NCBI GenBank assembly: GCA_015056925.1 | Contig: SVFJ01000018.1 | Location: forward strand, 1-46,411 | DNA: 46,411 bases | Origin: Lachnospiraceae bacterium | GTDB taxonomy: Bacteria; Bacillota; Clostridia; Lachnospirales; Lachnospiraceae | Direction of reading: 5' to 3' | Shown here: piece by piece, positions 1 through 46,411 of the stretch | Layout of the letters: every line of letters starts with the position of its first letter | Position numbering within the stretch: position 1 is the stretch's first letter | Translations under genes and position numbers: made by a program | Notes under the pieces: generated by a model | What the model saw: only the letters and a program-made list of their open reading frames with translations | The model's database searches: none | Told to the model about the DNA's origin: nothing

Positions 1-308
1 CCTGCACCTATTTTAGTGCAGGTGCCAAGGTACTTGGTTCATTTACGATAGGAGAGAACTCAAAGATAGGTGCAGGTAGTGTGGTATTGGAAGCAGTACC
101 GCCTAACTGTACGGTAGTAGGTGTCCCGGGACGTATTGTAAAGCGTAACAATGAGAAGCTGGTGCGTGAAGATATGAATCAGGTAGATTTACCGGACCCT
201 GTTAGTGAGGATATTAGGAGTTTGCAGCATGCGGACAGTGAGATTACGAATCGATTGTTGGAGCTGGAGCAAGAACTGAGTCTGTTACGTAAGGAGCTGT
301 CAAAGTAG
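1..308 (+). CDS. cysE: Serine O-acetyltransferase, C-terminal part (cut by the window edge)
   Basis: The 3' end of a left-handed beta-helix acyltransferase whose frame is open from base 3. The visible residues contain hexapeptide repeats around AGAKVLGSFTIGENSKIGAG and the GVPGRIV ending typical of CysE, which makes O-acetylserine from serine and acetyl-CoA for cysteine synthesis. A charged, helical tail of about 55 residues follows. The next gene is cysS, and cysE-cysS adjacency is a well-known Firmicute order, so this is more likely CysE than another hexapeptide acetyltransferase. The catalytic N-terminal part is outside the window, so activity cannot be judged. Confidence 0.8.
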   Translation, partial: CTYFSAGAKVLGSFTIGENSKIGAGSVVLEAVPPNCTVVGVPGRIVKRNNEKLVREDMNQVDLPDPVSEDIRSLQHADSEITNRLLELEQELSLLRKELSK

Positions 309-430
309 GCGATATCATAGGATAAGTAAGTATAAGAATTTTGAGGAACAATGTAAATGATGTTGTGGCTGATAATCAGAAGAAAGGCTGATTCGGATAT
401 AGAGCAACATGATTATAGAAAGGAAATGAC

Positions 431-1852
431 ATGGAGAACAAATTATCATTTTATAACACATTATCGAGAAAGGTAGAGCAGTTTATTCCGAATGAGGACG
501 GTAAGGTAGCAATGTATACTTGTGGACCGACTGTATATCATTTTGCGCATATTGGTAATCTAAGAAGCTATATCATGGAGGATGTATTAGAGAAGACTCT
601 CCGCTATGCAGGCTATGATGTGAAGCGAGTTATGAATATTACAGACGTAGGACATCTTTCCAGTGATGCTGACACAGGCGAGGATAAGATGTTAAAGGGT
701 GCAAAGCGTGAGCATAAGACTGTTATGGAGATTGCAAAGTTCTATACAGATGCATTCTTTGCAGACTGTGCAAAGCTTAATATCAAGACACCGGATGTAG
801 TGGAACCGGCAACAAACTGTATTTCTGAGTTTATTCATATGATTGAGGTTCTTTTAGAGAAAGACTATGCATATGAGAGTGGCGGAAATATTTATTTCGA
901 TACTTCTAAGCTTACAGATTACTATGTATTTTCAAGCCAGAGCGAGAAGGAATTATTAGTAGGTGTCCGTGACGATGTAGAGGCTGATGATAATAAGAAG
1001 AATCCGAGTGATTTCGTATTGTGGTTCACCAAGTCTAAGTTTGACGACCAGGAGTTGAAGTGGGATAGCCCATGGGGCGTTGGATATCCGGGGTGGCATA
1101 TTGAGTGCTCATGCATCAGCATGAAGCATCTTGGTGAATACATGGACATTCACTGTGGCGGTGTGGATAATATTTTCCCGCATCATACCAATGAGATTGC
1201 ACAGAGCGAGGCATATGTAGGACATAAGTGGTGTAACTACTGGTTCCATGTACATCATTTGAATGATAAGTCAGGTAAGATGAGCAAGTCTAAGGGAGAT
1301 TTCCTGACAGTTTCATTGATTGAGAGTAAGGGCTATAATCCTTTGGTATACAGAATGTTCTGCTTACAGTCACACTACCGTAAGCCATTGGAGTTCTCTT
1401 ATGAGGTACTGGATAATGTGACAGCAGCATATGACAAGCTGGTTAGAAAGATTGGATCATTGAAGGAAGACGGAGCAGTAGAGGAAGCAAAGTTTGCTGA
1501 GTACAGAGCACAGTTTGAGGCAGCTCTTGGCAACGATTTGAATACTTCGTCTGCAATTACTGTTCTTTATGATATGTTAAAGGCAGATATGAATGATGCG
1601 ACAAAGATTGCACTTGTAAAGAGCTTTGATGAAGTATTATCTCTTGACCTGATGGCAGCACATGCAAAGCTTGAGGCAGATAATGGTGTAGATGCTGAAC
1701 TTGAGGCTTATGTTCTTGCAAAGATTGAAGAACGTAAGGCTGCAAAGAAGGAGAAGGATTTTGCTAAGGCAGATGCAATTCGTAACGAGCTGTTAGAGAA
1801 GGGTATTGTGATTGAAGATACACGAGAGGGCGTAAAATGGAAGAAAGCTTAA
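431..1852 (+). CDS. cysS: Cysteinyl-tRNA synthetase
   Basis: Class I aminoacyl-tRNA synthetase that charges tRNA-Cys in the cytoplasm. The 473-residue length is normal. Visible signatures are the zinc-binding YTCGPTVY segment with Cys31, HIGN (residues 40-43, the HIGH motif), the GYPGWHIECS segment around residue 220, and KMSKSKG starting near residue 283. The C-terminal helical region with EKDFAKADAIRNEL is the usual anticodon-binding end. The start is supported by AAAGGAAATGAC just upstream. The 3' end overlaps mrnC by 16 bases, so the two are translationally coupled. The 122-base gap after cysE holds no clear T-box or terminator. Confidence 0.97.
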   Translation: MENKLSFYNTLSRKVEQFIPNEDGKVAMYTCGPTVYHFAHIGNLRSYIMEDVLEKTLRYAGYDVKRVMNITDVGHLSSDADTGEDKMLKGAKREHKTVMEIAKFYTDAFFADCAKLNIKTPDVVEPATNCISEFIHMIEVLLEKDYAYESGGNIYFDTSKLTDYYVFSSQSEKELLVGVRDDVEADDNKKNPSDFVLWFTKSKFDDQELKWDSPWGVGYPGWHIECSCISMKHLGEYMDIHCGGVDNIFPHHTNEIAQSEAYVGHKWCNYWFHVHHLNDKSGKMSKSKGDFLTVSLIESKGYNPLVYRMFCLQSHYRKPLEFSYEVLDNVTAAYDKLVRKIGSLKEDGAVEEAKFAEYRAQFEAALGNDLNTSSAITVLYDMLKADMNDATKIALVKSFDEVLSLDLMAAHAKLEADNGVDAELEAYVLAKIEERKAAKKEKDFAKADAIRNELLEKGIVIEDTREGVKWKKA

Positions 1853-2277
1853 GCTTACTGAAAGAGATTCATCAGGAGTTTGGTGAGTGTGATGTAGATA
1901 TCAGAACCTACTCACCACTGACTCTTGCATATATAGGTGATGCTATTTTTGAAATGGTAATCAGAACTTTGATTGTGGAGAAGGGGCAGCGTGCTGCCAA
2001 TTCTCTGCATAAGCATACCACGAAGATTGTATGTGCCGGAACACAGGCGGCTATGATTGAGGCGTTGGCAGATGTGCTGACAGAGGAAGAACAGTCTATT
2101 TACAGAAGAGGGAAGAATACAAAGATTAATTCTTCAGCCAAGAATGCATCTTTGTCTGATTATCGTAAGGCGACCGGCTTTGAAGCGCTTTGTGGATATT
2201 TATATCTTTCGGGAAATACCAAACGTGTGGTAGAATTAATAAAGATAGCATTGGAAGAGCTTCAGATAGAAGTGTAA
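1837..2277 (+). CDS. mrnC: Mini-ribonuclease 3
   Basis: A 146-residue RNase III-type catalytic domain without a double-stranded-RNA-binding domain, as in Mini-III, which matures 23S rRNA ends in Firmicutes. The signature stretch LAYIGDAIFEMVIR (about residues 30-43) carries the acidic catalytic residues Asp35 and Glu39, and a second acidic/helical segment follows near the C terminus (DYRKATGFEALCGYLYL). It starts inside cysS, and the order cysS-mrnC-rlmB is conserved in Firmicutes, which supports the assignment. Confidence 0.95.
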   Translation: MEESLSLLKEIHQEFGECDVDIRTYSPLTLAYIGDAIFEMVIRTLIVEKGQRAANSLHKHTTKIVCAGTQAAMIEALADVLTEEEQSIYRRGKNTKINSSAKNASLSDYRKATGFEALCGYLYLSGNTKRVVELIKIALEELQIEV

Positions 2278-2321
2278 TAGGTGTGATACTTAGGCTTCTG
2301 TCATTTTAGAATGGAGAATTT

Positions 2322-3065
2322 ATGAGATACGAAGAATTTACAATAGAAGGACGTAATGCGGTAATTGAGGCATTTCGTTCAGGAAAGCCGATTGACAAGG
2401 TATTTATTTTAGATGGTTCACAGGAAGGTCCGATTCAGACCATTAAGCGTGAAGCGAAGAAGCATGATACGATGGTGAAGTTTGTGACAAAAGAGCGCTT
2501 AGACCAGATGAGTGAGACAGGTAAGCATCAGGGTGTGATTGCGTATGCAGCCGCCTACGAATATGCAGAGGTTGAGGATATCTTAGAGGTTGCAAGACAG
2601 AAGGGAGAGGCTCCTTTTGTATTTTTGTTAGATAATATTGAGGACCCTCATAATCTTGGTGCGATTATCAGAACTGCAAATCTTGCAGGTGCTCATGGTG
2701 TAATCATTCCTAAGAATCGTGCTGTGGGACTTACGGCGACAGTTGCAAGAACATCAGCAGGGGCTTTGAATTATACACCTGTAGCAAGAGTAACTAATAT
2801 TGCAAAGACGATAGAAGAGCTTAAGAAGGAGGGTATGTGGTTTGTATGTGCCGATATGGGCGGAACGACCATGTATGACTTGGATTTGAAGGGCGCTATC
2901 GGACTCGTGATTGGTAATGAAGGTGAAGGCGTAGGACGACTGGTTAGAGAAAAGTGTGATTTTATTGCATCGATTCCGATGAAGGGAGATATTGATTCTC
3001 TGAATGCGTCGGTAGCAGCCGGCGTATTGGCCTACGAAATTGTAAGACAGAGAATGCTTGGATAA
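2322..3065 (+). CDS. rlmB: 23S rRNA (guanosine-2'-O-)-methyltransferase RlmB (TrmH/SPOUT family)
   Basis: A SAM-dependent SPOUT methyltransferase, 247 residues, expected to methylate G2251 of 23S rRNA. The N-terminal substrate-binding domain begins with the typical IEGRNAVIEAF (residues 8-18). The three SPOUT motifs are visible: NIEDPHNLGAIIRTA (about 105-119), GLVIGNEGEG (about 194-203) and SIPMKGDIDSLNASVAAG (about 216-233), which form the trefoil knot and SAM pocket. It lies 44 bases after mrnC on the same strand, in the usual operon position. Confidence 0.95.
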   Translation: MRYEEFTIEGRNAVIEAFRSGKPIDKVFILDGSQEGPIQTIKREAKKHDTMVKFVTKERLDQMSETGKHQGVIAYAAAYEYAEVEDILEVARQKGEAPFVFLLDNIEDPHNLGAIIRTANLAGAHGVIIPKNRAVGLTATVARTSAGALNYTPVARVTNIAKTIEELKKEGMWFVCADMGGTTMYDLDLKGAIGLVIGNEGEGVGRLVREKCDFIASIPMKGDIDSLNASVAAGVLAYEIVRQRMLG

Positions 3066-3130
3066 TTGGCTTATAAGTTATGCCTGTATAGTATGCCATC
3101 GTATTGGGACTATGCAGGTGTCGGAAAGGC

Positions 3131-3772
3131 ATGGTTATTACGATGAACGAAGCTTATCAGATGTATACAGATGAAGAATTGATAGACAGAATCCGTGAAG
3201 GAGAGGAACAGATTACGGACTATCTTATGGATAAGTATAAGAATCTGGTTCGCAGTAAGGCGAAGTCTATGTATATTCTTGGAGCAGATAATGAGGATTT
3301 GATTCAGGAAGGTATGATAGGCTTATATAAGGCAGTCAGGGATTATGATGCAGGGAGAGATGCCAGCTTCTTTACCTTTGCAGATTTGTGTGTGTCAAGA
3401 CAGATGTATACAGCTGTACAGGCGGCAAGACGTGAAAAGCACGCACCGTTGAATTCCTATATTTCTCTGTATGCAAATATGACGGAGAATGACTCAGATG
3501 GTGCAGAAACAGAGCTTTTAGAGGTATTAGCTTCGAAGCATGAGACGAATCCCGAGGAATTATTAATAGACAAAGAGAATGTGGCTGATATTGAGGCGAT
3601 GATTGAGAAGGAATTAAGCGCTTTTGAAAAGCAGGTTCTTGATTTATATCTGACAGGAATGTCTTATTCACAGATTGCCAAGGTATTGAGCCGTGATGAT
3701 AAATCAACAGATAATGCATTACAAAGGTTGAAAGCAAAGTTAAGGAAAGCAGTTTTTAAGGATACTCTATAG
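3131..3772 (+). CDS. sigH: Sigma-70 family factor, sporulation/transition sigma SigH type
   Basis: RNA polymerase sigma factor of the SigH type. Region 2 is seen as KNLVRSKAKSMYILGADNED and LIQEGMIGLYKAVRDYD, and region 4 as SYSQIAKVLSRDDKSTDN. It follows rlmB, as sigH does in Firmicutes, but the yacP/rae1 gene that usually sits between them is absent: only 65 bases separate the genes. The frame is open from a TTG at 3104. An ATG at 3131 is ten bases after AGGTG, and another ATG at 3143 lies behind GGAAAGG at 3123-3129. I prefer 3131, but 3143 is possible. The family controls entry into sporulation and stationary phase. Confidence 0.9.
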   Translation: MVITMNEAYQMYTDEELIDRIREGEEQITDYLMDKYKNLVRSKAKSMYILGADNEDLIQEGMIGLYKAVRDYDAGRDASFFTFADLCVSRQMYTAVQAARREKHAPLNSYISLYANMTENDSDGAETELLEVLASKHETNPEELLIDKENVADIEAMIEKELSAFEKQVLDLYLTGMSYSQIAKVLSRDDKSTDNALQRLKAKLRKAVFKDTL

Positions 3773-3826
3773 AATTATACCATTTGATAAATGGGTGTCA
3801 TAGAATAAACGGAAAAGGAAATATCT

Positions 3827-5119
3827 ATGAAGAAATATTTATGGATAATATGCTTTGCAATGGCTACAGCTTTGGGAATGACGGTATATGCATCGGAAAT
3901 TGTAGAGCAGGAAGAAAGCGTAACAAGGATAAATCTGGAAGAAGCCAAGATGTCAATTGAATTTCCGGCTTCTTATTATGTACTGGAACAGGAGATTGCA
4001 GAAGATGATGTAAGTGTTGCAGCAATCGGTCTGGATAGAGAGAAGGTAGAGGATTATTTTGAGAATTCTCAAATTATCCTATATGCATTGGCACAGGATA
4101 ATCAGTATGAAATCGTTGTGACTATGAATCATAGTGAAGATTTACAGTATATTTACAGATTGAAGCAGTTGGATGAGGAGCATGTTGAAGAATTGCAACA
4201 GGCAACCAAGGCAAGCTATGAGGAGAATGGATATCAGGTCAATCATACGCAGGTTACAGAAGTTGGCGGTACCGGATATATTATTTTCAATATGACACAA
4301 GATTATGAAGGGCAGCCGGTAGCCAGCCAGCAGTATTATACGATTAATGATGGTGACTGTTATCATATTACCCTAAGAAGCTACTTTGGTAGTATTACTG
4401 CAGATATGGAGGCTGAATTTACGAAGGTAATTGAAAGTATCAGGTACGAGGAGAACTTTCAGGGTGTCTATTATCAGAATGATGCTTCAGGGGTTACCTT
4501 TGGAATTTCTCCCGGCTGGAAGGAACTGGAGATGGAGGACTCAGAGGAGTATATCCAAATGCAGTTTGTACATACCAATGGATTGGGAGAAAGCATTCAG
4601 TTTATTTGTCAGGATATTTGGGGAAGATTGGGCAGGATGCAGCAGCTGACGACTACCCGTGTAGATATTGATAACCGCTGTATGTCAGCAGAAGATACAA
4701 ATAAATGGCTGCCGCAGTATTTAGGCAATTTTTTTGAAGACTATGATAAAGTGTACACAGTAGAATATGGTGGAATTACATATTATACAAGTGATGAGCT
4801 TACGAGGATAGAAACGGAAAGCTCACAAGGGGATTATTTGGTTCGGAGTGTTGTGACCGTGAAAAACGGTATATTATATGCATTTCGCTATGGATTCTAT
4901 GAGAATGGTAATCTTCATGAAGCGAATTTCGATACAATGCTTTCGACAATTACATATACGACAGCAGATATGTTGTCAGGGGATTATCGGGATTATCAGG
5001 ATGTGATAGATATGGTAAGGCAGGGATTTGTCGGTATTATATTGATTATTATCGTTTTGACCGTAATTCTTTTGTTTTATGTTCTTGGTAATTATGAAGT
5101 AGAACAGAATGATGAATAG
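3827..5119 (+). CDS. Exported, C-terminally membrane-anchored protein of unknown function
   Basis: I do not recognise this 430-residue protein. It has a clear N-terminal signal peptide (MKKYLWIICFAMATALGM, cleavage likely after about residue 22), a long acidic extracellular part rich in Tyr, Glu and Asp, and one C-terminal membrane helix at about residues 399-421 (GFVGIILIIIVLTVILLFYV) followed by a short acidic cytoplasmic tail. The ectodomain looks internally repeated: two halves each open with a beta-rich segment (NLEEAKMSIEFPASYYVLE and NDASGVTFGISPGWKELE), which suggests two PsbP/DUF-like lobes, but this is an inference by eye. It lies 54 bases after sigH and could be co-transcribed. No enzymatic motif is visible. 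Confidence 0.6.
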   Translation: MKKYLWIICFAMATALGMTVYASEIVEQEESVTRINLEEAKMSIEFPASYYVLEQEIAEDDVSVAAIGLDREKVEDYFENSQIILYALAQDNQYEIVVTMNHSEDLQYIYRLKQLDEEHVEELQQATKASYEENGYQVNHTQVTEVGGTGYIIFNMTQDYEGQPVASQQYYTINDGDCYHITLRSYFGSITADMEAEFTKVIESIRYEENFQGVYYQNDASGVTFGISPGWKELEMEDSEEYIQMQFVHTNGLGESIQFICQDIWGRLGRMQQLTTTRVDIDNRCMSAEDTNKWLPQYLGNFFEDYDKVYTVEYGGITYYTSDELTRIETESSQGDYLVRSVVTVKNGILYAFRYGFYENGNLHEANFDTMLSTITYTTADMLSGDYRDYQDVIDMVRQGFVGIILIIIVLTVILLFYVLGNYEVEQNDE

Positions 5120-5128
5120 ATAAACAGA

Positions 5129-5170
5129 GAAATAGCTCTTGTACATGTGTTGTGTACCGGGGCTATTTTC
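5129..5170 (+). terminator. Probable intrinsic terminator after the sigH cluster
   Basis: GAAATAGC pairs with GCTATTTTC across a GTACA/TGTAC-containing upper stem, followed by a T-rich stretch. It lies 10 bases past the stop of the membrane-anchored protein and closes the upstream gene cluster. Confidence 0.6.
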
Positions 5171-5218
5171 AATTTATGAGAAAATTATCTTAAATAATAG
5201 AAAAATAAAATAAATTGC

Positions 5219-5247
5219 GTGACAATTCAAGCCCGTTCTGTCATAAT
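5219..5247 (+). promoter_or_regulatory. Candidate sigma-A promoter for the GT2-GtrA gene
   Basis: GTGACA at 5219-5224 and CATAAT at 5242-5247 are 17 bases apart. A long leader of about 115 bases follows before the start at 5369. GCCCGTTCTG (5231-5240) in the spacer is the inverted partner of CAGAACCGGGC (5277-5287), with one bulged base, so the promoter could be controlled by a protein binding both arms. Confidence 0.5.
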
Positions 5248-5368
5248 AGATATTAGAGAGATTATGTATAGTAGTTCAGAACCGGGCAGATTTGTGTAAA
5301 CAGATAAGATAAATGCTTGTATGTGAGCTTTTCTTTGTGGGGAATGTGTAGATAAAGGGGGAATTATA

Positions 5369-6493
5369 ATGCAGGATGCAGTATTAGATTTGACGATTAT
5401 TGTACCGTCATATAATCCTGACGAAAAGCTGAGAATGGTAGTGGAAGGATTGAGAGCAAGAGGTTTTCACGATATTATCATTGTAAATGATGGCAGTGAT
5501 GAGGCGCATCAGGCACCGTTTGAGATGGTGGGAAGCTGTACGGTGATTCATCATAAGGTGAATAAGGGAAAAGGCAGAGCATTAAAGACGGCGTTTGCGT
5601 TCTGTATGGAAAATCGTCAGAATTCGCAGGGAGTCATCACTGTTGATGGGGATAATCAGCATCATCCGGATGATGTATATGCCTGCGGAAGGGCATTGTT
5701 GGAGAACAGACAAAGTTTGGTACTGGGATGCCGTAATTTTAAAAGTGATGATGTTCCGCCAAGAAGCAAGTTTGGAAACGGAATTACAAAGGGTATTTTC
5801 AGAACCTTGTGCGGACTGAAGATTTCAGATACACAGACAGGGCTTAGAGCAATTGCAATGTCAAAGCTTTCGGATATGATGGAAGTCAAAGGTGAGCGAT
5901 ATGAGTATGAAACGAATATGCTTTTGGAAACAAAGAATATGGAGATGCCGATTTGTGAGGTGCCGATTAGAACAATTTACATAGATGAAAATGAGAGCTC
6001 ACACTTTAATCCGATTAAGGATTCGATAAAGATATACAGTATGATTCTCAAGTTTTTCATGAATTCAATTTTGTCCACGGTTATTGATTTGACATTGTAT
6101 TTTGTGATTAGTCTGGTGTTAACAAGACTGCACTTTGCGCAGGCTTCCATGGTTTTTGTTGCTACTATTTTTGCAAGAGCCTGTTCGTCCTTCTTTAATT
6201 ACAAGATGAACCGTAAGGTGGTATTTGGACAGGGCGGTGCACATTCAGTCGTAAAATATTACATTTTATGTGCATGTCAAATGACGGTATCGGCAATTCT
6301 TGTATATTTATTTACAGATATTCTTATGGCGTCGACATTTATGAGTACCGTTGTGAAAGCAGTGGTAGATACAGGACTGTTCTTTATTAGTTTCAGAATT
6401 CAGAAAAACTGGGTATTTAGGCGCGAAAGAGAAAGAATTCCGGCCGGAGGAATGCTTTTGAACCGTAATATCAAAATGGATAAAGATTCATAA
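5369..6493 (+). CDS. GT2 glycosyltransferase fused to a GtrA-like membrane domain
   Basis: Residues 1 to about 215 form a GT-A glycosyltransferase family 2 domain: the N-terminal TIIVPSYNPDEKL strand, IVNDGSDE, and TVDGDNQHHPDD, which contains the DxD-type metal site. Residues of about 225-355 carry four predicted membrane helices of the GtrA family (from FFMNSILSTVIDLTLYFVIS to KAVVDTGLFFISFRIQKNWVF). Such fusions transfer a sugar to or from polyprenyl phosphate, or flip the lipid-linked sugar, in cell-wall glycan decoration. The start has a strong AAGGGGG site. The substrate cannot be told from sequence. Confidence 0.88.
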   Translation: MQDAVLDLTIIVPSYNPDEKLRMVVEGLRARGFHDIIIVNDGSDEAHQAPFEMVGSCTVIHHKVNKGKGRALKTAFAFCMENRQNSQGVITVDGDNQHHPDDVYACGRALLENRQSLVLGCRNFKSDDVPPRSKFGNGITKGIFRTLCGLKISDTQTGLRAIAMSKLSDMMEVKGERYEYETNMLLETKNMEMPICEVPIRTIYIDENESSHFNPIKDSIKIYSMILKFFMNSILSTVIDLTLYFVISLVLTRLHFAQASMVFVATIFARACSSFFNYKMNRKVVFGQGGAHSVVKYYILCACQMTVSAILVYLFTDILMASTFMSTVVKAVVDTGLFFISFRIQKNWVFRRERERIPAGGMLLNRNIKMDKDS

Positions 6494-6510
6494 TATTTTG
6501 CAAACACTCC

Positions 6511-6539
6511 TTGTCAAAACATGTCGTTTCATGTAAACT
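6511..6539 (+). promoter_or_regulatory. Candidate promoter for the response-regulator gene
   Basis: TTGTCA at 6511-6516 and TAAACT at 6534-6539 with a 17-base spacer, just after the GT2-GtrA stop codon. The resulting leader would be about 32 bases and ends in AAGGGGAG before the ATG at 6578. Confidence 0.5.
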
Positions 6540-6577
6540 AATGATATCGGTATTATGTTAAGCTAGAAGGGGAGCCG

Positions 6578-6994
6578 ATGGGGAATATGAGAGATAAGAA
6601 GCATGTTTTGGTAGTGGATGATAAGAATATTAACCGCTATATATTAAGGAGTATTTTTGAAGATAGTTACGATATTATAGAGTGTTCTAACGGTAGGGAA
6701 GCGATTCGGGTATTAGAGCAGTATCAGGAGGATATGGCGGCGCTGTTGTTGGACATTGTGATGCCGGACGGAGATGGCTTTACGGTGTTGGACTTTATGA
6801 AACAGCATGAGGTGAAGTCGGTTCCGGTGATTATGATTAGCTCGAATGCAACGGAGGAGAATATTTACAGGGCATATGACTATGATGTGGCAGATTACAT
6901 ACAGAAGCCTTTCGAGGAGGATGTAGTGAAGAGACGTGTTGAGTCTATTATTCATATGTTTGAGAAGCGCAAAGAGAAGATGAAAGAGAAGTAG
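6578..6994 (+). CDS. Stand-alone receiver-domain response regulator (CheY/Spo0F-like)
   Basis: A 138-residue protein made of a single receiver domain. The acidic pair is in LVVDDKN, the phospho-acceptor Asp is in LLLDIVMPDGDG (about residue 59), the Ser/Thr position is in VIMISSNA, and the conserved Lys is in IQKPFEED. There is no output domain, only a short basic tail rich in Lys and Arg. It therefore acts by phosphotransfer or protein binding. No histidine kinase is encoded nearby, so its partner is elsewhere. It has its own likely promoter and a strong terminator, so it appears to be a single-gene unit. Confidence 0.88.
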   Translation: MGNMRDKKHVLVVDDKNINRYILRSIFEDSYDIIECSNGREAIRVLEQYQEDMAALLLDIVMPDGDGFTVLDFMKQHEVKSVPVIMISSNATEENIYRAYDYDVADYIQKPFEEDVVKRRVESIIHMFEKRKEKMKEK

Positions 6995-7002
6995 GAGTGA
7001 TG

Positions 7003-7030
7003 CGGGTGGTCATTAGGACCACCCGTTTTT
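7003..7030 (+). terminator. Intrinsic terminator after the response regulator
   Basis: CGGGTGGT (7003-7010) pairs perfectly with ACCACCCG (7018-7025) around a 7-base loop and is followed by TTTTT. It ends only ten bases before the recQ start codon and directly abuts the recQ ribosome site GAGGT (7031-7035). Confidence 0.85.
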
Positions 7031-7039
7031 GAGGTAGTT

Positions 7040-8935
7040 ATGGAGAAGAAATATGAAGTATTAAAACGCTATTATGGTTATGATACGTTTAGAGAAGGAC
7101 AGGAGGAGCTGATAGATACATTACTGGCAGGAGAAGATGCATTTGGCATCATGCCCACAGGAGCAGGAAAATCCTTGTGCTATCAGATTCCTGCGCTGAT
7201 ATTTCGGGGGATTACACTGGTGATATCGCCGCTTATCAGCTTAATGAAGGACCAGGTGGCGGCACTGAATCAGGCAGGGGTTTATGCAGCGTATTTGAAC
7301 AGCTCTTTGACACAGGGACAGTATTTTAAGGCGTTGGAGTTTGCAAAGACAGGAAAGTATAAGATTATCTATGTGGCACCGGAGAGGTTGCTTACAGAGT
7401 CCTTTTTAAGCTTTGCACTGCAGGCGGATATTTCTTTTGTAGCGGTAGATGAGGTGCATTGTGTATCACAATGGGGACAGGATTTCAGACCAAGCTATCT
7501 TAAGATAGTTGAGTTTGTAAAAAGACTCCCTAAGCGACCTGTACTGGGGGCATTTACAGCAACGGCGACGCAGGCGGTGAAGGATGATGTAATAAGAATC
7601 CTGGAGCTTAAGAAACCAAGGGTTGTAACAACAGGCTTTGATAGGAAGAATCTTTCATTTGAAGTAAGAACAGGCAAAGACAAGCAGAGTGAGCTGTTGA
7701 GCATCCTTAGGGAGCATGAGGGAGAAAGCGGAGTCATTTATTGTATTACCCGTAAGCTGGTTGAGGAGGTATATGAGCTTCTGACAGCAAGGGGACTTTC
7801 TGTGACGAAGTACCATGCAGGACTTCCGGATGATGAGAGAAGAGATAATCAGGATGATTTTATTTATGACAGGAAGAAGCTGATGGTTGCAACCAATGCC
7901 TTTGGTATGGGAATTGATAAATCAGATGTAAGATTTGTAATTCACTATAATATGCCTAAGAATATGGAAAGCTATTATCAGGAGGCAGGAAGAGCAGGCA
8001 GAGACGGTGATGAAGCGGAGTGTATATTGCTATTTAGTGCGCAGGATGTAAGAACAAACCAGTTTTTTATAGAGAATAATCGGGAGAATGAGGAGTTAAG
8101 CGAAGTAGAGCTGCTTGAGGTGATTGATAAAGATAAGGAAAGACTTCGCAAGATGACAAATTATTGCTATACAAGCGATTGCCTAAGGGGCTATATGCTT
8201 AGCTACTTTGGGGAGAAAACGACAGGGTACTGCGGTAATTGCAGTAACTGCCTGAAGAATTATGAGGAAACGGATGTATCTAAGTATGCAAGACTCATAC
8301 TTGGCTGTATCGAAGAGTGCAGAGAGAAGTTTGGCATGACTGTTATTATCGATACCTTACGGGGCAGTCAGAGCGAGAAGATACAAAAGTATCGATTACA
8401 GCATAACAGCTATTATGGAGCGGCAAGAGATGTTAGCGCTGATAGGCTCAAGCAGATTATGAAGCATCTGATTTCAGAGTATTATCTGGCGCAGACAGAT
8501 GATATGTATGCAGTGTTGAAGCTGACGGAGCATTCCTATGAGATTACCGTAAAGGGGGAGCAGGTGCTGATGAAGCTTCCGAAGGAGAAGGAGATTGTGC
8601 AGCCAAGAGTCAGCTTAAAGCAGGTTAACCGCAAGCTTGGCGGAGTGAGAGCGGCTTCTGATAATCCGATGTTGTATGAGGAGCTTCGCAGACTGAGAAA
8701 TGAGACAGCGAGACGGATGGGCGTCCCTGCATACGTGGTGTTTACGGATAAGACCTTGCAGGAGATGAGTATGTATCTTCCGGTGACTCGGGATGAGATG
8801 CTGTCTATCAATGGTGTTGCACAGGCAAAGTATGAGAAGTACGGAAGAGACTTTATGGAGATGATTGCGCAGTATAAGGAAGAACATGCAAGAGAGCACA
8901 AAAAGCCTCAGGCAAAGGCAAGGATAAAGTTTTAA
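7040..8935 (+). CDS. recQ: ATP-dependent DNA helicase RecQ
   Basis: A 3'-to-5' DNA helicase of recombination and repair with complete domain order. Walker A is TGAGKSLCYQIP (about residues 40-51), the Walker B box is DEVH rather than the more usual DEAH, and the helicase motifs continue through ATNAFGMGIDKSDVRFVIHY and QEAGRAGRDG. The RecQ zinc-binding segment has four Cys (CYTSD, LRGYM, CGNCSNC), followed by a winged-helix region and a C-terminal HRDC domain (LRNETARRMGVPAYVVFTD). At 631 residues it is of normal size. It starts right behind a terminator hairpin, so its own promoter is not obvious and it may depend on read-through. Confidence 0.96.
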   Translation: MEKKYEVLKRYYGYDTFREGQEELIDTLLAGEDAFGIMPTGAGKSLCYQIPALIFRGITLVISPLISLMKDQVAALNQAGVYAAYLNSSLTQGQYFKALEFAKTGKYKIIYVAPERLLTESFLSFALQADISFVAVDEVHCVSQWGQDFRPSYLKIVEFVKRLPKRPVLGAFTATATQAVKDDVIRILELKKPRVVTTGFDRKNLSFEVRTGKDKQSELLSILREHEGESGVIYCITRKLVEEVYELLTARGLSVTKYHAGLPDDERRDNQDDFIYDRKKLMVATNAFGMGIDKSDVRFVIHYNMPKNMESYYQEAGRAGRDGDEAECILLFSAQDVRTNQFFIENNRENEELSEVELLEVIDKDKERLRKMTNYCYTSDCLRGYMLSYFGEKTTGYCGNCSNCLKNYEETDVSKYARLILGCIEECREKFGMTVIIDTLRGSQSEKIQKYRLQHNSYYGAARDVSADRLKQIMKHLISEYYLAQTDDMYAVLKLTEHSYEITVKGEQVLMKLPKEKEIVQPRVSLKQVNRKLGGVRAASDNPMLYEELRRLRNETARRMGVPAYVVFTDKTLQEMSMYLPVTRDEMLSINGVAQAKYEKYGRDFMEMIAQYKEEHAREHKKPQAKARIKF

Positions 8936-8994
8936 TGGTGAAGATAAAGGGTTATTTTTTATAAATATCAATTCTTAATTGCGTTGTTTGACGA

Positions 8995-9023
8995 TTGCGT
9001 AAAGTGTTTGGATAGGGTAAAAT
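8995..9023 (+). promoter_or_regulatory. Candidate promoter for the DUF3048-rhaM-esterase genes
   Basis: TTGCGT (8995-9000) and TAAAAT (9018-9023) are 17 bases apart. The predicted transcript would start near 9030 and carry a leader of about 65 bases. An open frame from a TTG at 8984 overlaps this promoter, which argues that the upstream start is not used. Confidence 0.5.
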
Positions 9024-9094
9024 GGTTATGTAAACGTCCATGCACAGACGAAGTATGTGCTATGGGACTAACTATGGGGAAAGGGAGAATGAAT

Positions 9095-10168
9095 ATGATT
9101 AGAAGAAATTTACGAAAAGCAGGAAAGCAGCTCCTTGCAATGGGACTTTTAACTGTAACGGTTATTGCGGGGGCTATGAACCAGACTGTTACAGCACAGG
9201 CTGAGGAGGTACAGCTGATTCGTAGTGTCTATACCAATGAGTGGGTTACTCAGCAGCAGGCACTTTTCAGACCGATAGCGGTTATGATGCCTACAGATAA
9301 GAAGGCACAGCCATCTTATGGTATCAGTCATGCAAAGGTATTGTATGAGATTATGGAGGAAGGCGGCATTTCCAGACAGCTTGCTATTATTGATGATTGG
9401 CAGAATCTTACCAAGATTGGTAATATCAGAAGCTGTAGAGCTTATTACATACCGGTAGCTACCGAGTGGGACCCGATTTTGATTCATTTTGGCGGTGTTG
9501 TATATATGAAGGACAGAATTACGGCTCCTGATATCAATAATTTATCCGGTTCGGCACAGTATGGAGTTGGCGGAGGCGCAGTAGGTTCATCAGCATTTTA
9601 CAGAACAACAGACCGTAAAGCACCACATAATGCGTATACCAGTGCAGCAGGTATCGTTAAGGCGTCACAGTCTCTTGGTTATTCAATAGGTCTAAGACCG
9701 GAGTATTATAATGTAAAGCATTTTACTTTTGCTGAGGGTGTGAATACATTAGAGCAGTATGGAACAGCCGCTGCTACAGCGAATGCAATTGATTTGTCAC
9801 AGGTATTCAGATATACCAAGAGCTCTTTGGTATATAATCCGGCAGATGGTTTGTACTATAAGTCGATTCACGGAGAGTTACAGACAGATGGTGAAAATGG
9901 TGTTCCTCTTACTTTTGCCAATGTTATCGTGCAGAATACAAAGTGGTGTCAGTTAGACCAGAATGGTTATTTGTATTTCCAGATGCATGACACAACAGAG
10001 GACGGATACTATTTCACAAAGGGTAAGGCAATCCATATCACATGGCAGAAGACATCGGATTATGAGCCAACCAGATATTATGATGACTTTGGTAACGAGA
10101 TTCAGTTGAATGAAGGTAAGACATATATTGCGATTGCGCAGTCGGGTAAGCAGGTAGTATTTTACTAA
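9095..10168 (+). CDS. Exported DUF3048-family protein (YerB-like)
   Basis: A secreted protein of about 357 residues. The chosen ATG at 9095 follows AGGGAG (9082-9087) by seven bases and gives a good Sec signal peptide (basic MIRRNLRKAGKQ, a hydrophobic core, cleavage near AQAEE). Longer in-frame starts lack this arrangement. The body matches the DUF3048 family in RPIAVMMPTDKKAQPSYGIS and AKVLYEIMEEGGISRQLAI, and ends in a beta-rich part with HITWQKTSDYEPTRYYDD and GKTYIAIA. Its molecular role is unknown. It is 26 bases upstream of rhaM, so it may be co-transcribed, but a functional link to rhamnose use is only positional. Confidence 0.8.
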   Translation: MIRRNLRKAGKQLLAMGLLTVTVIAGAMNQTVTAQAEEVQLIRSVYTNEWVTQQQALFRPIAVMMPTDKKAQPSYGISHAKVLYEIMEEGGISRQLAIIDDWQNLTKIGNIRSCRAYYIPVATEWDPILIHFGGVVYMKDRITAPDINNLSGSAQYGVGGGAVGSSAFYRTTDRKAPHNAYTSAAGIVKASQSLGYSIGLRPEYYNVKHFTFAEGVNTLEQYGTAAATANAIDLSQVFRYTKSSLVYNPADGLYYKSIHGELQTDGENGVPLTFANVIVQNTKWCQLDQNGYLYFQMHDTTEDGYYFTKGKAIHITWQKTSDYEPTRYYDDFGNEIQLNEGKTYIAIAQSGKQVVFY

Positions 10169-10193
10169 GGATATGATTTAGGAGGTTACAGAT

Positions 10194-10505
10194 ATGATTA
10201 AGGGATTTAAGATGAAATTATTTGCAGGACAGGAAGAGGAGTACGAGAGACGTCATAATCTCTTATGGCCGGAGATGGCGGATATGATTCATGAGCATGG
10301 CGGAAAGAACTATACGATTTTCCTAGATAGAGAGACGCTGACTCTGTTTGGTTACATTGAGATTGAGAATGAGGAACTTTGGGCAAAGGGCGCAGATACA
10401 GCAATCAATCGTAAATGGTGGGATTACATGGCTGATATCATGGAGACCAATCCGGACAATAGTCCTGTAAGTATTGATTTGCAGAATGTATTTCATTTAG
10501 ATTAA
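10194..10505 (+). CDS. rhaM: L-rhamnose mutarotase
   Basis: A 103-residue cytosolic enzyme that interconverts alpha- and beta-L-rhamnose. Family signatures are the N-terminal GFKMKLFAGQEEEYERRHN with the catalytic-site His, LWPEMADMIHEHGGKNYTIF, and the C-terminal RKWWDYMADIMETNPDNSP with the WWxYMAxIM motif. The start is preceded by AGGAGG. It lies between the DUF3048 gene and an esterase. No other rhamnose catabolic genes (rhaA, rhaB, rhaD) are in the window, so those steps must be encoded elsewhere. Its presence supports reading the neighbouring enzymes as acting on rhamnogalacturonan. Confidence 0.95.
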   Translation: MIKGFKMKLFAGQEEEYERRHNLLWPEMADMIHEHGGKNYTIFLDRETLTLFGYIEIENEELWAKGADTAINRKWWDYMADIMETNPDNSPVSIDLQNVFHLD

Positions 10506-10515
10506 GGAGTAAGAA

Positions 10516-11373
10516 ATGAGATTTGAAACATGGAAGCTTGATATACCGGGAGCGGTACAGGCAAAGTTAAATATTTATCTTCAGGATAGTTATCCGGGAA
10601 CATTGTTAATTGAGAAGAGACCGATGGTGCTTGTTTGCCCGGGTGGCGGATACGGACATGTATCACCCAGAGAAGCAGACCCGGTTGCACTGGAGTTCTT
10701 GGCAGCAGGATGTCAGGCAGCAGTGCTCTGGTATGATATTGCAGATCAGGGAGTAGAGTTTCCGCAGCATTTGATGGAGGTAGCAGCTTCAGTAGCATAT
10801 TTGCGAGAACATGCAGATGAGTTCAATATTATTGCAGACCAGATTCTGGTAGCAGGATTTTCGGCAGGCGGACATCTTGTAGCAAGTCTTGGATGCTTCT
10901 GGCATGAGGATTGGCTTGAGAAGAAGATGAACATGCCTAAGGAGAACTATCAGCCAAACGGTTTGATTCTTGCATATCCTGTGATTACAGCGGGAGAGTT
11001 TGCACATAGAGGTTCCTTTGAGAATGTGATGGGAAGTAAGGCACAGGCAGGAGACGATGCAACAGGACTTAGCGGTGCAGAGCTTGAGGCAAAGCTTAGT
11101 CTTGAGCATCAGGTAACTGACAAGGTTCCGCCGGTATTTATGTGGCATACCTTCGAGGATGGAGCCGTTCCGCTTGAGAATTCATTGCTTTTGGCGACGG
11201 CACTGCGTAAGGCCGGTGTAAGTCTTGAGTACCATGTGTTCCCAAGAGGCGGTCATGGCTATGGACTTGCTAATAAACTGACTGTTATGCCATCTTTAAA
11301 GGAGCTTGACCCACAGTGTGAGCAGTGGATGAGTCTTTGTAAGAATTGGATTAAATACACATACATGAATTAG
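10516..11373 (+). CDS. Alpha/beta-hydrolase, carbohydrate acyl-esterase type
   Basis: A 285-residue serine hydrolase without signal peptide. The oxyanion-hole segment is VCPGGGYGHVSPRE (about residues 37-50), the nucleophile elbow is GFSAGGH (about 114-120), the acid is in WHTFEDGAVP, and the catalytic His is in PRGGHGYGLA near the end. This is the acetyl-xylan/pectin esterase-like (Aes/BD-FAE) arrangement. It starts ten bases after rhaM with AAGGAG, so it is in the same operon. In this context it probably removes acetyl groups from imported rhamnogalacturonan oligosaccharides; the actual ester is inferred. Confidence 0.85.
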   Translation: MRFETWKLDIPGAVQAKLNIYLQDSYPGTLLIEKRPMVLVCPGGGYGHVSPREADPVALEFLAAGCQAAVLWYDIADQGVEFPQHLMEVAASVAYLREHADEFNIIADQILVAGFSAGGHLVASLGCFWHEDWLEKKMNMPKENYQPNGLILAYPVITAGEFAHRGSFENVMGSKAQAGDDATGLSGAELEAKLSLEHQVTDKVPPVFMWHTFEDGAVPLENSLLLATALRKAGVSLEYHVFPRGGHGYGLANKLTVMPSLKELDPQCEQWMSLCKNWIKYTYMN

Positions 11374-11381
11374 AATGGGAC

Positions 11382-11654
11382 GGTGCTTCAGTACTGTGCT
11401 ATTTAAAACGGACTATATTTTATAACAAAAGTTTAAGCTACGAGCATAAGATTTGCTAAATGTTTTTATATAAGTGTTCTCTATGTACGGAACCGGCGCA
11501 TATTCGACATCCTTGTCTCAAATGCGCCTGCTGCCTTCATCCAAGCGGCAGCTTCCTATGGATTCCAAAACATTAACCAAATCTAAATACTCTTCGCAAT
11601 ACTTTTGCCTATAAAATATAGTCCGTTTTTGACGTGACACAGCGCTTAAGCACC
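11382..11654 (+). repeat. Structured intergenic element, copy A (full length, + orientation)
   Basis: A 273-base nested structure between two convergent genes. The outer helix is GGTGCTT (11382-11388) with AAGCACC (11648-11654). A perfect 20-bp stem joins 11405-11424 to 11610-11629 and is followed by TTTTT. A further long helix (around 11450-11468 with 11567-11584) encloses GGAA (11489-11492) pairing TTCC (11553-11556). That encloses two hairpins: GGCGCAT/ATGCGCC (11495-11501/11522-11528) capped by GACA-TCCT-TGTC, and GCTGCC/GGCAGC (11530-11535/11547-11552) with loop TTCATCCAAGC. The same architecture recurs in copies B and C. Confidence 0.85.
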
Positions 11655-11691
11655 TGTGTATATGAATTTTTTTGAAAAATTGAGTAACGTA

Positions 11692-11834
11692 ACACTTTGC
11701 GATTAGACTACGAAAGAAAAGACTGTAATTTGTAATCAAAAGTATTGTGCAGAGCATTTAGTTATACTTGATGTTCGGAACTCTAACTTTTGATACAAAC
11801 TACAGTCTTTTTATGTAGTATAATTGCAAAGTGT
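11692..11834 (-). repeat. Structured element, copy D (internally deleted, - orientation)
   Basis: This copy has the outer parts of the element but not the two-hairpin core. ACACTTTGC (11692-11700) pairs GCAAAGTGT (11826-11834), ACTAC pairs GTAGT, and AAGACTGTAATTTGT (11719-11733) pairs 11795-11809 with one mismatch. The inner flanks (the TTTAG...CTTGATGTT side and the CGGAACTC...ACTTTTGA side) match copy C closely but are joined directly, so roughly 130 bases of core are missing. It lies just after the 3' end of the AraC gene, in the same direction as that gene, and may serve as its transcription end. Confidence 0.75.
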
Positions 11835-11846
11835 GGCTGTGTGCTT

Positions 11847-12803
11847 CTACTTCTCAGGATACATCCAGCCTTTGTATTCAAGGATGGAGAGCTTCTCTTG
11901 ATTCTCCTTAGTGAGGAGAGTCTCGTTACGGTAGTTACGCGGTGTAATCTGCATCACATCCATAAAGTGACGATTGAAGCTTGAAACAGAGCGGAAGCCT
12001 ACCATTTCGGAAATTTCTAAGATGGAGAATTCTGTACTTCTGAGAAGATTACAAGCCTTGTGAATACGTGTGTTGTTCACGAAATCCAAAGGACTGGTTC
12101 CCATAATGGAATGGAAAAGTCTTCTAAAATGTGTGGGACTAAGGCGGCAAATGTCAGCCAGATAATTAATGTCGAACTGCTGTGCAAAATTGTCCTCAAT
12201 ATAGTCCAAAACCGGCGACAATACCATGGCATTGTCAGGAGGGTGGTCAGTAAGCGTAGCTTCCTGACCACCCTCACTCTGTATTCTATGTAATTCTATA
12301 CATAAAGATAATAGAAGCCCTGTTGCACTCATTTGGTAATGAGGGCGTTTTTCTTCTAATTCCTGAATGATTGTAGTCGTAAGCTGATATACCAATGGAT
12401 AGGTGTCCCTGCTCAAAATATGCTTATACTCTTTATATGCAGAAAGAGACAGGTCGAAGCCTCTTGAAAAGTTAGGTGCTATATTACGGAATAATTCACT
12501 TGGGTCTATAAATAAGTAAGACCAGTGACTCTCTGTGCCCGGCGAGCTATATGTGGTATGCGGAATGTTACGCGGCACACAGGTAATATCGCCCTCCTTA
12601 AAATACAGCGGTTCCTGTCCGCTGAACTTCATATAGCCACTCTCGGAATGACATATCCCTATTTCCAAACAATTATGAAAGTGCAGATTCTTGCTTGGAA
12701 TGTTGGAAATCTTCCAATGTTCACCTGATAAAAGCAGTACAGGGAAATCATATGGGAGATAATAATTACGGTATTCTGCGATACCTGATTTGGGCTTTGA
12801 CAT
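11847..12803 (-). CDS. AraC-family regulator with cupin sensor, probable activator of the transporter operon
   Basis: A regulator of about 318 residues. The N-terminal half is a cupin-like ligand domain (LHFHNCLEIGICHSESGYM, then EGDITCVPRNIPHTT). The C-terminal hundred residues carry two helix-turn-helix motifs (FDINYLADICRLSPTHFRRL and FSILEISEMVGFRSVSSFNR) and the PRNYRN end typical of AraC proteins. The start is set at 12803 because AAGGGGG lies eight bases before that ATG; the in-frame ATG at 12824 has no such site. It is divergent from the ABC importer genes, and repeated 12-17 bp motifs in the shared intergenic region are likely its operators. The ligand is probably a pectin-derived sugar. 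Confidence 0.9.
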   Translation of the reverse strand: MSKPKSGIAEYRNYYLPYDFPVLLLSGEHWKISNIPSKNLHFHNCLEIGICHSESGYMKFSGQEPLYFKEGDITCVPRNIPHTTYSSPGTESHWSYLFIDPSELFRNIAPNFSRGFDLSLSAYKEYKHILSRDTYPLVYQLTTTIIQELEEKRPHYQMSATGLLLSLCIELHRIQSEGGQEATLTDHPPDNAMVLSPVLDYIEDNFAQQFDINYLADICRLSPTHFRRLFHSIMGTSPLDFVNNTRIHKACNLLRSTEFSILEISEMVGFRSVSSFNRHFMDVMQITPRNYRNETLLTKENQEKLSILEYKGWMYPEK

Positions 12804-12828
12804 GTAAAATACCCCCTTATCCATGTTT

Positions 12829-12845
12829 AAATGGTTATTTTTGCA
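12829..12845 (+). promoter_or_regulatory. Candidate AraC operator, copy 1
   Basis: A 17-base motif, AAATGGTTATTTTTGCA, that recurs exactly at 13062-13078. Its core TGGTTATTTTTG is also present inverted at 12887-12898. It is just upstream of the AraC start codon, in a position suited to autoregulation. Confidence 0.6.
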
Positions 12846-12886
12846 AAGAAAACAACATTATGTGAACACAAAAAATGAAAGGCTTT

Positions 12887-12898
12887 CAAAAATAACCA
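12887..12898 (-). promoter_or_regulatory. Candidate AraC operator, inverted copy
   Basis: CAAAAATAACCA on the + strand is the reverse complement of the core shared by the sites at 12829 and 13062. Three copies of one 12-mer in 250 bases, in both orientations, is typical of an AraC looping arrangement. Confidence 0.5.
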
Positions 12899-13061
12899 AG
12901 TGAAGCCATAATATTACATAATATAATCCCCCAAAAAAGAAAAACCTTCCAATGAAATTGAGAGGAAAATATTATGTAATAGACAAAATGCATATGAAAA
13001 TGGTTTAATCCATAGTTAAAATATGCAGTTATACCATTCATTTCAAAATGGAGTATAACAT

Positions 13062-13078
13062 AAATGGTTATTTTTGCA
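13062..13078 (+). promoter_or_regulatory. Candidate AraC activator site upstream of the importer promoter
   Basis: An exact 17-base repeat of the motif at 12829-12845. It is centred about 60 bases before the expected transcription start of the importer operon, where an AraC activator would contact RNA polymerase. Confidence 0.6.
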
Positions 13079-13096
13079 TAGTATTTTTTGAAGTCT

Positions 13097-13125
13097 GGAG
13101 AGAAAAAGACTAAAAAATGTATAAT
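13097..13125 (+). promoter_or_regulatory. Candidate importer promoter with weak -35
   Basis: A perfect TATAAT at 13120-13125, but the hexamer 17 bases upstream is TGGAGA, a poor -35. A good -10 with a poor -35 just downstream of the repeated motif suggests dependence on the divergent AraC protein. Confidence 0.5.
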
Positions 13126-13197
13126 AATAGACTCATAAAAGCCAGTAAACTATACAAAATAACGATATAGGGTTTTGGTTGGGAGGTTTCACAAATT

Positions 13198-14148
13198 ATG
13201 AGTAAGGTAAAGAAACGTGGCAAAGAGATTGTCACAACAGTAAGTTGGAAGAATGCATTAAAGAGAGACTGGCAGTTGTATCTTATGTTGTTACTTCCTG
13301 TCATTATGGTGGTTCTGTTTAACTATGCGGCATATCCGGGATTGAGAATGGCATTCATGGATTATAAGCCGGCAAAGGGTTATGACGGTAGTAAATGGGT
13401 CGGCATGGAGACTTTTATAAAAATATTTAAGGATGCAGATTTTATCAGAGCATTGAAGAATTCAATCGTATTCAATCTCTTGGATTTATTAGTTGGATTC
13501 CCGATGCCGATTATTCTGGCACTTATGCTTAATGAATTAAAGTTCTTAAAGTTTAAGAAGGTTACACAGACCATTCTTTATTTGCCACATTTCCTTTCGT
13601 GGGCAATTATTGGTTCTGTAGCATATACAATGTTCCGTCCTTCATCAGGTTTGATTAATGTAATCATGATGGATTGGGGATTGATTTCAGAAGGTGTTCC
13701 TTTCCTGACTGAGAAGTACCATTGGGCGGTTACATATTTACTGATTGGTGTATGGCAGAATATGGGATGGGGAACCATTCTCTATCTTGCAGCGATTACA
13801 AGTATTAACGGTGAGTTATATGAGGCAGCTATCATCGATGGTGCCAACAGATGGCAGAAGATGTGGCATGTTACACTTCCGGGTATCAGAGGAACAATTG
13901 TAACTCTGTTAATTATGAACCTTGGACGTGTAATGGGTTCTAACTTAGAGAGATTGATGGCGTTTGATAATACACAGGTAAGAGATTTCCAGTATCAGTT
14001 GGCTGTATATATCTATCAGAAGGGTCTTGGAAACGGTAAGTTCTCACAAGGTACTGCGGTTGGTTTGTTCCAGTCATTGGTAGGTGTAGTACTGGTATTA
14101 TTATCCGATAAGATTGCTAAGATGCTTGGCGAAGATGGTTTGCTATAG
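13198..14148 (+). CDS. ABC oligosaccharide importer permease, LplB/YteP type
   Basis: A 316-residue membrane permease with six predicted helices, beginning LYLMLLLPVIMVVLFNYAAYPGL. The EAA loop that contacts the ATPase is seen as EAAIIDGANRWQKMWHVTLP. This family (LplB, YteP) imports complex oligosaccharides, including rhamnogalacturonan fragments in Bacillus. It is the first gene of a three-gene importer, 12 bases before the second permease. No ATPase is encoded here, so a shared MsmX-type ATPase encoded elsewhere is expected. Confidence 0.92.
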   Translation: MSKVKKRGKEIVTTVSWKNALKRDWQLYLMLLLPVIMVVLFNYAAYPGLRMAFMDYKPAKGYDGSKWVGMETFIKIFKDADFIRALKNSIVFNLLDLLVGFPMPIILALMLNELKFLKFKKVTQTILYLPHFLSWAIIGSVAYTMFRPSSGLINVIMMDWGLISEGVPFLTEKYHWAVTYLLIGVWQNMGWGTILYLAAITSINGELYEAAIIDGANRWQKMWHVTLPGIRGTIVTLLIMNLGRVMGSNLERLMAFDNTQVRDFQYQLAVYIYQKGLGNGKFSQGTAVGLFQSLVGVVLVLLSDKIAKMLGEDGLL

Positions 14149-14160
14149 GAGGTTGTAAAG

Positions 14161-15081
14161 ATGGCAAAAAAGAATATGGATGAAGTGAGCTCCGATGGAA
14201 GCCGCGCAATAAGTAGATTTCAAATAAGCGATATCGTGATTATCGTTGTGATTGTTGCCCTTTGTGCGACATGTGTCCTGCCTTTCTGGCATGTGCTTGT
14301 AAAGTCTATTTCCGGTAATAACGCTGTTATGATGAAGGAAGTATTTTTCTGGCCGAAGGATTTGTCGTTTGAGGCATATACAAAGGTTTTTGCAGACGAT
14401 ACAATGGTTCATTCTATGTTATATAGTGCGATGGTTACATTGATTTTTACCATTCTTGGTATGGTGGTATGTACATGTTCGGCATATCCGCTTTCTAAGA
14501 AGAGATTAAAGGGAAAAGGATTCTTTACTTTTGTATTGATGGTTCCTATGTATTTCTCAGCAGGTATGATTCCGGCATATTTATTAATGCATGATTTACA
14601 TTTGTTAGATACTATGTGGGTATTAATTCTTCCGTTGATTTACTCTCCTTACAATATGTTGGTTATGAAGACATATTTCCAGAGTTCTATTCCGGATTCA
14701 TTAGAGGAGTCAGCGTTCCTGGATGGTGCAACCAATTTCCAGATTTTGTGGAAGATTGTATTACCGCTTTGCAAGCCGATTATCGCAACACTTTCTCTCT
14801 TCTATGCAGTAGGTAGATGGAATGCGTATAGTGATAATATGTACTATATCAGAACAGACAGCTTGAGAATGATTCAGTATAAGCTTTACCTGTTGGTACA
14901 GGGAGCAGAAGCATCTATTGCTACATCATTAGGAGATGTTGGTGGTGCTTCCAATACAACAACACCTGAGGTACTTCAGGCAGCATGTATTATGTTCGTT
15001 ACAATACCGATTGTTATCATTTATCCTTTTGTTCAGAAGTATTTTGTAAAGGGTGCAATGGTAGGTGCAGTAAAGGGCTAA
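14161..15081 (+). CDS. ABC oligosaccharide importer permease, YtcP/LplC type
   Basis: The second permease, 306 residues, with a basic N terminus and helices from VIIVVIVALCATCVLPFW to IPIVIIYPFVQKYF. The EAA loop appears as ESAFLDGATNFQILWKIVLP. The C terminus KYFVKGAMVGAVKG is characteristic of the YtcP/LplC group. It pairs with the preceding permease and the following binding protein. It is preceded by AGGAGG overlapping the previous stop region, consistent with tight co-translation. Confidence 0.92.
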   Translation: MAKKNMDEVSSDGSRAISRFQISDIVIIVVIVALCATCVLPFWHVLVKSISGNNAVMMKEVFFWPKDLSFEAYTKVFADDTMVHSMLYSAMVTLIFTILGMVVCTCSAYPLSKKRLKGKGFFTFVLMVPMYFSAGMIPAYLLMHDLHLLDTMWVLILPLIYSPYNMLVMKTYFQSSIPDSLEESAFLDGATNFQILWKIVLPLCKPIIATLSLFYAVGRWNAYSDNMYYIRTDSLRMIQYKLYLLVQGAEASIATSLGDVGGASNTTTPEVLQAACIMFVTIPIVIIYPFVQKYFVKGAMVGAVKG

Positions 15082-15176
15082 CTATTAATTTGGTATTAAC
15101 CTAGAGGGGTTATACATAAATCAGAACTTTAAAAAAAATTATATTAAAGTTTTTACACGAAAAGGAGGATTTCATT

Positions 15177-16940
15177 ATGAAGAAGAATACTCTTCAGAAA
15201 CTTCTTGCTGTATCACTTGTAGGTGCTATGGCAATGGGGTCATTAACAGCATGTGGCGGTTCAGATGATGCTTCTACATCATCAGACAGCGCAAAGACAG
15301 AGACAAAGAAGGAAGATACTGCACAGAAGGCAGATACATCTTCAACAGACAGCAAGGCAGATGCATCAACAGATACAAAGGCAGATGCTCCTGCAGTTGC
15401 AGGTATCGAAGGATTTACAGCTTTCGATGAGCAGGTTAAGTTAAGAATCCCTGTTTATCAGCGTGCTACACCTAACGGTGCTCCGGATGCTGCAAACAAC
15501 TACTGGACAGAGTGGGTACAGAAGGAGTTCGGTGATAAGTACAATATCGATGTAGAGTATGTACCATTTGCTCGTGGTCAGGAGAATGAGAACTATGCAC
15601 TCTTAGCTGCATCAGGTGAACTTCCTGTATGTTGTTTCGAGTACGACTATCCTGATGTAACTATGTATCAGAATGAAGGTTACTTCCAGACATATGATAT
15701 TGACTGGTTTAAGCAGATTGCTCCTACATACTGGGCAAATATGGAAGCTGAAACTCTTGATCAGTATACAGAAATCAATGGTGAGAACGTTCTTTTAATC
15801 GGTACTAGACCATATGGTAAAACAAATTACCAGTTCGTAACATTCTATCGTAAGGATTGGATGGAGGCTGCAGGTTACAGCGAGTATCCTTCAGACCCTG
15901 CAGACTTACTTGAGATGTATGCAAAGATTACAGAGCTTGGTCTTTGTGGCGACCATGTTCTTGGCGGAACAAAGGTTGAGGGTAATGGTGTAGACCAGAA
16001 CTACGCATACAGAACATATCCACAGGATGAGCTTACATGGGCAACAACAGGTGATTACTCTATCCCGGCTCTTCCGACAGAGGCTCAGAAGAAGCTTTTG
16101 CAGTGGAACAACAAGCTTTATAACTTAGGTTATATTGATGACGAGTATAATACAAGAACAGCTGATTTCGCAATCAGTGATTTCGTAAGTGGTAAGTGCT
16201 TTACATATTCTTGCTACGCTACAAATAACGTAGACGTATTAAATCAGTTCTACGAGTCAAATTCTGATGGAAAGTTAGGAATTATTACAAACAACGGTCC
16301 AGAGACATACTCTGATGGAACTTGCAACGCATTCCGTCCAAACGGTATCTTTGGTGAGTACATTGGATTCTCAAGTCAGGCAACAGAGGATGAGATGAAG
16401 GCATTTGCTATGTACCTTGAGTGGATGAGCCAGGAGGATGTTCTCTTCACATTACAGTGGGGATTCGAAGGAATCAACTTCAACTATGATGAGAATGGCA
16501 ACCCTGTATCTGTAGCAGATCAGTCAGGTCTTGCTGAGCAGCAGAGCCATAACAACAACGTTGATATGTGGTGTCTTGTAACAGCTACAAGATCGCTTGG
16601 CGATGTTGACAAGGATATCAAGGCTATTACACCTACAGGTTACCCAGATTCAGAGCAGTTCTTCAAGGATATTAAGAAGAACTACGAAGGTCAGTTAGCT
16701 TGCTACGATGCAGGTTTAGCTTCACCTGACTGTATGTTTACTGTAAGTATCGCAGCTTCTGATGAGTACAAGGAGACATTATGGACAACATATGCAACTC
16801 TTAGAGATAAGGTTGTAATGGGTTCAGAGGCAGACTTCGAGAAGAACTACGAGGAAGCTAAGCAGCAGTATCTTGATGCCGGTTACCAGGCAATTATTGA
16901 TGAGAAGAAGGCAGCTTACGAGGCAGGTTACTTTAACTAA
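15177..16940 (+). CDS. Extracellular oligosaccharide-binding lipoprotein, YtcQ/LplA type
   Basis: A 587-residue family 1-like solute-binding protein. The signal peptide ends in the lipobox LTACGG (Cys near residue 26), so it is lipid-anchored outside the membrane. A low-complexity linker rich in Ser, Thr, Asp, Lys and Ala (about 28-75) joins it to the binding domain. The size and the position after LplB- and YtcP-type permeases match the YtcQ group that captures large pectic oligosaccharides. It has a very strong AAAGGAGGA ribosome site and highly biased codons, and the hairpin after its stop suggests it is the most abundant product of the operon. Confidence 0.92.
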   Translation: MKKNTLQKLLAVSLVGAMAMGSLTACGGSDDASTSSDSAKTETKKEDTAQKADTSSTDSKADASTDTKADAPAVAGIEGFTAFDEQVKLRIPVYQRATPNGAPDAANNYWTEWVQKEFGDKYNIDVEYVPFARGQENENYALLAASGELPVCCFEYDYPDVTMYQNEGYFQTYDIDWFKQIAPTYWANMEAETLDQYTEINGENVLLIGTRPYGKTNYQFVTFYRKDWMEAAGYSEYPSDPADLLEMYAKITELGLCGDHVLGGTKVEGNGVDQNYAYRTYPQDELTWATTGDYSIPALPTEAQKKLLQWNNKLYNLGYIDDEYNTRTADFAISDFVSGKCFTYSCYATNNVDVLNQFYESNSDGKLGIITNNGPETYSDGTCNAFRPNGIFGEYIGFSSQATEDEMKAFAMYLEWMSQEDVLFTLQWGFEGINFNYDENGNPVSVADQSGLAEQQSHNNNVDMWCLVTATRSLGDVDKDIKAITPTGYPDSEQFFKDIKKNYEGQLACYDAGLASPDCMFTVSIAASDEYKETLWTTYATLRDKVVMGSEADFEKNYEEAKQQYLDAGYQAIIDEKKAAYEAGYFN

Positions 16941-16975
16941 TCATCTTTAGAAAAGAATAAGTAATTATGAATACG

Positions 16976-17005
16976 GCCCCCCGGCATAGGCTGGGGGGCT
17001 ATATT
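16976..17005 (+). terminator. Hairpin after the binding-protein gene
   Basis: GCCCCCC (16976-16982) pairs GGGGGGC (16993-16999), followed by TATATTT. The T-tract is imperfect, so it may stabilise the importer mRNA or terminate partially before the enzyme genes. Confidence 0.65.
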
Positions 17006-17121
17006 TAAAAAGGATTCCTGCATTTTCCTAAGAGCTTTTGCAAGTGGTGAGAGCTTTTATGAAAGTGTGAGATGTAATGAAATTGCAATTCGTGTTCAAT
17101 AGAATACATTTCGTGCAAAAG

Positions 17122-17152
17122 TTGACATAAACGCAGTGAAATGTGGTATGTT
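17122..17152 (+). promoter_or_regulatory. Candidate promoter for the GH105-SGNH-GH112 genes
   Basis: A perfect TTGACA (17122-17127) and TATGTT (17147-17152) with an upstream TGG (extended -10). The spacer is 19 bases, longer than ideal. A repeated AGAGCTTTT (17031-17039, 17050-17058) and the near-palindrome GAAATTGCAATTC lie upstream and could be regulator sites. Confidence 0.5.
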
Positions 17153-17228
17153 ATGATTGCTTAAAGTATATGCTATGGCTGCTTTGAGCGATACAAATAG
17201 CTTTAAGGAAATATGAGGAGGAACAAAT

Positions 17229-18281
17229 ATGTTAAAGCTTGAGTTTGACCAGAAGGAAATTGAGGAAGTAATTGACAAAATTGTCAAGAGAACAATGAAA
17301 ATGGATTTGACATGGGATTGGCCATGCGGCGTTGCGTATTATGGTATTGCAGACGCATACGAAAAGACAGGTAATGAAGAGTATTTAAAGCTTTTAAAGG
17401 ATAGAGTAGATGAGTTAATTGAGCTGGGACTTCCAAGCGTATGGACGGTAAATGCCTGTGCAATGGGTCACTGTCTGATTACCTTATATAAGGCAACAGG
17501 AGAGTCAAGATACTGGGATATTGTAATGAGTAAGATTGCTTACATCAGAAAGGATGCTCTTAGATTTGGAGATAGTGTATTACAGCATACTGTATCGGCA
17601 AATAATGATTTTCCGGAGCAGTGCTGGGCAGATACTTTATTTATGGCAGCCTTCTTCTTATTAAGAGTAGGTGTGGAGTTAGAGGATGAGGATTTGATTG
17701 AGGATGCGTTGAATCAGTATTATTGGCACATCAAGTACTTGCAGGACCCGAAGACAGGCTTCTATTATCATGGATATGACAATATTGCAGGAGACCATAT
17801 GTCAGGTTTTTACTGGGGACGTGCAAATGCATGGGCTGCATTTACTATGTCACAGGTAGGCGGTATTTTACCTAAGTGCTACCTCTATCCTAAGTATATG
17901 GATGTGGCAGGTTCATTAAATGAACAGTTAGCGGCATTGAAGTTAGTACAGACAGAAGATGGATTATGGAGAACTATTTTGGATGATGAGGAGTCTTATG
18001 AAGAGATTTCAGCATCAGCAGGTATTGCAGCAGCGATGGTGACAAGAGGTAATCCGCTTCATTCTAAATATATTAATAAGGCAATTAAAGGATTGCTTGC
18101 AAACGTAAGTGAAGACGGTCGCGTTTTAAACGTTTCAGGTGGTACAGCAGTAATGAACGATAAGGATGGCTATAGAAATATTTCCAGAGATTGGATTCAG
18201 GGCTGGGGACAGGGGCTCGCACTTGCATTCTTTGGACAGTTACTTGTAGCGAATAATATCGAGAAAGATGGTGCATTATAA
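17229..18281 (+). CDS. GH105 unsaturated rhamnogalacturonyl hydrolase (YteR-like)
   Basis: A 350-residue (alpha/alpha)6-barrel enzyme of the GH88/GH105 type that removes the 4,5-unsaturated galacturonate left by rhamnogalacturonan lyases. It has no signal peptide, so it acts in the cytosol on imported oligosaccharides. WADTLFM (Asp135) matches the catalytic Asp region of YteR, and GRANAW gives Arg198 and Trp202 in the spacing of the substrate-binding pair of that enzyme. The position where YteR has a second Asp (Asp88) seems to be in TVNACAMGH, with Asn75; only an alignment can confirm this. It overlaps the next gene by 14 bases. Confidence 0.88.
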   Translation: MLKLEFDQKEIEEVIDKIVKRTMKMDLTWDWPCGVAYYGIADAYEKTGNEEYLKLLKDRVDELIELGLPSVWTVNACAMGHCLITLYKATGESRYWDIVMSKIAYIRKDALRFGDSVLQHTVSANNDFPEQCWADTLFMAAFFLLRVGVELEDEDLIEDALNQYYWHIKYLQDPKTGFYYHGYDNIAGDHMSGFYWGRANAWAAFTMSQVGGILPKCYLYPKYMDVAGSLNEQLAALKLVQTEDGLWRTILDDEESYEEISASAGIAAAMVTRGNPLHSKYINKAIKGLLANVSEDGRVLNVSGGTAVMNDKDGYRNISRDWIQGWGQGLALAFFGQLLVANNIEKDGAL

Positions 18282-20055
18282 AATGTTTTCAAAGACATTT
18301 GTATTTCAAACAGATGGAAAAGTGAATACAGATAGTCGAGCGATAGAGGTTGCCGGTGGCAAGCTATATGATACGAAAACAGGTTATGGATTTGTCGTAG
18401 AGGAGAATCGTCGTAAGAATGAATGGTTACAGATGCCGGAGTTGAATTCAGGCTTTGACGTACCTTATTGGTATTGTGATGAGACTGTGACGGCAATCAG
18501 TAAGGATAATAAGGGGTATTTTGTTGATTCGGCTGCTATTATAGATAGGATTGATGCAAAGAAAGGACGTAAGGTTCCGCTTTGTTTCAAGGCAGATGTG
18601 AATCGACTTGGTAATTACGAGGTGAGTCTGAAGCTTTACGCCAAAGGCGAGGTTATCGTATTTGCAGGTCCGAGAAGACTTGTGTACAAGGATATGCTTG
18701 AAATCAAGAGGGAGGTTACATGTACATTTGTGTTGAATGTATGTGATATTATTCCACGTGGAAAAACCTGCCTTTGGGAGCGGCGCTGTGTGGATATTGC
18801 TCTTTTAGGAGATGAGGTTCATCTACAGGAGATGAGGATTAAGCAGGTGAATTGTCCGACTCTGTATATTGCAGGTGATTCTACGGTGACGGACCAGTCG
18901 GCTGAGTATCCGTATGCTCCGGGAACCAGTTATGCAGGCTGGGGACAGATGATTTCGGCGTATTTGCCAAAGGGTATTGCAGTATCTAATCATGCACATT
19001 CGGGACTTACGGTAGAGTCTTTCCGCTCAGAGGGGCATTATGCAATTATTCAGTCTAATATTAAGCCCGGTGATTATCTGATGGTGCAGTTTGCACATAA
19101 TGACCAGAAGCTGATGCATCTAAAGGCAAGAGGTGGATATCAGGAGGGCATTATTGAGTACATTGAGGAGACACGAGCAAGAGGCGCACATCCGATAATT
19201 ATAACGCCGCTTGCAAGGAATTCATGGAAGGCAAATGATGGTACATATAATGATTTGCTTGAGGAATATGCAGATGTATGCCTTGAGATTGGCAAGAAGT
19301 ATAAGGTACCGGTTGTGGACCTTCATGGAATGAGTAAGGGGTTTGTATTAGAGAAGGGACTTGAGGCTTCTAAGCCTTATTTCTTCCCGAAGGATTTTAC
19401 ACATTCTAATGATTATGGTGCCTATATGATGGCGGGCTTTATTGCAGAAGCACTTAAGAACATGGGTAATCGTCAGGGAATGGAGATTTATGCAAGACTG
19501 ATACGATGTATTGAGCTGAGAGAGGATGCATGGATTCCAAATGATGATTTGGATTTACCCGAGGTGCCCAAGGCATATAGAAATGTTCCGAATCCCAATG
19601 GAGATATGACTTTATTTGCGGATTTGGAAAGACCGGCAGAACCGCTTGTAAGAGTAGATGCGTTGGATATGGTAATTAAGTCGGCGAGATTTTTCCCAAC
19701 GAATGTTTTTAATGATATTTATGATGATATCGTGGGACATGAGTGGTATGCGGGCACGGTAGAGTGTGCATATCAGAATGGTATTATTTTGCCGCAGATG
19801 ATACATAATAACCGGTTTGAACCGGATAAGAAGGTTACCTTGGAGGAATTTTTGGTATTTATTATGAGCGGATACAGAAGTAGAAAGAATCTTCCTGAGG
19901 AAACTGCCTGTGAATTGGATGAGATGAGTACGGTGTATTGTATGCCGTATGTCAGAGCAGCATATAAGCTTGGTGTCGTACATGCAGATGATGATTTAAA
20001 GGCATGGGTGACAAGAGAGCGTGCAGCCCGAATTTGCAGGGAACTTAAGATTTAA
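18268..20055 (+). CDS. SGNH/GDSL rhamnogalacturonan acetylesterase with an SLH-like tail
   Basis: A 595-residue three-part protein. Residues 1 to about 195 are a beta-rich domain. Residues of about 198-400 are an SGNH hydrolase of the RGAE/YesT group: block I IAGDSTVTD (Ser205), an Asn in the AHNDQ block, and the final DFTHSNDYG block with Asp about 376 and His about 379. Residues of about 470-595 resemble degenerate S-layer-homology repeats (EWYAGTVECAYQNGIILP, then FEPDKKVTLEEFLVFIM, then MPYVRAAYKLGVVHAD and TRERAARICR). There is no signal peptide, which is odd for an SLH protein. It probably deacetylates imported rhamnogalacturonan. An ATG at 18283 is an alternative start. Confidence 0.85.
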   Translation: MVHYKMFSKTFVFQTDGKVNTDSRAIEVAGGKLYDTKTGYGFVVEENRRKNEWLQMPELNSGFDVPYWYCDETVTAISKDNKGYFVDSAAIIDRIDAKKGRKVPLCFKADVNRLGNYEVSLKLYAKGEVIVFAGPRRLVYKDMLEIKREVTCTFVLNVCDIIPRGKTCLWERRCVDIALLGDEVHLQEMRIKQVNCPTLYIAGDSTVTDQSAEYPYAPGTSYAGWGQMISAYLPKGIAVSNHAHSGLTVESFRSEGHYAIIQSNIKPGDYLMVQFAHNDQKLMHLKARGGYQEGIIEYIEETRARGAHPIIITPLARNSWKANDGTYNDLLEEYADVCLEIGKKYKVPVVDLHGMSKGFVLEKGLEASKPYFFPKDFTHSNDYGAYMMAGFIAEALKNMGNRQGMEIYARLIRCIELREDAWIPNDDLDLPEVPKAYRNVPNPNGDMTLFADLERPAEPLVRVDALDMVIKSARFFPTNVFNDIYDDIVGHEWYAGTVECAYQNGIILPQMIHNNRFEPDKKVTLEEFLVFIMSGYRSRKNLPEETACELDEMSTVYCMPYVRAAYKLGVVHADDDLKAWVTRERAARICRELKI

Positions 20056-20081
20056 AGTAGTAAGAAAGGCGATAAAAGGAA

Positions 20082-22235
20082 ATGAGTAAAGGTAGTTTTA
20101 CACTGCCGGGTGAGGCAGGATATGAAAAGTTGACATTGGAGCTTGCAGAAAAGTGGGGCGCAGATGTTATTCGAGACAGTGACGGAACAGTACTGTCAGA
20201 TGAGATTACAAATGCAGGATATGGTATTTATTCTACGATTTGTATTATCAGAGACCATAATGAGTGGGCAAAGAAGAATCTTGATAAGCTACAGCAGTCT
20301 TTCCTTATGACTTCGCCTAGAGTAGCTGATAAGGATAGTATTGTTATTCCTGTTATGGAGGATTTCTTTGCGGAGCAGTTTGCAGTGAACAGCAGTGCGG
20401 AGGCTCTTGTATACTGGCAGGTATATGACAGAACCACGGATACAGAGGTTGCAAGAGATAAGTGGTCTTATGATGAGACAAAGCAGGAGGTAGTGGTTAA
20501 TGGAATTACGCCTTGGCATACTTATACTGTAAACTTTTTGGCTTATCGTATTTGGGAAGAGATTTCCATGTATAACCATACTACAAATAACTGGGATAAA
20601 GAGCATTTGATGCAGATTGACCCGGTATATCCTGAGACACAGGAGTATCTAAAGAACTGGATGACGAATTGGTGTGAAACACATCCGACAACAACTGTTG
20701 TTCGTTTTACATCCATGTTCTATAATTTTGTATGGATTTGGGGTAGCAGCGAGAGAAACAGACATCTCTTTTCTGACTGGGCATCCTATGACTTTACAGT
20801 GAGCCCTAAGATGTTAAATGACTTTGCTGACAAGTACGGATATCGTTTGACGGCAGAGGATTTTATCAATCAGGGTAAGCTTCACGTAACTCATATGCCG
20901 GGTAATCAGAAGAAGACAGACTGGATGAACTTCATCAACAGATTTGTAGTTGATTTTGGTAAGGAATTAATTGATATCGTACATAACTATGGTAAGAAAG
21001 CATATGTGTTCTATGATGACAGCTGGGTAGGTGTTGAACCTTATAAGGAAGAGTTCAAGGAGTTTGGCTTTGATGGCTTGATTAAGTGTGTATTCTCGGG
21101 TTATGAGGTAAGACTTTGCTCAGGTGCAGAGGTTGGTACACATGAGCTTAGATTGCATCCGTATTTATTCCCTGTAGGACTTGGTGGAGCACCAACCTTC
21201 ATGGAGGGTGGAAACCCTACTTTGGATGCGAAGAAGTATTGGAACAGTGTAAGACGTGCATTGCTTCGTACACCGATTGACAGAATCGGTCTTGGCGGAT
21301 ACTTACATTTGGTAGAGGATTTCCCGGATTTTGTGGATTACATTGCAAAGATTTCAGATGAATTTAGAACATTAAAGGAGCTTCATGGTGCAGGAAAGCC
21401 ATATCACTGCAAGACGAGAGTGGCAGTGCTTCATTACTGGGGCAGCCTTCGTTCATGGACATTGTCAGGTCATTTCCATGAGACATATATGAATGATTTG
21501 ATTCATATCAATGAAGCGTTAAGCGGACTTCCGATTGAGGTTAAGTTTATTAACTTTGAGGATGTAAAGAACGGCGCATTGAAGGATGTAGATGTTGTGA
21601 TAAATGCCGGTGCGGCAGGTACTGCTTGGAGTGGCGGCGATGCATGGAAGGATGAGGCACTCGTAGAGGCACTGACAAAGTGGGTATACGAAGGCGGTGC
21701 ATTTATCGGTGTAAATGAACCATCCGCAGTTGCAGGATTCGACAGCTACTTTAGAATGGCACATGTGCTTGGTGTAGATAAGGATATTGTTGATAGAGTA
21801 TGCCACGGACAGTGGAGCTTTGAGGTAGATGACGAGGCTGCTGCAAAGGTTATGGTAGATGGAGCTTATGTTCCTGAGAGAGTGAAGTGTCATTTAACCG
21901 ACGGTAAGGCAAAGGTATTGGCTGCCAAGGATAATAATCCGTTAATGACAGTAAACAGCTTTGGTAAGGGACAGGGAATCTATATGTCGACCTTTGATGT
22001 CAATAATGAGAATACCAGAATGCTGTTGAATCTGATTCTTACAGCCGGTAAGGAAGCTACAGATGGCAATTATCTTACAGATAATGCGAATATGGAGTGT
22101 GCATATTATCCTGAGAGCAAGACATTGATTATTATTAATAATTCAGGAGAAACACAGACCACATCTGTTAAGACGGAGTACGGTGTTGAGACTGTTACTT
22201 TAGAAGCATACGATACAATTATTAAAACTTTATAG
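20082..22235 (+). CDS. GH112 phosphorylase, probably beta-1,4-D-galactosyl-L-rhamnose phosphorylase
   Basis: A 717-residue cytosolic enzyme of family GH112, which phosphorolyses beta-galactosides to galactose 1-phosphate. The GH112 pattern is clear in LPGEAGYEKLTLELAEKWG, in FYDDSWVGVEPY, where Asp313 sits at the general-acid position, and in THELRLHPYLFP. The family includes lacto-N-biose/galacto-N-biose phosphorylase and D-galactosyl-beta-1,4-L-rhamnose phosphorylase. The neighbours (GH105, RG acetylesterase, pectic importer, rhaM) favour the second activity, releasing L-rhamnose and Gal-1-P from RG-I side-chain stubs. The choice between activities is from context, not from residues I can read. 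A strong terminator follows. Confidence 0.9.
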   Translation: MSKGSFTLPGEAGYEKLTLELAEKWGADVIRDSDGTVLSDEITNAGYGIYSTICIIRDHNEWAKKNLDKLQQSFLMTSPRVADKDSIVIPVMEDFFAEQFAVNSSAEALVYWQVYDRTTDTEVARDKWSYDETKQEVVVNGITPWHTYTVNFLAYRIWEEISMYNHTTNNWDKEHLMQIDPVYPETQEYLKNWMTNWCETHPTTTVVRFTSMFYNFVWIWGSSERNRHLFSDWASYDFTVSPKMLNDFADKYGYRLTAEDFINQGKLHVTHMPGNQKKTDWMNFINRFVVDFGKELIDIVHNYGKKAYVFYDDSWVGVEPYKEEFKEFGFDGLIKCVFSGYEVRLCSGAEVGTHELRLHPYLFPVGLGGAPTFMEGGNPTLDAKKYWNSVRRALLRTPIDRIGLGGYLHLVEDFPDFVDYIAKISDEFRTLKELHGAGKPYHCKTRVAVLHYWGSLRSWTLSGHFHETYMNDLIHINEALSGLPIEVKFINFEDVKNGALKDVDVVINAGAAGTAWSGGDAWKDEALVEALTKWVYEGGAFIGVNEPSAVAGFDSYFRMAHVLGVDKDIVDRVCHGQWSFEVDDEAAAKVMVDGAYVPERVKCHLTDGKAKVLAAKDNNPLMTVNSFGKGQGIYMSTFDVNNENTRMLLNLILTAGKEATDGNYLTDNANMECAYYPESKTLIIINNSGETQTTSVKTEYGVETVTLEAYDTIIKTL

Positions 22236-22242
22236 TCGAAAG

Positions 22243-22269
22243 TGCCACGCATTTTGCGTGGCATTTTTT
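22243..22269 (+). terminator. Intrinsic terminator after the GH112 gene
   Basis: TGCCACGC (22243-22250) pairs GCGTGGCA (22256-22263) across ATTTT and is followed by six T. It ends the rhamnogalacturonan enzyme transcript. Confidence 0.9.
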
Positions 22270-22273
22270 GCGA

Positions 22274-22300
22274 TAAATTCGGGTTTGTCGAACTGTTCTC
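22274..22300 (+). repeat. Left arm of a 27-bp inverted repeat enclosing the repeat-rich region
   Basis: Centred on GGGTTTGTCGA. It matches the reverse complement of 23330-23356 at about 22 of 27 positions. It sits between the GH112 terminator and structured element B. Confidence 0.7.
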
Positions 22301-22534
22301 GGCGCACGCCCTAACAGGTTTCATTCGAAAGCAGGAGCTCCGGGTTAAGAGTTTCTAGGTGCTTTTATATAGGTGTTCTAAGACATACGGAACCGGCGGC
22401 GATTCGGCATCCGTGCCTCAGATTGCCGCCTAGCGCCTTCATCCAGGCGGCGCTTTCCTATATGTTCAAAAAGCACTAAGAAACTCTAACACCCTACGCC
22501 GGCTTTCTGCATGAAACCTGTTAGGGCTTTCGCC
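22301..22534 (+). repeat. Structured intergenic element, copy B (full length, + orientation)
   Basis: Same plan as copy A with different stems. GGCG/CGCC is at the ends, and a perfect 17-bp stem joins 22308-22324 to 22511-22527. GAAAGC/GCTTTC is inside it, followed by a long helix ending in GTGCTTTT/AAAAGCAC. GGAA (22389-22392) pairs TTCC (22455-22458), enclosing GGCGGC/GCCGCC capped by GGCA-TCCG-TGCC, and AGCGCC/GGCGCT with loop TTCATCCAGGC. Paired positions differ from copies A and C in a compensating way, while the loops and the GTGTTCT segment are conserved. Confidence 0.85.
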
Positions 22535-22700
22535 TGGGTAGTCGAATATTCCTATTGTTAATATGTGTTATTTCTGCTAAATTGGGGTTTAGTTGAGTTA
22601 GGAGAGTCAAGTGATAGAATATGCACGCTCATTCGCCGTGCCAAGGCGCTTGTTCATGGATATGAAGCTTTATTTCATGTCTGATTTGTTATAAATTGCT

Positions 22701-22951
22701 ACAGTTGGTCTTTTACAAATGAAATAGGAGTAAAAGACCAACTGTTAAGGATTTACTTGGTCTTTCGTAAGCGAAACAGTGCCAAAAGACCAACTGTTAA
22801 GGATTTACTTGGTCTTTCGTACGTGAAACAGTGCCAAAAGACCAACTGTTAAACATTTACTTGGTCTTTCGTACGTGAAACAATGCCAAAAGACCAACTA
22901 TTAAGGATTTACTTGGTCTTTTATAGGTGTAGAAATAATATAAGACCAAGT
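22701..22951 (+). repeat. Tandem array of 52-bp units with AAGACCAA/TTGGTCTT hairpins
   Basis: Four units begin at 22732, 22784, 22836 and 22888, an exact 52-base period. Each has AAGACCAA, a 15-base loop, TTGGTCTT, then a linker with TTTCGTACGTGAAA-like inverted bases and CAGTGCC. The array is opened by a 16-bp perfect inverted repeat (22701-22716 with 22730-22745) and closed by CTTGGTCTT/AAGACCAAG ending near 22951. Each arm could pair with the neighbour on either side. Units are nearly identical with no unique spacers, so it is not a CRISPR array. It has no visible coding potential. Confidence 0.85.
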
Positions 22952-23063
22952 GACGCAATTAAAATATTTTTTTAAGCTTCAGCAGTCGAACACACCACTT
23001 GCTGCGCTAGCACACCTAAACCAAAATTTAATTGATTACGAATCTATTGTTTGATTACCTCAA

Positions 23064-23329
23064 GCTTTGCTTGGATGATACGAAAGAACAGACTCTATTT
23101 GTCGTAAAATGTATTGTGGAGAGTATTTAGTGGTTCTTGATGTTTTTAGAGACAATAGCAAGCCGCCGCCTGGACGAAGGCGGCAGTAGCCAATTGAGCC
23201 AAGGATGGCGAATCGGCTGCGGTTGCGTACGTTTTAGAACACTTAAATAAAAACATCTAGCACCACTTATGCTCGGAACTCCTACTTTTGAGACAAATAG
23301 AGTCTGTTTGTGTATCAGTCAGGCAAAGC
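23064..23329 (-). repeat. Structured intergenic element, copy C (full length, - orientation)
   Basis: Inverted relative to copy B. GCTTTGC (23064-23070) pairs GCAAAGC (23323-23329), and a perfect 17-bp stem joins 23087-23103 to 23292-23308. Read on the - strand, GCAA pairs TTGC where A and B have GGAA/TTCC. The first hairpin is capped by GCCA-TCCT-TGGC, and the second is GCCGCC/GGCGGC with loop TTCGTCCAGGC. The outer flanks (ACGAAAGAA, CTAAATACTCT on the - strand) are shared with copy D. Confidence 0.85.
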
Positions 23330-23356
23330 GGGAACTGCTCGACAAACCCAGATTTA
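23330..23356 (-). repeat. Right arm of the 27-bp inverted repeat
   Basis: Contains TCGACAAACCC and pairs with 22274-22300. Together the arms bracket a 1.08-kb block holding element B, the 52-bp array and element C. Confidence 0.7.
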
Positions 23357-23526
23357 TTAGAAAAGAATTTGCTTGAGCTAGGAATATAAAACGATATTGA
23401 ATAAAGTAAGCTATATTTTATGGCGAAATGAACATAAATTTATTTGAATAATAGAAAGAAATGTGCAAAATGTGAAAACACTTACAATAATGATGTGTTA
23501 GATTAAGAAAGATTGGAGATAAAAGA
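23357..23526. other. AT-rich gene-free stretch
   Basis: About 170 bases between the right 27-bp arm and the terminator at 23531-23560. It is A-rich, with no open frame of note and no clear repeat. I see nothing specific in it. Confidence 0.5.
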
Positions 23527-23624
23527 TAAAAAACAAAGAAGCCCGATAAAATCGGGCTTCCTGTTTGTGTAAAAGGGGAATTCTTCCGGAATTGCTAATT
23601 AGCAAGTTCAGCATTGCTGCTAAA
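23527..23624 (-). ncRNA. Candidate small RNA, about 98 nt
   Basis: On the - strand a TATAAT at 23636-23631 would start a transcript near 23624. It would end at a strong intrinsic terminator: GAAGCCCGAT/ATCGGGCTTC (23551-23560 with 23538-23547) followed by TTTGTTTTTT. The body folds into small hairpins (CAGC/GCTG, TTGCTAATTAGCAA) and has no convincing reading frame. The -35 hexamer is poor. The same terminator could instead serve read-through from the VanZ gene. Two cre-like boxes lie upstream. Confidence 0.4.
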
Positions 23625-23630
23625 CATGTT

Positions 23631-23659
23631 ATTATAATACACTCTACAACCAGATTAAT
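23631..23659 (-). promoter_or_regulatory. Candidate promoter for the small RNA
   Basis: A perfect TATAAT on the - strand (23636-23631), with ATTAAT 17 bases upstream (23659-23654) as a weak -35, which would suit an activator-dependent promoter. Confidence 0.4.
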
Positions 23660-23699
23660 CTATAACTATATTGCAAAAAAGTAGAACTATTTTGATTAG

Positions 23700-23713
23700 T
23701 GCAACCGTTTTCG
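23700..23713 (+). promoter_or_regulatory. Cre-like box 2 (one mismatch)
   Basis: TGCAACCGTTTTCG fits the catabolite-responsive consensus TGNAANCGNTNNCA except at the last base. It is about 80 bases upstream of the presumed small-RNA start. Confidence 0.4.
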
Positions 23714-23726
23714 CAAAACATAAAAT

Positions 23727-23740
23727 TGAAAGCGTTTACA
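23727..23740 (+). promoter_or_regulatory. Cre box 1 (full consensus match)
   Basis: TGAAAGCGTTTACA matches the CcpA cre consensus at every defined position. It overlaps the 3' end of the VanZ gene and lies about 27 bases from the second cre-like box. Confidence 0.6.
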
Positions 23741-24284
23741 TTTTTTGCGTGCACTTTGATGCAGTACAGTGATGCAATTGTAAAGGCTCTGTTATGCATT
23801 TTCGAAGGATATAGCAAAGTAGCTGTGTAGATATAATACCTGTGAAGGCGCCAAGACTATCAATCAGAACGTCTTTGGGAGAGCCTGCCCTGCCATCTAC
23901 AAATAGCTGATGTATTTCATCTGATGAAGCAAATAAAGCACAAAAGCATAATGCGATAAAAAACAAACGCTTACCTCGTACACGGTAAAGGGTATACAGC
24001 GGAAGAGATATTGTTATGCCTAACAGCATATATTCTCCAAAGTGTCCTACTTTACGAATAAAGGTGTGAATCTGTTCTACTGCCTGTGTGGATTGTAGAA
24101 CTGTCAGGTCCAAATTCAGTAGCTTGTCGATGCAATCAATGACATAGAATGCGACCTGCTCGCTAAGTGATGAGCTTTCACCGGAATCCTGCGCAGAAAA
24201 TGAGAAAATCATACTCATAACCAGCAGTGCAGGAAGAAAAGAAAGTGCTTTTAATATAGTGAATTTTGTAATGTGTTTTTTCAT
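23736..24284 (-). CDS. VanZ-like membrane protein
   Basis: A membrane protein of about 182 residues with four predicted helices. The VanZ-like pattern is visible in SMIFSFSAQDSGESS, KVGHFGEYMLLGI and SSDEIHQLFVDGRAGSPKDVLIDSLGAFTG. The family gives low-level teicoplanin resistance in enterococci but is mostly of unknown role. The ATG at 24284 is chosen because AAAGGA lies nine bases upstream; the in-frame ATG at 24311 lacks such a site. It is a single-gene unit, convergent with the GH112 gene across the repeat region. Confidence 0.85.
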   Translation of the reverse strand: MKKHITKFTILKALSFLPALLVMSMIFSFSAQDSGESSSLSEQVAFYVIDCIDKLLNLDLTVLQSTQAVEQIHTFIRKVGHFGEYMLLGITISLPLYTLYRVRGKRLFFIALCFCALFASSDEIHQLFVDGRAGSPKDVLIDSLGAFTGIISTQLLCYILRKCITEPLQLHHCTASKCTQKM

Positions 24285-24483
24285 GTAAATATCCTTTCTG
24301 TTTTGAATCATGATTATTATAGTATTGTTTTTTATAAATCACAAGAGGACACAATTGTGTGTTATTTGCCAAAATCGAGAAAAAGTATAAAGAAAATGTG
24401 TACTTTTGTCTATTTTATGATAAAATCAAGGTAAGACTGCGAAGAATAGAAAGAATGCAGTGAAATGTGAGGTGTTACCAACT

Positions 24484-24945
24484 ATGTATGAGAGCGATAA
24501 GATGACCAGAGACGAGATAAAGGCAATCTATGAAGAGGATGTTCATAAGCTGCTTCGTTATTTGAATTGGTTACAGAAGGTGAGCGGAACAGTCACATCG
24601 GACATTTATAAGGGAGAGGGAATTGAGTCAACCTCTGTTACATTTCCGGTGTATGATGCGAATCTCCTGGCGTTTATAAAGGAGATAAAAGGTTCTGTGT
24701 TTATGAATAAGAATTGTGTATATACATATTCGAAGTATAGATTGCGTACACCGGCGGATGAACTGAAGCTGATTGACAGATGTACGATGCAGGAGGTTAA
24801 ACTGATTGGTGATATATTGGCCAATTATGCGATTAAGGGTACTGTTAAGGGTACAGTCTGGTCAGAAGGTGTAAAAAACGGTATTTATTTGGCAGCAGTA
24901 TTAAAGTTGAAGGATTTATTAGAGATTAGAAAACCATTGGCATAA
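24484..24945 (+). CDS. Conserved-looking cytosolic protein of unknown function
   Basis: About 153 residues, with no signal peptide or membrane segment. It mixes helices (DEIKAIYEEDVHKLLRYLNWLQ) with a short beta-rich middle, and a TYSKYRLRTPADELKLIDRC segment. It might belong to the DUF6508-type proteins, but I cannot confirm this. GAGGTG lies nine bases before the ATG at 24484, which I prefer to the GTG at 24460. The TetR gene follows 56 bases downstream, with the palindrome in between. Confidence 0.6.
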   Translation: MYESDKMTRDEIKAIYEEDVHKLLRYLNWLQKVSGTVTSDIYKGEGIESTSVTFPVYDANLLAFIKEIKGSVFMNKNCVYTYSKYRLRTPADELKLIDRCTMQEVKLIGDILANYAIKGTVKGTVWSEGVKNGIYLAAVLKLKDLLEIRKPLA

Positions 24946-24947
24946 TA

Positions 24948-24981
24948 AAACGAATCGTATAGTAAACCATACTATTCGTTT
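24948..24981. promoter_or_regulatory. 34-bp palindrome, candidate TetR operator
   Basis: A near-perfect palindrome (14 of 17 pairs match) with ends AAACGAAT and ATTCGTTT and inner GTATAG/CCATAC-type bases. It ends 20 bases before the TetR start codon. A TetR repressor binding its own leader is the simple reading; a terminator is less likely because no T run follows. Confidence 0.6.
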
Positions 24982-25001
24982 GGAAGGACAGGATAAGGGG
25001 A

Positions 25002-25571
25002 ATGGGAGACAAGTCAATACAGAAGAAAAAGTACATTATAGAGAAGGCAGCATTGGTATTTGGTGAGAAGGGATATAAGAATGTAACCATGAAGGATATC
25101 GTGGAAGCCTGTGATATCAGCAGAGGTGGTTTATATCTTTATTTTGGCAGTACAAAGGAGATATTTGAAGCTGTATTGGAGAGTACCGGACTCATTTCTA
25201 AGCCGGAAGAGGATGAGGATATGTTACCCGGAGAGAGACTGCTATATTTCTTAGAGGAGAAGAAGCAGGAGATTCTGGATGCGGGGAACAGTCTTAGAAT
25301 GGCGATTTATGAGTATATGTTTGCTCATGGAGAGTCGGACACTGTTGAAGCGGGAGGCTTCGAACGGGATTTGCATCGCTTGCAGGAGATTATAGAGGAA
25401 GGTGTGGCAACTGAGTGGATGGTTTGTGAGGAGCCGAAAGCAGCGGCACGCAATATCCTGTATGCGTTAGAGGGAGTAAAGGTGTCTGCTCAGACAAGAA
25501 AGATTACGTCTGAGATGATAGACAGGGAGATAGAATATATGATGGGTACATTAGGTCTTGCTTTGGAGTGA
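25002..25571 (+). CDS. TetR/AcrR-family transcriptional regulator
   Basis: A 189-residue regulator. The N-terminal helix-turn-helix is clear: IIEKAALVFGEKGYKNVTMK, then DIVEACDISRGGLYLYFGS (residues of about 11-50). The rest is an all-helical ligand domain with no recognisable specificity. It is followed by a promoter for purL and is not obviously linked to it. The strong palindrome just upstream suggests autoregulation and probably repression of an unidentified target. Confidence 0.92.
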   Translation: MGDKSIQKKKYIIEKAALVFGEKGYKNVTMKDIVEACDISRGGLYLYFGSTKEIFEAVLESTGLISKPEEDEDMLPGERLLYFLEEKKQEILDAGNSLRMAIYEYMFAHGESDTVEAGGFERDLHRLQEIIEEGVATEWMVCEEPKAAARNILYALEGVKVSAQTRKITSEMIDREIEYMMGTLGLALE

Positions 25572-25641
25572 GGCCTTTGTTATTTCGTAAGAAAGGTCAA
25601 AAGTTTATTGAAAAAGTGCGTGTTTTCGTATATTTAGACAA

Positions 25642-25669
25642 TTGCAAAATATGAAGAATTTTGTATAAT
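25642..25669 (+). promoter_or_regulatory. Promoter for purL
   Basis: TTGCAA (25642-25647), a 16-base spacer and a perfect TATAAT (25664-25669) preceded by TG. The leader of about 80 bases holds only a short GCCC-TTTT-GGGC hairpin and is too short for a purine riboswitch with expression platform. Confidence 0.7.
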
Positions 25670-25755
25670 GATACATGGTGGTCATTTTATGCCCTTTTGG
25701 GCTGGATGATAGATAGAAATTATTAACAAAAGTAGAATTACGGAGGACTCATTCA

Positions 25756-28700
25756 ATGGGAAATGTAAAGCGTATTTACGTGGAAAAGAAGGCTTCATTT
25801 GCTGTTAAGGCTGTTGAGCTGGAAGAAGAATTAAAGAGCTATCTGGGAATTAACGGATTAGAGAAGGTTAGAATTTTCATCCGTTATGACGTAGAGAACT
25901 TATCTGAAGAGGTGTTTGAGAAGGCATGTCAGTGTGTATTCTCAGAGCCGCCTGTAGATGATTTGTACTTAGAGACATTTGATATTCCTGCAAATGGAAG
26001 ATGCTTTTCTGTAGAGTTCTTACCGGGACAGTTTGACCAGAGAGCAGACTCTGCTGTTCAGTGTGTAAGATTCTTAAAAGAAGACGAGGAGCCAATCATT
26101 AAGACTGCAGTTACTTATCTTTTGATTGGTAATATTTCTGATGATGAGTTCAATAAGATAAAGTCTTATTGTATCAACCCTGTTGATTCAAGAGAGACAG
26201 ATATGGTGAAGCCAGAGACTCTTGTAACAGAGTTTGAGGAGCCTGCTGATGTGGCAAGCTTTGTAGGTTTCAAGGATATGCCTGAGGCAGAGCTTAAGGC
26301 ATTATATGATTCATTAGGTCTTGCTATGACCTTCAAGGATTTCCTTCATATTCAGAACTACTATGTAACTGAGGAGAAGAGAGACCCTTCAGTAACAGAG
26401 ATTAGAGTATTAGATACTTATTGGTCTGACCACTGCCGTCATACTACATTCTCTACAGAGTTAAAGGATGTAACATTTGAAGATGGTTATTATACAGAGC
26501 CGATTAAGACAACATATGAGAACTACCTTGCTACAAGAGAAGAGATTTTCAAGGGTAGAAAGGATAAGTATGTCTGCCTTATGGACTTAGCGCTTATGGC
26601 TATGCGTAAGCTTAAGAAGGATGGCAAGCTTGCAGATATGGAAGAGTCTGATGAGATTAATGCATGTTCTATCGTAGTTCCTGTTGAGATTGATAAGGAA
26701 GACGGTAAGGGTGTTATTACAGAGGAGTGGTTAGTAAGCTTTAAGAATGAGACACATAACCACCCGACAGAGATTGAGCCTTTCGGTGGTGCGGCTACCT
26801 GTCTTGGTGGTGCTATCCGTGACCCATTGTCAGGACGTTCTTATGTATATCAGGCAATGCGTGTAACAGGTGCTGCAGACCCTACAGTTCCTGTTGAAGA
26901 TACAATGAAGGGTAAGCTTTCACAGAAGAAGCTTGTTCGTGGTGCGGCAAGCGGATACTCTTCATACGGTAACCAGATTGGTCTTGCAACAGGATACGTT
27001 AAGGAGATTTATCATCCTAACTATGTTGCTAAGAGAATGGAAATCGGTGCTGTAATGGGTGCTGCTCCTAGAGCAAATGTTATTCGTGAGAACTCTGACC
27101 CGGGTGATATCATCATCCTTTTAGGCGGACGTACAGGACGTGACGGCTGCGGTGGTGCTACAGGTTCTTCTAAGGTACACACAGAGGCTTCTATCGAGAC
27201 TTGTGGTGCTGAGGTTCAGAAGGGTAATGCACCTACAGAGCGTAAGATTCAGAGATTATTCAGAAGAGAAGAAGTTAGTAAGTTAATTAAGAAGTGTAAC
27301 GACTTTGGTGCGGGTGGTGTTTCCGTTGCTATCGGAGAGCTTGCTCCGGGTCTTATTATCGAGATGGATAAGGTTCCTAAGAAGTATGCAGGTCTTGACG
27401 GTACAGAGCTTGCTATTTCTGAGTCACAGGAGAGAATGGCAGTTGTTGTAGACCCTAAGGATGTTGCACAGTTCCTTGCATATGCGGCAGAGGAGAACTT
27501 AGAGGCTATCGAGGTAGCTACAGTAACAGCTGACCCTAGACTTGTTATGATTTGGAGAGGTAAGGAAATCGTTAACCTTTCAAGAGCATTCCTTGATACA
27601 AACGGTGCGCATCAGGAGACAGGCGTATATGTTGATACACCTGTTAAGGAGGATAACTACTTCAATAAGGTAGCTATCGCTAAGGTTGAGGAAGCATTAG
27701 CAGCTGGTAATGTGAAGGATGCTATGTTAGCAGAGTTAAATGACCTTAATGTATGTTCACAGAAGGGTCTTGTTGAGATGTTTGACGCTTCTATCGGTGC
27801 AGGCAGTGTATTCATGCCTTATGGTGGTAAGTATCAGTTAGCTGAGACTCAGACAATGGTTGCCAAGCTTCCTGTATTAAAGGGTAAGACTGATGTTGTA
27901 ACTATGATGAGCTACGGCTTCGACCCATATTTATCTTCATGGAGCCCATATCACGGTGCTGTATATGCGGTAACAGAGTCTATCGCAAGAATCGTGGCAA
28001 CAGGTGGTGACTACAAGAAGATTAGATTAACATTCCAGGAGTACTTCAGACGTATGTCTGAGAATCCTGCAAGATGGAGCCAGCCATTTGCTGCATTACT
28101 TGGTTCATATGATGCACAGATGGGATTCGGTTTGGCTTCTATCGGTGGTAAGGACTCTATGTCAGGTACATTTAATGACATCGATGTTCCTCCAACATTA
28201 GTTTCTTTCGCTGTAGATGTTGCAAAGCAGCAGGATATCGTAAGCCCTGAGCTTAAGAATGCAGGTGATAAGTTAGTAGTATTCTCTATTAAGAAGGATG
28301 AGTACGACTTACCTGTATATGAAGAGGTTATGAAGCTTTATGATGGTATCAACGCACTTATGGCTAAGCAGGCTATCGTTGCAGCGTATGCACTTGATTC
28401 TAAGGGTATCATGGCAGCAGCAGCTAAGATGGCATTCGGTAACAAGCTTGGCGTTGAGTTTGATGCAGCATTAGAGGCTAAGGCATTATTTGCGAACCAG
28501 TTAGGTGATATTATTGCAGAAGTATCAGCAGAGGGTATGAAGGCTCTTAGTGAGAGCGGTATTGCTTACACTGTAGTAGGTACAGTACTTGCTGAGAACG
28601 CCGGATTTGTATATAAGGATACAACAGTAACTATGGAGGATGCTTTGAAGGCTTGGACAAGCAAGCTTGAGAAGGTATTCCCTACAAAGGCTGTTAAGGC

Positions 28701-29565
28701 TACAGATGCGATTGAGACAAAGCTTTTCAATGCATCAGAGATTCACATTTGCAAGAATAAGGTTGCTAAGCCTACAGTATTTATCCCTGTATTCCCGGGT
28801 ACAAACTGTGAGTACGATAGTGCAAAGGCATTTGAGCGTGCAGGAGCAAATGTAATTACAAAGGTATTCCGTAACATGACTGCTTCTGATATCAGAGAGT
28901 CAGTAGATGAGTTCGAGAAGGCAATCGCACAGGCACAGATTATCATGTTCCCGGGTGGATTCTCAGCCGGTGATGAGCCTGATGGTAGTGCGAAGTTCTT
29001 CGCAACAGCATTCCAGAATGCGAAGATGAAGGAAGCTGTTATGAAGCTTTTAAATGAGAGAGATGGTCTTGCACTTGGTATCTGTAACGGATTCCAGGCG
29101 TTGATTAAGTTAGGTCTTGTACCTTACGGCGAGATTACAGGACAGACTGTAGATTCTCCTACACTTACATTCAACACAATTAACCGTCACATCTCTAAGA
29201 TGGTTTATACTAAGGTTGTTTCTAATAAGTCACCTTGGTTACAGCAGGCAGAGCTTGGTAAGACATACGTTACTCCGGCATCTCACGGTGAGGGACGTTT
29301 CGTAGCTCCTAAGGAGTGGATTGATAAGCTCTTTGCTAACGGTCAGGTTGCTACACAGTACTCTGATTTCAATGGAAATCTTTCTATGGATGAAGAGTGG
29401 AACGTTAACGGTTCTTACGCTGCTATCGAGGGTATCACATCTCCGGATGGTAGATGCTTTGGTAAGATGGCACATGTTGAGCGTCGTGGCGATGCAGTAG
29501 CAATGAACATCTATGGCGAGCAGGATTTGAAGATTTTCGAGTCTGGTGTGAAGTATTTTAAGTAA
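25756..29565 (+). CDS. purL: Phosphoribosylformylglycinamidine synthase, single-chain
   Basis: Fourth step of de novo purine synthesis: FGAR, glutamine and ATP give FGAM. The 1269 residues contain all parts in one chain. The N-terminal PurS-like part is followed by DTYWSDHCRHTTFST and the ATP-binding FKNETHNHPTEIEPFGG AATCLGG region, then a second synthetase half (YDAQMGFGLASIGGKDSMSG). The C-terminal glutaminase starts at VFPGTNCEYDSAKAFERAG, with nucleophile Cys in GLALGICNGFQ and His in SHGEGRF. Codons are strongly biased, consistent with high expression. It has its own promoter and terminator. Confidence 0.97.
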   Translation: MGNVKRIYVEKKASFAVKAVELEEELKSYLGINGLEKVRIFIRYDVENLSEEVFEKACQCVFSEPPVDDLYLETFDIPANGRCFSVEFLPGQFDQRADSAVQCVRFLKEDEEPIIKTAVTYLLIGNISDDEFNKIKSYCINPVDSRETDMVKPETLVTEFEEPADVASFVGFKDMPEAELKALYDSLGLAMTFKDFLHIQNYYVTEEKRDPSVTEIRVLDTYWSDHCRHTTFSTELKDVTFEDGYYTEPIKTTYENYLATREEIFKGRKDKYVCLMDLALMAMRKLKKDGKLADMEESDEINACSIVVPVEIDKEDGKGVITEEWLVSFKNETHNHPTEIEPFGGAATCLGGAIRDPLSGRSYVYQAMRVTGAADPTVPVEDTMKGKLSQKKLVRGAASGYSSYGNQIGLATGYVKEIYHPNYVAKRMEIGAVMGAAPRANVIRENSDPGDIIILLGGRTGRDGCGGATGSSKVHTEASIETCGAEVQKGNAPTERKIQRLFRREEVSKLIKKCNDFGAGGVSVAIGELAPGLIIEMDKVPKKYAGLDGTELAISESQERMAVVVDPKDVAQFLAYAAEENLEAIEVATVTADPRLVMIWRGKEIVNLSRAFLDTNGAHQETGVYVDTPVKEDNYFNKVAIAKVEEALAAGNVKDAMLAELNDLNVCSQKGLVEMFDASIGAGSVFMPYGGKYQLAETQTMVAKLPVLKGKTDVVTMMSYGFDPYLSSWSPYHGAVYAVTESIARIVATGGDYKKIRLTFQEYFRRMSENPARWSQPFAALLGSYDAQMGFGLASIGGKDSMSGTFNDIDVPPTLVSFAVDVAKQQDIVSPELKNAGDKLVVFSIKKDEYDLPVYEEVMKLYDGINALMAKQAIVAAYALDSKGIMAAAAKMAFGNKLGVEFDAALEAKALFANQLGDIIAEVSAEGMKALSESGIAYTVVGTVLAENAGFVYKDTTVTMEDALKAWTSKLEKVFPTKAVKATDAIETKLFNASEIHICKNKVAKPTVFIPVFPGTNCEYDSAKAFERAGANVITKVFRNMTASDIRESVDEFEKAIAQAQIIMFPGGFSAGDEPDGSAKFFATAFQNAKMKEAVMKLLNERDGLALGICNGFQALIKLGLVPYGEITGQTVDSPTLTFNTINRHISKMVYTKVVSNKSPWLQQAELGKTYVTPASHGEGRFVAPKEWIDKLFANGQVATQYSDFNGNLSMDEEWNVNGSYAAIEGITSPDGRCFGKMAHVERRGDAVAMNIYGEQDLKIFESGVKYFK

Positions 29566-29570
29566 GATAG

Positions 29571-29600
29571 AGACCTTGTGCTGCGGCACAAGGTCTTTTT
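29571..29600 (+). terminator. Intrinsic terminator after purL
   Basis: AGACCTTGTGC (29571-29581) pairs GCACAAGGTCT (29586-29596) around TGCG, ending in TTTTT. Confidence 0.92.
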
Positions 29601-29643
29601 GTAAAGAGATATATGATTTTGCGACGGAGAAAAGCATTGAATT

Positions 29644-29697
29644 AAGAATTTGCCACAGCAAATTCTTATGAAGTGTTGTAGTCGCGCAACACTTTTG
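29644..29697 (+). repeat. Double hairpin, AAGAAT family copy 1
   Basis: AAGAATTTGC (29644-29653) pairs GCAAATTCTT (29658-29667), then AAGTGTTG (29671-29678) pairs CAACACTT (29687-29694), followed by TTG. The same two-hairpin order recurs at 34130-34183, with compensating base changes in the first stem. Confidence 0.7.
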
Positions 29698-29831
29698 TAA
29701 AGTCTTTTTTGAGAAAAAGTCGCATAAAAATATCAGTGGGTTTCGAAAGATATTTCGTGATTATGTCATCTGTACTTTTTTGGTGATTAGGAGTATACTA
29801 TCTTTTATCGGAAGAGCGAGGTGTAACATAG

Positions 29832-30095
29832 ATGGCAAATAAGATTTATGGACAGGAAGTACCATTTGTCGAGACTATGGATGAAGCTGTGAAGAGCAAG
29901 ATTGAGCGTGCATTCTTGAAGAAGGGTGTATCTTATCTGATTAAGGTAGATAAGGTGATGGATAGAAAGAAGGGCTTATTCGAGAAGAGTAAGAAGTATT
30001 CCTTTTATATCAGCCGTTTTCAAGAGGAGCAGGCGAAGAGTGCCATGGCAGAAAGTGAATTCGAAGAAGATAGTGTAGTTTTCTTGATTCAATAA
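29832..30095 (+). CDS. Small basic protein of unknown function
   Basis: 87 residues with a Lys-rich middle (DKVMDRKKGLFEKSKKYSFY) and an acidic end. It has no signal peptide, membrane helix or Cys. It looks like a real gene because a ribosome site (GAGGTG region) precedes it and a hairpin terminator follows within ten bases. I do not recognise it. Confidence 0.55.
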   Translation: MANKIYGQEVPFVETMDEAVKSKIERAFLKKGVSYLIKVDKVMDRKKGLFEKSKKYSFYISRFQEEQAKSAMAESEFEEDSVVFLIQ

Positions 30096-30103
30096 GAATG
30101 GAA

Positions 30104-30133
30104 GGGTATCGTAATTTGTACGGTACCCTTTGT
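30104..30133 (+). terminator. Terminator after the 87-residue protein
   Basis: GGGTATCGTA (30104-30113) pairs TACGGTACCC (30119-30128) with one G-T pair, loop ATTTG, then TTTGTT. Confidence 0.7.
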
Positions 30134-30249
30134 TACGTTATTGCTTTGCAATAACGTAACAAAGAGTATTAGTATGCACACGCCAAAGTAGGGAATAGGT
30201 CGCATAAATGCGACGCTTTGGCGGCGCAAGAATGTGCTTTGCACATTCT
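30128..30249. repeat. Cluster of three further perfect hairpins
   Basis: A perfect 17-bp stem joins 30128-30144 to 30148-30164 around TTT. CGCCAAAG (30181-30188) pairs CTTTGGCG (30216-30223), enclosing GTCGCAT-AA-ATGCGAC (30199-30214). AGAATGTGC (30229-30237) pairs GCACATTCT (30241-30249). The last stem is of the AAGAATNNGC kind also seen at 29644 and 34130. The cluster fills the space between two small genes. Confidence 0.75.
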
Positions 30250-30279
30250 CATTTTGTTACGTAGGGAGGAAAATCTAGT

Positions 30280-30510
30280 ATGATGGACTTTGGAAAGATT
30301 ATGAAGATTAAGGGGGCATGGGATACCTTTAATGGGAACCACCCCAGATTTATGCCTTTTATGAAGGCGATTGCACAGGATGGTGTGCAGGAAGGAACGA
30401 TTATTGAGATTAAGGTGACGAATCCTGCGGGTAAGGAGTATAATACCAATATGAAGATTACACAGAGTGATTTGGAGCTGTTTGCGCAGATGAAGGGTAT
30501 GATGAATTAG
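30280..30510 (+). CDS. Small protein of unknown function upstream of queH
   Basis: 76 residues, soluble-looking, with a helical start (DFGKIMKIKGAWDTFNGNHP) and a short beta-rich part (GTIIEIKVTNPAGKEY). AGGGAGG lies ten bases before the ATG at 30280. It ends three bases before queH and is therefore probably co-transcribed and co-translated with it. No known family is recognised. Confidence 0.6.
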   Translation: MMDFGKIMKIKGAWDTFNGNHPRFMPFMKAIAQDGVQEGTIIEIKVTNPAGKEYNTNMKITQSDLELFAQMKGMMN

Positions 30511-30513
30511 AAG

Positions 30514-31200
30514 ATGGCTAATATAAGAAACTATCAGAAGGAATTGGACAAGTTAATAGATGGATTAGTAAAGCAGGATAAAGTACCAACTCTTTTCTTG
30601 CATAGCTGTTGTGCGCCATGTAGCAGTTATGTGTTGGAGTATTTGCGTCAGTATTTTAAGATTACGGTCTTTTACTATAATCCCAATATTTCGGCAGAGC
30701 CTGAGTATGTAAAACGTGTAGAGGAGCAGAAGCGACTGATTGCGGCGTATAATGAGCAGGCTTTAGACAGCATGGTGAAGAGGGCAGATGATACTTTTGT
30801 TAAGGTCTATCCGATTGATATTGTGGAGGGAGACTATATTCCGCAAGAGTTCTACGATATTGCGAAGGGCTTGGAGCAGTGTCCGGAAGGCGGCGAGAGG
30901 TGCTATGCTTGTTATGAACTTCGACTTCGTAAGACTGCGCAACAGGCAGCAGAGCAAGGCTTTGACTATTTTGCAACGACTTTGACGATTAGTCCTCTTA
31001 AGAATGCACCAAAGCTGAATGAAATCGGTGAGAAATTGTCGGCAGAGTATGATGTAGCTTGGCTTCCGTCGGATTTTAAGAAGAAGAATGGTTATAAGCG
31101 TTCGATAGAGTTGTCGGCAGAGTATGATTTATATAGACAGGACTATTGTGGATGTATATATTCGAAGGTGGAAAGGGAGAAACAGAAGCAGGGGGAGTAA
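30514..31200 (+). CDS. queH: Epoxyqueuosine reductase QueH (DUF208)
   Basis: A 228-residue enzyme for the last step of tRNA queuosine synthesis, unrelated to the cobalamin enzyme QueG. The Cys pair in LHSCCAPCSSYVLEY (about residues 29-43) and the later CPEGGERCYACYELR and DYCGCIYS segments supply the metal/disulfide Cys residues typical of QueH. It overlaps or nearly touches both neighbours: the preceding small gene ends three bases before it, and the deaminase gene starts one base after its stop codon. Confidence 0.93.
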   Translation: MANIRNYQKELDKLIDGLVKQDKVPTLFLHSCCAPCSSYVLEYLRQYFKITVFYYNPNISAEPEYVKRVEEQKRLIAAYNEQALDSMVKRADDTFVKVYPIDIVEGDYIPQEFYDIAKGLEQCPEGGERCYACYELRLRKTAQQAAEQGFDYFATTLTISPLKNAPKLNEIGEKLSAEYDVAWLPSDFKKKNGYKRSIELSAEYDLYRQDYCGCIYSKVEREKQKQGE

Positions 31201-31201
31201 G

Positions 31202-31837
31202 ATGAAATTTACAGAATTAGCAATACATTGGAAACGAATCTTTGAACTGGAATGGGAATCCATTTGCGAAGGTAGTAAGGCGATTGCAGCAGTTATCGTG
31301 AATGAAGTTGGCGAAATTGTATCTGAGGGAAGAAATCAAATATCAGAAACTAATGTACCTAATCCAACAACAGCTCATGCGGAAACAGAGGCAATCAGAA
31401 ATCTTGATGTGAGTATATACACAAAGCCAAAGGCATATACGCTATATGCAGGACTAGAGCCATGTATCATGTGTATGGGAACATTGGTAATGGGGCATAT
31501 TCGCAATGTAGTGATAGCAGCTAGAGACGATTATGGCGGAGCAATGGATTTGATTAAATATAGCAAGTTTGCCAAAAGCAAGGATATCAAGATTACATGG
31601 TTAGATAACGAATTAGGAGATATGCAAAGAGCATTTCAGACGATTCGTGAGTTGATTTATAATCAGGATGAAGATAAGCGAAGGCAGATGTTGGAGGATT
31701 TTTCTGTCTATAATAAGAGAGGCGTCGATGCGGCTGCGAAGCTGGTAGAAGAAGGCTTTTTTGAAGGGCAGACACTTGGGGAGATTGCAGCTTGGGAAGT
31801 ATTTGATGTGCTGATGGAGCGAATGCTGGGAAGATAA
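31202..31837 (+). CDS. Nucleoside/tRNA deaminase-like protein (TadA/CMP-deaminase fold)
   Basis: A 211-residue zinc deaminase. HAETEAI (His-Ala-Glu) and PCIMCMG (PCxxC) are the zinc-binding and catalytic motifs. The N terminus resembles TadA-type proteins, but a C-terminal helical extension of about 70 residues with a KLVEEGFFEGQTLGEIAAW segment is longer than in TadA, so tRNA-adenosine deamination is uncertain. The start is the ATG at 31202 behind GGGGGAG; an upstream in-frame extension runs inside queH. It is tightly coupled to queH, which hints at a tRNA-modification role. Confidence 0.8.
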   Translation: MKFTELAIHWKRIFELEWESICEGSKAIAAVIVNEVGEIVSEGRNQISETNVPNPTTAHAETEAIRNLDVSIYTKPKAYTLYAGLEPCIMCMGTLVMGHIRNVVIAARDDYGGAMDLIKYSKFAKSKDIKITWLDNELGDMQRAFQTIRELIYNQDEDKRRQMLEDFSVYNKRGVDAAAKLVEEGFFEGQTLGEIAAWEVFDVLMERMLGR

Positions 31838-31845
31838 GCAGGTAC

Positions 31846-32093
31846 CCCGACTGGAGCAAAGAAAATGCTAGTATAGTCTGGAAAAAAGAAAGTGAAATCC
31901 CGACTGGAGCAAGGAAAATGCTAGCCAAGTCGGGAAAAAAGAAAGTGAAATCCCGACTGGAGAAGGGAAAATGCTTGTTAAGTCGGGAAAAAGGCAAGTG
32001 AAATTCCGACTGGAGAGAGGAAAAGGCTTGCTGAGTCGGAAAAACGATAGAAAATACCCCGACTGGAGTGGAGAAAATACATGATAAGTCGGG
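31846..32093 (+). repeat. Tandem array of five 53-bp units with CCCGACT/AGTCGGG hairpins
   Basis: Units start at 31846, 31899, 31952, 32005 and 32058, an exact 53-base period. Each has CCCGACT, 22 bases, AGTCGGG and a linker of about 17 bases containing AAGTGAAAT in the first three. Unit 4 reads TCCGACT with AGTCGGA, a compensating double change, and unit 1 has a damaged right arm. No unique spacers are present, so this is not a CRISPR array. It lies between the deaminase gene and the argS promoter. Confidence 0.85.
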
Positions 32094-32149
32094 ATAGGGA
32101 GAAAAAATCATAGTTAAGGGAGACAAAATTAGAGTTTTCCCGAATTTAC

Positions 32150-32178
32150 TTGATTTCATAGGCAAAACCAAGTATGAT
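32150..32178 (+). promoter_or_regulatory. Promoter for argS
   Basis: TTGATT (32150-32155) and TATGAT (32173-32178), 17 bases apart, about 70 bases before the start codon. Confidence 0.55.
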
Positions 32179-32252
32179 ATATAGGCAGTTTTGATGAATA
32201 GAAAATAATGATATTAAGATAAAGCGATAAGCGAACGGAAAGGACGAGAACG

Positions 32253-34019
32253 ATGAAGAAGATTTTGGAACTGATTTCCGAAGAGATGAAGAGTGCCTTT
32301 GAGGCAGCAGGCTATGATAGAGAGCTTGGTAAGGTTACTTTCTCTAACAGACCTGACCTTTGTGAGTTTCAGTGTAACGGTGCGATGGCAGGAGCTAAGC
32401 AGTATAAGAAGGCACCGATTATGATTGCCAATGAGGTTGTAGAGAAGCTTGCAGACAGCAATGTTTTTGAGAAGGCTGAGGCAGTCGCTCCGGGATTTTT
32501 GAATCTTACGTTAAAGAATGAATTTGTAGGAAGCTATATCGCAGACATGAGTGAGTCTGCTAAGTATGGTTTAGAGGAAGCTAAGAATCCATTAAGTATT
32601 GTAATTGATTACGGCGGCCCTAATGTTGCAAAGCCTCTCCATGTAGGACATTTACGTTCTGCCATTATTGGTGAGAGTGTAAAGCGTATCGCAAGATATG
32701 TTGGTCATAATGTAATTGGTGATATTCACCTTGGTGACTGGGGACAGCCAATGGGCTTGATTATGAATGAACTTAAGATTAGAAAGCCTGAGCTTGTTTA
32801 CTTTGATGAGAGCTATACAGGTGAGTATCCGACAGAGCCTCCGTTTACAATTTCTGAGTTAGAAGAGATTTATCCTTTTGCAAGTAAGCGTTCTAAGGAG
32901 GATGCTGAGTACAAGGAGAATGCAATGGCTTGTACCTTTAAGCTTCAGAGTGGTGTAAGAGGTTATCGTGCATTATGGAATCATATTATTGCAGTATCTG
33001 TTACAGATTTGAAGAAGAACTATGAGAAGTTAAATGTTGATTTCGACCTTTGGAATGGTGAGTCAGCAGTACACGACTTGATTCCGGGAATGGTTTCTTA
33101 TATGAAGGAAGGCGGCTATGCATACATCAGTGATGGTGCACTCGTAGTAGACGTTAAGGAAGAGACAGATACGAAGGAGTATCCTCCATGTATGATTTTG
33201 AAATCAGATGGAGCAGCTCTTTATAATACAACAGACCTTGCAACGATTATGATGCGTATGGAAGAGAATAAGCCGGATGAGTTAATCTATGTTGTAGATA
33301 AGCGTCAGGACTTATACTTCGAGCAGGTATTCCGTTGCGCTCGTAAGACAAAGCTTGTGAAGGAAGATACAAAGCTTAAGTTCCTTGGTTTTGGTACGAT
33401 GAATGGTAAGGATGGTAAGCCGTTCAAGACTCGTGAGGGCGGCGTTATGCGTCTTGAGAATTTGATTAAGGAAATCAATGAAGAGATGCTTAAGAAGATT
33501 ACAGATAATCGTGAGATTTCAGAGGAAGAAGCAGCTGAGACAGCGAAGATTGTTGCATTGTCAGCTTTGAAGTATGGTGATTTGTCTAATCAGGCAAGTA
33601 AGGATTATATCTTTGATATCGATAGATTTACTTCTTTCGAGGGAGATACAGGTCCATATCTGTTGTATACAACAGTTCGTATTAAGTCTATCCTTGCTAA
33701 GTATAAGGAAAGCGGATGTGAGCCGGATGTGAAGGCATTACAGGCACCTGTAAGCGCAAGCGAGAAGGAGCTTATGCTCTGCCTTGCTCAGTTCAATGCC
33801 AGCATTGAGTCGGCTTATGAGGAGATTGCACCTCATAAGGTATGTGCATATATGTATGATTTGGCAAATGCATTCAATCACTTCTATCATGAGACTAAGA
33901 TTCTTGCAGAAGAGGATGCAGCAAAGAAGGCAGGTTGGATTGCATTATTAGTATTAACAAGAGATGTGCTTGAGACATGTATGGATTTACTTGGCTTTAG
34001 CGCACCTGAGCGTATGTAA
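32253..34019 (+). CDS. argS: Arginyl-tRNA synthetase
   Basis: A 588-residue class I synthetase. The N-terminal Add-1 domain is followed by GGPNVAKPLHVGHLRSA with the HVGH (HIGH-type) motif at about residue 129. The KMSKS equivalent is degenerate, as usual for ArgRS (GFGTMNGKDGKPFKTREGG). The C-terminal helical anticodon-binding domain begins near DIDRFTSFEGDTGPYLLY and includes ANAFNHFYHETKI. It has its own promoter and terminator. The start ATG at 32253 is preceded by GGAAAGGACGAG. Confidence 0.97.
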   Translation: MKKILELISEEMKSAFEAAGYDRELGKVTFSNRPDLCEFQCNGAMAGAKQYKKAPIMIANEVVEKLADSNVFEKAEAVAPGFLNLTLKNEFVGSYIADMSESAKYGLEEAKNPLSIVIDYGGPNVAKPLHVGHLRSAIIGESVKRIARYVGHNVIGDIHLGDWGQPMGLIMNELKIRKPELVYFDESYTGEYPTEPPFTISELEEIYPFASKRSKEDAEYKENAMACTFKLQSGVRGYRALWNHIIAVSVTDLKKNYEKLNVDFDLWNGESAVHDLIPGMVSYMKEGGYAYISDGALVVDVKEETDTKEYPPCMILKSDGAALYNTTDLATIMMRMEENKPDELIYVVDKRQDLYFEQVFRCARKTKLVKEDTKLKFLGFGTMNGKDGKPFKTREGGVMRLENLIKEINEEMLKKITDNREISEEEAAETAKIVALSALKYGDLSNQASKDYIFDIDRFTSFEGDTGPYLLYTTVRIKSILAKYKESGCEPDVKALQAPVSASEKELMLCLAQFNASIESAYEEIAPHKVCAYMYDLANAFNHFYHETKILAEEDAAKKAGWIALLVLTRDVLETCMDLLGFSAPERM

Positions 34020-34044
34020 CTATTCAGAACCAGGCAGAATAATA

Positions 34045-34091
34045 AAAGATATCCATTAGCATGTTTACATGATAACGGATATCTTTTTTAC
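34045..34091 (+). terminator. Intrinsic terminator after argS
   Basis: AAAGATATCC (34045-34054) pairs GGATATCTTT (34077-34086), with a second small CATG/CATG stem in the loop, followed by TTTTTT. Confidence 0.88.
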
Positions 34092-34129
34092 GGAATAGGA
34101 AAGTGCTCGAAAAGTAGTGGAAGCTAAAC

Positions 34130-34183
34130 AAGAATCAGCTTGGCTGATTCTTGCAGAGTGTTGCCGCCGGGCAACACTTTTTT
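34130..34183. repeat. Double hairpin, AAGAAT family copy 2
   Basis: AAGAATCAGC (34130-34139) pairs GCTGATTCTT (34143-34152), then AGTGTTGCC (34157-34165) pairs GGCAACACT (34170-34178), with T6 after it on the + strand. It closely parallels 29644-29697 and lies between argS and the convergent AraC gene, so it may terminate both. Confidence 0.75.
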
Positions 34184-34931
34184 AGTTTGCTCCGTGGTAA
34201 TGACTTTGCCGATATTGCTTTGGGGTTTGACCGGTAGCCTTTTTAAAGCAGGAAATGAAATAGCTCTGTGATGAGAAATGAAAATATTCAGCAATATCGG
34301 AATACCCCATATCGGAATGCAGAAGTAAATCTTCGGCAGCTTTGAGTTTTTTGTGAATAATGTATTCTTTTATATTTCTCCCTGTCTCTTTCTTGAAAAG
34401 ATAGGATAAGTAGGAAGAACTTAAATGTAGAGTATCGGCAATGGCGTGAAGCGTTAAATCATCCTGCAGATGTTTATTGATATATTCTATTGCATGAAGG
34501 ATGGGGAGAGAGTATACGTTTTCCTTCTCTAATTCAGCCATTCTTTGGGTAAAATCCAGTAAAGCTTCTCCTTGAATATATAGAATGTCGGAAGGAGTCT
34601 TACAGATGTCAATTCTGTTAATGAAAAGGTCGCTAAGTGTATAAGCGTCTTCCCGAAGCATGCCATGTTCTACACATAGCCTTGTGATGAGGGCTACAAA
34701 GATAACTGCATGATACTTTATATTTTGCAGAGGGTTTTTTGATAAAACACCATTTTTTTCATGGCCTGCAGCATAGGGTTTCATGTATTCCCCGGCAATA
34801 GGTTTTACGTAGGAAATATTCCCTGAAGCAACTGCGTAGTATAGCTTATATTCATCTTCATAGGTGACGTGTTCAAAGGCTTCTTCTCTTTGGCGGAATA
34901 GCCTGTAGCTTAGTTCCTGATTCGTTTTCAT
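34182..34931 (-). CDS. AraC-family transcriptional regulator (YesN-like), next to the GH5 genes
   Basis: 249 residues. The last 100 residues hold the two helix-turn-helix motifs (TLHAIADTLHLSSSYLSYLF and YSDIAEYFHFSSQSYFISCF) and the KKATGQTPKQYRQ end of AraC proteins. The N-terminal part is helical and lacks a cupin or receiver signature. It is divergent from the 35094 gene and the GH5 pair, so control of those genes is likely but inferred. AGGAGA lies seven bases upstream of the ATG. Confidence 0.9.
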   Translation of the reverse strand: MKTNQELSYRLFRQREEAFEHVTYEDEYKLYYAVASGNISYVKPIAGEYMKPYAAGHEKNGVLSKNPLQNIKYHAVIFVALITRLCVEHGMLREDAYTLSDLFINRIDICKTPSDILYIQGEALLDFTQRMAELEKENVYSLPILHAIEYINKHLQDDLTLHAIADTLHLSSSYLSYLFKKETGRNIKEYIIHKKLKAAEDLLLHSDMGYSDIAEYFHFSSQSYFISCFKKATGQTPKQYRQSHYHGAN

Positions 34932-35093
34932 GATAGTTAGTCTCCTTTATTTTCTTTATTGTATCATAAAAAAATGACAAAAATCAAAAGAAAATGATAT
35001 AAAGCATGATGGGGAATCAATATAATAAAGAAAATTCTTAAGAATAAACTGGTGGAGAATGGTTTTAGGTTGTAGCAGGTGCAAGGAGATAGT

Positions 35094-35561
35094 ATGCTAA
35101 TAGTAGAAAATCAAAAGAAAATGCCTCTGAAAATGATGGATAATGGCAAGGTATTGGAACTCATGTGTGATGAAGATGTAGATGTGAATTCTTTCTTTGA
35201 AGGAATACAGGAGTTGGAGACCATAGAAGAGGAACCGGATATGGCATGCTTGTGGACTTGTACGATGGCTTGCAAGAATAACTATAAGCACTCGGTGCTA
35301 TGTGGGAATCCCTATTCTTATCTGTATTGTAAGGCAAAAAGAAATGAAAGCTATGAGGCGGTTATTGTTCATGCTGATAGGATGTATTGTTCACAGGAGA
35401 TATGGAATCAGATTGAAGCGTTGAGACCGACATGGATTCTTATGGTATATAAGAGTTGGAAAAAGGGTGAACTACATAGAAAAATGATGCGGTCGCACGG
35501 ATTTGAAGTGGTATTGCAGAATGAAGATACTACAAGAAAATTATGTTTGGGAAGAAGTTAA
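35094..35561 (+). CDS. Unknown protein upstream of the GH5 genes
   Basis: 155 residues. The ATG at 35094 follows AAGGAG (35083-35088) by five bases, and an upstream GTG at 35079 is not needed. There is no signal peptide; it is Cys- and Met-rich in the middle (CLWTCTMACKNNYKHSVLCG) and ends in basic residues. It sits 40 bases before the first GH5 gene, in the same direction. No family is recognised and no function is proposed. Confidence 0.55.
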   Translation: MLIVENQKKMPLKMMDNGKVLELMCDEDVDVNSFFEGIQELETIEEEPDMACLWTCTMACKNNYKHSVLCGNPYSYLYCKAKRNESYEAVIVHADRMYCSQEIWNQIEALRPTWILMVYKSWKKGELHRKMMRSHGFEVVLQNEDTTRKLCLGRS

Positions 35562-35601
35562 AATAAATAAAAATAAGTAAAAAGCAGGAGGATGTATCAT
35601 A

Positions 35602-36609
35602 ATGAAGAGTATGGAATTAGTATCGAATATGAAGATTGGCTGGAATCTTGGGAATACCCTGGATGCTACGGGCGCTGAGGGATTAGACTCTGAGTGTGCA
35701 TGGGGAAATCCTAAGACAACCCAGGAGATGATAGATGCGGTATTGGAACAAGGTTTTAATGTGATTCGTATACCTGTGACATGGGACGGGCATTTGGGAG
35801 CTGCACCTGAGTTTCAAATTGATGCCGCATGGATGAAGCGTGTGCAGGAGGTAGTAGACTATGCCTATAACAGAGGTGCATATGTAATCTTAAATCTTCA
35901 TCATGAGGAATGGCATTTTCCGTCTGAAGAGAATAAGGAAGCGGCGTCTTTGCAGTTAGCGGCACTTTGGACACAGATAGCAAAGTATTTTGAAGGTTAC
36001 AGTGAGCGCCTGATTTTTGAAGGCTTAAATGAGCCGCGTAAAAAAGGAACACCGGTGGAGTGGAATGATGGTGATGAGGAAGGAAGAAATGTGGTCAATC
36101 ATTTTGCGCAGGTGTTTGTAGATACCGTAAGGGCTACGGGAGGAAATAATAAAACCCGTCATCTTATGGTGACCGGGTATGCGGCAGCTTGCTGTAGAAA
36201 TGCATTGCAGAATATTATCATTCCAAAGGATGAGAATTTAATTGTATCGGTTCATGCATATAAGCCTTATGATTTTGCGTTGAATATTACAGGAACAGCG
36301 AAGTGGGATGCAAAAGCGGGAGCAGAGGAAATTGATGTTGTGATGAATGATATCAAGGAGCTGTTTTTGGATAAGGGTATTCCTGTTATCATTGGTGAGT
36401 TTGGTGCCATGAATAAGAATAATGAAGCTGACAGAGTAGAGTGGATTCAATATTATATGAAGAAGGTTAAGGAAATCGGAGTTCCTTGTATCTGGTGGGA
36501 TAATAATGAATTCACAGGAGATGGTGAGAATTTTGGTTTCTTTGACAGAACAAAAATGGAATTTAGATACAAAAATCTGTTGAATGCCATGATAAATGCG
36601 GTAAAATAG
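35602..36609 (+). CDS. GH5 endoglucanase-type glycoside hydrolase without signal peptide
   Basis: 335 residues of a GH5 (beta/alpha)8 catalytic domain. The N terminus has GWNLGNTLDATG, the acid/base Glu is in FEGLNEPRK, and the nucleophile Glu is in PVIIGEFGAMNK; HHEEWH and WWDNNEFTGDG are further GH5 marks. The gene begins with a clear GGAGG site and in-frame stops lie directly upstream, so no export signal was overlooked. The enzyme should therefore be cytosolic, acting on imported cello- or gluco-oligosaccharides. It is a close paralogue of the next gene. Confidence 0.92.
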   Translation: MKSMELVSNMKIGWNLGNTLDATGAEGLDSECAWGNPKTTQEMIDAVLEQGFNVIRIPVTWDGHLGAAPEFQIDAAWMKRVQEVVDYAYNRGAYVILNLHHEEWHFPSEENKEAASLQLAALWTQIAKYFEGYSERLIFEGLNEPRKKGTPVEWNDGDEEGRNVVNHFAQVFVDTVRATGGNNKTRHLMVTGYAAACCRNALQNIIIPKDENLIVSVHAYKPYDFALNITGTAKWDAKAGAEEIDVVMNDIKELFLDKGIPVIIGEFGAMNKNNEADRVEWIQYYMKKVKEIGVPCIWWDNNEFTGDGENFGFFDRTKMEFRYKNLLNAMINAVK

Positions 36610-36693
36610 ATTATAGAGAATCAAGTGTAGATGTCGAAATATAAGGGGAGAAGGTAAGCGTAAGGGTAATAGAATTATATGGAGGGTATACAT

Positions 36694-37923
36694 TTGAAAA
36701 GAAGAATTTTAAGTTATTTGATTTGCGGACTATTGCTGATAACCGGATTATATGGTTGTGGAGAAATGAAACAGGCAAATGAAGCAAACAATAATACTTT
36801 GAAAAGTCAGGAACAGCAAAGTGCTGAGGAAGAGGCAAATATAGAGGATATCACTGATGAAACAGTGGCAACTACCGTTGGAGTACAGGAGGAGTCTGTG
36901 CTAACCATAGCGGATATTTCCTCTATGGAGCTGGTGGCAGATATGAAGATAGGATGGAGCCTTGGCAATACACTGGATGCGACAGGCGGTATCGGAATCA
37001 GCTCAGAGTGGGCATGGGGGAATCCTAAGACAACTCAGGAGATGATTGATGCCATATTGGCACAGGGCTTCAATGTCATTCGTATTCCTGTGACATGGCA
37101 GGGGCACTTTGGTGCAGCACCGGAGTATAAGATACATGATGTGTGGATGTCCCGTGTGCAGGAGGTTGTAGATTATGCTTACAATAGAGGTGCTTATGTC
37201 ATATTAAATCTTCATCATGAGGATTGGCATTTCCCGTCTGAGGAGAATAAGGAAGCAGCGTCAGCTCAGTTAGCGGCACTTTGGACACAGATTGCCAATC
37301 ACTTTAAGGATTATGATGAGCATTTAATCTTTGAGGGATTGAATGAGCCGCGTAAGAAAGGGACTGCTGTAGAGTGGAATGGCGGAGATGAAGAAGGCCG
37401 CAAGGTAGTAAATCACTTTGCACAGGTCTTTGTAGATACGGTCAGAGCTACGGGGGGTAACAATACCCTGCGTCATTTGATGATAACAGGATATGCGGCA
37501 TCGTCAGACACAAAGGCATTGGAAGCTATTTGTTTGCCTGAGGATGATAAGCTGATTGTATCCGTTCATGCATATACGCCATACAACTTTGCATTGAATA
37601 CGGCAGGTACGGCAACCTGGGATATAGACAGGGATACGCGAGATATTGATATGGTAATGAAATCAATTCAAGACTTGTTTATTAGCAAGGGAATTCCTGT
37701 GATTATTGGTGAGTTTGGAGCCATGAATAAGGAGAATGAAGCTGAAAGAGTAGAATGGGTTACTTATTATCTTACAAAGGCAAAGGAAATCGGAGTACCG
37801 TGTCTTTGGTGGGATAACAATGTAACAACAGGTGATGGTGAGAAGTTTGGATTACTGGACAGAAGGAATCTGACGTTTCCGTATCCCGATTTAGTAAATG
37901 CGATGATGAATGCAGTAGAATAA
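36694..37923 (+). CDS. GH5 endoglucanase-type lipoprotein
   Basis: About 409 residues. A short signal peptide ends in GLYGCGE (lipobox Cys near residue 22), so the protein is lipid-anchored outside the membrane. A linker of about 60 residues, rich in Asn, Gln and Glu, leads to a GH5 domain nearly the same as the preceding gene: GWSLGNTLDATG, FEGLNEPRK, PVIIGEFGAMNK. TTG at 36694, seven bases after GGAGGG, is the likely start, although ATG at 36679 is in frame. The pair looks like a gene duplication in which one copy works outside and the other inside. Confidence 0.9.
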   Translation: MKRRILSYLICGLLLITGLYGCGEMKQANEANNNTLKSQEQQSAEEEANIEDITDETVATTVGVQEESVLTIADISSMELVADMKIGWSLGNTLDATGGIGISSEWAWGNPKTTQEMIDAILAQGFNVIRIPVTWQGHFGAAPEYKIHDVWMSRVQEVVDYAYNRGAYVILNLHHEDWHFPSEENKEAASAQLAALWTQIANHFKDYDEHLIFEGLNEPRKKGTAVEWNGGDEEGRKVVNHFAQVFVDTVRATGGNNTLRHLMITGYAASSDTKALEAICLPEDDKLIVSVHAYTPYNFALNTAGTATWDIDRDTRDIDMVMKSIQDLFISKGIPVIIGEFGAMNKENEAERVEWVTYYLTKAKEIGVPCLWWDNNVTTGDGEKFGLLDRRNLTFPYPDLVNAMMNAVE

Positions 37924-37932
37924 AATATTATG

Positions 37933-37995
37933 TTGACAAACTGGTCGGTAAGTTATAGACTAATATCAAAGAGGTCGATAACTTACCGACCAGTT
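37933..37995. promoter_or_regulatory. Promoter with perfect 18-bp inverted repeat upstream of blaI-type gene
   Basis: TTGACA (37933-37938) and TAGACT (37956-37961) are spaced 17 bases. The inverted repeat arms are 37939-37956 and 37978-37995 (18 bp, no mismatch, 21-base spacer). One arm covers the promoter spacer, as expected for a repressor site. No T run follows, so a terminator role for the GH5 gene is less likely. Confidence 0.6.
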
Positions 37996-38057
37996 GCGCT
38001 TATAAGAGGATTTAACAGTCGGCAGATAGATAATATGATTATACAGGAGGGATTACC

Positions 38058-38414
38058 ATGTATCAGATGACAGAGACAGAGATGAGATTTGCAGAATTAG
38101 TATGGGAAGAGGTACCGATTGCTTCGGGAGAGCTGGTGAAGAGATGTGCCGAGGAGTTTGAGTGGAAGAAGTCGACTACATATACATTTATAAAGAAGCT
38201 GTGCGAGCAGGGGATTTTTAAGAATGAGAATGCAGTGGTGGAGGCGGTGTTGACCAAGGATGAATATTTACAACAGCAGGGAGAGGTGTTTGTGGATAAG
38301 GCGTTTGGCGGTTCGCTTCCAAAGATGATTGCTGCTTTTGTTGAGCGTAAGAGATTAAGTCATGAGCAGATTATGGAGATAGAGAAGATTATTGAGGATT
38401 ATAAGAAGAATTAG
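38058..38414 (+). CDS. BlaI/MecI/CopY-family repressor
   Basis: 118 residues. The winged helix is at MTETEMRFAELVWEEVPIAS, then the WKKSTTYTFIKKLCEQG recognition region. The C-terminal helices form the dimer part with a cleavable linker in related proteins. It lies 18 bases before the BlaR1-like gene. The partnership of a BlaI repressor and an M56 protease sensor is well established. The inverted repeat upstream is the likely operator. Induction by a beta-lactam is not implied, because the sensor lacks a penicillin-binding domain. Confidence 0.9.
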   Translation: MYQMTETEMRFAELVWEEVPIASGELVKRCAEEFEWKKSTTYTFIKKLCEQGIFKNENAVVEAVLTKDEYLQQQGEVFVDKAFGGSLPKMIAAFVERKRLSHEQIMEIEKIIEDYKKN

Positions 38415-38431
38415 CGGGGAGGAATGTAAGG

Positions 38432-41400
38432 ATGGAGTTTGTGAGAGACGGATTATTGGCTCTGTTGGAGATTTTGGTAAATCTAAGTTTACAGGGGAGT
38501 TTTTGCATTTTGTTAGTATTATTGGCACGTTTCCTGCTCCGTAAGGCTCCAAGATGGTGCTCTTACGTATTATGGAGTGTAGTGTTTTTGCGGTTGATTT
38601 GTCCCGTATTTCCGGAGGGAAACTTCAGCTTGATGCCAAGTCAGTTACAGATAGATGGCAGTGTAGTCCTTGAGCAGGTGCAGGAAGAGGCGGAAGAATA
38701 TACTGCTACAGGAAGCATTATTGCATCAGAGGATGTAGTAGTAAGTAATGCTGTAATCGAAGGTGCCTTGTCAGAGCAGGGTGATGCGCAGATGGTCATA
38801 TTGGGAAGCGGCAGCTATCAAAGCGGTGTGTTGCAGGAAAGTAAGCAATCGTATGTCAATGATGAGTTGAAAAACAGCGTGGATGCAATGATGAATGCGG
38901 GAGAGGATTTCAATAAAGATGTGCAAGGACAGGAGCAGACCAAGGTGCTGTTTGAGAGGAATACAATGGAAAAAGTGCTGTCAGGTATAGCGCTGGTATG
39001 GCTGCTTGGTGCAATTGTCTTTGGGGCTTATCATATGATATCTTATCAGCTTTTGAAGCATCGTATGCAAACAGAGGTTGAGACACAGGATGGTGTTTAC
39101 GAGGTACAGGGAGAGCATTTATCCTTTGTTATGGGGATTGTAAAACCAAAGATTTATTTGTCATCAGGATTAGATGCCGAGACGAGAAAGGTAATTCTTT
39201 GTCACGAAAGAGTACATATGCAGAGAAGAGATTATATATTCAAGCCATTGGCGTTGGGAATCAGCTGTCTGCACTGGTGGAATCCGTTGGTGTGGCTTGC
39301 ATTTTATCTCATGAATAAGGACTGTGAGATGTCTTGTGATGAGAAGGTTGTGGCATTGCTTGGAGAGGAAAGCAAGACGGTATATTCGTATGCGTTATTG
39401 AGCGAAGCAACAAGAGGGGCATATCAGCCGACAAGAAGAGGAAGTGTATGTGCATTGTTATCATTTGGGGAGGACCATGTGAAGAATAGAATTCGTCATG
39501 TATTAAAATATAAGAAGGCATCGATAGGTGTCATTTGTTTGGCGGTGTTAGTACTTGTTGTATTGGGAGTTGGACTTTGCTCTAATCCTAAGGGAGAGGA
39601 AGTGAGCGAAGATGTGGCAGATACTGTAAGTAAGGAGCAGGCAGAAGCTTTAAGAGCAGAGAGTGAAGAATTACAAGAACTTGAAAAGGAACTTGAAACT
39701 GCAAAGAAGCAGGCGGCTTCTAAGGCAGAGCAGGAAGCACTTCAGGAAGTGTTAGAGCAGACACAGAAGGAACAGCAGGAATTTTGTGAAACAGAAGAAT
39801 ATGGCAAGATAGCACTTGCACTTGAAAAATATGCCCTTGCGTTTTCGGAAAGAGACGGTAATGCACTCTTTGAACTGGCAGGGGACAAGGTAGCATTTGG
39901 GATGTGGGATATGGTATATCCACAGGAGGATGGAACCTTTGCGTTTGGAGAGTCTTCGCCTTGGGTAAGGGACTGGACTACTTTGATTAGAACAGAGGAT
40001 ACCGGTACAGCCACCATTCGATTTATTATGGAGAATTCTGTGCCGGAGTATTATATCGCAGAAGAGACCGTGAAGCTGACACCGGCAGAGGAAGGCTATT
40101 ATGTAGACCATATAGAGTATCAGCTATATTCGGAAATCAATAGTGTGGCTGAGATGGAAGCTGCCTATGATTGGACGAATGGGGATGCCATGAAGAGTAT
40201 TTATTACCCGGCTGAGTATGTAAGCGCGATATTAAATCATCTGTCAGAGGGGACCAATCCGGAGTATTACAGTGCGTATCAGGACCCTTATACTGCAGCA
40301 AAGACGATTTTCCACTTGGGAGCGGATAAGCCTGAGTTTGGAATGAATCAATATGTGAAGCATATTTCGCCTCAGGACGCTAGTGTAAATAAGCATGGGG
40401 AAGGAACGGTTTGCTATGTAACATATTATTTTGAAGATGGTTCTAAGGCTGTGATTCCAATGGTATTGGTAGAAGAAAGCATGGGAATCTGGATGCCGGC
40501 AGAGGATGATTGGGTGATAGAGGCTATTGAAGAGGATAGTAGTCAGAAGCAATATAATGCCCGTGAGATTTATGATAGCTGCAAGGTTGGCGATGTGACG
40601 TATCAGCTGACCAATATGGGGATTTACAGACAGGACAGTGAAGGGTATACATTTCTTTGTCCTGCTTATGCGGCTGATACTGCAAAGCTGGCCTATGATG
40701 ACGGAAAGCTATATTTTCCAACGGATAGCAGTTATTCCGCGGAATCATTGGATTGGTGGGATGACAGTATAGCAGTATTTGATATTGAAAGTATGATTAT
40801 GAATAGCATAAAGCTGCCACAGGCGGCGTGGGACATGTTTCCGCTGGGGGCTCTATATGTAGGAGATGGCTATATTACATTGTGGAAAAATGATGGTTTT
40901 GGAAGATATTGTATGTTGCTTGAGGATGTTCATCCGGTTTATAACGGTAAGAATGCAACGCAATTAGATGAGGAGGAAAAAAGTGAATATGGTAAGATGA
41001 TAAGTCAACGGATTCTTGAGAATCCAAATCAGATTCACTGTTTGGGACATCATACGAAGAATTCGACCTTTGCTTTTCTTGATTTGAATCATGATGGTGA
41101 GATAGAAGAGGTAAGTATGACAAAGAGTGGTATCGGCTATGAAGCACCTATGGATTCCTTTATTTTATCGGTAGGAGAGTGGAGTCAGGAGTGTACAGGC
41201 TATAATCAGGTGAATGAAATCTATGCATGGAGCCCGGATGGAGAACAGATTCTTATCCTGCTATATGAGGATGGTCCAAGTCATGATCAAATGACGACCT
41301 TCTATAGATATGAGAACAACAAGCTTTGCAAGATGGGAACGATAGCCTCAGATGTTAGAAATGCTGTGATTGAGAATGGAGTCATTTCCACTGTGATTCG

Positions 41401-41746
41401 ACAGGATGTGATTCAAACAGACAGTATTAGGGTACAGTATCGTATCAATGAAGATGGAGATGTTGCGCTGATAGAGCAAGAGACCTATGATTTCACAAAT
41501 TTAAATGATGTAGAACTGAAAGAGGTATTACAGTTATATGCCGAGCCGGACGGTTCGTTGGATATGAAGGTTGAGATGAAGTCGCAGACGGTACATATTA
41601 CAAAGACGGATAAGAACTTTGAATGGGTGCTTGTAGAAGGTATAGATGGAACAAAGGGATGGCTTCGAGTGAAGGATGTTATATACGTAGGGGATGATGC
41701 GGTAGTATCAGGAGTTATCTTTGATGGACTGTTCTTTGCCGGCTGA
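38432..41746 (+). CDS. BlaR1-like M56 membrane protease with a large non-penicillin sensor domain
   Basis: 1104 residues. Helices at about 8-33, 45-60, 183-203 and 363-384 surround the M56 metalloprotease, whose zinc site is HERVH (258-262), with EMSCDEKV further on. A loop of about 120 residues between the second and third helix is unusually long. After the last helix come a coiled coil (about 398-455, rich in Glu, Lys and Gln), several unrecognised beta-rich domains, and an SH3-like end (LYAEPDGS, WVLVEG, GWLRVKDV) near 1030-1100. No SxxK penicillin-binding motif of true BlaR1 is visible. It probably senses an unknown extracellular cue and cleaves the BlaI-type repressor. Confidence 0.85.
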   Translation: MEFVRDGLLALLEILVNLSLQGSFCILLVLLARFLLRKAPRWCSYVLWSVVFLRLICPVFPEGNFSLMPSQLQIDGSVVLEQVQEEAEEYTATGSIIASEDVVVSNAVIEGALSEQGDAQMVILGSGSYQSGVLQESKQSYVNDELKNSVDAMMNAGEDFNKDVQGQEQTKVLFERNTMEKVLSGIALVWLLGAIVFGAYHMISYQLLKHRMQTEVETQDGVYEVQGEHLSFVMGIVKPKIYLSSGLDAETRKVILCHERVHMQRRDYIFKPLALGISCLHWWNPLVWLAFYLMNKDCEMSCDEKVVALLGEESKTVYSYALLSEATRGAYQPTRRGSVCALLSFGEDHVKNRIRHVLKYKKASIGVICLAVLVLVVLGVGLCSNPKGEEVSEDVADTVSKEQAEALRAESEELQELEKELETAKKQAASKAEQEALQEVLEQTQKEQQEFCETEEYGKIALALEKYALAFSERDGNALFELAGDKVAFGMWDMVYPQEDGTFAFGESSPWVRDWTTLIRTEDTGTATIRFIMENSVPEYYIAEETVKLTPAEEGYYVDHIEYQLYSEINSVAEMEAAYDWTNGDAMKSIYYPAEYVSAILNHLSEGTNPEYYSAYQDPYTAAKTIFHLGADKPEFGMNQYVKHISPQDASVNKHGEGTVCYVTYYFEDGSKAVIPMVLVEESMGIWMPAEDDWVIEAIEEDSSQKQYNAREIYDSCKVGDVTYQLTNMGIYRQDSEGYTFLCPAYAADTAKLAYDDGKLYFPTDSSYSAESLDWWDDSIAVFDIESMIMNSIKLPQAAWDMFPLGALYVGDGYITLWKNDGFGRYCMLLEDVHPVYNGKNATQLDEEEKSEYGKMISQRILENPNQIHCLGHHTKNSTFAFLDLNHDGEIEEVSMTKSGIGYEAPMDSFILSVGEWSQECTGYNQVNEIYAWSPDGEQILILLYEDGPSHDQMTTFYRYENNKLCKMGTIASDVRNAVIENGVISTVIRQDVIQTDSIRVQYRINEDGDVALIEQETYDFTNLNDVELKEVLQLYAEPDGSLDMKVEMKSQTVHITKTDKNFEWVLVEGIDGTKGWLRVKDVIYVGDDAVVSGVIFDGLFFAG

Positions 41747-41766
41747 TAATATAATGGAATAAAAAC

Positions 41767-41838
41767 GCAAATGATTTGCAAATTTGGATTGACAAGTGCG
41801 GCGAACTGTACTAAAATTACAAATTGCAAGTCATTTGC
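41767..41838 (+). promoter_or_regulatory. Promoter flanked by two zinc-regulator-type boxes
   Basis: TTGACA (41789-41794) and TAAAAT (41812-41817) are 17 bases apart. GCAAATGATTTGC (41767-41779) is a perfect 6-1-6 palindrome just upstream, and GCAAGTCATTTGC (41826-41838) lies across the expected start site with one mismatch. Their spacing around one promoter fits repression by the Fur/Zur-type protein encoded next. Confidence 0.7.
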
Positions 41839-41890
41839 TTTTTTCTTGCGAAAAAAGCAAAATAGATGTACACTCGCGCAAGGGGAAGAA

Positions 41891-41991
41891 GTCGCTAAAG
41901 CGACTGCGCTCGGTACAGAGCTTATAAAATAGGCGAAGTCTATTTTATAAGATGTATATTTGAAGATACTAAAGCGACTGCGCTCGGCACA
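41891..41991 (+). repeat. Repeat and hairpins in the leader of the zinc operon
   Basis: CTAAAGCGACTGCGCTCGG begins at 41895 and again at 41969; the full match is 23 bases with one change. The first copy is part of GTCGC-TAAA-GCGAC (41891-41904). Between them a 12-bp perfect hairpin joins 41921-41932 to 41940-41951. The predicted leader is about 190 bases. Confidence 0.65.
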
Positions 41992-42012
41992 ATTACAATA
42001 GAGGAGGTTACC

Positions 42013-42426
42013 ATGCAGAAGGAATATCGTACAAAGTGTAAAGATATGATTATGGAGTATTTACAATCTCATAAAGAGCATAGGTTTAGTGCAGTGGATA
42101 TTCATGCCTACTTGGAGAGCAAGGGGCAGCAGGTGAATCCGACGACCATTTATCGTAATTTAGAGAAGCTGATGCTCTCGGGGCAGTTGATGAAATATAA
42201 GACTGCAGAGGATGAGAGTGCCATGTATCAGTATGTGGAGCCTCATGGGAAGTGTCAGGAGCATTTGCATATGCAGTGTAAGAGCTGCGGCAGGATAACC
42301 CATCTTGAGTGTGGTTTTATGAAGGAGATAAGAGCGCATTTGTTAGAAGGGCACGGGTTTATGTTGGAGTGTACCGGTTCGATGCTGACAGGCTTATGCG
42401 AGAAGTGTCGGGATGCGAAGTTGTAG
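42013..42426 (+). CDS. zur: Fur-family metalloregulator, probably Zur
   Basis: 137 residues. The winged-helix part has the typical FSAVDIHAYLESKGQQVNPTTIYRNLEKL. The C-terminal half carries two CxxC zinc sites (CKSCGRITHLECG and GLCEKCRD) and the HGKCQEHLHMQC metal segment. The neighbours are a complete ZnuABC system, so Zur (zinc) is preferred over Fur or PerR. It is the first gene behind the twin-box promoter and thus likely represses itself and the transporter when zinc is plentiful. Confidence 0.88.
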   Translation: MQKEYRTKCKDMIMEYLQSHKEHRFSAVDIHAYLESKGQQVNPTTIYRNLEKLMLSGQLMKYKTAEDESAMYQYVEPHGKCQEHLHMQCKSCGRITHLECGFMKEIRAHLLEGHGFMLECTGSMLTGLCEKCRDAKL

Positions 42427-42475
42427 GTAGCATGAAGATAGAGGAAATTCATCGGTAGAAAGGCTTATAGGAGAG

Positions 42476-43471
42476 ATGAAGAGATTTTTATATACAGTTT
42501 TCATAATGGTTTTTAGTATGGGTATTATAACGGGCTGTGGAGCACAGAACGTAAAGGATGACAGAATCAGTATTGTGTGTACAACATTTCCACAGTATGA
42601 CTGGGTAAGAGAGATTATCGGTGAGCATGAGGATAGATTTGATATTACATATTTGCTGGAGTCAGGTGTGGATATTCACAGTTATCAGCCCACAGCCATG
42701 GATATTGCTAAGATTACGGATTGTGATTTGCTCATTTATCTTGGCGGAGAGTCTGAGGAATGGGTAGAAGAGGTAATCACGCAGAATGCCAATTCTGATA
42801 TGCAGGTGATTGAGATGATGGAGTGCCTTGGAGATGCGGTTAAGCCGGAAGTGATGGTAGAGGGCATGCAGCATGACCATGTACATCATGATGGAGAGCA
42901 TTGTGATATAGAGGAGCATCATCATGATGAGGATGTGTATGATGAGCATGTGTGGCTGTCTCTTAGAAATGCAGGTGTACTGACAGAGCATATTACAGCT
43001 GCGATTATGACATTAGATGCGGAATATGCGTCGGAGTATGAGATAAATGCGAACACATACCTGATGGAACTGGAGAATCTGGATGCAGCCTATGAAGAGG
43101 CGGTTGCACAGGCGAAGACAGATACTGTACTTTTTGCGGACAGATTTCCATTTAGGTATTTATTAGATGATTATGCAATCAATTATTATGCGGCATTTAT
43201 CGGTTGTAGTGCTGAGACAGAGGCAAGCTTTGAGACAGTGGCATTTCTCGCAGAGAAGCTGGATGAGCTTTCCTTGCAGCATGTTCTGATATTGGAGAAG
43301 TCGGATACGCGTTTGGCTGATTCTATTATCAAGAATGCAGAGAGTGGTAATCAGGATGTGTTGGTATTGAATTCCATTCAGTCTGTAAGCAAAACCGAGC
43401 TGTCAAAAGGAGTTACTTATCTTGGTTTGATGCAGGAGAATCTGCAGATATTAAAAACAGCATTGAATTAA
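42476..43471 (+). CDS. znuA: Zinc-binding lipoprotein of the ABC importer, ZnuA/AdcA type
   Basis: 331 residues. The signal peptide ends in the lipobox IITGCGA (Cys near 21). The cluster A-1/A-I binding fold has TFPQYDWVREI, an early His in VDIHSYQPT, and a His/Asp/Glu-rich loop of about 20 residues (about 133-152, containing HDHVHH and EHHHDED), which marks zinc binders. The start follows AGGAGAG. It lies 49 bases after the regulator gene and 72 bases before the ATPase gene. Confidence 0.93.
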   Translation: MKRFLYTVFIMVFSMGIITGCGAQNVKDDRISIVCTTFPQYDWVREIIGEHEDRFDITYLLESGVDIHSYQPTAMDIAKITDCDLLIYLGGESEEWVEEVITQNANSDMQVIEMMECLGDAVKPEVMVEGMQHDHVHHDGEHCDIEEHHHDEDVYDEHVWLSLRNAGVLTEHITAAIMTLDAEYASEYEINANTYLMELENLDAAYEEAVAQAKTDTVLFADRFPFRYLLDDYAINYYAAFIGCSAETEASFETVAFLAEKLDELSLQHVLILEKSDTRLADSIIKNAESGNQDVLVLNSIQSVSKTELSKGVTYLGLMQENLQILKTALN

Positions 43472-43543
43472 GTAATAAGGGTTGGAGCAAGGCTTCAACC
43501 CATGATGCGTTTATGGTTAGATGACAGGAAAGGCTGGTATGAC

Positions 43544-44260
43544 ATGGCATATATAGCATGTGAGGATTTGACACTCGGATATGACGGAAGTGTTGTTACG
43601 GAGCATATTAATTTTCAAGTAAATCAAGGAGATTATCTTTATATTATCGGGGAGAACGGTGCAGGAAAGAGTACCTTGATTAAGGCACTTTTGCATTTGA
43701 TGGAGCCGATAAAGGGCAGAGTGGTTACAGGTGACGGATTAAAGCCCTACGAGATTGGTTATCTGCCGCAGCAGACAGTGGTGCAGAAGGATTTTCCTGC
43801 TTCCGTATGGGAGATTGTTTTATCGGGAACACTGGCAAAGAGAGGATTTAAGCCATTTTATTCCAAACAGGAGAAGCAGTGTGCCGAAGAGAATATGAAG
43901 AAGATGGCGGTATGGGATTTGCGTAAAGAGTGTTATCGTAATCTTTCCGGCGGACAGCAGCAAAGAGTTCTGCTGGCAAGAGCACTTTGTGCAACCACAA
44001 AGCTTTTGCTTTTGGATGAGCCGGTGACCGGACTGGACCCAAAGGTAACTGCCGAGTTTTATCAGCTGTTGCAGGAACTGAATCAGAGCGGAATTACGAT
44101 TATTATGGTATCTCATGATATGCAGGCGGCGGCAGCTTATGCAAGCCACATTCTTCATATTGAAAAGGATACCTCATTCTACGGAACGAAGGCAGAGTAT
44201 CAAAAGAGTGAAGCCTGGAAGGCATTTCAATATACAGCAGGAGGTGAAGGTCATGAATAA
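43544..44260 (+). CDS. znuC: Zinc ABC importer ATPase, ZnuC type
   Basis: 238 residues. Walker A is GENGAGKST, the signature is NLSGGQQQRVLLARAL, Walker B is LLLLDEPVTGLD, and the switch His is in IIMVSHD. The ATG at 43544 is preferred because AGGAAAGG (43526-43533) lies ten bases upstream; the longer in-frame reading from 43502 has no such site. It powers the ZnuA/ZnuB importer. Its 3' end overlaps znuB by eight bases. Confidence 0.93.
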   Translation: MAYIACEDLTLGYDGSVVTEHINFQVNQGDYLYIIGENGAGKSTLIKALLHLMEPIKGRVVTGDGLKPYEIGYLPQQTVVQKDFPASVWEIVLSGTLAKRGFKPFYSKQEKQCAEENMKKMAVWDLRKECYRNLSGGQQQRVLLARALCATTKLLLLDEPVTGLDPKVTAEFYQLLQELNQSGITIIMVSHDMQAAAAYASHILHIEKDTSFYGTKAEYQKSEAWKAFQYTAGGEGHE

Positions 44261-45098
44261 TATTATTGAAAATTTACAATATTATTTACAGTACCCTTTT
44301 GTTCAATATGCGCTTATTGTGGGAACATTGATTGCGCTTTGTTCGTCTCTTCTTGGTGTAACCTTGGTATTGAAGAGATTTTCGTTCATCGGTGATGGTT
44401 TATCGCATGTGGCATTTGGTGCTATGGCAATTGCAAGCGTGGTAAATCTGACCAATGATACCATATTGGTGATGGTGATTACGGTTGCGGCAGCAGTGCT
44501 TTTGCTTAGAACCGGTCAGAACACCAAGATACAGGGAGATGCAGCGATTGCTATGCTGTCTGTCGGTTCTCTGGCGGTTGGATATCTTTTATTGAATCTG
44601 TTTTCTACATCTACCAATATTGCGGGAGATGTATGTAGTACATTGTTTGGAGCAACCTCGATATTGACACTGACTGAGAATGAGGTGTGGATATGTGTGA
44701 TTATGTCTGTGGTAGTAGTGGTTTTATTCTGTGTGCTGTATAACAAGATATTTGCAGTAACCTTTGATGAGACCTTTGCAAAGGCAACCGGAATTCCGGC
44801 AGACAGATATAATCTTCTGATTGCGATTGTGACTGCTATAATCATTGTATTGGCAATGAATCTGGTTGGTTCACTTTTGATTTCGGCACTGGTTATTTTT
44901 CCTGCATTGTCAGCAATGCAGGTCATTCAGAACTTCAAGGGTGTTGTAATCTATTCGGCAGTGATTTCGGTGCTGTGTGCGGTGTTTGGTATCGTGTTGT
45001 CCATTCTGTTTTCTACACCGGTTGGTTCTACGATAGTGGTGGCAAATATTGTAGTGTTTGCGATAAATGCTTTGATTGCGAGGATTGTAAGGAGCTAA
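44253..45098 (+). CDS. znuB: Zinc ABC importer permease, ZnuB type
   Basis: 281 residues with about eight predicted helices of the ABC-3 permease family: SSLLGVTLVLKRFSFIGDGLSHVAFG at the N terminus is diagnostic (RFSFIGDGLSHVAFGA), and NLVGSLLISALVIFPAL near the end. The ATG at 44253 follows CAGGAGGTGAAGG and overlaps the ATPase stop; the reading from 44115 lies inside znuC and is not real. With ZnuA and ZnuC it completes a zinc uptake system. Confidence 0.93.
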   Translation: MNNIIENLQYYLQYPFVQYALIVGTLIALCSSLLGVTLVLKRFSFIGDGLSHVAFGAMAIASVVNLTNDTILVMVITVAAAVLLLRTGQNTKIQGDAAIAMLSVGSLAVGYLLLNLFSTSTNIAGDVCSTLFGATSILTLTENEVWICVIMSVVVVVLFCVLYNKIFAVTFDETFAKATGIPADRYNLLIAIVTAIIIVLAMNLVGSLLISALVIFPALSAMQVIQNFKGVVIYSAVISVLCAVFGIVLSILFSTPVGSTIVVANIVVFAINALIARIVRS

Positions 45099-45099
45099 T

Positions 45100-45167
45100 G
45101 TGAAAATAAATTTTCACACACAAACATGGTTTGTGTTGCAAATATTGCGCAAAGGCGCAAAGTTTGC
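45100..45167. repeat. Three consecutive hairpins between znuB and lrgA
   Basis: GTGAAAAT-AA-ATTTTCAC (45100-45117), ACACAAAC-ATG-GTTTGTGT (45118-45136), then GCAAA...TTGCGC-AAAG-GCGCAA...TTTGC (45138-45167). They begin right behind the znuB stop codon and end 25 bases before lrgA. None has a T run. The open frame that starts at 45100 runs through them and is not the lrgA start. Confidence 0.65.
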
Positions 45168-45192
45168 GGGCTTTGGAAAGGCAAGGTTATTA

Positions 45193-45558
45193 ATGAAGTA
45201 CGTCAAACAATTTTTGATTATTTTGGGAATATGTTTGCTGGGTGAATTGCTGAAATATTGTATTCCGTTGCCTGTTCCGGCAAGCATCTATGGTCTGTTG
45301 ATTTTGTTTATTGGACTTATGACAGGTATTATTCAGTTAGAAATGGTAAAGGAAACGGCAAAGTTTTTAATTGATATTATGCCGATTATGTTTGTACCGG
45401 CAGGTGTAGGTCTCTTAGAGTCGTGGGGAATCCTACAGAATATGCTGATACCGGCAGTGGTTATTACGATAGTTTCTACGGTGGTTGTTATGGTAGTATC
45501 GGGAAGGGTAACACAGTTTATGTTGCGTAGGAAGAAGGGAGAAGAGACAGATGAATGA
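45193..45558 (+). CDS. lrgA: LrgA/CidA-family holin-like protein
   Basis: 121 residues, four predicted helices: QFLIILGICLLGELLKY, PVPASIYGLLILFIGLMTG, IDIMPIMFVPAGVGLLESWG and VVITIVSTVVVMVVSG. This matches LrgA/CidA, implicated in holin-like control of murein hydrolase export and, more recently, in pyruvate transport. The ATG at 45193 follows AAGG by six bases; the apparent longer frame from 45100 runs through hairpins and is rejected. It overlaps lrgB by eight bases, the standard arrangement. Confidence 0.9.
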   Translation: MKYVKQFLIILGICLLGELLKYCIPLPVPASIYGLLILFIGLMTGIIQLEMVKETAKFLIDIMPIMFVPAGVGLLESWGILQNMLIPAVVITIVSTVVVMVVSGRVTQFMLRRKKGEETDE

Positions 45559-46255
45559 GTTTGTACAAGCGTTTGTGGCTAATTCCTTGTTCTTTGGTGT
45601 GGTGATTACCTTGCTGACCTATCAGTTTGGTATGTTTTTGAAGAATAAGTTTAAACTTGCCATTTTTAATCCTATTGTGGTTTCAATTGTTTGTATCATA
45701 GTTGTGTTGGTAGCATTTGAGATAGATGTGGCAGATTATACGGCGGGAGCGCAGTATATTAATTATCTTTTGACACCTGCAACGGTATGTCTGGCGGTGC
45801 CGCTTTACGAGAAGGTGGCGCTTTTAAAGAAGCATATGATTGCGATACTGGTAGGGATTTTTTCGGGAGTGCTTTCCGGTGCAGTGAGTATTTTATTGAT
45901 GTCTATGGCATTTGGATTAGGTCATACGGAGTATGTGACGTTGCTTCCTAAGTCCATTACAACAGCAATTGGTATTGGACTTTCGGAAGAATATGGCGGC
46001 ATTGTAACGATTACAGTAGCGGCGATTGTGATTACAGGTAATCTTGGAAATATGATTGCAGAATTTATATGCAGGGTATGCAGGATAGAAGAGCCGATTG
46101 CAAAAGGAATTGCTATCGGGACATCCTCTCATGCGGCAGGGACTGCTAAGGCAATAGAGATGGGGGATGTGGAAGGTGCCATGAGTGGACTTTCCATCGC
46201 AGTATCCGGCCTGATGACCGTAGTGATTTCTATGATATTTGTGAATCTTTGGTAG
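45551..46255 (+). CDS. lrgB: LrgB/CidB-family membrane protein
   Basis: 234 residues, mostly membrane helices. The LrgB pattern is visible in FNPIVVSIVCIIVVL, LLTPATVCLAVPLYEKVALL, LLPKSITTAIGIGLSEEYGG and GTSSHAAGTAKAIEMGDVEGA, the last being diagnostic. It works with LrgA. No LytTR-type regulator or other partner is next to the pair. A strong terminator follows. Confidence 0.95.
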   Translation: MNEFVQAFVANSLFFGVVITLLTYQFGMFLKNKFKLAIFNPIVVSIVCIIVVLVAFEIDVADYTAGAQYINYLLTPATVCLAVPLYEKVALLKKHMIAILVGIFSGVLSGAVSILLMSMAFGLGHTEYVTLLPKSITTAIGIGLSEEYGGIVTITVAAIVITGNLGNMIAEFICRVCRIEEPIAKGIAIGTSSHAAGTAKAIEMGDVEGAMSGLSIAVSGLMTVVISMIFVNLW

Positions 46256-46266
46256 ATGACAAAATA

Positions 46267-46295
46267 AAAAGCAACGATAAAATCGTTGCTTTTTA
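46267..46295 (+). terminator. Intrinsic terminator after lrgB
   Basis: AAAAGCAACGAT (46267-46278) pairs ATCGTTGCTTTT (46282-46293) around AAA, followed by T. It is symmetric enough to act for the tRNA gene on the other strand as well. Confidence 0.88.
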
Positions 46296-46296
46296 A

Positions 46297-46370
46297 TAGC
46301 GAGAGGGGGATTCGAACCCTCGACACCATGGGTATGAACCATGTGCTCTAGCCAACTGAGCTATCTCGCC
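46297..46370 (-). tRNA. tRNA-Met (anticodon CAT), elongator type
   Basis: 74 bases read on the - strand as GGCGAGA (acceptor), GCTC/GAGC D arm with loop AGTTGGCTA, anticodon arm CATGG-TTCATAC-CCATG, variable GTGTC, T arm GAGGG-TTCGAAT-CCCCC, acceptor TCTCGCT and discriminator A. The anticodon loop gives CAT. The G-rich first acceptor pairs and A73 fit elongator rather than initiator Met. The T stem has one A-C mismatch (position 50 with 64). CCA is not encoded. Confidence 0.93.
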
Positions 46371-46411
46371 ATAGTTATATGAATGATTGTTTTAAGATGG
46401 GGCCTACAGGG
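46371..46411. other. Window edge, no feature seen
   Basis: 41 bases beyond the tRNA gene. I see no gene, promoter or repeat. Confidence 0.4.

Follow-up and report, generated by a model that had tools for sequence, protein, structure and literature searches.

TwoAYGGAY copies in a Lachnospiraceae genome: a known RNA family as candidate cargo of MITE-like elements, with a possible tie to CsrA

What are the three long, foldable intergenic elements (A, B and C) in a 46,411-nt stretch of a Lachnospiraceae genome (contig SVFJ01000018.1; this whole stretch is referred to as the window), and are they RNAs, mobile DNA or both? Rfam models identify all three as full-length matches to TwoAYGGAY, RF01731 (A 101 bits, minus strand; C 90.6 bits, plus strand; B 90.2 bits, minus strand; gathering threshold 43), and these three plus one tRNA are the only gathering-level matches in the window. 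A, B and C are copies of a catalogued Rfam family of unknown job, and the preliminary description, which did not recognise the family, was looking at one already known. HEARO, omega RNA (IS605) and raiA are rejected as identities, none of them reaching Rfam gathering in the window. The three positions first given hold, the limits for A (11382-11654) being those of its stem, with a boundary motif just beyond them (11378-11659). A and B had been read opposite to the Rfam strand. The features are as follows.

11378-11659, minus strand: element A, full extent, with 5′ end ACACA and 3′ end GTCC; Rfam core 11435-11599.
11508-11515, minus strand: hairpin 2 loop of A, CAAGGATG, C-ANGGAN-G type; read from sequence.
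11538-11545, minus strand: hairpin 1 loop of A, CTTGGATG; GGA kept, first loop base U, not A.
11709-11817, plus strand: remnant D, a C-related copy minus about 120 nt of core.
22275-22292, minus strand: terminal inverted repeat at the left end of the B-C unit, differing from CTCGACAAACCCGAATTT at one base.
22297-22540, minus strand: element B, stem and core, outer limits by eye; Rfam core 22335-22501.
22408-22415, minus strand: hairpin 2 loop of B, CACGGATG; read from sequence.
22440-22447, minus strand: hairpin 1 loop of B, CCTGGATG; read from sequence.
22732-22949, no strand assigned: palindromic unit of 52 bp, repeated in tandem in the stretch from B to C (3.7 copies, with 94% matches in 22732-22921).
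23055-23335, plus strand: element C, stem and core, outer limits by eye; Rfam core 23114-23281.
23169-23176, plus strand: hairpin 1 loop of C, CCTGGACG; read from sequence.
23200-23207, plus strand: hairpin 2 loop of C, CAAGGATG; read from sequence.
23338-23355, plus strand: terminal inverted repeat at the right end of the B-C unit, differing from CTCGACAAACCCGAATTT at two bases.

The Rfam strand is the more stable one in every copy: −112.8 against −98.9 kcal/mol for A and, within limits chosen by eye, −126.0 against −119.3 kcal/mol for B and −125.5 against −102.5 kcal/mol for C. One shared fold with compensating changes had been claimed for the three, and the listed pairs are as stated when checked by eye in each. 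We aligned 31 diverse copies drawn from 13 genomes; in the consensus structure, taken from this same alignment, standard pairs fill 91.8% of 888 pair cells (62.8% after shuffling; at most 49.1% when the structure is slid, a lenient control because the structure derives from the alignment it tests). The covariation score of 0.749, compared with 0.204 for shuffled alignments (none of 500 shuffles reaches it) and at most 0.203 for slid ones, establishes that the claimed covariation is real. The outer stems are unrelated among A, B and C, as first described, yet recur in other copies of the same genome, so that by eye they form subfamilies. An odd hairpin 1 cassette lacking GGA, GCTTGTGACGACAAAGTGTTGCAAGCAACACTTGGGC, is common to copies C157, C125, C143:16117 and C131:15686 of the source genome and occurs across different outer-stem types, as if recombination had swapped hairpins (by eye).

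The covariance search for further copies that had been suggested for these elements yielded 43 RF01731 matches, 42 above cut-off, in the source genome of the window (G000; model search, 3.5 Mb, 183 contigs). Our copy set comprises 172 copies from 15 genomes, including all 43 of these, with 4 of 176 model matches left out as shorter than 120 nt; the totals of the genomes are at least these. Neighbouring copies show a marked orientation: all 19 pairs less than 600 bp apart run minus then plus, that is 5′-to-5′ (10 from the congener G030, which are not independent, 3 from G000, 2 each from G045 and G008, and the rest from G019 and G016), and among copies 600-1,500 bp apart there are 4 more 5′-to-5′ pairs and 3 tandem ones. 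Element A and remnant D make another minus/plus pair, D matching the flanks of C at 82% and 83% identity within a palindromic self-match at 11692-11834.

Single copies number 128; where one has co-directional genes on its two sides, it is antisense to both in 50 cases and sense in 15; merging copies with shared flanks (n = 46) leaves 33 versus 13 (P 0.005), and the raw count outside the G016/G019/G026/G028 clade, made by hand, is 26 versus 14. This antisense preference means that many copies may go untranscribed on the Rfam strand, and A, B and C themselves sit between convergent genes. Upstream of the 153 copies (of 172) with enough flank, a sigma-70 consensus is not enriched (best scores 8.38 sense, 8.56 antisense, 8.20 shuffled), leaving independent transcription unsupported, and an independent small RNA with its own promoter is rejected on this consensus, the sole one tried. 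Flanking sequence shows that some loci occur in more than one species (for example, G028:C2:220170, G019:C14:64003 and G016:C25:9435). Elsewhere in the collection, at positions 1501-2020 of locus L002, a T-box leader is followed by a same-strand TwoAYGGAY copy and then by a gene resembling pheS by eye.

Comparison with relatives bears on how the copies reached the window. Between aligned genes, the interval that holds A and D spans 489-491 bp here versus 61, 46, 57 and 34 bp in G013, G020, G009 and G018, and 564 bp here versus 141 bp in G001. The interval of B, the array and C spans 1,300-1,338 bp here versus 108 bp in G013, 97 bp in G001 and 133 bp in G020; the second anchor is missing from two further relatives examined. 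Elements are absent from both window sites in the relatives compared, the aligned flanking genes of which (66-79% identical) are too diverged for exact insertion points; we infer that the elements were gained in this genome and not lost from the others. At its outer ends the B-C unit carries CTCGACAAACCCGAATTT in inverted copies, which form terminal inverted repeats, and CTCGACAAACCCGAATTT occurs at 31 sites in the genome at up to 2 mismatches versus 1 for the reversed letters. No terminal repeat of the CTCGACAAACCCGAATTT type bounds A and D.

An exact scan of genome contigs for the terminal repeat found 48 stretches, mostly from Clostridia MAGs and some unrelated. In other Clostridia MAGs, both ends of the G000-type repeat AAATTCGGGTTTGTCGAG lie within 1 kb of each other in 9 of 14 loci examined, and 8 of these 9 AAATTCGGGTTTGTCGAG-bounded units are without a core match; the TwoAYGGAY core is present in 2 of 35 Clostridia loci scanned, both from one MAG. 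The few G000 units with both ends show no target-site duplication, most units being cut by contig ends. A general scan for inverted repeats with duplications scores 6 of 143 units at 20 or more versus 0 of 429 in the null, a weak scan on its own in which three of the six are the palindromic AGCCGGCT and 143 of 150 units had enough flank. The plasmid and phage collections searched hold no match to the B-C unit, and carriage of that unit by either is rejected on this ground. As side observations by eye, the 52-bp palindromic array units are TTGGTCTTTCGTACGTGAAACAGTGCCAAAAGACCAA-like, with similar pieces also next to other copies, at least C177 and C44, and many unit ends in the 3′ flanks of G000 copies lie within some 10-20 nt of the intrinsic terminator of a convergent gene, as if this were a target.

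The clearest units come from the congener G030, whose paired copies are bounded by GTAACAGTTCAGCC repeats, present at 337 sites versus 4 in a reversed-letter control. Target-site duplications (7-9 bp, at most 1 mismatch) flank 16 of the 28 bounded units in the G030 sequence examined versus 3 of 756 mixed-flank pairings. A core match reaches E 0.001 or less in 17 of the 28, in two of which the core is shortened; the duplication is present at 8 of the 17, and the core is undetected in the other 11; conversely, 20 of the 31 G030 cores first collected sit inside bounded units. The G030 units show the features by which MITEs are recognised: inverted repeats, target-site duplications, no gene and many copies. 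IS66-type elements have GTAA ends and 8-bp duplications. The IS66 transposase PF03050 was not found in G030 or G000, and no multicopy ORF other than the elements' own sequence lies beside the G030 repeats at 62 loci examined; these two results give an IS66 parent no support. At L258 1774-1960 in G030, the terminal repeats are those of the other units and an 8-bp duplication is present, but the hairpins in between differ: the MITE family carries other folded cargoes. The passages of TwoAYGGAY literature available to us, partly titles or abstract openings, hold no description of the family as mobile. The preliminary description had called the elements structured RNA or folding single-stranded DNA, not a transposon end. 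A structured family with covariation and many copies stands; the exclusion of a transposon end is contradicted by the absence of copies at both window sites in relatives and by the G030 copies inside inverted-repeat units with duplicated targets.

If the copies move as DNA, at which level is their pairing kept? We compared the two mismatches that tell the levels apart: an RNA helix tolerates G-U and not A-C, and a DNA palindrome treats both alike. The same strand-symmetric aligner was used for TwoAYGGAY and for a control of 30 large SRP RNAs (of 41 genomes with a match), which show 11 GU and 1 AC, only 12 mismatches in all. TwoAYGGAY stems, from 170 of the 172 copies, show 88 GU and 72 AC (64 and 60 in unique contexts), a bias different from that of SRP RNA (Fisher P 0.012). 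Within the Rfam core the stem has 38 GU to 17 AC (unique 23 to 14, P 0.19) and beyond it 74 to 63 (unique 50 to 56), with a looser first count of the outer arms giving 162 to 154. Mismatches number 7 GU to 1 AC in hairpin 1 and, muddied by an internal loop, 9 GU to 23 AC in hairpin 2; hairpin 1 stems use each of the four Watson-Crick pairs, and none of the 154 lettered cells at columns 55-59 is a G-U. Intrinsic terminators give 49 to 35 and tRNA acceptors 1 to 0; the terminators are a weak control, perhaps many of them bidirectional, and their counts stand partly against this use of the test.

One strand is nevertheless distinguished at the boundary, where ACACA-[stem]-GTCC is found in 69 of the 158 copies (of 172) with enough flank versus 1 on the opposite strand. 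Four control patterns give 0 to 6, and CA..TGCC gives 40 and 45 of 158, high because that pattern is self-complementary. The strand-specific features of the core are the GGA loops and the ACACA/GTCC boundary. On our reading the core works as a folded strand, probably RNA, whereas the outer stem changes in the manner of a palindrome in DNA, its pairing perhaps maintained at the DNA level. It had been proposed that selection acts on pairing, which remains plausible in general; RNA-level selection on the outer stem is unsupported, there being no preference for G-U over A-C.

The loops of the core point to a protein partner. Across 170 of the 172 copies (two partial ones left out), hairpin 2 has a C-ANGGAN-G loop in 157 and hairpin 1 in 103, with GGA in the hairpin 1 region of 161; the GGA loops persist although most stem pairs vary. 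In A, B and C all six loops hold GGA and one of six is strict AYGGAY, the hairpin 1 loops being YUGGAY, not AYGGAY. Passages of PMC7652899 give ANGGAN as the RsmE hexaloop by NMR and an optimal CsrA bridging distance of more than 18 nt (range 10-63 nt). The ANGGAN loops and the median spacing of the two GGA hairpins, 30 nt in the 170 copies, fit both (PMC7652899); the core has the GGA hairpin loops, at least two and spaced for bridging, that are looked for in a CsrA-sponge RNA. CsrA binding of TwoAYGGAY was proposed in 2014 by Gardner and Eldai from two motif matches, according to the relevant passage (PMC4333381). The entry in Weinberg 2010 marks the family as probably RNA and ‘n’ (probably not) for cis-regulatory (PMC2864571), and other TwoAYGGAY literature, in the portions accessible, uses the family as an example or improves its structure.

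The distribution of CsrA agrees with this proposal. Among 353 genomes (a relatives sample and an order sample, merged by hand), CsrA is found in 35 of 35 with TwoAYGGAY versus 188 of 318 without (hypergeometric P 3.6e-8), and in 31 of 31 when only genomes over the RNA cut-off count. In the relatives sample the RNA occurs in 16 of 98 genomes, all 16 with CsrA (77 of 98 overall); in the order sample it occurs in 22 of 295, all 22 with CsrA (177 of 295 overall). Within the family the figures are 29 of 29 RNA genomes and 84 of 106 overall (P 3.3e-4). Relatedness, genome incompleteness and flagellar motility, CsrA travelling with flagellar genes, confound these counts, and the co-occurrence supports, without proving, a putative dependence on CsrA. 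The source genome has a fliW-csrA pair. At the sole locus scanned in G092 (L060), no core appears at E 0.001 (18.5 bits, E 0.0064). Several genomes have more than one CsrA match (G016 5, G019 8, G026 4 and G028 7), including a lower-scoring second type.

On balance we lean towards an explanation in which TwoAYGGAY copies are cargo of transposase-less MITE-like elements, often in 5′-to-5′ pairs, with a core that binds CsrA and an outer stem kept as DNA. Small palindromic mobile elements without a transposase would spread TwoAYGGAY as cargo; a transcript of the Rfam strand would fold into a core displaying two GGA hexaloops about 30 nt apart, with one CsrA dimer bound. The scattered copies could then titrate CsrA or bring host transcripts under its control, and the long outer stem would be kept paired mainly as DNA (transposon end or hairpin), not as an RNA helix. 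A bolder version, which we advance tentatively, is that of a mobile CsrA decoy: MITE-like elements of Lachnospiraceae-type Clostridia with twin CsrA sites, often in divergent pairs, spread only in csrA hosts, whose stem, in displaying the RNA core, would be kept as DNA through its second role as the transposon palindrome. Just as speculatively, such decoys would provide a genome with dozens of dispersed CsrA sites, by which the regulator is titrated or rewired.

Three other explanations compete for the same observations. The structure might work wholly as DNA, a folded strand or cruciform serving element movement with its GGA loops read by a recombinase, in the way of the hairpin ends of IS200/IS605-type or attC-type elements. 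Stem mismatches without an RNA-strand bias (unique 64 GU to 60 AC, against 11 to 1 for SRP RNA), hairpin 1 stems that vary through all Watson-Crick pairs with no G-U in 154 cells, and the strand-specific ACACA-[stem]-GTCC boundary (69 of 158 versus 1) all suit it. It would nevertheless make coincidences of the CsrA co-occurrence and the ANGGAN match, and the inner stem (38 to 17; unique 23 to 14, P 0.19) and hairpin 1 (7 to 1) lean towards G-U. A Y1 transposase (PF01797) is absent from the genome (0 of 1), and derivation from a single-strand Y1 transposon of the IS200/IS605 kind is rejected on that absence. Double-strand transposition by DDE enzymes is expected to leave inverted repeats and duplications of about 8 bp, and the G030 units have both. 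We regard a purely DNA-level role as rather improbable, though a serious contender.

That the fold serves neither host nor element, being a palindrome that mobile elements have inherited, is distinctly unlikely: strand-symmetric stem mismatches and the persistence of core-less or shortened derivatives (D, and 11 of 28 G030 units without the core plus 2 shortened) are what such inertia would produce, whereas the conservation of GGA loops on stems that vary at most of their pairs, loci common to species by their flanks and the presence of CsrA in all 35 RNA-bearing genomes tell against it. Least probable is a cis-regulatory leader, the type given in the Rfam label. Some copies do lie just upstream of same-strand genes, and the L002 copy follows a T-box leader; against this are the 33 copies antisense to both neighbours versus 13 sense among 46 flank-merged singles, the convergent genes around A, B and C, and the ‘n’ in the Weinberg 2010 entry (PMC2864571).

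The explanation we lean towards, mobile cargo with a CsrA-binding core, relates the window's elements to several described systems. They agree with TwoAYGGAY in over-gathering full-length matches, two GGA-loop hairpins and a strand-specific core, and differ in that element A exceeds the Rfam model by 57-60 nt at both ends, as far as the boundary motif, and in having many copies, often in 5′-to-5′ pairs and partly on MITE-like units, features unstated in the passages of literature consulted. With CsrB, CsrC, RsmY and RsmZ they share repeated GGA hairpin loops that could titrate CsrA (passages of PMC4333381, PMC4383904 and PMC7652899). Unlike those RNAs, the elements have two sites only, in dozens of dispersed copies with no promoter found, and they sit on mobile units in a Clostridia lineage with FliW. 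Like bacterial MITEs, the units are short, gene-less and high in copy number, with inverted repeats and 7-9 bp duplications (in G030), but many of them hold a structured RNA core that, like its loop motif, is conserved. BOX, bcr1 and REP/REPIN repeats are modular, palindromic and intergenic, and sometimes form inverted pairs; for the elements here, the genome has no Y1 transposase (PF01797).

TwoAYGGAY, an orphan since 2010, thereby acquires a candidate job: it would carry twin CsrA sites, and every host seen to date has csrA. Its scattered multicopy pattern would be explained by travel as a MITE passenger. Judged from sequence comparison, this is a known RNA family, here apparently mobile-element cargo, whose tie to CsrA is firmer yet still a candidate one. 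If true, mobile repeats can spread sites for a global RNA regulator. Counting G-U against A-C mismatches beside a known RNA control also offers a simple test of RNA-level versus DNA-level stem conservation.

Beyond the right end of the B-C unit, the window holds a further non-coding block at 23529-23698, kept at 79-88% identity in 14 of the 22 congeners searched. It matches no Rfam family at gathering and has a terminator-like hairpin on the minus strand; it looks like an undescribed small RNA gene.
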